Virus record (IMG/VR): IMGVR_UViG_3300046734_000171
Coordinates: 1-28,517 of that record
Direction: 5' to 3' (one strand)
DNA: 28,517 bases
From: a virus
This document shows positions 1 to 28,517 of this stretch, piece after piece. The position numbers and the translations under genes are program-made. Every line of letters begins with the position of its first letter. Position 1 is the stretch's first letter. The notes under the pieces are model-generated. The model worked only from the letters and a program-made list of their open reading frames with translations. It made no database searches and had not been told where the DNA came from.

Positions 1-124
1 AATTGAACAAATCATTATAAGTTAAAAAATGAACATTATAAGTTCCTAAAGTACTGAAATCAAAAGATGATACTGCACTTGCATTAACAGTTTCAATTAA
101 TTCTAATTTACCTAAATCTGCAAC
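1..124. repeat. Left copy of 124-bp terminal identity (circular contig overlap)
   Basis: Bases 1-124 are identical to bases 28394-28517. The repeat lies entirely inside a coding sequence, and that gene becomes intact when the ends are merged. This is what an assembler produces from a circular or circularly permuted molecule. A real short terminal repeat is possible but less likely, because phage ends usually lie near the terminase genes, about 14 kb away here. Confidence 0.9.
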
Positions 125-163
125 TCCACCAAGAAGTCCAAATCTACCTGCACCTAAAGGCAT
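1..163 (-). CDS. Tandem tail/fibre paralogue C, 5' part (split by window edge)
   Basis: This is the first 54 codons of a gene whose remainder lies at the right end of the window. The ATG at 163 follows an AGGAG box six bases upstream, and the protein opens MPLGAGRFGLLGG. Joining across the 124-base identical ends gives one uninterrupted 188-aa protein ending at 27990. It is the third of three neighbouring paralogues; see the entry at 27990. The cut is caused by linearising a circular assembly, not by a mutation. Function is inferred only from position among tail genes and from similarity to its two neighbours. Confidence 0.85.
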   Translation of the reverse strand, partial: MPLGAGRFGLLGGVADLGKLELIETVNASAVSSFDFSTLGTYNVHFLTYNDLFN

Positions 164-172
164 AAGCTACTC

Positions 173-847
173 CTAACTAAAATTTTGTAATGAATTAAGT
201 AGTGGTGTTCCTGCATCTAAAAATAAGAATGTTACTAGATCAATAGCATTAGCACCATCAGAAACTGTATATCCTGCACCACCTGCTGTTTTTGCAGTTA
301 CATTACCACCACCATTTACAGTTACTGCATTAATAGCAACTGTTTTAGCACTTGAAGCGTGTTGTGTAATTTGTAAAGTAAAAGTTGAAACACCATTAGC
401 AGGAACATTAGTAAAATCTATGTCTGTAATATTTTCTGTTAATGTAATAGATCCAGTATTTCCATTGTTCATATCTATTGCAACAACACCACTTGAACTT
501 GTTACTGCTACGTCTGTTTCTGCGTAATCAGTTAATGTTATACCAGAAATTGTTGTATCTAAGTTAAGTGTTACTGCACCAGAAGCACCACCACCACTTA
601 GATTTGTACCAGCTGTGACAGCAGTTATGTCCCCTGCCCCTATAAAGTCGTTCCACGAACTGGTATATAGCTGAAGTACATCAGTATCAGCTAAATAGCA
701 AAATTGTCCCTCTATTGGACTTGTTATTTGTGCGTCCCTAGCTGTTGAATTAGCAAATATTGGTATGGATTGTTCCATTAAGTAATCGTTTACATCTGCT
801 GCTGTTAAAACTTCGCCTGTTGAAAATACCTTAAATCCGTTTGCCAT
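173..847 (-). CDS. Tail fibre / receptor-binding-like protein
   Basis: This 224-aa protein has an N-terminal helix-rich head (VFSTGEVLTAADVNDYL) followed by a segment typical of marine phage fibres (ITAVTAGTNLSGGG) and a beta-rich, Gly/Thr/Val-rich C-terminal half. The GEVLTAADVNDYL phrase is seen at the N-termini of many phage structural proteins and probably attaches it to the tail tip; that is family knowledge, not shown here. The ATG at 847 is 46 bases after the hub-like gene, and the stop is followed by the SD of the next fibre gene. It belongs to the tail operon. The exact role, fibre shaft or adhesin, cannot be settled from sequence. Confidence 0.75.
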   Translation of the reverse strand: MANGFKVFSTGEVLTAADVNDYLMEQSIPIFANSTARDAQITSPIEGQFCYLADTDVLQLYTSSWNDFIGAGDITAVTAGTNLSGGGASGAVTLNLDTTISGITLTDYAETDVAVTSSSGVVAIDMNNGNTGSITLTENITDIDFTNVPANGVSTFTLQITQHASSAKTVAINAVTVNGGGNVTAKTAGGAGYTVSDGANAIDLVTFLFLDAGTPLLNSLQNFS

Positions 848-892
848 ATTTTTAGTTTATCCTTCCTAATGTATATTTACTAATGTGTGTCA

Positions 893-2122
893 TTAATAAC
901 CCAGTTTATCTGTGTCTAAAATACCAAATAACGTGTTATCTAGTCTAAAAAATGCCTGTACATCTGCATTTGATAGTTGATACGTACTACTAAATATATC
1001 TGGTGTAATACTATATGAAACACTATCAATGATTTCTAATGATGTTATTTGGCTTGGCGATCCACTACCGGGTGGTGTTAACTCTACTTTTACTACGTCG
1101 CCTACATCTCTAGCTAATACTTTGTTTTGATTAGTTACACTAGCTTCGGTTAAATCAACTTGTAAGTTATCAAAACGTATTAAAGCGTCTTTATATTTAC
1201 CAAGTAGAAAATTTGCAGCTGCTAACACCTCTGTATCGCTATCATTATATAATCCAGTTCTTGACAATGATCTAACCAAATATTTAAGTTGGCTACCTGT
1301 ATCTTGTACTGTTTGTGTAGATCCACTTAAACGTTCTAATGAAACTACATTATAAATTTCGTTATCGTCGTTAATGTAATCTACTTTTAAATAAGGTATA
1401 TCTGAACCGTCATCACTAAACGTAGCACTAGGTGTACTAGGGAACGTTGTATGACGTGATTTAAAGGTTAACTTACCGTCCCTAGCAATAAACAATAGTC
1501 CGTTTTCTGATTGTTCTACGGTCTGTAAAACGCTTAATGTGTTTGCTGATAAACCACTTAAACTTTGCATATTAGATACGCCTGTTTCAATATTTCTATT
1601 TGATCCAAACTTTACATTTGCGTTATCTAAAATATTATCAATTAACGTACCACTATCAGTAGAACTAAAACTTGCATTGATTAGTTCAGTATTTGCAATC
1701 TTCATAAATGCGTCTGACGCTTGAAAGTTAGCAAATGAGTTGTTTGCGTCTGGGTAGGTTAGGTTAATATCTGTTACAAAACCTACAAATAAATCCTCAT
1801 AAGTACTACCACCGTCTGTTGTAGCGTCAACGTGTATTTCTATCATTGGTTCAATACCGGGGTAATAAGGACTTGATGTATTAGTATTTTCGTATTTTCT
1901 TGCGTTATTAAGTAATTGTACCGAACACGATCCAGTAATAAAGCTATCTAAGTCCCTTGATCTACCACGATTAATAGTTACGCTTTGTACGTCACTTGTT
2001 ACATCAGTAAGCGTTGTTGCACCACCTAATTTACCACTATCTAATACACCACGTACTAGATCGTCTAACGTAAATGTATCTGGTGTAAATCCAATGCGAA
2101 CACGTACTGTTGGTGCTGCCAT
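893..2122 (-). CDS. Tail hub / distal minor tail protein
   Basis: This 409-aa protein lies directly downstream of the tape measure gene, overlapping it by one base, the usual place for the distal tail and hub proteins of siphoviruses. Residues about 45-130 hold a beta-rich segment (VTINRGRSRDLDSF, then LFVGFVTDI). Phage hub-like proteins commonly start by mapping a curve onto a coordinate system with this RGR/R-D-L pattern and an F-x-G motif. The C-terminal half (LTFKSR, then DIPYLKVDY) also fits the two-domain hub fold. No cysteine cluster or catalytic motif is visible. Assignment to tail tip is good; calling it hub rather than distal tail protein is inference. Confidence 0.72.
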   Translation of the reverse strand: MAAPTVRVRIGFTPDTFTLDDLVRGVLDSGKLGGATTLTDVTSDVQSVTINRGRSRDLDSFITGSCSVQLLNNARKYENTNTSSPYYPGIEPMIEIHVDATTDGGSTYEDLFVGFVTDINLTYPDANNSFANFQASDAFMKIANTELINASFSSTDSGTLIDNILDNANVKFGSNRNIETGVSNMQSLSGLSANTLSVLQTVEQSENGLLFIARDGKLTFKSRHTTFPSTPSATFSDDGSDIPYLKVDYINDDNEIYNVVSLERLSGSTQTVQDTGSQLKYLVRSLSRTGLYNDSDTEVLAAANFLLGKYKDALIRFDNLQVDLTEASVTNQNKVLARDVGDVVKVELTPPGSGSPSQITSLEIIDSVSYSITPDIFSSTYQLSNADVQAFFRLDNTLFGILDTDKLGY

Positions 2123-3513
2123 TATTCTATGGTTAGAACTCTATTTAACGCACCAGAAGTTCTATTGTATTGGCGTAATGCTTCAACTGTTTTTTGTGCA
2201 ACCTCTTGTGGATTACCTGTATTACCACTTATATTAAAGGTGTTATTCATTACAGCTTGTCCGACTTGTTTTTGCATTTGTTGTTGACCTGCAAGTAAGC
2301 TACTAACGGTATCTGCTGGGGATTTAACTGCTGGTGCTGTTAGTGAAGCTACTTTTTGTTCTGCTAATCCAAATGATACGTTACCAAATTCACGCAGTTT
2401 AGGTAGATCAATATTTATACCAATTTTGCCTAATACGCCACTAACCTTATCAACAAATCCATTAATTGTTCTAATAAAGCTGTTCATACTGTTAATAATC
2501 CTATTAATCATATTTTCAAAATTCTTAGGTAAATTTTCTAAAAACGGTTTTAAAAACTTATCTACAATTTCCGTAAATTTTTGAAACGCTGGTGCTAGTA
2601 GATTAAGTAATAATGTCACAATCGTTATTATTGGTGGTGCTATTGCACTAAATAGTGAACCAACTGCACTTAGAAATGGTGCTACTGCTTTTACAGCTTC
2701 TACCAATTCTGGCCCGATTTCTGTAACTAAATCCATTATTACTGGTAACAACTGTTCAGCAATAGGTAACAATTCTGCACCCATAGTAACTTTAAGTTCT
2801 TTAAGTTTTGCTTTAGCTTCCCTTGATCTGTTAGCAAAACTTTCTTGCGTTCTGTTTAAGTCGTCTTGCTGTACTGTTGTTTTTTGTAATAATAATTCAT
2901 ACGTTGCTAATGCTTTTTCTTGTTTGGTTAATTCACTAGCTGACGTTTTACCAGTCATAATAAATGCTTGTTGTTGTACGTCTGCTTCCATTATGGCGAT
3001 ACCGTAGGTTTTCAAACTCTCTCTTTCGCCTAATAACGCTTTGGTAAAGGCCTGCATAACTGGTTCTGCACCACCTTGTACGTTACTAAATGAAGCTACG
3101 TCCCCGGCAAGTGTGACTAGTTTTTGTGATAAATCTGCTGATCCGTCTGCTGTAAATTCAATACCTTGTAAAACTGCACCAGATTGTGTAAGTAATCCCT
3201 CTAATTCAAATGCTGCTAAACCTGCTTTATTTGCAAACTCATCAACGAAACCAGATAGTTTTGGCATTGCTTCGCCAAATGTAGTTTCAAATGCTGATCG
3301 TGCTTCGTTAGCGTCTGAACCTAAATCTACTAATTCTTTACCTAAAGCTGCACCAGCTACTGTTGCAATACCTAAACCTGTACCAATAGCTTTACCTGCT
3401 TTACCTGCAAAACTACCTAAACCTTGTAAACGTTTTTGTACTTTCGTTAGATCATCAGTAAATTGTTTAGTTTTACCAATAATTGCTATTGATATTTTTT
3501 GTTCTCTTGCCAT
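2122..3513 (-). CDS. Tape measure protein
   Basis: This 463-aa protein has an alanine- and glycine-rich N-terminal helical region (KAGKAIGTGLGIATVAGAALG), then the common tape-measure segment with GEAMPKLSGFVDEFA and ALLGERESLKTYGIAI. Coiled-coil-rich sequence follows (NRSREAKAKLKELKVTMGAE), then a hydrophobic stretch at about residues 265-320. That stretch could be the channel-forming or membrane-inserting part. By the usual 1.5 angstrom per residue rule its length predicts a short tail of about 70 nm. It follows the tail chaperone and one intervening gene, as expected. The ATG overlaps the upstream stop. It is the scaffold that sets tail length and exits through the tip at infection. Confidence 0.92.
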   Translation of the reverse strand: MAREQKISIAIIGKTKQFTDDLTKVQKRLQGLGSFAGKAGKAIGTGLGIATVAGAALGKELVDLGSDANEARSAFETTFGEAMPKLSGFVDEFANKAGLAAFELEGLLTQSGAVLQGIEFTADGSADLSQKLVTLAGDVASFSNVQGGAEPVMQAFTKALLGERESLKTYGIAIMEADVQQQAFIMTGKTSASELTKQEKALATYELLLQKTTVQQDDLNRTQESFANRSREAKAKLKELKVTMGAELLPIAEQLLPVIMDLVTEIGPELVEAVKAVAPFLSAVGSLFSAIAPPIITIVTLLLNLLAPAFQKFTEIVDKFLKPFLENLPKNFENMINRIINSMNSFIRTINGFVDKVSGVLGKIGINIDLPKLREFGNVSFGLAEQKVASLTAPAVKSPADTVSSLLAGQQQMQKQVGQAVMNNTFNISGNTGNPQEVAQKTVEALRQYNRTSGALNRVLTIE

Positions 3514-4076
3514 TACTTAATTGCCTTTACTAATGCGTCAAACATTCTATCGCTGTATGTCTGCATAATATCGTTTTGATTACGTTGTATAGTTTTACCT
3601 GCAACATAACCACTTTTACCTGCTTTATAAAATGTACTATCGCCTTGATCTCTTTGGTTACCAGTCCATTTTCTATATGGGAACTTAGCACCCGGTCTTG
3701 AATATTTTAAATTACCAACTTGTTGTGCTGATATTGCTCTAGGTTTTCCACTTCCACGAACTGGTACATATTGAAATCTACGACCACGTTCTAGTGATAT
3801 TGCTGTTGGATAACGTGTACTGGTTTTGACATTAACCTTTGCTTCTGTTCTAGTACCACTAGCTGTAAAACCCATTGCTGACTTATTAGCTAATGGTACT
3901 GGTTGTTTACGTGCTAAAGGTCTTATGTCTGATAATTGTTCTTTTGCTATTTCTCTATGAAACTTAGATAAAACTTTAAGAACGTCTTTTTGACCATATC
4001 GTGCTAAATCCTTTTTCAATTTAATAATTTCGCTATTATCAATAGCTATATCTGTAAATTTTGCTGTTCTAGCCAT
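3513..4076 (-). CDS. Tail/neck protein of unknown type (HK97 gp10-like possible)
   Basis: This 187-aa basic protein lies between the frameshifted tail chaperone and the tape measure gene. Its ATG begins one base after the chaperone extension's stop (TAATATG), so it is translationally coupled. Helical charged N-terminal residues (IIKLKKDLARYGQKDVLKVL) are followed by an Arg/Gly/Pro-rich centre (SLERGRRFQYVPVRGSG) and an aromatic, basic C-terminal half. The pattern resembles HK97 gp10-type neck/tail-completion proteins, which usually start with a helix followed by repeated Lys/Arg-rich segments. Those genes normally sit before the tube gene, so the position is unusual. I do not recognise it with certainty. 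Confidence 0.55.
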   Translation of the reverse strand: MARTAKFTDIAIDNSEIIKLKKDLARYGQKDVLKVLSKFHREIAKEQLSDIRPLARKQPVPLANKSAMGFTASGTRTEAKVNVKTSTRYPTAISLERGRRFQYVPVRGSGKPRAISAQQVGNLKYSRPGAKFPYRKWTGNQRDQGDSTFYKAGKSGYVAGKTIQRNQNDIMQTYSDRMFDALVKAIK

Positions 4077-4077
4077 A

Positions 4078-4460
4078 TTAATTATCGTACTTTTTGTTTA
4101 TAACCTTTAACAATGCGTCAAACATATCCATATCAAGTTCTAAAACCTCATTTGGACTTATACCTACTTCTAAACTAATTAAAGCTATAAGGTCTATAAA
4201 TCCAGTTATACTTTTGGGTTATCACTTGCCCCGGATATATCTAAATCATCTACTTGATCTATCCAAGTATCGTAATCATCTGTAACGCCATTACGTTTAG
4301 CACCAAGCCACGCCAAATATAATAACCACTCGTATCGTTGTTCTTCTTGTAACTTAGATACGGGTACGTCAAACTTTCTTTCAAATTTGACTATATCGCC
4401 GGGTTTTATTTTGACTTCTAACTTTGTGCCGTCATTCATAATGACGATCATATTACCCAT
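4078..4460 (-). CDS. Tail assembly chaperone, -1 frameshift fusion product (G-T type)
   Basis: The 84-aa frame ends at 4206, but a slippery heptamer CCCAAAA (4218-4212) lies just before its stop. A -1 slip there continues into 44 more codons, from 4212 to a TAA at 4080-4078. The predicted fusion is 127 aa: residues 1-83 of the short form, then SITGFIDLIALI and so on to KKYDN. The extension is well formed, is hydrophobic and acidic, and its stop is spaced one base from the next gene's ATG. That makes it unlikely to be chance. Siphoviruses commonly make such long and short chaperones to coat the tape measure protein. The base at 4212 is read twice. Confidence 0.8.
4206..4460 (-). CDS. Tail assembly chaperone, unshifted short form (G type)
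   Basis: This 84-aa acidic protein follows the tube gene, sharing one base with it, and precedes the tape measure region. Phage tail chaperones occupy that place. It opens MGNMIVIMNDGTKLEVKIKPGD, then a tryptophan- and tyrosine-rich helix (EEQRYEWLLYLAWLGAKR), then an acidic tail (DTWIDQVDDLD). These features match small actinophage and HK97-like tail chaperones. Both the 84-aa and the 127-aa products are expected, with the short form in excess. It is not part of the virion in related phages. Confidence 0.8.
   Translation of the reverse strand: MGNMIVIMNDGTKLEVKIKPGDIVKFERKFDVPVSKLQEEQRYEWLLYLAWLGAKRNGVTDDYDTWIDQVDDLDISGASDNPKV
4212..4218 (-). promoter_or_regulatory. Programmed -1 ribosomal frameshift site CCCAAAA
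   Basis: On the coding strand the sequence reads C CCA AAA G TA TAA, a canonical X XXY YYZ heptamer in the right register. Both the P-site and A-site tRNAs can re-pair after slipping back one base. The zero-frame stop follows five bases after the heptamer (GTA, then TAA). I see no long stem-loop directly downstream, so the stimulating element, if any, is not identified. Confidence 0.78.
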
Positions 4461-4867
4461 TAGGAAGTTGCTCTTGTAATTGTTCCAGAAGTTGGAAACG
4501 AAACGGACATAGTCGCTAGTTCGCCTACTGCGTTAGCAATCGGTATGTGTTGGTTTACAAGCACGTTACCAGAATAACTAGGGTTAGTTGCACTAACTGA
4601 TCCACTTGTTGGTTTAACAACAAATGCTGTTGTACTACCAAGTAATGGGAACAATGTTGCGTCTACTTCTGAAGCTGCGAAATCTTGCTGAAAATCTATT
4701 GATAAAGTTCCAGATTTTAAACCACCTGTTCTGGATTGGAACGTGTCCCCCATTGCAGTAGTCATAATTTCATCAGCTGTAATATCTAATGTAACACTTG
4801 CTACGTGGTCTGATAAGTCCACGCTGTTTAATGTAACACTAGCGTCTGTTAAAACAAATTTTGCCAA
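4460..4867 (-). CDS. Tail tube-like protein, short paralogue
   Basis: This 135-aa protein begins with a TTG codon preceded by a strong AAAGGAG box six bases upstream. It opens MAKFVLTDASVTLNSVDLSDH, then VASVTLDITADEI and the GGLKSGTLSIDF segment, ending with a hydrophobic Gly/Ser/Thr tail. The next upstream gene (4926-5651) starts with the same plan (MAK-V, D-S-H, SVNLDITAEE, GGLKDSTLSMD), so the two are clear paralogues. The fold, short beta strands with an S-V-LDIT motif, fits major tail (tube) proteins. As the copy next to the chaperone it is the best candidate for the main tube subunit, but which copy forms the tube is inference. Confidence 0.75.
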   Translation of the reverse strand: MAKFVLTDASVTLNSVDLSDHVASVTLDITADEIMTTAMGDTFQSRTGGLKSGTLSIDFQQDFAASEVDATLFPLLGSTTAFVVKPTSGSVSATNPSYSGNVLVNQHIPIANAVGELATMSVSFPTSGTITRATS

Positions 4868-4925
4868 TGTGTACTCCTTTCAGTACTTAATTCTATATAT
4901 TATAAACTAGATTTAGTCTTGTGTG

Positions 4926-5651
4926 TTATTCTATGCCGATTGTTGCGTGAATACCGAAACTAGGACTAGTTCCAGATATTGTGTAATTTAGTCGCCAATA
5001 GTCATCAGTAACTGCACCTGCAACACTTTGAAAATCTGAACCGATTGCTGTTATGTCGCTAAAGGTTATACGATCTGTTGGACTTGTAAAACTTCCATTG
5101 TCATCTGATTGTAGTTTAAAAGTAATTGTTGGTGTTGATGTACCACTTACGCTATAACAATGTATAGCTACGTATGCTTTTTCAGCTGATGATAAAGCAC
5201 CTAATTGATACGCTGCACTATTGCCTGTTGCTGTTAGATCGCTGTCTAATGCAACTGTTCCTCTTACAACAATATCTGATGATTGTGATTTAGATATTGT
5301 AAATGGTGCTAACTCGCCTACTGTACCAAACATTTGATAACTAAATAATGTTGACTTCATAAAGTAAGCTGTATTGCCTACACCTGCGTCTGGTATGGTT
5401 GTAACGACCAATTCGTTGCCTACACTAGCACCTAATAATGCGTCTGGTAGATTTGCCCCGGCTTCATAAAAACCGTCCATTGATAACGTACTATCTTTTA
5501 ATCCACCTAAAAGTGACCTAAAGCCACCACTATTAATTGTTGTAGCGTCTTGTTCCTCTGCTGTAATATCTAGGTTAACGCTAGTTATGTGGCTTGATAG
5601 ATCATAACCACCACTAAACACTTTTCCGTCATTAAAAACATATTTAGCCAT
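4926..5651 (-). CDS. Tail tube-like protein, long paralogue with C-terminal extension
   Basis: This 241-aa protein shares its first 65 residues or so with the following short paralogue (SVNLDITAEE and GGLKDSTLSMDGF are the matching blocks). It then adds about 100 residues of beta-rich sequence, including TPTITFKLQSDDNGSFTSP. This extension may be a domain displayed outside the tube, or it may make this the first-ring or terminal subunit. The ATG lies inside the end of the preceding 75-aa gene. A tail-tube paralogue pair in series is unusual for so small a genome. A duplication within one tail is inferred from sequence similarity. Confidence 0.7.
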   Translation of the reverse strand: MAKYVFNDGKVFSGGYDLSSHITSVNLDITAEEQDATTINSGGFRSLLGGLKDSTLSMDGFYEAGANLPDALLGASVGNELVVTTIPDAGVGNTAYFMKSTLFSYQMFGTVGELAPFTISKSQSSDIVVRGTVALDSDLTATGNSAAYQLGALSSAEKAYVAIHCYSVSGTSTPTITFKLQSDDNGSFTSPTDRITFSDITAIGSDFQSVAGAVTDDYWRLNYTISGTSPSFGIHATIGIE

Positions 5652-5871
5652 TATCTACTTCTTCCCACGCCTCATTAATATCTGGTGTACTTTTATCATC
5701 TTTTTTATACGTACCGTCTTTTTTTCTAGCACGTCTTTTTTTAATTGTAGTAGGTTGTATGTGTCCACCTTTAATTAATGACTTAGCAATATTCTCATCA
5801 TCAATAGTTATGGTGTCGCCTTTTACTTTATCCATAACTTTTTTATTACCAATTATCTTATATTTCGCCAT
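5644..5871 (-). CDS. Small basic structural-region protein
   Basis: This 75-aa protein (MAKYKIIGNKKVMDKVKGDT) has a beta-type N-terminal half with G-D-T-I-T-I and an Ala-Leu-Ile-x-Gly-Gly-His pattern (SLIKGGHI). It ends in a lysine/arginine tract (KKRRARKKDGTYKK). Small proteins of this pattern, with a V-x-G-x-x-V start and an L-I-x-x-G-H-I end, are frequent between connector and tail genes of phages; their role is not well defined. It overlaps both neighbours by a few bases, so it is expressed with them. The basic tail could contact DNA or nucleic-acid-filled virion parts, but nothing shows this. Confidence 0.6.
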   Translation of the reverse strand: MAKYKIIGNKKVMDKVKGDTITIDDENIAKSLIKGGHIQPTTIKKRRARKKDGTYKKDDKSTPDINEAWEEVDNG

Positions 5872-6290
5872 TAGCTACCTTTCGTGTACACTTGTATTTC
5901 TAAATTAGCACCTACGCCGTCAATACCGTTTAAATTGACATCAGCTGCGTAATTGCTCATATTTACTACCCTTGCGTCTGTATCGCTTAGACCAAGCGTT
6001 TTATTATTATATATTATTTGTCTTATGCTTGATGATCCACTACCTGTAACAAATGCGTCTAGTTTATCTTGTGCAGTTCTACTATCAGCACGTTGTACAG
6101 CAACTAACATATCAAATGTATAAAGATCTGTTCCACGTTGCATTGCTAAATCAAACTCTATTGCACTTGGTATAAAGATTGCTACCGGGAAGTTTATAGC
6201 ATTATCTGGTACTGTGTCATAACAACGTATGCCACTTATGTTACCAACAGTTGTTTTTAAACCGTCCCTAATCTCTGATAGTGTAGCCAT
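5871..6290 (-). CDS. Tail terminator / neck-type protein
   Basis: This 139-aa protein starts directly at the stop of the head-tail connector (TAATG overlap) and precedes the tail-tube pair. That is the slot used by tail terminator or tail completion proteins in HK97-like and actinobacterial phages. It reads MATLSEIRDGLKTTVGNISGIR, then a hydrophobic FPVAIFIPSAIEFDLAM and TFDMLVAVQ. The alternating hydrophobic strands after a short N-terminal helix fit the terminator fold (lambda U-like), but the match is by position and pattern only. It may cap the tail before head joining. Confidence 0.6.
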   Translation of the reverse strand: MATLSEIRDGLKTTVGNISGIRCYDTVPDNAINFPVAIFIPSAIEFDLAMQRGTDLYTFDMLVAVQRADSRTAQDKLDAFVTGSGSSSIRQIIYNNKTLGLSDTDARVVNMSNYAADVNLNGIDGVGANLEIQVYTKGS

Positions 6291-6922
6291 TACGCCATAC
6301 CATAAACTGTGCCTTTGCGAAATGGTGCAATCATACGTGTAATCTCTCTGTTTTGTTGTATATTTACTACACCGAAATCGCCGACACCTGCAACGCCCAA
6401 TGGTGCGTTTCTCATTGCAAATAATTCACTAGCCAACATTAATGTAGCTTGTCGTATTTGCTCTGGTACAGAAGCATAACCCCAATTAGCTGTTATTTCT
6501 GCCCTAGGTCTGTTGCTTGAAAAATCTAATGGCCATTCGTTACTACCGTCGGATATTAATTCAATAATGTAGTAAGGATTGCCTGTTATTCCACCAACTA
6601 TGCCGTTTATAGGTAGCACTTGGTAGTAATTACTTGCAACGGTAACTTCATACGTTCCGTCATCATCATCATCATATTTAACAACTAATCCTGTTGTTGT
6701 ACTTATATCATCTACACGAAGTCTATATGGATCGTTTGTAAAAAACTTTCTTGCCGTAGCTGATCCGTCTGCGTAGAAGTAACGACCACAAAAAGTATCA
6801 ATTTGCCTACTAGCTGCATTAATTGCGTCGTCTAATAGGTCATTGTCTTGACTGTCGCTTGTTGGTATTCCAACAAACGCTTTTAATTCATTTTGTGTAC
6901 AGTAGCCGTTAGTAATGGACAT
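6290..6922 (-). CDS. Head-tail connector (adaptor) protein, gp6-like
   Basis: This 210-aa protein starts MSITNGYCTQNELKAFVGI, then has a helix DDAINAASRQIDTFCGRYFY. Adaptor proteins of the HK97 gp6/gp15 type commonly have this L-x-x-x-I-x-x-A-x-x-x-I-D-x-x-C/TGR-x-F segment. A beta-rich middle (TRKFF-like, then VDDIST) and a second helical part (EQIRQATLMLASELFAMR) complete the usual two-part layout. It follows two small genes behind the capsid gene, the expected position. It forms the ring joining portal to tail. Confidence 0.82.
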   Translation of the reverse strand: MSITNGYCTQNELKAFVGIPTSDSQDNDLLDDAINAASRQIDTFCGRYFYADGSATARKFFTNDPYRLRVDDISTTTGLVVKYDDDDDGTYEVTVASNYYQVLPINGIVGGITGNPYYIIELISDGSNEWPLDFSSNRPRAEITANWGYASVPEQIRQATLMLASELFAMRNAPLGVAGVGDFGVVNIQQNREITRMIAPFRKGTVYGMA

Positions 6923-6925
6923 AGG

Positions 6926-6997
6926 TTATTTACCTTTTTTTCGGCCTTTACCTTTGCCACCTTTCATTTTTTTACCGTAACTTTTACCTTTTGGCAT
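6926..6997 (-). CDS. Lys/Gly-rich micropeptide (23 aa)
   Basis: The ATG at 6997 lies two bases after the stop of the preceding 56-aa gene, and this 23-residue frame ends four bases before the connector ATG, so the three are tightly packed. The product is nearly all Lys and Gly (MPKGKSYGKKMKGGKGKGR, then KKGK). A peptide this basic can hardly fold and would bind nucleic acid. Tiny Lys/Gly-rich peptides do occur near capsid genes of phages, but I know of no fixed function. Coding status rests on tight spacing and a clean start and stop. Confidence 0.45.
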   Translation of the reverse strand: MPKGKSYGKKMKGGKGKGRKKGK

Positions 6998-6999
6998 TG

Positions 7000-7170
7000 T
7001 TACTTTTTTTTCTCTACTTTTTTTTCGGCTTTAGGTTTTGCAGTTTTTGTTTCAACTTTTCCACCTGCTGCTTTAATAGCTTTTTTAACTTGTTCAGCAC
7101 GTTCGGCCTTTCCGTAGATTTCATAATGTTTTAATTCTTTTTTTAATGCTTCTATTAATTCTTTGTTCAT
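7000..7170 (-). CDS. Small helical, lysine-tailed head-region protein (56 aa)
   Basis: This 56-aa frame starts at an ATG at 7170, close behind the capsid gene's stop, and has an N-terminal amphipathic helix (MNKELIEALKKELKHYEIYG), then GKAERAEQVKKAIKAAGG and a Lys-rich tail (KAEKKVEKKK). Actinobacterial phages often encode short helical proteins with an E-A-L-x-x-E-L and R-A-x-x-V-x-x-x-I pattern right after the major capsid gene. The role is unclear, possibly in head maturation or in linking head to connector. AAAGAGAA upstream of the ATG is a weak SD. Confidence 0.6.
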   Translation of the reverse strand: MNKELIEALKKELKHYEIYGKAERAEQVKKAIKAAGGKVETKTAKPKAEKKVEKKK

Positions 7171-7190
7171 AATTCTCTTTCTAGTGGTCT

Positions 7191-7214
7191 AGTGTGTCGG
7201 TTGCCCGACACACT
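7191..7214 (-). promoter_or_regulatory. Perfect 10-bp hairpin with GCAA tetraloop after capsid gene
   Basis: The minus-strand RNA reads AGUGUGUCGG, then GCAA, then CCGACACACU. That is a perfect 10-bp stem with a GNRA tetraloop, starting 14 bases past the capsid stop. No U-run follows, so it is not a classical terminator. It could stabilise or set the 3' end of capsid mRNA, or lower expression of the genes after it. Confidence 0.7.
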
Positions 7215-7227
7215 TAAACCAATTTAA

Positions 7228-8562
7228 TTAAAAGGTTGGGGTTATAAGCCCTGTTCCGTTAATCATTGAAATACCACTTGGATATCTTCCAGAAGCAAAT
7301 GCGTTGTATCCATAAACAACCATTTTTGTTGTTAATGATCCTGCGTTTGTTTCTTCAAATTTTAATTGAAAAATGTCATCTTCAAATAAAATCATATCGT
7401 CTGTTTTTGCAATAAGGATAATATCCTCATCATTTCCAGAACCTGCGTCGGTTTGAATATTAGCGTCGGTTATAACTGGAAGTCCTAAAAGGTTTCCAAC
7501 TACGTTACCGTATGCTGCTGCTTCGCCAACACCTACTGCGTTGTCTGGGTTGTTACCTGCTGGGACTACTAACGGTCTGTTAGAACTGTCAAGTCCTGCT
7601 GTAATGAAACCCCAACGTCTTGGGTGCATAACGATAGCAGTTGCCGGGGCAAATCTGTTAGCGTTAACTTCTTGTATTGCGTCTGCTAATTTAGGATAAA
7701 GTTCAGCAACAGTTGGACTTGCGTCGGTATATGTTGTTGTGTTTATTCCAGATACAGATTTAATACCTAATGGTTGTCCAGATGATCCAGAACCATTAAT
7801 AAGTAAATTATCTAGCTTTGTGTAGTAAGCAGAAACTAGGTCGCCAAAAATAATGTTTTCTAAGCTAAAGCCCGGTTGTCCACCACGCTCTAATGCTTGT
7901 CTTGAAACATCTTGTTGACCTGCAACAGTATCCACGTTTACAGTCAATAGTGTATCGTCAATGTTAGTTTCTGATACAGCTGAGTTCTGTGTAGCTTGTT
8001 CTGCTGCTGTTGATCCAGTAGTAATTCTGGATACTTCTACTTTCATACCAAATGCTGGTAATGGTTTTTTAGGTACAGCGTTATATACTGCTGATCCTGC
8101 TCTTGCAATAGGTGCGTACTCATCAATTAGATATTGAGGTACGACCAATCCTGTAAAAGCACCAGTTCCAACATCTCTAGCTTCAAATTCTTGGTGTTTG
8201 TTAAGTCTTTCTTGTGCTGAAAAATCGCCACTTTGCGATCTGTATGCGTCTGCCATAAAACTATGTTCCCCGCCTTTACGGTACATATCTGGTTCTACAA
8301 CGTCAACGACTGCTTCACTTTCGCCCAAGTCATCATCTTCAACACCAAGTTCTTGTCTGCTTTCTTTAACTGCTTTAAGAGTTTCAGCTGCTTCTCTTGC
8401 TTCGTCTAACTTTACGTTCAAGTCCTTGATTTCAGCGTGAAGTTCTTTTGACCTATCAAATTTAGCGTCAAAATCGTCCCCTGCTTCTAATGTTTCAAGT
8501 ACTTCAATTAGACCGTCAAGTTCTGCAACTTTGCTATCTCTAGCTTCTTTTAATTTTTGCAA
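7228..8562 (-). CDS. Major capsid protein, HK97 fold
   Basis: This 444-aa protein begins with a TTG codon placed seven bases after AAGGA. The first 95 residues or so are coiled-coil (LKEARDSKVAELDGLIEV and so on), the delta or scaffolding domain that HK97-type capsid proteins carry and that the protease cuts off. The mature part starts near MADAYRSQSGDFSAQERL and contains the typical HK97 capsid blocks: GGFLVP-like GAFTGLVVPQYL, TAAEQATQNSAVSETN, SLENIIFGDLVSAYYTKLDN with LLINGSGSSGQPLGI, and TAIVMHPRRWGFI. It is followed by a GNRA hairpin and preceded by the protease gene. Confidence 0.95.
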   Translation of the reverse strand: MQKLKEARDSKVAELDGLIEVLETLEAGDDFDAKFDRSKELHAEIKDLNVKLDEAREAAETLKAVKESRQELGVEDDDLGESEAVVDVVEPDMYRKGGEHSFMADAYRSQSGDFSAQERLNKHQEFEARDVGTGAFTGLVVPQYLIDEYAPIARAGSAVYNAVPKKPLPAFGMKVEVSRITTGSTAAEQATQNSAVSETNIDDTLLTVNVDTVAGQQDVSRQALERGGQPGFSLENIIFGDLVSAYYTKLDNLLINGSGSSGQPLGIKSVSGINTTTYTDASPTVAELYPKLADAIQEVNANRFAPATAIVMHPRRWGFITAGLDSSNRPLVVPAGNNPDNAVGVGEAAAYGNVVGNLLGLPVITDANIQTDAGSGNDEDIILIAKTDDMILFEDDIFQLKFEETNAGSLTTKMVVYGYNAFASGRYPSGISMINGTGLITPTF

Positions 8563-8649
8563 TGTTTTTCCTTTGTGTCTTGTTTTTATACTTCTGCGTA
8601 AGGTGTAATTAATAAGTGTGATACACGACTTTAATTACGGCGTTACGTC

Positions 8650-10362
8650 TTATTTGCGTATGTTATCCCTTTCAAGTTGCATTTTTAACAACTCTACTTT
8701 AGGATTACTACGCTTTTTATCAACGTCGTCACTTTCAGCAACTTTATTAATAAAACTTTCTAAAACTTCTGTGGCTTGTTCGCCATTTCTTGCTTCTACT
8801 AATTCTTTATGTAGGTTATCAAGTTCAACACCTCTAAGTTTTGCACCTGCCCAAGGATTAGCCGGGTAGGTTACAACTGATACGTCAAATAACCTAGCTT
8901 CTGTTACTTCCCTGTTTTCTTCTCTTGCGTCAAAATCATCACGAATAGCTGCAAATGCAAATGACATTTCATTTAAATCGCCACGTTTCATTGCACTTGC
9001 TATTTCTGCAACTGTTGGGTTTGACGGATCAAGTTCGGCTCTTACAAACAATCCGTAGTCATCTTCTTCTAATTCTAATGTACCACTTGATGTTCTAGCC
9101 AATGGGATACCGTCGTGATTTACTAAAAACCTTACATCATCTTGTTCTTGTAATGTTTTCTTAAAAGCACCCGGTTTAATTGTTTCGGTGTATTGTCCTC
9201 TTTGATCTCTTACGCCGTAACCTTTATTGAATACAGAAGCATAACCAGTAAACAACAATGTGTCTTTATCATCATCATTACGTTGTTCTACTGCTGAAAA
9301 TGTAAAACTTCTATTTTCGGTTTGTCTATCCATTTCTTTAAGAATAGTGTTGCGTTTTTGTGTATCTACTGTTTGTGATATAGCAACTGACCTATCAAAA
9401 ACATCTGTATGTTGTGTGTTCATATTTTCTTCCTTTTTAGTATATCTTGGGTGTTCTTCTGGTAGTAAATCATTATCTGACCTGTATTTTGGGTTTTGGG
9501 GTTTATCGTTCTTTAGTAAGTAACTAAATGCACGTAGTCTTGCAAGTCCCCACGCTTGACGACTTACACCCGGTCTATGACTTGTTGAATAAGCACCGAA
9601 ACCACGTCGTACTACTGCTTTTGCAGTTCCCATTCGTAGCTTACGCCAACTAGACATACCCTCAACATCTTCATTATGTTTTTCAATTCTACCTCTAATA
9701 GCTTTTTCTGTACTTTCGCTAAAGTTTATACCACCAGATTTTCCACTTGCTGATCCACTTGGATTTTTTTTACTTCCTTTTACTTGGTCTTTCTTTGGTG
9801 CTGGTGTAGAACTTTCACTTGCTCTTGGTTCTAATTTACCCTCGCTAATTAGCTGTGCAACTTTCCTATCTGCCCAATCCCCAGCTTGTGTAGGATTAGT
9901 CCAAGGATTAGAACCCCACAACAAAAATGCTACGTCGGAAGCTCTGTAAGTTGACGGATCATTTGGATTACTTGCTTCTCTATCTAGGTCGCTTAAATGT
10001 CTTTTATGCCACGCACCCATTCTGAGAATTTTACTTATGCTTACATCTTCGCCATTTGCCATAGAACGTGCTTCACGCTTTGTTTTATCTGTAAGTCCGT
10101 CCCCAGCTTTGTTTAAATTATCTAAACCACGTTGTGCATTAGTTTGCATAAATTTAGGTGGCTTTCTATCTACTTCCCTTTTTTCTAAATCTTGATCTAC
10201 TGATTTTTCTTCTTTTTGTTTTGCTTCATTAATCAATATTGCTTGTAACTGTTTTTCAGCTTCTTCGTGTGTTTTATGACAACCCATTATAAAACCGTCA
10301 TCAAGTTTTACAACGGCGTGTCCCTCACACTCTGTATTATCCATTTGTATTTCGTATGGCAT
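8650..10362 (-). CDS. Multi-domain prohead maturation protease (U35-like) with N-terminal DNA/structural domains
   Basis: From the ATG at 10362, which overlaps the previous stop (TAATG), the product is about 570 aa. Residues 1-45 hold a small module (CEGHAVVKLDDG, then GCHKTHEEAEKQL). Residues about 75-175 hold a helical module (TNAQRGLDNLNKAGDG to FLLWGSNPW). A third module has VVRRGFGAYSTSHRPGVSRQ and NPKYRSDNDLLPEEHP. Residues about 360-500 are the HK97-type serine protease: LFTGYASVFNKGYG, the catalytic-type His in FLVNHDG (about 414) and the catalytic-type Ser in LNEMSFAF (about 466). An ATG at 9423 sits just before the protease part behind a good SD. The capsid gene follows. Domain names for the N-terminal half are not certain. 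Confidence 0.88.
   Translation of the reverse strand: MPYEIQMDNTECEGHAVVKLDDGFIMGCHKTHEEAEKQLQAILINEAKQKEEKSVDQDLEKREVDRKPPKFMQTNAQRGLDNLNKAGDGLTDKTKREARSMANGEDVSISKILRMGAWHKRHLSDLDREASNPNDPSTYRASDVAFLLWGSNPWTNPTQAGDWADRKVAQLISEGKLEPRASESSTPAPKKDQVKGSKKNPSGSASGKSGGINFSESTEKAIRGRIEKHNEDVEGMSSWRKLRMGTAKAVVRRGFGAYSTSHRPGVSRQAWGLARLRAFSYLLKNDKPQNPKYRSDNDLLPEEHPRYTKKEENMNTQHTDVFDRSVAISQTVDTQKRNTILKEMDRQTENRSFTFSAVEQRNDDDKDTLLFTGYASVFNKGYGVRDQRGQYTETIKPGAFKKTLQEQDDVRFLVNHDGIPLARTSSGTLELEEDDYGLFVRAELDPSNPTVAEIASAMKRGDLNEMSFAFAAIRDDFDAREENREVTEARLFDVSVVTYPANPWAGAKLRGVELDNLHKELVEARNGEQATEVLESFINKVAESDDVDKKRSNPKVELLKMQLERDNIRK
9421..9435 (-). promoter_or_regulatory. Internal in-frame RBS and ATG ahead of the protease domain
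   Basis: Within the protease gene, AAGGAAG (9435-9429) lies five bases before an in-frame ATG at 9423. Translation from it would give a 257-aa product containing the whole protease domain but none of the three upstream modules. The site looks as good as most gene starts in this genome. Such internal starts are used in several phages to make protease and scaffold variants from one gene. Confidence 0.5.
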
Positions 10363-10616
10363 TAGTTTGGCCTTAAAACGTGTATTGAACCTGTACCAGT
10401 TGCCATAATACCCCACAATTCGTTATCTTGTTGTACTCTTACAACAACATCAGTATTGTTTGGTAAATGAAAACCATTAGATGTTGAAACGTCTGAACCA
10501 CCTAAATACATATTGTTACCACTTGAATTGTGTAAATTAATTGTTTGTTCGTAATTTACACTTGAAATTATTTTTACAGCTGATGAATTATTTAAAGCAA
10601 CTTGTTGACTAATCAT
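10362..10616 (-). CDS. Small beta-rich head protein between portal and protease
   Basis: This 84-aa protein overlaps the portal stop by eight bases and ends in a TAATG overlap with the protease. It reads SSAVKIISSVNYEQTINLHN, then MYLGGSDVSTSNGFHLPNN and VVVRVQQDNELWGIMATGTG. The YLGGSDV-S/T-x-x-x-G-F/Y-x-L motif is shared by small proteins encoded between portal and protease in many marine and actinobacterial phages. It is beta-rich and without cysteines, and could be a decoration or a head-completion protein. Function is unproven. Confidence 0.6.
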   Translation of the reverse strand: MISQQVALNNSSAVKIISSVNYEQTINLHNSSGNNMYLGGSDVSTSNGFHLPNNTDVVVRVQQDNELWGIMATGTGSIHVLRPN

Positions 10617-11817
10617 TTGGTAGTTCGTTTGTAGGATCGTGTTGGTCTGTACCTTGTGGTTCTAAGGTTGGATCAACTAAAGCACCTTGTAAACCAATAT
10701 AGAACTTGTCGCCACCCTCATAAGGTTCTAGTTCCATTTTTGCCCTTGCTTCGTTTGGTGTCATTACACCAGACGATATAGCAACTTGAAATCCTCTAAC
10801 CCTACTTAGTTGATCGCCACGTGCAAATTCATCTGTATCTAATCTAACATATTGTTTACCCGGTAATAATGAACTAAAACCGTCCTCTATGCGTCTAATC
10901 CACGGAAGTAGTGTATGCCTTACAAATGCAAGTCCGTTACTTTCAATATTTGAATATACGTTTGATCCGTCTTTAGATAACAATAAATGTGCTGGTATTC
11001 TAAATACTCTTGCAATTTCATTTACTATCTGTTCACGTGCTTTTATAAGTTCGTCCCCTGCCGAAGCTGATATAGCTTTCCATTTAAGTCCACCTGTAAG
11101 AACTGCTGGTTTTCTATTTCTTGAATGATTGTTTAACCAAGTTTCTTTTAGTACATTAGCTTGTTCAGCTGTAAGTTCTCTATCTGTTTCTAAAACAGAA
11201 CTTGGTGTACCACCTTGACCATAAAACTGTGCTATGTGTCTTTCCATTGCTAATGCAAGTCCATAAGTATTTCCATTTACTCTTAGTGGACTAACACCAA
11301 CAAGTTGTCCGGGATATGAATACCAAGTGAAATGTAGCATATTGTTTTGTGTAATCTTGCGTTCATCTTTGCCATTAGCGTTTGTTATAAAATAACATTT
11401 TTCGCCATACTGCATTTCTACTTTAATTTTATCTGGGTGTACTGGTGTTAACGCTACTGGTCTGTTTTGTCTATCTCTATCTACTAAAACAAATGCGTTT
11501 CCGTGCATTGCCATTGATGTAATGATTTCGTGCATTACTTGAAAGATTGTTTGGTTTACATTTGGTGTTTCCAAAAACTTTGGTTTATCTGTAAATATTG
11601 TCTTTGCACTATCATATCTAAGTGTTTTAACTGGTAATAACGCAATACTATCAGCTAATAATGAAATAGCACTAAATACTGTTGAAATACCTAATGCTGA
11701 TATTTCATTTACTTTTTCCCCGGTGTAGTTATAAAGACCACCCTCACGTAGTGCTAATAGATCGGTTAGGTTGCCTAAAGCTGCGTCCCTGTTTTCTGCT
11801 CTTTTGAATAAACTCAT
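10609..11817 (-). CDS. Portal protein, HK97/phage-family portal
   Basis: This 402-aa protein has the HK97 portal layout: ISALGISTVFSAISLLADSI, then ALLPVKT-type hydrophobic strands, then QTIFQVMHEIITSMAMHGNAF with VDRDRQNRPVALTPVHPDK. A FTWYSYPGQLVGVSPLR segment follows, and then the wing and stem helices (EQANVLKETWLNNHSR; KAREQIVNEIARVFRIPAHLL). It follows the large terminase and a 46-aa membrane peptide, and precedes the head protease. It makes the dodecameric ring at one capsid vertex through which DNA enters and leaves. The ATGA overlap with the upstream gene shows coupled translation. Confidence 0.95.
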   Translation of the reverse strand: MSLFKRAENRDAALGNLTDLLALREGGLYNYTGEKVNEISALGISTVFSAISLLADSIALLPVKTLRYDSAKTIFTDKPKFLETPNVNQTIFQVMHEIITSMAMHGNAFVLVDRDRQNRPVALTPVHPDKIKVEMQYGEKCYFITNANGKDERKITQNNMLHFTWYSYPGQLVGVSPLRVNGNTYGLALAMERHIAQFYGQGGTPSSVLETDRELTAEQANVLKETWLNNHSRNRKPAVLTGGLKWKAISASAGDELIKAREQIVNEIARVFRIPAHLLLSKDGSNVYSNIESNGLAFVRHTLLPWIRRIEDGFSSLLPGKQYVRLDTDEFARGDQLSRVRGFQVAISSGVMTPNEARAKMELEPYEGGDKFYIGLQGALVDPTLEPQGTDQHDPTNELPND

Positions 11818-11954
11818 CTAACTGTTAAATAACTTCCTAATATCATAAACGCACCTGCCACTATGTAAGCAAGTGATGTATTTAATGTATATACACCATA
11901 AATTATAAGACCTGCACCGACTACTTCAAGCATTGTTGTTATATAGTTAATCAT
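11814..11954 (-). CDS. Two-helix membrane micropeptide between terminase and portal (46 aa)
   Basis: The ATG at 11954 overlaps the terminase stop (ATGA), and the TGA at 11814 overlaps the portal ATG, so the gene is locked between the two. It has two hydrophobic helices, residues about 8-22 (MLEVVGAGLIIYGVY) and 27-43 (SLAYIVAGAFMILGSYL), separated by a Thr/Asn turn. Short two-helix peptides at this place occur in other marine phages, but I do not recognise a defined family. It could act on the membrane at lysis or in assembly. Coding support is the double overlap. Confidence 0.65.
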   Translation of the reverse strand: MINYITTMLEVVGAGLIIYGVYTLNTSLAYIVAGAFMILGSYLTVR

Positions 11955-13399
11955 AAGTTTATAATAGCAACTTCTGGTTCATCATCTAGTGGATCGGGTG
12001 CAGTAATTCTATCTAACATCATTACCATTGCAATACAGCTATCAATCTTTCTTTTTGATCTACCTTTAGATAATCGCCAACCCATATCGGTTGTTCGTTG
12101 TGCAGCTGACATAACTTGGTCTGTAAATGTTGGATCGCCATTATGTCTAACTTTATTGTTTGCAATCAAGTCATAAGCATTACCACACGCTGGTATCATT
12201 CTTGAATGTGTCTGTGGGAAGTTGACCATTGGTACACCTCTATCAAGCAATACTTGTGCTGAACGTTCAAAAAATGCTGGATCGTATGCTACTTCTTGTA
12301 CTCTATACTTTTTCATTAGATCAACAACAAATGCTTCTATTTCTTGATAATCCATAAAGTTTTCATCTTGTGGTAGCCATATCTTTGCTTGTACATAAAT
12401 TACATCATTTTCATCTTTTTGTCCGTACACTATGGCAACGCTATCGTGTCTAAGTGCCATATCAATACCAACAAATAAAGGTCTATCTGGACTAAGTGTT
12501 AACTCTGTATCTTCACACGCTAACCATTGTTCTATTTCAATCCAACTTTCCTCATCTGTTCTAGTCCATTGATTTAAGTGATAACGTTGAAATTCATTAA
12601 TTGGTAATGATTTCATTCTACGTCTAAGGTTTTCTATTGGCCACCAATCATTAGGTATAGCTGGGTTTACTTTTTCCCAAATATCCTCATCTTTTGGATC
12701 ATCTTCTTCATTTGCACCAATCCACTTAAAATAAAACTCTGGATCTTTTTGTTTACCTTTTTGTTTTAAAATACCACGTTGATACATACGACCTGCCATA
12801 CTATCTAAATCGTGACCTGCTGTTGTAATGTTTAGCACTAAACCGTCTTTACGTTTTGCTGTGTTGTTTGATAATACGTAATGTACACGTTCTAGGTTAA
12901 TATTGTTCCACTCGTGTATTTCATCAGCTATAAAACAACTATTACGCCCACCGTCTGCTGTTCCTGCTTTTGCTGCAACTCTAAATGCTCTACCCGGTGC
13001 GTTCTTCACTTGTATTTCGTTTTCAAACGTTTCAACCATATCTCGTAAAAAGATACTTTCAGTACACATAGTTTTCATAGTTCCAAATACTAAGTTTGCT
13101 TGTTCATAACTTGCAGCAGCTACGGCAACAAGTGGGGAAGTGACACCACTACCAAGTAATTCATACATTCCTATTGCAGCTGCTAAAGCTGTTTTACCAT
13201 TACCTTTAGGTAAACCAACCAATGCTTCTCTATATTTTCTTTCGCCATTATCAGTTATTTCATATAGATCGTATATGATTGCTTTTTGCCAATCATCTAA
13301 TTTAAAGGGTTCGCCGTAAAAATCGCCCTCGCCGTGTACACAAAACTTTTCAATAAATTTAACAACTCTTGCACCTCTTGTTTCTGGTAAGCTAATCAT
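11951..13399 (-). CDS. Terminase large subunit
   Basis: This 482-aa motor protein carries the Walker A motif GLPKGNGKT (residues 62-70) and the Walker B motif SCFIADE with an E catalytic-type residue (154-160), followed by IHEWNN. A coupling-type motif LVLNITTAGHD (about 187-197) lies further on. The C-terminal RNase-H-like nuclease begins FVGIDMALRHDS (D313) and includes VAYDPAFFERS and ANNKVRHNGDP. It cuts concatemers and pumps DNA into the prohead. It is preceded by three overlapping zinc-knuckle microproteins and followed by a 46-aa membrane peptide. ATGA overlaps on both sides show coupled translation. Confidence 0.96.
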   Translation of the reverse strand: MISLPETRGARVVKFIEKFCVHGEGDFYGEPFKLDDWQKAIIYDLYEITDNGERKYREALVGLPKGNGKTALAAAIGMYELLGSGVTSPLVAVAAASYEQANLVFGTMKTMCTESIFLRDMVETFENEIQVKNAPGRAFRVAAKAGTADGGRNSCFIADEIHEWNNINLERVHYVLSNNTAKRKDGLVLNITTAGHDLDSMAGRMYQRGILKQKGKQKDPEFYFKWIGANEEDDPKDEDIWEKVNPAIPNDWWPIENLRRRMKSLPINEFQRYHLNQWTRTDEESWIEIEQWLACEDTELTLSPDRPLFVGIDMALRHDSVAIVYGQKDENDVIYVQAKIWLPQDENFMDYQEIEAFVVDLMKKYRVQEVAYDPAFFERSAQVLLDRGVPMVNFPQTHSRMIPACGNAYDLIANNKVRHNGDPTFTDQVMSAAQRTTDMGWRLSKGRSKRKIDSCIAMVMMLDRITAPDPLDDEPEVAIINL

Positions 13400-13497
13400 T
13401 CTTCCTCAAATTCTGTATCATAGTCATCAATAATACAATTACAATGCAAACTACACTTACAACATAAATTAACGTGTTTGATTTTTTTATTGGTCAT
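13396..13497 (-). CDS. Zinc-knuckle microprotein (33 aa), terminase cluster copy 3
   Basis: The ATG at 13497 lies inside the end of the preceding 35-aa gene, and its TGA overlaps the large terminase ATG (ATGA). The protein reads MTNKKIKHVNLCCKCSLHCN, then CIIDDYDTEFEEE. Cysteines are packed as C-C-x-C then C-x-C about four residues apart, with an acidic tail. A Lys-rich N-terminus and Cys cluster suggest a metal-bound knuckle of 33 aa. Overlap on both sides is the main coding evidence. Function unknown; a zinc ion is inferred. Confidence 0.6.
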   Translation of the reverse strand: MTNKKIKHVNLCCKCSLHCNCIIDDYDTEFEEE

Positions 13498-13594
13498 TAG
13501 TACACATTTTGCAAATTATCTTGCTTCCGTCTGGATCATAAAACAAATCATAACATTGTTCACACATCAATATATATTCAACTGCACCTGCCAT
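13487..13594 (-). CDS. Zinc-ribbon microprotein (35 aa), terminase cluster copy 2
   Basis: The frame runs from an ATG at 13594, overlapping the previous gene's stop (TAATG), to a stop at 13487 inside the next one. The 35-aa protein has CEQC (residues about 11-14) and CKMC (about 28-31), with YDLFYDPDGSKII between. A C-x2-C ... C-x2-C pair on one small hairpin is the minimal zinc-ribbon plan. It lies in a chain of overlapping microgenes between the small and large terminase genes. No known family is recognised. Confidence 0.65.
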   Translation of the reverse strand: MAGAVEYILMCEQCYDLFYDPDGSKIICKMCTNDQ

Positions 13595-13689
13595 TATTCG
13601 CACCTTTCACATTTATACATACGACAATTAAAACACTTATTGTGATACCTTGCATAAAAATAACTACTGCAATTTTTACAAGGTTTCAT
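13594..13689 (-). CDS. Zinc-knuckle microprotein (31 aa), terminase cluster copy 1
   Basis: This frame starts at an ATG at 13689, 24 bases after the small terminase stop, and ends where the next microgene begins. It reads MKPCKNCSSYFYARYHNKCF, then NCRMYKCERCE: C-x2-C, C-x2-C and a third C-x2-C, with a basic, aromatic middle. The SD is weak (AAAGTG). Six cysteines in 31 residues leave little doubt of metal binding if it is made. It has no counterpart I recognise. Confidence 0.5.
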   Translation of the reverse strand: MKPCKNCSSYFYARYHNKCFNCRMYKCERCE

Positions 13690-13712
13690 ATAGTCACTTT
13701 GTTTATTATCTA

Positions 13713-14237
13713 CTATTCTTCTTCCTGTTCTAACATCTTTAATCTTGGATCAACTAATTCTTTTTCTTCATCATCTGTTAACAGTTGTTGAAGCTGCTTA
13801 AATCCCATTTGTGCTTCCCCAAATGCTATTCCAAGTCTTTGTCTAGCTAGTGGTGTTAATCCTAATTCTTGTTCTAATTTTAATACTTTTTCTTCTAATT
13901 TCAGCGTTAGCATAATTAATGGATTTATTGTAGGTTGTCCTTTTGATCCAACTGATAGTAAACCATTATTGCCCATATTCTGAATAGTACGATTAGCACG
14001 TTCAACTTCGTCATAATATTGAAATAAACGATAAAATGCCGGGAAGTCAACTCTTTGTGCTGTACTAGCTAATTCACTATCCCAATATTCTTTCCAGTAG
14101 TTGCGTGTCTTTGTTAACCACCTTGAATTAGGTTTTGGTGTTTCAAATGACTTACCACCCTGTATTACATTCAATGAATTATCCCTATGTCCTGTAAGTT
14201 TATCTTTTTGTTTTGGTAATCGTCCACGTTTAGCCAT
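13713..14237 (-). CDS. Terminase small subunit
   Basis: Starting at the ATG at 14237, which has AAGGT seven bases upstream, the product is 174 aa. A longer frame from 14300 adds 21 residues but has no SD and overlaps the presumed leader. The sequence opens MAKRGRLPKQKDKLTGHRDN, then a helical core (EYWDSELASTAQRVDFPAFY, DEVERANRTI) and a coiled-coil C-terminus (LTLKLEEKVLKLEQELGL). This matches P27-type small terminases with a basic DNA-binding head and helical oligomer core. It recognises the packaging site and hands DNA to the large subunit. A GC-richer 250-bp noncoding stretch lies directly upstream. Confidence 0.85.
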   Translation of the reverse strand: MAKRGRLPKQKDKLTGHRDNSLNVIQGGKSFETPKPNSRWLTKTRNYWKEYWDSELASTAQRVDFPAFYRLFQYYDEVERANRTIQNMGNNGLLSVGSKGQPTINPLIMLTLKLEEKVLKLEQELGLTPLARQRLGIAFGEAQMGFKQLQQLLTDDEEKELVDPRLKMLEQEEE

Positions 14238-14281
14238 TTTGTACCTTGTATTAACAATCATACATAGATCAACTATGTAAT

Positions 14282-14311
14282 AACATACTACTACATACAC
14301 CTACATATCAA
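14282..14311 (-). promoter_or_regulatory. Candidate sigma70-type promoter for packaging/late operon
   Basis: The minus strand reads TTGATA (14311-14306), 18 bases, then TATGTT (14287-14282). The -35 box matches 5 of 6 and the -10 box 4 of 6 of the consensus. The start would lie near 14275, with a leader of about 40 bases to the ATG at 14237. It is placed between a terminator-like hairpin and the first structural gene. In a low-G+C genome such matches arise by chance, so support is mostly positional. Confidence 0.35.
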
Positions 14312-14360
14312 CGTATTTAGAAAACAACAAACAATGCTAAATTTACTTAAATTTGGGTAG

Positions 14361-14402
14361 AAAAAAAGTGTGCTAACTACGTTGGGGTGGTGGGTACTTA
14401 GC
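14361..14402 (-). terminator. Terminator-like hairpin between HNH gene and small terminase
   Basis: On the minus strand GCTAAgTAC (14402-14394) can pair with GTAgTTAGC (14380-14372) with one internal mismatch, around a C-rich loop. Four bases later comes a run of seven Ts (14367-14361). It looks like an intrinsic terminator that would end the early transcript after the HNH gene. The stem is imperfect, so efficiency is doubtful. Confidence 0.45.
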
Positions 14403-14485
14403 CACAAAAAAAACTATCCCCCCATATACCCTGTAATATGCCTATTTTATAGGGTTTTAGCATATATACCAGTTTATACGCATTT

Positions 14486-14827
14486 TTACCTATGTGCAAC
14501 GCCTTGGCGTGTTTTATGACACATTTGACACAATATACGCAAATTACTTATATGATGTGAACCACCTTTACTTACTGGTACTATGTGGTCAACTTGTAGC
14601 TTGTTAGTGCTTGTACCTGCTGTTTGACACCATACGCAGTATCTTTGTTGTAATCTGATTAGCTTTCTATTGCGTCTGTACTCTGTATCGTCGTATGCTC
14701 TGCGTCCTTTTTTGTAATTCTTTTTATATACTTGCTTAGGTTTATGTGGTTCGCAGTAACTTGTATTAGCTTTACTTGGTGTGAATAACCTACGACACGT
14801 TAGACAAGGTCTTTGGTATTTGTTCAT
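14486..14827 (-). CDS. HNH endonuclease with zinc-binding N-terminus
   Basis: This 113-aa protein has a first cysteine group near the N-terminus (CLTCRRLFTPSK, then YCEPH) and a second C-x2-C at residues about 64-67 (CVWC). The HNH core follows: LQVDHIVPVSKGG, then SNLRILCQMCHKTRQ. That gives the H, N and H residues of the ββα-metal fold and a structural zinc site. HNH enzymes beside the terminase genes assist packaging-linked cutting in HK97-type phages, such as HK97 gp74. Its place upstream of the small terminase gene fits that role. A homing role is less likely, since no interrupted gene is visible. Confidence 0.88.
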   Translation of the reverse strand: MNKYQRPCLTCRRLFTPSKANTSYCEPHKPKQVYKKNYKKGRRAYDDTEYRRNRKLIRLQQRYCVWCQTAGTSTNKLQVDHIVPVSKGGSHHISNLRILCQMCHKTRQGVAHR

Positions 14828-14879
14828 TAGTTAACTCATCATCTAGGTCATCTAGTATTACTTCATCTTTTATGTACAT
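14790..14879 (-). CDS. Possible small acidic peptide overlapping HNH gene (29 aa)
   Basis: An ATG at 14879 lies in the last codons of the cytosine methyltransferase gene and opens a 29-codon frame ending at 14790, inside the HNH gene. The product is acidic (MYIKDEVILDDLDDELTNEQ). It would cover the 35-base gap between the two genes and overlap both. GGAAAAC before it is a mediocre SD. It may be a coupling peptide or chance. Confidence 0.25.
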   Translation of the reverse strand: MYIKDEVILDDLDDELTNEQIPKTLSNVS

Positions 14880-15492
14880 TTATGTTTTCCAATATCTCTT
14901 TGCATAATTCATAAGGTACTTTACTTCTTTCATAATTACCTTTTAATCCTTGTGTTCCAGTTTTTGATCCACGTGGTGCAGCTTCGTGGCACGGCATACC
15001 GTTCTTACACATTGGTCTTGGTGTCCAGTTTAAATTATGCCATAAATCCGTAGGTTTCATACGATTGTCGCCATATTGACAATAGGTAACTGTATCACGG
15101 TTAAGGTACTCTACTGCACCCATTTTACGCATTAAGCCACGTGGATTTTCAATTATAAAATACTTTGGTTGTAATATATTTATTAGCCATATTGTTTGTT
15201 CAAGTATTAGTAAACCGTCTTGTGCTTTTTCTGTTTTAGGTTCTCTATTACCATTTTCATCAGGTGCGTTCCAATGATAGCCACAACTTGCAATACTAAA
15301 TGTTGTACACGGTGGACTTGCCCAAATGATATCTGGCCAAAATGGTATGCTGTCTATATCAAAATCTAATATATCTACAACGTGATCTACTTGACCATAC
15401 TGTTTTATATCAGTAGTAAATGTTTCATAACCATATTCTTTTGCTACGTTACTAAAACTGCAACTACCTGCAAATAATTCTAATACTTTCAT
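14863..15492 (-). CDS. DNA (cytosine-5) methyltransferase
   Basis: This 209-aa enzyme starts MKVLELFAGSCSFSNVAKEY, the AdoMet-binding motif I with F-A-G. The catalytic motif IV is WASPPCTTFS, with the nucleophile at Cys62, and motif VI is FIIENPRG, the usual EN-V/P. At 209 aa it is short compared with typical bacterial C5 enzymes, and the target-recognition part is small, as is usual in phage stand-alone methyltransferases. The ATG overlaps the stop of the upstream adenine methyltransferase (ATGA), so the two are coupled. The likely job is to hide phage DNA from host restriction. The specificity cannot be read from sequence. Confidence 0.88.
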   Translation of the reverse strand: MKVLELFAGSCSFSNVAKEYGYETFTTDIKQYGQVDHVVDILDFDIDSIPFWPDIIWASPPCTTFSIASCGYHWNAPDENGNREPKTEKAQDGLLILEQTIWLINILQPKYFIIENPRGLMRKMGAVEYLNRDTVTYCQYGDNRMKPTDLWHNLNWTPRPMCKNGMPCHEAAPRGSKTGTQGLKGNYERSKVPYELCKEILENINVHKR

Positions 15493-15983
15493 AATTCTAC
15501 GTTTAATCCTAGTTGTGCTTGTTTTATAACTTCTATTGCTTTATTTCCACAACCAATTAATAAGCTACCTGTACTACCTTGTTTTGCTTGTACGTTACCT
15601 TTGTAAAACGCTAATCTACCTTTTACAAAACATAATATATCTGCTTTGGTTGCATAATTATGAAACCAACGTGTATCAGTTCTTGCAAATACTAAAGCTA
15701 TGCCGTTGCCGTGTTGTATTAATTTTTCTAGCCACAAACCAGTATCTTTACCATAAGGTGGATTACACCAAACAAATCCATACCAATCTTGTTTTAAACC
15801 GTCTAATTCTTCGTGGTAATGATTTTCTGCTGGTATCCACGGAACACCACCTTTAGGTGCTGCAACATCTAAATCAAATGTTGTATTTAAACTTTTAAAT
15901 AATTCTGGTGGTGTGTACCATTCATTTGATTGAACTACGCCACCGGGATTTTCGTACCAAGTACCATTTTGTTTTTGATCCAT
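15489..15983 (-). CDS. Phage Dam-type DNA N6-adenine methyltransferase
   Basis: This 164-aa protein has EWYTPPELFKSL near the start, DLDVAAPKG as the AdoMet pocket and NPPYGKD (NPPY at 74-77) as the catalytic motif IV. This is the plan of the phage Dam family (PF05869-type). Then come LVFARTDTRWFH and ILCFVKGRLAFY. The length agrees with phage Dam proteins of about 160-180 aa. A strong AAGGAG box precedes the ATG. It sits upstream of a C5 enzyme with a 4-base overlap, and a third methyltransferase lies at 17995-18672. It probably protects against GATC-type or other restriction. Confidence 0.9.
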   Translation of the reverse strand: MDQKQNGTWYENPGGVVQSNEWYTPPELFKSLNTTFDLDVAAPKGGVPWIPAENHYHEELDGLKQDWYGFVWCNPPYGKDTGLWLEKLIQHGNGIALVFARTDTRWFHNYATKADILCFVKGRLAFYKGNVQAKQGSTGSLLIGCGNKAIEVIKQAQLGLNVEL

Positions 15984-16005
15984 TTCACTCCTTTGTTTAA
16001 TCTAA

Positions 16006-16653
16006 CTATACTTGTTTTTTTTGTTTTTCTTGCCATATTTCTAAATTCTTTCTTGTACACGCTTTACACCAACTTGTTTTACCACCTATGCCTTGTGGTC
16101 GTCTGCTAAACTCATCAGCTATCTTACGTTCCCAACACTTTGTACAACGCTTAGTTACTAATTGTCCGTGACTATTAAACTCTGGCATTGACTTGCTTGG
16201 CTTTTCACGATCTAGCAGCTTATCAGCTTGTTTATTGTTTTGTATCTTTATATGACAACTAACGCAAATATGTGATTTACCACCCCAATTTTCATTATCA
16301 TTAGGATAACCTTTAGTCTTTCTGTTGCACCTTAGACAACGCTTACGTACTAATTCCCCGTGATAACTAAATTCTGCGTCAATAATATCTAATGTTGTGT
16401 AAGTTTCTACTAACGTTTTATCTAGATCAGCTGGTGGTTTAGCTTTAAATCTACGTCTTACACGCTCTGGTACGGCATATACACCGTATTCATAATCATT
16501 GTTTAGTGCGTCTTGCAAACATTCTACGTTTACTGGACATTCACGGCAAACTATATGTGTTTCCCAGTACTGTTTATCTGTGCTTTCCTCTGTACCGGGG
16601 AAGAACAGATTTGTTGGTAAGTTGTTGCAATTAGCCCTGTTATGCCATTCCAT
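16006..16653 (-). CDS. WhiB-family Fe-S regulator fused to two duplicated zinc ribbons
   Basis: Residues 1-70 are a WhiB-like domain: W3, C9, FFP at 17-19, and C36-x2-C39-x5-C45 for the 4Fe-4S cluster. After them come G57-V-Y (the usual G-[VI]-W turn is G-V-Y here) and a basic R/K stretch at 63-70. WhiB proteins act with sigma factor in actinobacteria and actinophages. Unusually, 130 more residues carry two C-x2-C ... C-x2-C ribbons, at C106/C109/C130/C133 and C170/C173/C196/C199. Both are introduced by the same phrase, E-F-[S/N]-x-H-G-x-L-V-x-K-R-C, so the ribbon was duplicated. The second resembles the zinc-ribbon N-terminus of endonuclease-VII-like phage proteins. No good SD precedes the ATG; initiation may be leaderless. 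Confidence 0.88.
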   Translation of the reverse strand: MEWHNRANCNNLPTNLFFPGTEESTDKQYWETHIVCRECPVNVECLQDALNNDYEYGVYAVPERVRRRFKAKPPADLDKTLVETYTTLDIIDAEFSYHGELVRKRCLRCNRKTKGYPNDNENWGGKSHICVSCHIKIQNNKQADKLLDREKPSKSMPEFNSHGQLVTKRCTKCWERKIADEFSRRPQGIGGKTSWCKACTRKNLEIWQEKQKKQV

Positions 16654-16675
16654 ACATTAAGAATAGTTGAAATTA

Positions 16676-17080
16676 CTAAGAGTATGGATTATTTAATTTA
16701 TTTATTATTTCTTTTGTTTCTTTTGTAACGTCAAAATCTAAATCTTCTAAAACCATACTGCTTTGTACTCTTATTTCTTCGTATAGGTTTGCAAACAAGT
16801 TAAGCATTTGTTCACGGCTTAAATCGTTTTCTACTTGAAATACTGTTTGTTGATAATCTACAAAATTGTTTATCTGTACGTCGTATGATCCAACAAAATT
16901 ATAACGTATAGACATTCTTGTTTTATCGCCATTAGTCCAAGGTATTGTGAAATTCATACCACCATAATGACCGTCTGGTGTGTTGTTTGGTTCTACTGGT
17001 TCTTTATCTTGCAACCACGATTGAAAGCCCATTACGTGCTTTAATAAATCTAATATATTGTCGTAGCCCTTGTTAGACAT
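16676..17080 (-). CDS. Unknown protein, acidic, early region
   Basis: This 134-aa protein probably starts at the ATG at 17080 (MSNKGYDNILDLLKHVMGFQ), since GGAG lies seven bases before it. The ATG two codons upstream is too close to that SD. A hydrophobic helix is followed by a soluble, tyrosine/aspartate-rich centre (MNFTIPWTNGDKTRMSI; YDVQINNFVDYQQTVF) and a helical C-terminus (EQMLNLFANLYEEIRV). A -10-like TATAAT lies at 17112-17107 just upstream. I do not recognise the family; its neighbours are a WhiB protein and a PD-(D/E)XK-like protein. Confidence 0.6.
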   Translation of the reverse strand: MSNKGYDNILDLLKHVMGFQSWLQDKEPVEPNNTPDGHYGGMNFTIPWTNGDKTRMSIRYNFVGSYDVQINNFVDYQQTVFQVENDLSREQMLNLFANLYEEIRVQSSMVLEDLDFDVTKETKEIINKLNNPYS

Positions 17081-17106
17081 ACACATACTCCAATTCTATA
17101 TACAAC

Positions 17107-17112
17107 ATTATA
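17107..17112 (-). promoter_or_regulatory. Candidate -10 box TATAAT ahead of the WhiB region
   Basis: The minus strand carries a perfect TATAAT (17112-17107), with the start expected near 17100 and the first gene's ATG at 17080. A recognisable -35 is lacking at 17 bases upstream (TAATGG there). This could drive the unknown gene and then WhiB. Chance TATAAT boxes are common in AT-rich DNA. Confidence 0.3.
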
Positions 17113-17149
17113 GTATCCGGGTATTTATCCCATTATTTTTGATATATTT

Positions 17150-17527
17150 CTAAAATTTAAAGCCGTTTGCAATATCGTCTATTGGTACTTTTATACCACG
17201 TGAATTATCATTATCCCCACCAACTACATCACGATCTGTGTCTATAAAGCGTCTTGTAATCCGTTTTAGCGTATCTGTTGGTAATATATACATTTGTAAT
17301 AACTGTTCATCACGGATTAAACACAACGCCCAATAATCAGCTTCTGTTGCTGCAATGCCACTAGGTTGGCCTTTATATTGATATTCTATAAATAGATTGC
17401 CTGTTTGTTCCCATAAATATCGTTCTGATTTAACTTCTATGTTTTTCCCGGTAAAAAACTGTGCTAACTGATCTTCTAGCTTTTGACCTTGTTTAAGCTG
17501 TATATCAAACTTTTTGTTATAGTTCAT
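17150..17527 (-). CDS. PD-(D/E)XK nuclease-like protein (phage resolvase type)
   Basis: This 125-aa protein has KLEDQLAQFFTGKNIEVKSE, with E31-x-K33 after a helix, then LWEQTGNLFIEYQYKGQPSG with a further acidic residue in IEYQ. The order of acidic helix, E-x-K strand and G-N-L-F-I-E-Y strand is the core pattern of small phage PD-(D/E)XK proteins that carry a conserved SGI-x-x-T-x-A-D-x-W block (here SGIAATEADYWA). They are thought to resolve branched DNA or act as endonucleases. The aspartate of the PD motif is not clear here. The ATG overlaps the upstream stop by 11 bases. Its position among methyltransferases also allows it to be a restriction-like partner; I do not favour that. Confidence 0.6.
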   Translation of the reverse strand: MNYNKKFDIQLKQGQKLEDQLAQFFTGKNIEVKSERYLWEQTGNLFIEYQYKGQPSGIAATEADYWALCLIRDEQLLQMYILPTDTLKRITRRFIDTDRDVVGGDNDNSRGIKVPIDDIANGFKF

Positions 17528-18005
17528 TTTGCCACTTTGTTATCCACTTGTCTGTATCTTCCCAACACCATTGACTACTACTAAATACTTTCCAGTAAGG
17601 GTTTCGGCTATGTATATCTTCTACCAATATTGACGCAACCTTTATGTTATATTTTGGCACAAATTGTGCGTAATTGTTGCCAATAGGATAATCCCAATGT
17701 GGTACGTCATAGTTTTGTTTAACCCAACCATACGATCTAGGTATTATTTGAAATAATCCACTATCATCATCTTCATAACGATATGCGTTAGCTTTACCAC
17801 GACTTTCGCACCACATAACTTTTGTAGCTGTTTCAATGTTCTCTAGATCAAAATGTTCCACTAACAGCTGTGCATATTGCATACAACTATCTGGTACATA
17901 GTTTTCACAATCTTTTATATTTGTGAAGTCATCAACAGTAGGTGTAATACCAATAGCAAAATTATTAAGTATTAACGCCCAAGCTAATATGCATTTAGTT
18001 ATCAT
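17517..18005 (-). CDS. Secreted lysozyme-like (SLT-fold) peptidoglycan hydrolase
   Basis: Taken from the ATG at 18005 (overlapping the methyltransferase stop by 11 bases), the 162-aa product opens MITKCILAWALILNNFAIGI, a good signal peptide with Lys then a hydrophobic run. The mature part has WCESRGKANAY with the catalytic-type Glu, then SGLFQIIPRSYGW, the GLMQ-type motif of soluble transglycosylases. Later WKVFSSSQWCWED ends the domain. A longer frame from 18056 would add 17 residues, without a better SD. A secreted lytic enzyme in the early half, away from the amidase/holin pair, could act at DNA entry or as a second lysin. Confidence 0.72.
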   Translation of the reverse strand: MITKCILAWALILNNFAIGITPTVDDFTNIKDCENYVPDSCMQYAQLLVEHFDLENIETATKVMWCESRGKANAYRYEDDDSGLFQIIPRSYGWVKQNYDVPHWDYPIGNNYAQFVPKYNIKVASILVEDIHSRNPYWKVFSSSQWCWEDTDKWITKWQNEL

Positions 18006-18672
18006 ACAATTTGCTAACTTCATCAAATACTTGCTTTGATAATTCAAAACCAACATAATCTCGGTTTAACTTTTGTGCAGCAAAACCTGTTGTACTAGAA
18101 CCCTCAAATGGATCAAGTATTAAATCTTTTTCATTACTAAATATATCAATACATTTTAAAGGTAATTCAATTGGATATGGTTTTTGTGCTGATGTTTTAC
18201 TACTAGATACAGAAGTTTCAATAAAGTTATGTTCATAATTTATTTTTTTTGGATAATCTAATTTTGGAACTTTTGCAAATATTTCAATAGTTTCAACAGA
18301 ATTAGTTAATCTTCCACGTAATGGTATTGGATTTGTTTTATGCCAATATATTTTGTCAATGTTATGCCAATGTGTACGACGTTCAATTTGCCTTATTAGT
18401 TCGCCTACTCTATTAACTTTACCCTCTGAATAACTAAAACCAATATTCATTGCAATAAACCCTGTATCTTTAACTTTAGGTTTTAATAAATCAAATAATT
18501 CTAAAATATCAAATAAAGGTTCGCCAACTGGTACTGTATTATGAAATCCACTACCACGTTGATAACGTTTTTCACTATTAAAATATGGTGGACTTGTCAT
18601 AACTAATTGTATTGATTTATCTTCTAAATTTTTAATTAGTTCTAAACAATCCCCGTTGTATCTATTTATCAT
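17995..18672 (-). CDS. Beta-class DNA N4/N6 methyltransferase
   Basis: This 225-aa enzyme has the catalytic SPPY motif (27-30) early and the AdoMet motif DPFEGSSTTGFAA near the C-terminus, the motif order IV-...-I typical of beta-class N4-cytosine or N6-adenine enzymes. It opens MINRYNGDCLELIKNLEDKS, as in the D-C-x-E-x-L-x-x-L start of the family. The middle (IDKIYWHKTNPIPLRGRL) is the usual W-x-K-x-N-P-x-P. Its ATG overlaps the initiator stop, and its end overlaps the lysozyme-like gene. With the two others it gives the phage three methyltransferases of different types, without a visible restriction partner. Confidence 0.9.
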   Translation of the reverse strand: MINRYNGDCLELIKNLEDKSIQLVMTSPPYFNSEKRYQRGSGFHNTVPVGEPLFDILELFDLLKPKVKDTGFIAMNIGFSYSEGKVNRVGELIRQIERRTHWHNIDKIYWHKTNPIPLRGRLTNSVETIEIFAKVPKLDYPKKINYEHNFIETSVSSSKTSAQKPYPIELPLKCIDIFSNEKDLILDPFEGSSTTGFAAQKLNRDYVGFELSKQVFDEVSKLYDN

Positions 18673-19384
18673 TTGCCCAATCGTCCATTTTCTTTTGATC
18701 TATCGCATTTTCTACTTGTTTAGCACTTGCAGTTCTAGCACCTTTAAGCAACTGTACATTATTGACAATGCCTTGTGGCGTTAAAGCACCTGCACCATAA
18801 GTTTTAAGTAGATTTTCTGCAATTACTGGTATATCCCCCGGTTCATAACCAGCTTCGTGCATTTCTTTAGCTGCCTTGTAGATCCGTCCCCATTGTGATT
18901 TAGTTGGTTTGTCTAATGAACATACTTGTTGCATTGCATTTACATAAAGTTCTTGTACTTCCCTAGAATATAGTTCATTGGATATAGTTCTATTGAGTAT
19001 AGTTTGTGTCAAGTTTTCTATACCCCTACCCGTCACGTTTTCTTTACCCCCCCTGTCAAGTTTTCTTGACACCCCCGGTGTAAGTTTAAGAATATATAAA
19101 TTACTGGTTTGTTCGCCTTTATCTTTATAACGTTCTTTGATCTCAACAACGCCTTTATCTTCTAAGCCCTGTAATGCTTTGATTGTACTGTACCTAGATC
19201 GTTGTATATCCTTGGCTAACTTCGTCACACTTGGCCAACACTCTTTCGTTTTGTTGTCTGCGTATTGACCGAGTGCAACGTAGGTAGTCAATTCAATGGG
19301 TTTTAACACTTGTAGTAACCAATGTGGCACTATTGTAAACGTAAACTCTAGTTCTGCACCAATAAATTGTGGTTCATCACTCAT
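18662..19384 (-). CDS. Winged-helix replication initiator (lambda O-like layout)
   Basis: This 240-aa protein has a winged helix-turn-helix N-terminal domain, residues about 15-100: ELTTYVALGQYADNKTKECW, then PSVTKLAKDIQRSRYSTIKA and LQGLEDKGVVEIKERYKDKG. Phage initiators and RepA-type proteins begin this way. Residues about 98-126 (SRKLDRGGKENVTGRG) form a linker coded by the iteron DNA at 19007-19090. The C-terminal part (YVNAMQQVCSLDKPTKSQWG) resembles the helical tail that recruits helicase or its loader. The ATG overlaps the previous stop. With origin repeats inside its own gene it closely matches the lambda O arrangement. Confidence 0.75.
   Translation of the reverse strand: MSDEPQFIGAELEFTFTIVPHWLLQVLKPIELTTYVALGQYADNKTKECWPSVTKLAKDIQRSRYSTIKALQGLEDKGVVEIKERYKDKGEQTSNLYILKLTPGVSRKLDRGGKENVTGRGIENLTQTILNRTISNELYSREVQELYVNAMQQVCSLDKPTKSQWGRIYKAAKEMHEAGYEPGDIPVIAENLLKTYGAGALTPQGIVNNVQLLKGARTASAKQVENAIDQKKMDDWANDK
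18968..19006. repeat. AT-rich direct repeats beside iterons (possible unwinding element)
   Basis: Three imperfect copies of a 9-10 base word, ATATAGTTC, ATATAGTTC and GTATAGTTT, lie in order with periods of about 14 and 15-16 bases. They directly adjoin the iterons on the 18.97 kb side and are much more AT-rich than those. This arrangement of short AT-rich repeats next to protein-bound iterons is what duplex-unwinding elements look like. They lie inside the initiator gene. Confidence 0.5.
19007..19090. repeat. Iterons within the initiator gene (probable origin of replication)
   Basis: Three copies of about 20 bases, TGTCAAGTTTTCTATACCCC at 19007-19026, CGTCACGTTTTCTTTACCCC at 19031-19050 and TGTCAAGTTTTCTTGACACC at 19054-19073, repeat with a 23-24 base period, two helical turns. 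A fourth partial copy (TGTAAGTTT) begins at 19079. Spacing on one DNA face is expected for initiator binding sites. They encode a linker after the winged helix. Confidence 0.68.
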
Positions 19385-19859
19385 TGCTACTACCTATTCC
19401 AAAACGCCAACCTTTCTCAATGGCACTTTCATAATTCATATTGACATAAGGTTTAAATAGTTCCTTTTGCCAATCACGTATCTTATTGTATTTATATAAG
19501 TTTTGTGTTTTATAAAACACGGCTTCTGCAAATGACTTATAGCCATTCATTTCTAAATACGTTTCTAAGCTACTTGGTGGATCAACCTGTTGTTCCTCTA
19601 CTTGTGCAGCTAATTTTTTTTCTTGTACTAGCGTTGCAAACTGTTCTACTTGTGCTTCTCTACATAGTTTTTTAAGTTTTGACCAATCTAAAAAGTCATT
19701 GCCACTATCAAAATAACCTAGTAGTACACCACCAAATACATCATCATCATATATTTTAAAATCTTCATATAATGATTTAACCGTTAGATCATCTAACTTT
19801 GCATTTGGCCAACGTATCTTTAGCCATTGACACCAGTACAAAAACTGTTTTTTATCCAT
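19377..19859 (-). CDS. Replication-module protein (helicase-loader-like position)
   Basis: This 160-aa acidic protein is the gene between a zinc-ribbon protein and the initiator, overlapping both. It reads MDKKQFLYWCQWLKIRWPNA, then SLYEDFKIYDDDVFGGVLLG, DFLDWSKLKKLCREAQVEQF and a helical C-terminus. Short helical proteins with an aromatic start and a D-x-V-x-x-x-V-x-x-x-F-D motif are common next to phage initiators, and some resemble the loader or replisome-organiser N-terminal domain. There is no ATP-binding motif, so it would not be a DnaC-type AAA+ loader. The role is inferred mainly from place. Confidence 0.5.
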   Translation of the reverse strand: MDKKQFLYWCQWLKIRWPNAKLDDLTVKSLYEDFKIYDDDVFGGVLLGYFDSGNDFLDWSKLKKLCREAQVEQFATLVQEKKLAAQVEEQQVDPPSSLETYLEMNGYKSFAEAVFYKTQNLYKYNKIRDWQKELFKPYVNMNYESAIEKGWRFGIGSSNE

Positions 19860-20305
19860 TAAAACGGTAAGTCTTTACTAGCTTGTATTTCTTGGTTTGC
19901 AAACTCGTCCTCGTTCCACGTAGCCCACGAATAACCTTTACCTGTATCGCAACCTTTTTTATTAGTGCAACTAAATACCGGGATTTTAGCAAACTTAGGA
20001 TCTGATTTAATCTTTTCACGATTATCTTCAACATCTGATTTACATTCTGGACATTTTGGCGTAAATGATTTCAGTTCTGTTTCAAATACTGGTTCATTAG
20101 GTGGTTCTTGTTCAAACGGTGCTTGTACTGTTGGTACAGCTTGTTCTACACCCTCTTTTAAGTAATTAAAAAGATTATCTGATATGTCTTTTATAAGATT
20201 AAGCTGTTGATTTGCACCAACATCATTAAAATCAAATTTATCTTTTGTTAATTCAATTGCAGCTTTTAGTGCAACTTGTTTCATTATGCTTTCGTTTGTG
20301 TTCAT
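19859..20305 (-). CDS. Zinc-ribbon protein of replication module (SSB-like role possible)
   Basis: This 148-aa protein has a helical N-terminal half (MKQVALKAAIELTKDKFD, then LIKDISDNLFNYLKEGVEQ), a proline-rich linker (APFEQEPPNEPV) and a C-terminal zinc ribbon CPECKSDVEDN ... FSCTNKKGC followed by GYSWATWNEDEF. The ribbon followed by an aromatic W-x-x-W and acidic tail DLPF recalls phage single-strand-binding-like accessory proteins, and marine phages carry similar ribbons. It leads the replication operon after an inverted-repeat region, with AGAGG before the ATG. Function is inferred from place and ribbon. Confidence 0.6.
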   Translation of the reverse strand: MNTNESIMKQVALKAAIELTKDKFDFNDVGANQQLNLIKDISDNLFNYLKEGVEQAVPTVQAPFEQEPPNEPVFETELKSFTPKCPECKSDVEDNREKIKSDPKFAKIPVFSCTNKKGCDTGKGYSWATWNEDEFANQEIQASKDLPF

Positions 20306-20328
20306 TTTCTACCTCTTTCTTTAAACAC

Positions 20329-20390
20329 CTTGTAATACACCTAGGTAACAATAAAAATACCGTTAATACTTTTGCTAAATGTATTACAAG
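20329..20390. promoter_or_regulatory. Perfect 11-bp inverted repeat, 40 bp apart, upstream of replication operon
   Basis: CTTGTAATACA at 20329-20339 is exactly complementary to TGTATTACAAG at 20380-20390. The arms flank the 5' leader of the replication operon (ATG at 20305). They could be two operator half-sites for looping, an RNA stem that controls the leader, or part of an origin region. No -10/-35 pair of confidence lies between them. Confidence 0.5.
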
Positions 20391-20401
20391 CTGTAAACCG
20401 T

Positions 20402-20479
20402 TTATATATCGCCACGGTTACAATCGTAACAAATGTTATTACGATCTATCAGCTTATCTTTTTTACAGTTTTTACACAT
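20402..20479 (-). CDS. Zinc-knuckle microprotein (25 aa)
   Basis: The ATG at 20479 sits inside the end of the 59-aa gene, and the frame ends at 20402. It reads MCKNCKKDKLIDRNNICYDC, then NRGDI: C-x2-C then C-x2-C with 14 residues between. This is a clear minimal zinc-binding plan. Overlap with the upstream gene (ATGTGTAA shared) supports expression by coupling. Function unknown. Confidence 0.55.
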   Translation of the reverse strand: MCKNCKKDKLIDRNNICYDCNRGDI

Positions 20480-20651
20480 TATCTTCTTCCATACTTTTAA
20501 AACAATCGTTGCATACAAAATAATCTTTGCTTGTAAATGGATATACATAATGGTCAAAACAAAGGAAACAATCAAAATGTCTAATTTGTTTTGGTGTTTG
20601 ATTATTGTTAAATATTAAGTTTTTTAAATAAAATAATAGATTACTTAACAT
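20472..20651 (-). CDS. Zinc-ribbon microprotein (59 aa)
   Basis: This 59-aa frame starts at an ATG at 20651 that overlaps the end of the small membrane protein gene and ends at 20472 inside the next microgene. The N-terminal 20 residues are hydrophobic and basic (MLSNLLFYLKNLIFN). Then CFLCFDH (C28, C31) and CNDCFKS (C47, C50) form a C-x2-C ... C-x2-C ribbon with an aromatic stretch YVYPFTSKDYF between. Coding support is the four-cysteine pattern and overlaps on both sides. I recognise no family. Confidence 0.65.
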   Translation of the reverse strand: MLSNLLFYLKNLIFNNNQTPKQIRHFDCFLCFDHYVYPFTSKDYFVCNDCFKSMEEDNV

Positions 20652-20847
20652 TGTTAAACATATTATCTTTGTTTAATACTTCGCCGTCTTTTAACCTACG
20701 CTCAAAGTCAACATCATATTCTTGTACTGGTTCAAAACCAAGCATTTTTGCAATCCATACAGCAACTTCGCCAAGTAATGCACCGATCATAATTATGCTG
20801 ATAAATCCTAAGAACATAAGATAATAGTCTATTGGTTCAGCTAACAT
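20641..20847 (-). CDS. Small membrane protein (68 aa)
   Basis: A strong AAAGGAG box precedes the ATG at 20847. The protein has one long hydrophobic helix (MFLGFISIIMIGALLGEVAV, residues about 11-33) and an acidic, basic soluble tail (EYDVDFERRLKDGEVLNKDN). That layout, helix then charged cytoplasmic tail, would fit a holin-like or an inner-membrane accessory protein. The first gene after the holin terminator, it opens the early half. It also begins a chain of overlapping microgenes. No family is recognised. Confidence 0.65.
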   Translation of the reverse strand: MLAEPIDYYLMFLGFISIIMIGALLGEVAVWIAKMLGFEPVQEYDVDFERRLKDGEVLNKDNMFNNVK

Positions 20848-20981
20848 TTTTACACTCCTTTAATTTGCTTATGGACATAATAAACAGATTTATTTGTTTA
20901 TGTGGCATTTATAAAAAAAATTATGTTACTATTGTAACGTTCAAGTAAACACTCCACTTTTGTTTGGACGTACGTATATAG
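20848..20981 (-). promoter_or_regulatory. 134-bp leader of early/replication unit with palindromes
   Basis: No gene lies here. It holds GTTACTATTGTAAC (20925-20938), a palindrome with 5-base arms, and a longer imperfect inverted repeat (CATAATAAACA against TGTTTATG at 20875-20902). The palindrome recurs with the same arms at 20417-20430 (GTTACAATCGTAAC), inside the 25-aa microgene. It follows the holin terminator, so a promoter is expected here, but I cannot point to a firm -35/-10 pair. Confidence 0.4.
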
Positions 20982-21011
20982 AAAAGACCGGGATTTTACT
21001 CCCGGTCTTTT
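20982..21011 (-). terminator. Intrinsic terminator after holin gene (bidirectional form)
   Basis: AAAAGACCGGGA pairs with TCCCGGTCTTTT across a six-base loop, a 12-bp stem with G/C core. T-rich sequence follows on both strands: TTTTC on the minus strand, and a longer TTTTTCTTTTC on the plus. It lies 21 bases after the holin stop. It separates the lysis operon from the early unit. Confidence 0.85.
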
Positions 21012-21031
21012 TCTTTTCTAGGTGCTGCGTG

Positions 21032-21250
21032 TTAGTACGTCTGTGCTGGTTTATATTGCTCTAATGCGTGTTGTATAACTGTTATAAACGAACTTAAAAA
21101 CGCTACCCCAAGTAGTTCTAACATATCTGCATTTATAATATTAGCTGAATTGGCTAACCATAAAGATATTGCTGATTGTAAACCAGTTCTAAATGCTTTT
21201 GAAAACATAAACTTCCAATATGCTTTCCAATCTTTTGTTACTTTACTCAA
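21032..21250 (-). CDS. Holin (r1t-like small membrane protein)
   Basis: This 72-aa protein begins with a TTG overlapping the amidase end (AAGGA nine bases upstream). It has a basic N-terminus (MSKVTKDWKAYWKFMFSKAF), then two hydrophobic helices (GLQSAISLWLANSANIIN and ELLGVAFLSSFITVIQHAL), and a short charged end. Position directly after the amidase endolysin and before a terminator is the classic lysis cassette. The pattern W-x-x-F-x-x-x-A-x-R-T-x-x-Q matches r1t-type holins of phages infecting Gram-positive hosts. It would pore the membrane to release or activate the endolysin. Confidence 0.75.
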   Translation of the reverse strand: MSKVTKDWKAYWKFMFSKAFRTGLQSAISLWLANSANIINADMLELLGVAFLSSFITVIQHALEQYKPAQTY

Positions 21251-22025
21251 TGGTGTATTTCCTTTCTTTCTTAGTTGATCTGTTTGCTTCTATAAGTTTT
21301 GCATACGTAAGTTGTCCTACTATGCCGTCTGGTGTTAGTTTGTGTGCTTTTTGGAAGATTACAACAGCTGCCAATGTCTTGTTACCAAAATCGCCGTCAA
21401 TAGCAATAGGTTTTTTATTTACAAAATTTAACATTATCTGTATTTCCTCTACGCTTTGACCACGATCCCCTTTTTTAATTAAACTAAAACGTGTTGCTTC
21501 TTTAACTGTTTCAGCTGCTTTAGCTTCTTCTGGTACAAATGTTAATCTATTATCAATCCACTTACGCCACATATCGCCGGGACAATTAGTTGATTTAAAA
21601 GAACTATGTGGTCTTATATCGCCACCGACTTTACGCCATAATTCTTTTACTGCCATTACAGCTTCTTTGCTTGGTTGATCGTCTGGCTTTGATCCACCTA
21701 ACCAACAAACAGCAACAAAATGTTTATTATTGTAATTTATTTCGTCACGTGTATTGCCACCTTGTGCTGCACTTCTGTTTTCAAAACCTCTAGCTTCATA
21801 TAATGTACCACTATCGCCAACACAAAAATTATATGCAATATCGTTCCAACCTCTATCGTTTTGGTGTAAATCTTGTATTTGTCTTACTTGTGATATTTCT
21901 TCTGCTTTACTTAATGCAGTAGGATATGCTGACCAATGTACAACTAAACCTTTAACTTCCCCTAATTTAGAAAAAGATGATTTAGGGTTTTTAGCACCCC
22001 ATTCTTTCCTTGTAGTTATATTCAT
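21243..22025 (-). CDS. Endolysin: N-acetylmuramoyl-L-alanine amidase with C-terminal PG-binding domain
   Basis: This 260-aa protein has an amidase_2/PGRP domain, residues about 1-165: TTRKEWGAKNP, VVHWSAYPT (zinc His), WNDIAYNFCVGDSG, and late HSSFKSTNCPGD with the second His and Cys ligands. Residues about 180-250 are a peptidoglycan-binding type 1 domain (LIKKGDRGQSVEEIQIML; DGDFGNKTLAAVVIFQKAHK; DGIVGQLTYAKL). It cuts the amide between MurNAc and L-Ala in the host wall at lysis. A GGGAG box lies upstream of the ATG. A holin gene follows. No signal peptide is seen, so it depends on the holin. Confidence 0.93.
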   Translation of the reverse strand: MNITTRKEWGAKNPKSSFSKLGEVKGLVVHWSAYPTALSKAEEISQVRQIQDLHQNDRGWNDIAYNFCVGDSGTLYEARGFENRSAAQGGNTRDEINYNNKHFVAVCWLGGSKPDDQPSKEAVMAVKELWRKVGGDIRPHSSFKSTNCPGDMWRKWIDNRLTFVPEEAKAAETVKEATRFSLIKKGDRGQSVEEIQIMLNFVNKKPIAIDGDFGNKTLAAVVIFQKAHKLTPDGIVGQLTYAKLIEANRSTKKERKYTIE

Positions 22026-22038
22026 TTATATACTCCCT

Positions 22039-23283
22039 CTAAAGTATATTAATGTCTGACCACTTCCTACCCTCTGTGTTGTGCATTAGAAACGTCGTAG
22101 TTCCACTTGGTGCTGATCCACCACCAGTTTGAGCAAAATATTGTTGTCCAGAATGATCTTGTGCAGTTGTTCCAATAAATAACCTTGTATCGCTTTCAAA
22201 ACTAAAAAAATGGTGGTAATGGCCTGTTAGCATTACATCTGTGTCAAACAAACTACTATTGGTCTGTTGTGAAGCCATTTTAGTAAACCAATTTAAAACT
22301 TTATGTGAAGCTGTACCACCTGATCTTGCTAAATCGCCGTGTGTCGCACTCAAAATAACTTTAGGTAATACTTCTATACTTAGCACTAAATCATTTTCTG
22401 GTATATGAAACTTAACGTGTTTAAATGCTGGTGCTTTGTTAAATATCTCTGCAACGTTATCAAACAATTCATAATCTAAGTTATCGCCATAAGATGTTTC
22501 AATTTTACCGTTTTGACGTTTTTGACCGTGATTACCAGCGATTGCAACGCATAATATTTCTGAAAACGTTGGTGCAAGTATCTCTATTGTTTTGGTCAAC
22601 ATACGCCTTGCAATCATCATTTGTTGCCTACCGTCATAAACTTGTTCCCATAAACCATTCGGTGCGAACTGATTACCACAATTTTCAAGCAAATCGCCCA
22701 TTCCTACTAACACTAATTTGTCTATGGTGTGTTTTTTTCTTAGATCAGTAACGTGTTTTTTAATCTTATTAATACCATTAAGATAGTTTTCTACGGCAAG
22801 TTCTGTATTATATTTACCTATTTGCCAATCACTTAAACATACGACCATACAGCTGGTATTTTTTGTAGCTTTCTTTATAGGTTTAGGTTTTATAGCCGAT
22901 ACTTTTTTTAGCAGCTTGTCAAAATCACTATCACGCATTGTCTGATCTCGTGAATAAAGATTAGCTTTAAAATAATAAAATTTAGTTGGTTCTGTTTCCC
23001 CGGTCTTAGAGTTCTTACCCCAAGCGTCCCATACCCTAAAATTTATTGGATCGCCCTTTTTTATATAGAATGTTTTACTTGCACCCTCGCCTAACCAATA
23101 ATCTATCCAACTATCCCAATCTACATCAGCATTATCTTTAGCTTTTGTTGGTGCTGTGGTTATAACACCACTATTACCTTTCCATTCAACCCCCGGTGTA
23201 AACCCTTTGGGGTGCTTGTCATCACGTTTATACGCTTTTTCGTCTTGTTTAGCTTTTACGAAATCTTCAAAGTTCAAGGTCAT
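22039..23283 (-). CDS. Metallophosphoesterase (calcineurin-like) with N-terminal extension
   Basis: I take the ATG at 23283 (MTLNFEDFVKAKQD), since a TTG four codons earlier has its SD too close. The first 140 residues or so are Lys/Asp-rich (EWKGNSGVITTAP, DWDSWIDYWLG). The phosphoesterase core follows: SDWQIGKY (about 152; Asp-x-Gln instead of the usual Asp-x-His), GMGDLLEN (GDxxE), AGNHGQ, THGDLARSG and GHYHH (about 354). These coordinate two metals. Phage and bacterial relatives are nucleases or phosphatases on DNA. It overlaps a small HTH-like protein. DNA exonuclease or phosphodiesterase activity is inferred. Confidence 0.8.
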   Translation of the reverse strand: MTLNFEDFVKAKQDEKAYKRDDKHPKGFTPGVEWKGNSGVITTAPTKAKDNADVDWDSWIDYWLGEGASKTFYIKKGDPINFRVWDAWGKNSKTGETEPTKFYYFKANLYSRDQTMRDSDFDKLLKKVSAIKPKPIKKATKNTSCMVVCLSDWQIGKYNTELAVENYLNGINKIKKHVTDLRKKHTIDKLVLVGMGDLLENCGNQFAPNGLWEQVYDGRQQMMIARRMLTKTIEILAPTFSEILCVAIAGNHGQKRQNGKIETSYGDNLDYELFDNVAEIFNKAPAFKHVKFHIPENDLVLSIEVLPKVILSATHGDLARSGGTASHKVLNWFTKMASQQTNSSLFDTDVMLTGHYHHFFSFESDTRLFIGTTAQDHSGQQYFAQTGGGSAPSGTTTFLMHNTEGRKWSDINIL

Positions 23284-23533
23284 TAGCTGTGGCAATCCTT
23301 TTTACTATTTTTCTTAAACTTTCTTCTGTAACCTCACGCATTTCTAACACATTGTACATATATTCTGCAATAGTTCTGTAACTGTAATTTCTATCTGTAT
23401 GTGTATGTTTGTTCTTTTTACATTCTTTTAAAAGATTAATTATTGTTGGTACGTTTTCTGCATATAGTTGCTCATAGCCACGATTATTTTGTATTTTTTT
23501 CTTACCTACAAAATCATTAAAATTTTCTACCAT
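23267..23533 (-). CDS. Small HTH-like protein preceding metallophosphoesterase
   Basis: This 88-aa protein (from the ATG at 23533, with AGG five bases before) overlaps the phosphoesterase start by 17 bases. It has QLYAENVPTIINLLKECKKN then YSYRTIAEYMYNVLEMREVT and EESLRKIVKRIATANDLEL. The two-helix pattern with R-T-I-A-E-x-x and E-E-S-L-R-K-I-V-K-R looks like a helix-turn-helix with a recognition helix. In related phages a small DNA-binding protein is paired with, or fused to, the phosphoesterase. DNA binding is inferred from pattern only. Confidence 0.55.
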   Translation of the reverse strand: MVENFNDFVGKKKIQNNRGYEQLYAENVPTIINLLKECKKNKHTHTDRNYSYRTIAEYMYNVLEMREVTEESLRKIVKRIATANDLEL

Positions 23534-23602
23534 TAACACCTGTTGTTACTCTAAGTCTAACCCCAAATACAGACACATTTAGTGTTTTTACATTAAAACA
23601 AC

Positions 23603-23629
23603 AAAAAACCCACCAATTAAAGTGGGTTT
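23603..23629 (-). terminator. Intrinsic terminator closing the late/moron unit
   Basis: The minus strand reads AAACCCAC, loop TTTAATTG, GTGGGTTT and then more Ts: an 8-bp stem with T-run. It lies 31 bases past the 39-aa zinc knuckle gene. Together with the one at 20982 it delimits the lysis unit between them. Confidence 0.85.
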
Positions 23630-23659
23630 AGTGTCTAATTAGGGGATTAGGTTATTTTT

Positions 23660-23779
23660 TTAATCTTTATAACATAGATTACATATTGGATAATCAAAAT
23701 TTAATATTGCAAATAAATCTACATTATCTTCATAATGTTTTTTACAAATGCCACATTGTACTGTTTTTTCGTTTGCCAT
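23660..23779 (-). CDS. Zinc-ribbon microprotein (39 aa)
   Basis: An excellent AAGGAG box lies seven bases before the ATG at 23779, so translation is strongly supported. The 39-aa product reads MANEKTVQCGICKKHYEDNV, then DLFAILNFDYP and ICNLCYKD: C9-x2-C12 and C33-x2-C36. This is the zinc-ribbon minimal form. It is the last gene before a strong terminator and may have its own promoter (TATAAT at 23815-23810). Short ribbons of this kind are encoded at other points of this genome. Function unknown. Confidence 0.75.
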   Translation of the reverse strand: MANEKTVQCGICKKHYEDNVDLFAILNFDYPICNLCYKD

Positions 23780-23809
23780 TTTTTAACACTCCTTAATTTG
23801 TTATACTTA

Positions 23810-23815
23810 ATTATA
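23810..23815 (-). promoter_or_regulatory. Candidate -10 box for the 39-aa zinc ribbon gene
   Basis: A TATAAT (23815-23810) lies about 30 bases before the ATG at 23779, within a 66-base AT-rich gap after the small membrane protein gene. No clear -35 at 17 bases (CACTAC). It would give a short transcript ending at the 23603 terminator. Confidence 0.3.
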
Positions 23816-23845
23816 TAATATATTTTAAAAATGTAGTGTATTTTT

Positions 23846-24028
23846 TTAAGATTTTCTAAAATTTATAGTTAAAAACCATAAAGCAAAACTAATTAAGATC
23901 ATAATACCAACAACATCTTTAGCTGATCCTGTTAAAAGAAACCAGCTTAAAAAAAACCCAAGTGCTGTAAATATCTGCCCTGCTGCTTCTTTAAGTAGTA
24001 CTTTTATGCCGTTATATATCTTTTTCAT
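23846..24028 (-). CDS. Two-helix small membrane protein (60 aa)
   Basis: This 60-aa protein shares its first base with the end of the 677-aa stalk gene (stop and start touch). It has a basic amphipathic start (MKKIYNGIKVLLKEAAGQIF), then two hydrophobic helices (ALGFFLSWFLLTGSA; DVVGIMILISFALWFLTIN) and a basic end. It looks like a small inner-membrane or holin-like protein. Direct coupling to the secreted stalk protein suggests a joint function at the envelope, which is inference. No family recognised. Confidence 0.65.
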   Translation of the reverse strand: MKKIYNGIKVLLKEAAGQIFTALGFFLSWFLLTGSAKDVVGIMILISFALWFLTINFRKS

Positions 24029-26061
24029 TAAAATCTTCTTCTTATAGGTGTTGCAATGATCTGACCAACAATAATTACCGGGACAACTGTCTTTTTAGCA
24101 TTGTCTTTGCTTGATTGCGTCATATCACTACCAATATCTGATATTACTATATCGCTTAGGTCAATATCGGTAAATTGTCCTATTGGATCTGCAAAAAATT
24201 GTTCTACCTGTACTTCAACAATTACATTAGATATTGAGTAATCTTCTACGTCTGCGTTTTCTGTTGCACGATCTACGTATTCTTGTACGGCAATATTTAT
24301 GTTTTCATCTTTAGCTGATTGTTCTGCAATTATCTGAACATCATTAGTTTCAGTTACACCAAGCACTTCTGCTACAACTTGTTTTTCTTCTTCATTAAGT
24401 TCGGCAATAGTTTCTACATTAGTAACTTCATTAACTACGGCCTGTACAACTTGTTTTGTTTGTTCATCTGCTACTGCTAAATTCTGTACGCTAACTTGTG
24501 CTACTTGCTCTACTACTTCAACTAACTCGTCTGTTTCAAGTTCCTGTACGGCTTCAACTATTGCAGCTTTAACTTCTTCTTCATATACTTCTTTTTCTTG
24601 ATCTGTTAAAGTTTCTAACTCGTCATCAGTTTTTATTTCAACTATTTCTTCTACGTTAACGACTTCTTCTATAACCTCTTGTGCTACTTCAACTTGTTCT
24701 ATTACTTCTTCTTCTGTAAGTTCTGGTAGTATCTCTTGTTCTCTTTCCTCACTAGGTAACGTGTCAAGGTCATCTTTTGGTAGATCGTTTTCTTCATCAG
24801 CAAAATCTTCTTTAATTGGTGCAAGTGTTGTGGTAGTTGTCGTAGTAGGTACAACAATATCTTCAATAACAATATCAATTTCAATAACTTCTTCTTCAAT
24901 TTCATAATCCTTAAAATCTATGGTTTCTTCTAATAACTGTATTGTATCAATTAATTCTTTTACTTCTACTAACTCATCTTCGCTTAATTCCTCTACATCA
25001 ACATCTTTTAATATTGATTGTTCTAGTTCTTTTTGTATTTCGGCTTCTGCTTCTGCTTCTAATCGTGCTAGTTCCTCTTGTTCAGCTTTTATACGTGCCT
25101 GTTCAGCTTCTAGTTCTGCTTGTACTCTAGCTTCTTCTTCTAAGCGTAAACGTTCCTGTTCTTCCTCATATAAACGTTGTGCTTCTAATTCAGCTGCTAT
25201 GCGTTCTTCCTCTTTACGTTGACGTTCTGCTTCTTCCTCTTGTCTAATACGCTCTTGTTCAGCTTCATATTCAGCTTGTCTTTTTGCTTCCTCACGTGCT
25301 AACCATTCTTGGTATTCTTTATCTTCCCGGTCTTTTCGTTCTTGATCTGTTTCATATATCCCGGTTTCAGCTTGATTGTTGTTACGTTGTACAGTTAACG
25401 GATCAAGCGTTGTAGTTGTTGTTGTACTGGTCGTAGTTGTGCTTGTAGTGGTAGTAGGTGGCACGGTTGTAGTCGTAGTTGTAGTTGTTGTGGGTGGAAC
25501 AGTTGTAGTTGTGGTCGTAGTGCTAGATGTAGTTGTAGTGCTTGTCGTAGTAGTTGTAGGTGTTGTTCCAAATGTCCAATAAATATCATCAACAATTACA
25601 TAATCATCATATTGAATTGCAACAGAAGTTATATACTTACCTGTAACGGTTTTACTGACAACTTCATACATAGTTGATACATCTGCGTTAGATTGTGCTG
25701 AATAGTTAACTGTTTCTGTTGTACTATCGCTAAATGTCCAAGTAACCGGGTATGCGTCGTTTACACAACCAGATAAAAAACCTGCTGTTGTTACATTATC
25801 TTCTGGGAACGTAATAGTAATTGTTTGGTCATCATTATTTTGCATATTGTAATGAACTGCTTGTGATGATGAACCACAATCGCCACTATGTATATCTAAT
25901 CTATTCCAACTTGATCCACCATAATCAAATGTAATATCTGTTGTATTTTGCCCGGTGTCGCTTATTCTTTCATACGTAGTTGTTTCATCTGCTAACACGG
26001 GTGGTGTGATTAAAAATACAACAATAAGAATACGTATAAAAGTATTTAGTTTGTGTAACAC
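24028..26061 (-). CDS. Large secreted Thr-rich/coiled-coil stalk-like protein (677 aa)
   Basis: Likely GTG start at 26061 (no clear SD). A signal peptide spans residues about 1-24 (hydrophobic ILIVVFLITPPVLADE, cleavage after VLA). Then comes a beta-rich domain with two cysteines to about residue 165. After it lie a Thr/Pro/Ser tract (about 166-222), a highly charged coiled-coil of Glu/Arg/Gln (about 235-350), and a second Thr tract (about 400-413). A long acidic Val/Glu region follows, ending in a hydrophobic segment with basic tail (VVPVIIVGQIIATPIRRRF). It may span the membrane with a C-terminal anchor and expose a long stalk. Thr/Pro linkers like these are common in secreted proteins of marine actinobacteria. 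Phage virion spike or surface exclusion protein are both possible. Confidence 0.65.
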   Translation of the reverse strand: MLHKLNTFIRILIVVFLITPPVLADETTTYERISDTGQNTTDITFDYGGSSWNRLDIHSGDCGSSSQAVHYNMQNNDDQTITITFPEDNVTTAGFLSGCVNDAYPVTWTFSDSTTETVNYSAQSNADVSTMYEVVSKTVTGKYITSVAIQYDDYVIVDDIYWTFGTTPTTTTTSTTTTSSTTTTTTTVPPTTTTTTTTTVPPTTTTSTTTTSTTTTTTLDPLTVQRNNNQAETGIYETDQERKDREDKEYQEWLAREEAKRQAEYEAEQERIRQEEEAERQRKEEERIAAELEAQRLYEEEQERLRLEEEARVQAELEAEQARIKAEQEELARLEAEAEAEIQKELEQSILKDVDVEELSEDELVEVKELIDTIQLLEETIDFKDYEIEEEVIEIDIVIEDIVVPTTTTTTTLAPIKEDFADEENDLPKDDLDTLPSEEREQEILPELTEEEVIEQVEVAQEVIEEVVNVEEIVEIKTDDELETLTDQEKEVYEEEVKAAIVEAVQELETDELVEVVEQVAQVSVQNLAVADEQTKQVVQAVVNEVTNVETIAELNEEEKQVVAEVLGVTETNDVQIIAEQSAKDENINIAVQEYVDRATENADVEDYSISNVIVEVQVEQFFADPIGQFTDIDLSDIVISDIGSDMTQSSKDNAKKTVVPVIIVGQIIATPIRRRF
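25395..25565. repeat. Degenerate threonine-codon tract
   Basis: The stretch is a degenerate tandem of GTAGTTGTN-type triplets on the plus strand (ACN Thr codons on the minus strand), encoding the first Thr/Pro/Ser linker of the 677-aa protein. It is interrupted by GGTGG (Pro-Pro). It has no separate function visible, but such tracts expand and contract easily. A shorter tract lies at about 24820-24862. Confidence 0.7.
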
Positions 26062-26067
26062 CTCAAA

Positions 26068-26175
26068 TTATTCTTCTTCGTCCTTGTTATACCAAATATC
26101 ATTATCTGGATCAAGTACTTCGGATATGTTACCCACCATTACAACAACCGTTACCACAACAATCGCCCATATTAC
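26068..26175 (-). CDS. Possible small membrane peptide in frame with, and just upstream of, the stalk gene
   Basis: An open frame with WAIVVVTVVVMVGNI and then an acidic end (DPDNDIWYNKDEEE) stops at 26068, only six bases before the GTG of the stalk gene and in the same reading frame. It overlaps the preceding 64-aa gene at about 26172-26175. No ATG suits the long form; GTG at 26157 or ATG at 26139 could start it. A hydrophobic helix plus acidic tail is plausible as a small membrane protein. Start and reality are uncertain. Confidence 0.35.
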   Translation of the reverse strand, partial: VIWAIVVVTVVVMVGNISEVLDPDNDIWYNKDEEE

Positions 26176-26366
26176 GCCCCTTTCATTAATGCGTTGATAA
26201 TTGCACCTAGACTAGCCATTGCAACTAACCAACCACTAATTTCTGTTCGTGTTGGTCTTTGATTTAGACGTGTATGTATTTCTGATAATTTAATATCAAA
26301 TTCTTTTTGGTTTTCTAAAACCATTAAAATTAATTCTTTTTGAGTTAATCCGTTATTGTCTGGCAT
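26172..26366 (-). CDS. Small single-helix membrane protein (64 aa)
   Basis: This 64-aa protein has a soluble helical N-terminal part (GLTQKELILMVLENQKEFDI and KLSEIHTRLNQRP) and a C-terminal hydrophobic helix (SGWLVAMASLGAIINALM). It overlaps the HNH gene by 14 bases. Coiled coil followed by a membrane helix resembles small phage anchors or spanin/holin accessory proteins. No family recognised; place after HNH gives no strong clue. Confidence 0.55.
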   Translation of the reverse strand: MPDNNGLTQKELILMVLENQKEFDIKLSEIHTRLNQRPTRTEISGWLVAMASLGAIINALMKGA

Positions 26367-26625
26367 AATCTAAGTATGATTTTAACAGTTGACGGTGTTC
26401 CCTTTTTGAATATGATATTGTTCTACCGTCGTATATATCGTGGTGTAACTTGCATAACATTGCAACATTATCTATATCGTATTTACGTGTAGGATTACCA
26501 CCCATACCAATATCTTTTAAATGTGCTAGTTCTAACCTTTGGTCATAGTTTATACACTCTGGCCACTCGCACCTATGGTTTGCACGATCTAATGCGATTT
26601 CACGCATTTCTTGTAGTCGTGTCAA
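26353..26625 (-). CDS. HNH endonuclease (small)
   Basis: The 90-aa frame could start at the TTG at 26625 or at the ATG at 26607; neither has a good SD, and both leave the domain complete. It has a CEWPEC zinc pair, then LELAHLKDIGMGG, with the first H, and DNVAMLCKLHHDIYDG with the N and H residues of HNH enzymes. The C-terminal basic helix (YSKREHRQLLKSYLDYARQ) is usual. It is a second HNH, away from the terminase genes, among tail/moron genes. Function could be homing or DNA cutting; the target is unknown. Confidence 0.78.
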   Translation of the reverse strand: MTRLQEMREIALDRANHRCEWPECINYDQRLELAHLKDIGMGGNPTRKYDIDNVAMLCKLHHDIYDGRTISYSKREHRQLLKSYLDYARQ

Positions 26626-26626
26626 A

Positions 26627-26929
26627 TTATTCTGGTTTTGGGTGTGCAGCTTTAACAGCGTCTATGTGATCTTGAAACGTTGTTGTAGTATTTTTGCCGT
26701 CCCAGTAAATCATATCTAACTGATCAGCAATAGAACCATACGCTTCTTGTCTATCAGTTTTATAACCGTTTTCTTGTTGGTCAAACTTACTATTTGCTAG
26801 ATCAACAATAGCTTGGTCGTAATCTGCGTCTGTAAATTCAAGTCTTTCGTTATTGACTTGCTTATACATTGGTTTAGCGTCCTCAATTTCTTGAGTTGCT
26901 ACTACTGTTAGTTCTTCTAATGTTGCCAT
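26627..26929 (-). CDS. Tail-region chaperone/structural-accessory-like protein (100 aa)
   Basis: This 100-aa acidic protein follows the three tandem tail paralogues. It contains DRQEAYGSIADQLDMIYWDG and DHIDAVKAAHPKPE. The R-x-x-x-Y-x-x-x-x-D-Q-L-D-x-x-Y/W-x-x pattern with I-x-A-V-K and P-K-P at the end is common in small phage proteins encoded next to tail fibres (fibre-assembly-like or tail-associated). It shares the adjacent genes' operon orientation. The role, fibre chaperone or minor structural protein, is inferred. Confidence 0.6.
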   Translation of the reverse strand: MATLEELTVVATQEIEDAKPMYKQVNNERLEFTDADYDQAIVDLANSKFDQQENGYKTDRQEAYGSIADQLDMIYWDGKNTTTTFQDHIDAVKAAHPKPE

Positions 26930-26963
26930 AATTATCCTTTCTATCTTATCATACTTTATTTAA

Positions 26964-27479
26964 TTACTTCTTTAAACCAAACAGTCTGAATTTTCCACCT
27001 GTTATGTTGCCCTCTTGCATAAAATATTGAACACCATCTGTGGCTTGTGCTACTGTTAATACACCACCACCTTGAAATCCTCTTAAATGACTATCTTGAT
27101 TTCTGTTACTTGCTTCAACAGTAGTAAAACTGTACTCACTTGCATTGTTAAAGTTGAATAAATATTGAGTAGCATTAACCAATTCCTGTGTACCTGTTCC
27201 AGCATTTCCTAAATCAAGTTCAGTTTGATTTGTATAAGCAACATTACTAAAAGCACTATCTGCTCTTAAATTTTTAAAAGCTCTATCATAATTGCTTGAT
27301 GTATCTGCACTACCACTAACAGTAAATCTAAATCTTACACCTCTTGCATCAGTATCAGTAGCAACATTAACAACTTGTACCATATACACATCATAAGTGC
27401 TATCAATACCTGTTAAAGTAACACTTGCTACTGCTGATGAAACTATTTCTTCATCTATTTTTATTAAGCTACCACTCAT
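26964..27479 (-). CDS. Tandem tail/fibre paralogue A (171 aa)
   Basis: The first in line of coding order is C, then B, then A; this is A. It reads SVTLTGIDSTYDVYMVQVVN, then a strand-rich domain with NYDRAFKNLRADSAFSN and YSFTTVEASNRN, ending DGVQYFMQEGNITGGKFRLF. Paralogue C ends with the same D-G-x-Q-x-F-x(4)-G-N-I-T-G-x-F-x-L-[FY]-G signature. The protein is beta-rich and looks like a carbohydrate-recognition or fibre-tip domain; the domain family is not named with certainty. The DNA has no CpG at all. Confidence 0.7.
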   Translation of the reverse strand: MSGSLIKIDEEIVSSAVASVTLTGIDSTYDVYMVQVVNVATDTDARGVRFRFTVSGSADTSSNYDRAFKNLRADSAFSNVAYTNQTELDLGNAGTGTQELVNATQYLFNFNNASEYSFTTVEASNRNQDSHLRGFQGGGVLTVAQATDGVQYFMQEGNITGGKFRLFGLKK

Positions 27480-27482
27480 AAT

Positions 27483-27986
27483 TCATTTAACTCCATATAC
27501 ACTTGCACTTACACCTAAAATAGTAGAACTTGCAGTAAAATTTATTCCTGTATGACTTTCAGCAACTTTTAAAACACCAATTCCTTTTCTAGCAGGTGTT
27601 CCAATACTTGATACACCTGCATTTTGCCATTGTGCAAAACTGTAAGAACTTGAATTAAATGGATTAAATATAGTTATAACAGTTGCACCACCTTTATCTG
27701 ATAAATCACTAAAACCTATTGAGCCAAGTGATGTTCCACCTACTGTTTGAAGTTCTGCAAAAGCACCATAACTTCTCATAAGTAAAACTGCATCATCATA
27801 ATTAGCACTTGATACAACTCCACCTGAATTAATAAATCTAAAAAATAAATCACCATTAGCAAAATCAATGGTATCTATTACAACTTGATAGACATCATAT
27901 TTATCACTAAAACAATCTGTAATACTCAAATCACTAACAGAAGTTCCACTAGCAGATTTTATAAATTCTAAATTACCTACTGCCAT
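27483..27986 (-). CDS. Tandem tail/fibre paralogue B (167 aa)
   Basis: This is the middle copy. It shares with A and C: D-K-Y-D-V-Y-Q-V-V-I-D at the start, a FFRFINSG strand, NYDDAVLLMRSYGAF and SSSYSFAQWQ, and a C-terminal STILGVSASVYGVK related to the ending of the others. Spacing to both neighbours is three bases, so the three are one block. The copies have diverged to low identity, hence the duplication is not recent, or they were taken up as a set. It would be part of the tail tip or fibre. Confidence 0.7.
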   Translation of the reverse strand: MAVGNLEFIKSASGTSVSDLSITDCFSDKYDVYQVVIDTIDFANGDLFFRFINSGGVVSSANYDDAVLLMRSYGAFAELQTVGGTSLGSIGFSDLSDKGGATVITIFNPFNSSSYSFAQWQNAGVSSIGTPARKGIGVLKVAESHTGINFTASSTILGVSASVYGVK

Positions 27987-27989
27987 AAT

Positions 27990-28517
27990 CTAACTTTCTG
28001 CAATTCCATATAGAGAAAATGTACCTGTGATATTTCCTACATCAAAACCAAATACTTGTATTCCATCAACTGTACTTGCTTGTGGTAAAACCCAACCTCC
28101 AAATCTAGTATCCCCTGCATTTGAATTGTTAAGACCTGTTGTATGGTCTGTTGCAAAACTGTACTTTGAACTATCTCCTAAATTGTAAAAGTAAAAATAA
28201 CCATTTGCTCTACTTCTTGCATAAGTTCCTATTTTTGTATTATTAGCAAACTGCCACTGGCTAGCACCTGTACTTCTATTTTCTGAAAAACTACCACTTG
28301 CAGTACAATCTTGATGTGCATACTGATAAACACTAGCAGTTTCTAACACTCCACTTTCATATAATCTAATTCCAAAACCTTTATCATTAGTAGAATTGAA
28401 CAAATCATTATAAGTTAAAAAATGAACATTATAAGTTCCTAAAGTACTGAAATCAAAAGATGATACTGCACTTGCATTAACAGTTTCAATTAATTCTAAT
28501 TTACCTAAATCTGCAAC
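27990..28517 (-). CDS. Tandem tail/fibre paralogue C (188 aa), 3' part
   Basis: The last 176 codons of the 188-aa gene whose start lies at 163 on the left edge; 13 codons precede base 28517 after joining the circle. The frame continues to the very end of the window. It reads NDKGFGIRLYESGVLETASV, ASQWQFANNTKIGTYARSRA and SSKYSFATDHTTG, and ends DGIQVFGFDVGNITGTFSLY. Similarity to A is clear at the C-terminus. In transcription order it is the first of the three. The 124-base edge repeat lies within it. Confidence 0.82.
   Translation of the reverse strand, partial: VADLGKLELIETVNASAVSSFDFSTLGTYNVHFLTYNDLFNSTNDKGFGIRLYESGVLETASVYQYAHQDCTASGSFSENRSTGASQWQFANNTKIGTYARSRANGYFYFYNLGDSSKYSFATDHTTGLNNSNAGDTRFGGWVLPQASTVDGIQVFGFDVGNITGTFSLYGIAES
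28394..28517. repeat. Right copy of 124-bp terminal identity (circular contig overlap)
   Basis: Identical to bases 1-124. The shared sequence starts AATTGAACAAATCATTATAA and ends AAATCTGCAAC, and both copies are in the same reading frame of paralogue C. It shows the window covers the circle once plus 124 bases. Confidence 0.9.

Follow-up and report, generated by a model that had tools for sequence, protein, structure and literature searches.

A phage WhiB domain fused to a duplicated Cys4 zinc module in a candidate transcription regulator of Candidatus Actinomarina phages

Our analysis of a 28.5-kb virus record of ~32–38% GC (hereafter the window, i.e. the whole stretch of DNA analysed) identifies a 215-aa protein in which a WhiB (Wbl) domain is followed by two related Cys4 modules. 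We put the probability at about 0.5 that this protein serves a small tailed phage of Candidatus Actinomarina as a Wbl regulator, one that would dock on region 4 of the host sigma factor and bind DNA through its zinc tail. The gene lies on the minus strand, with its ATG at 16653 and its stop codon ending at 16006, and is laid out as follows:

16006..16653, minus strand: WhiB/double Cys4-module fusion protein, 215 aa (ORF, Pfam, cysteine spacing and 30 further full-length relatives)
16456..16647, minus strand: WhiB (Wbl) domain, residues 3–66, with C9, C36, C39 and C45 and W3, F17 and F18 (PF02467, E 3.1e-13; WhiB1 6ono, E 3.7e-8; Foldseek)
16468..16485, minus strand: degenerate WhiB beta-turn GVYAVP, residues 57–62 (26-member alignment; pairwise alignment to WhiB1; motif from PMC10245118)
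16381..16440, minus strand: linker, residues 72–91, variable and mostly helical (AlphaFold2 helix 77–91; 0 invariant columns in 73–91)
16252..16374, minus strand: Cys4 module 1, residues 94–134, with C106, C109, C130 and C133 (hhalign and shuffles against module 2; AlphaFold2 model)
16039..16182, minus strand: Cys4 module 2, residues 158–205, with C170, C173, C196 and C199, the most conserved part of the protein (hhalign, PHROG, 26/50 columns invariant)

The first-pass annotation had described, without giving the strand, a WhiB cysteine set followed by a duplicated pair of Cys4 modules, each led by the same phrase, and this description holds: the WhiB cysteines are residues 9, 36, 39 and 45, the tail cysteines are residues 106, 109, 130 and 133 and residues 170, 173, 196 and 199, and the phrase reads EFSYHGELVRKRC at residues 94–106 and EFNSHGQLVTKRC at residues 158–170. 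It had also allowed that the N-terminal part might fail to align with WhiB families. In Pfam that part matches PF02467 with 50.5 bits against a cut-off of 23.6, and the relatives L016, L043 and L075 pass the same cut-off; the solved WhiB1 structure matches the domain as well, and structure searches with the AlphaFold2 model of the protein rank WhiB1, WhiB and WhiB3 highest. All four cluster cysteines, together with a CPV motif, are invariant in 26/26 aligned members, at WhiB-domain identities down to 44%.

The beta-turn of this WhiB domain is degenerate. The G[I/V]W[G/A]G turn is described as common to all Wbl proteins (PMC10245118); in every one of the 26 members it is replaced by G[V/L/I][Y/F][A/S/C/G][V/L/M]P, which is one residue shorter, with the Trp changed to Tyr or Phe and one Gly deleted. 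The Trp of the turn varies in other phage WhiBs too, being Phe in Holliday gp70 and Azrael100 gp85, and we therefore describe the protein as carrying a divergent Wbl domain rather than as a typical Wbl protein. Substitution of Glu for Gly58, Gly61 or Gly62 of WhiB1 impairs DNA binding and leaves cluster formation intact (PMC3390391); glycines 61 and 62 are lost in the window family. The residues through which Wbl proteins contact sigma have fared differently from one position to another: W3, F17 and F18 are present in the window protein and kept in nearly all members of its near clade, the position of WhiB1 W60 is Tyr or Phe in all 26 members, and in the distant L043–L051 clade the counterpart of F18 is Ile. 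W3 is needed for binding of sigma-A4 by WhiB1, and Ala at the counterparts of WhiB1 F17, F18 or W60 abolishes sigma-A4 binding by WhiB3 (PMC10245118).

The two tail modules are true duplicates and not a chance likeness, since their BLOSUM62 local score of 78 lies above all 2000 shuffles (maximum 54, rising to 61 when the cysteines stay in place) and their profiles match each other (hhalign 96.6%, E 5e-10). Profile comparison shows module 2 to be homologous to the zinc modules found at the N-terminus of phage HNH proteins of the endonuclease VII type (hhalign 98.6%, E 5.5e-16): a PHROG endonuclease VII profile matches it with E 1.5e-8, a scan with its own profile retrieved only WhiB fusions and endonuclease VII proteins, and the string GGKTSWCK.C is shared with such proteins, e.g. 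IMG/VR L053 and L056. No nuclease family matched the 215-aa protein in Pfam; L053, which carries a module of the module 2 type and served as a control, matched PF02945 with E 2.6e-27. Module 1 alone has almost no outside relatives in PHROG and matches the endonuclease VII module profile weakly; with outside relatives nearly absent, the best view of it is that it diverged from a copy of module 2. The tail has a basic composition (pI 9.7 in the window protein, 9.6–10.2 overall), with a net charge of ~+5 on the module 1 segment and ~+9 on the module 2 segment.

The earlier label of zinc ribbons is right in that there are two Cys4 modules and less apt in their form, as the models, which are of moderate confidence (two AlphaFold2 models, mean pLDDT 64 and 60), suggest a treble-clef-like arrangement rather than a plain ribbon. 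In each modelled module the repeated phrase forms a beta hairpin, after which come a knuckle and a helix that starts at the second CxxC or close to it; module 1 in the AlphaFold2 model runs strand–knuckle–strand and then into a helix from residue 131. Fold matches of the tail, the best of them at Z 3.7 to endonuclease Hpy99I and a Rab effector domain, are too weak for use. Two PHROG matches touch the same modules. PHROG 5767 (sigma factor) is weakly matched by module 2 at profile positions 355–392, its C-terminal end (E 0.02), a hint that zinc modules of this type may also occur in fusions with other transcription proteins. Both tail modules are spanned by PHROG 5558 (‘Lar-like restriction alleviation’; E 5e-7); its name probably reflects the zinc modules only, but a double-module protein that stands alone may exist.

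An enlarged WhiB has been reported before in this phage group, in the phage of AG-919-G14, as a fusion to an ADP-ribosyltransferase-like domain (Lopez-Perez et al. 2020, mSystems, PMC7771536), so that the enlargement itself is not the unreported feature it had been taken for in the first-pass annotation. The two proteins represent the same gene, being 74% identical over 212 aa with the same architecture in collinear genomes, and what was read there as ADP-ribosyltransferase-like we read as two Cys4 zinc modules. A toxin-like tail has the published statement in its favour, as well as the presence of ADP-ribosyltransferase-type genes in other freshwater phages (PMC6802176), but we regard it as almost certainly mistaken and reject it. 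Searches of Pfam and NCBIfam with thresholds set loosely matched no ADP-ribosyltransferase family to the tail, nor, in Pfam, to the AG-919-G14 protein itself; PF03496 gave no match at E ≤ 1 in the window or the AG-919-G14 assembly (a control search gave matches in 5/14 genomes, all of them short of the cut-off); no PDB chain matched the tail profile; and the linker and the two Cys4 modules account for the 143 residues that follow the WhiB domain. These results give grounds to correct the published annotation from a toxin fusion to a zinc-module fusion.

The proposed search of metagenomic phages for the same fusion was fruitful: IMG/VR scans recovered it at full length in 29 contigs, at identities down to 54%, and one further copy lies on a phage contig of 29,719 bases in AG-919-G14, a single-cell assembly of Candidatus Actinomarina. 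The WhiB domain joined to a duplicated zinc module is thus a phage architecture kept in relatives, and the 29 contigs and the single-cell genome rule out an assembly or sequencing fusion, an artefact that had been considered for the tail. Across the 26 aligned members 12/12 cysteines are invariant, and mean pairwise identity is 65% for the WhiB domain, 70% for module 1 and 78% for module 2. Near-clade pN/pS is 0.25 for the WhiB domain, 0.20 for module 1 and 0.12 for module 2; the value of 0.13 for the tail as a whole, against 0.25 for the WhiB domain, indicates stronger purifying selection on the tail. Recent recombination of the tail is not favoured, as the tail and the WhiB domain differ little in synonymous divergence in the near clade (0.49 and 0.53, respectively); over the whole set synonymous divergence is saturated.

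All annotated-looking genes of the window lie on the minus strand, in the order tail, head, portal, large and small terminase, HNH, two methyltransferase-like genes and the WhiB fusion, followed by small genes, a transglycosylase-like gene, a methyltransferase, a replication-initiation protein, holin, endolysin and exonuclease. The fusion gene sits between the replication and terminase genes, just before the packaging module, in an order shared with the AG-919-G14 phage, which does not support the early region first proposed; the AG-919-G14 contig is collinear with the window over 34/39 window ORFs tested. Nor did a late promoter near 14.3 kb find support: in the 13.4–18.1 kb interval promoter-like matches were rarer than in shuffles (16 versus a mean of 23), with no excess near the fusion gene, and no recognisable binding site or promoter for the protein was found there. 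Among 20 window proteins scanned against PHROGs, the fusion is the sole confident match to a transcription regulator; one weak Mrh-like match was also seen (E 0.002). Actinomarinales host genomes carry 1–3 WhiBs, and the AG-919-G14 assembly encodes two ordinary ones, in frames of 101 and 125 aa. Outside the phage contig the fusion was absent from 42 Actinomarinales genomes, and on this sample we reject a cellular origin. We take the fusion to be a phage trait here, because the WhiBs of the host order otherwise stay at or below 141 aa and lack a zinc tail. The candidate primary sigma factor of AG-919-G14 keeps the RHP contact sequence (QLEKLALCRLRHPS; RLRHPS, the H516-containing sequence of region 4).

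We propose the following mechanism for the protein as a Wbl regulator: its N-terminal domain probably holds a predicted [4Fe-4S] cluster and would dock on region 4 of the host primary sigma factor; its basic tail, presumably zinc-loaded, probably binds DNA beside the promoter, standing in for the glycine turn and the basic tail or AT-hook of cellular WhiBs; and the protein would thereby turn the host polymerase towards the genes of the phage, or silence those of the host, at a point between replication and packaging. The tethering idea of the first-pass annotation, in which the tail would link the sigma-binding module to DNA or RNA, stays a reasonable hypothesis. From the retention of W3, F17 and F18 and of the host RLRHPS sequence, and from the loss of the turn glycines, we infer that sigma docking is kept, perhaps in altered form, and that DNA binding has been taken over by the zinc tail. 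Docking could instead be weakened or changed, because the W60 position is Tyr or Phe and, in the distant L043–L051 clade, the F18 counterpart is Ile. This reading is supported by the PF02467 match, the four invariant cysteines and the kept sigma-contact aromatics; by the host RHP sequence and the position of the gene before the packaging module; by the duplication, basic charge, purifying selection and nuclease-free endonuclease VII homology of the tail; by its being the sole confident regulator match among the window proteins scanned; and by the precedent of phage TM4, whose WhiB is cited in PMC11797047 as acting on the promoter of host whiB2. Against it stand the degenerate turn, the W60 change, the moderate confidence of the structure models and the lack of a recognisable binding site or promoter in the interval searched; zinc modules can, moreover, bind RNA or protein, which counts against a DNA-binding tail.

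Some of these observations lend themselves to other explanations. The degenerate turn and the change of W60 to Tyr or Phe would also suit a host-shutoff factor that has lost sigma docking and acts on DNA alone, competing at host promoters such as those of host whiB genes. The 1–3 WhiBs of each host genome offer possible targets, and part of the literature points the same way, the TM4 WhiB repressing host whiB2 and overproduced phage WhiBs slowing M. smegmatis (PMC11797047). However, the retention of W3, F17 and F18 in the near clade points to continuing selection on the sigma-contact surface, and the Glu substitutions at Gly61 and Gly62 of WhiB1 struck DNA binding rather than the cluster (PMC3390391), a loss for which the zinc tail could compensate; we consider host shutoff on DNA alone a possible but clearly less probable account than that of a sigma-docking regulator.

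The endonuclease VII-type character of module 2, together with the HNH and terminase genes just downstream in both the window phage and the AG-919-G14 phage, raises the further idea that the tail tethers WhiB not to promoters but to a complex that serves packaging, recombination or an HNH nuclease. Gene neighbourhood alone is weak evidence, however, and the 215-aa protein has no nuclease domain in Pfam. We also know of no role for a WhiB domain in packaging, and we find such an accessory function improbable. A WhiB domain that has shed its cluster and persists as a structural scaffold only would account for the degenerate turn, but it is hard to reconcile with four cluster cysteines and a CPV motif that are invariant in all 26 members while identity falls to 44%, or with a WhiB-domain pN/pS of 0.25–0.37, and we judge it very unlikely.

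Compared to cellular WhiB1, WhiB3 and WhiB7, with which it shares the WhiB domain, the four cysteines and the aromatic residues W3, F17 and F18, the window protein has zinc modules in place of a short basic tail or AT-hook, and a degenerate turn in place of an intact G[I/V]W[G/A]G. The TM4 WhiB (gp49) is likewise a phage-encoded Wbl regulator, and one with experimental function: as cited in PMC11797047, it represses host whiB2 by binding at the promoter of that gene. No zinc tail is reported for it, whereas the window protein has one. Overproduction of phage WhiBs slows growth of M. smegmatis (PMC11797047). The endonuclease VII-type HNH phage proteins (PHROG 1035 and 2633) share the N-terminal Cys4 module but carry after it a nuclease domain that the window protein lacks. 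A similar layout is seen in the Cheoctovirus (cluster F1) mycobacteriophages, in which a WhiB domain is likewise followed by one to three Cys4 modules: one in Donkeykong gp61, Jamie19 gp43 and MooMoo gp58; two in Gandalph gp60 and DotProduct gp52, a tail form present in about 276 cultured phage records; and three in the 215-aa DotProduct gp55 (L101:2443-3090), near gp52, the second WhiB of that phage. The WhiB of Pacc40 was labelled ‘WhiB/HNH endonuclease’ by its depositors, and in a Foldseek search of viral models the WhiB proteins of DotProduct and DeadP come out on top. The Cheoctovirus modules (CxxCGxxF...R.x(Y/F)CSxxC) look, by eye only, unrelated to the endonuclease VII-type module, and their WhiB domains keep G[I/V][W/F]GG, in contrast to the degenerate turn of the window protein.

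The initial claim of a new architecture therefore survives in part: the endonuclease VII-type tail is unlike the Cheoctovirus modules on this visual comparison, but cultured mycobacteriophages commonly carry a WhiB with one to three Cys4 modules. The size range of 80–140 aa given at first for WhiB proteins likewise fails for phages, Streptomyces phage proteins Microdon gp42 and Kromp gp52 reaching 248 aa and DotProduct gp55 215 aa. In the open-access literature searched, a WhiB joined to a zinc ribbon or finger in phages was not described. We conclude that the window protein is a real fusion, that it is conserved, that the origin of its tail is identified, and that it represents a new variant among phage Wbl proteins rather than a new kind.

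Candidatus Actinomarina cells are among the smallest and most abundant in the sea, and to our knowledge almost nothing is known of how their phages take over transcription; the WhiB–zinc fusion provides a concrete candidate. The joining of WhiB to tandem zinc modules is a repeated pattern, seen in cultured as well as uncultured actinophages, and the combination of sigma docking with zinc targeting is directly testable, because WhiB–zinc genes occur in hundreds of culturable mycobacteriophages. We regard the reassigned toxin annotation, the degenerate turn and the recurrent WhiB–zinc fusions of actinophages as the most useful outcomes of the analysis. As a tentative extension, which we think rather unlikely as a whole, a marine actinophage lineage may have exchanged the WhiB turn and basic tail for a duplicated zinc module from an endonuclease VII-type nuclease, giving a sigma-docking factor with a new domain for promoter targeting that looks programmable, and WhiB–zinc fusions may have been gained repeatedly in actinophages, with unrelated modules, as a general strategy by which phages redirect host polymerase.

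Several other features of the two genomes deserve mention. Three methyltransferase-like genes (14863–15983 and 17995–18672, minus strand) have no match in the AG-919-G14 phage contig and look like variable cargo, possibly directed against restriction; open frames opposite the methyltransferase region, e.g. 15536–15856 on the plus strand, are likely spurious. At 24028–26061 (minus strand) the window encodes a 677-aa protein with Thr-rich runs, long acidic charged stretches and an apparent signal peptide, for which no PHROG match was found. Terminal repeats were not seen in the AG-919-G14 phage (PMC7771536). Both ends of its contig (G001:C11:1-1014 and 28779-29717; L091 and L092) fall inside an apparent single gene, the counterpart of this Thr-rich protein, an arrangement that points to a near-complete genome of circular or circularly permuted form.
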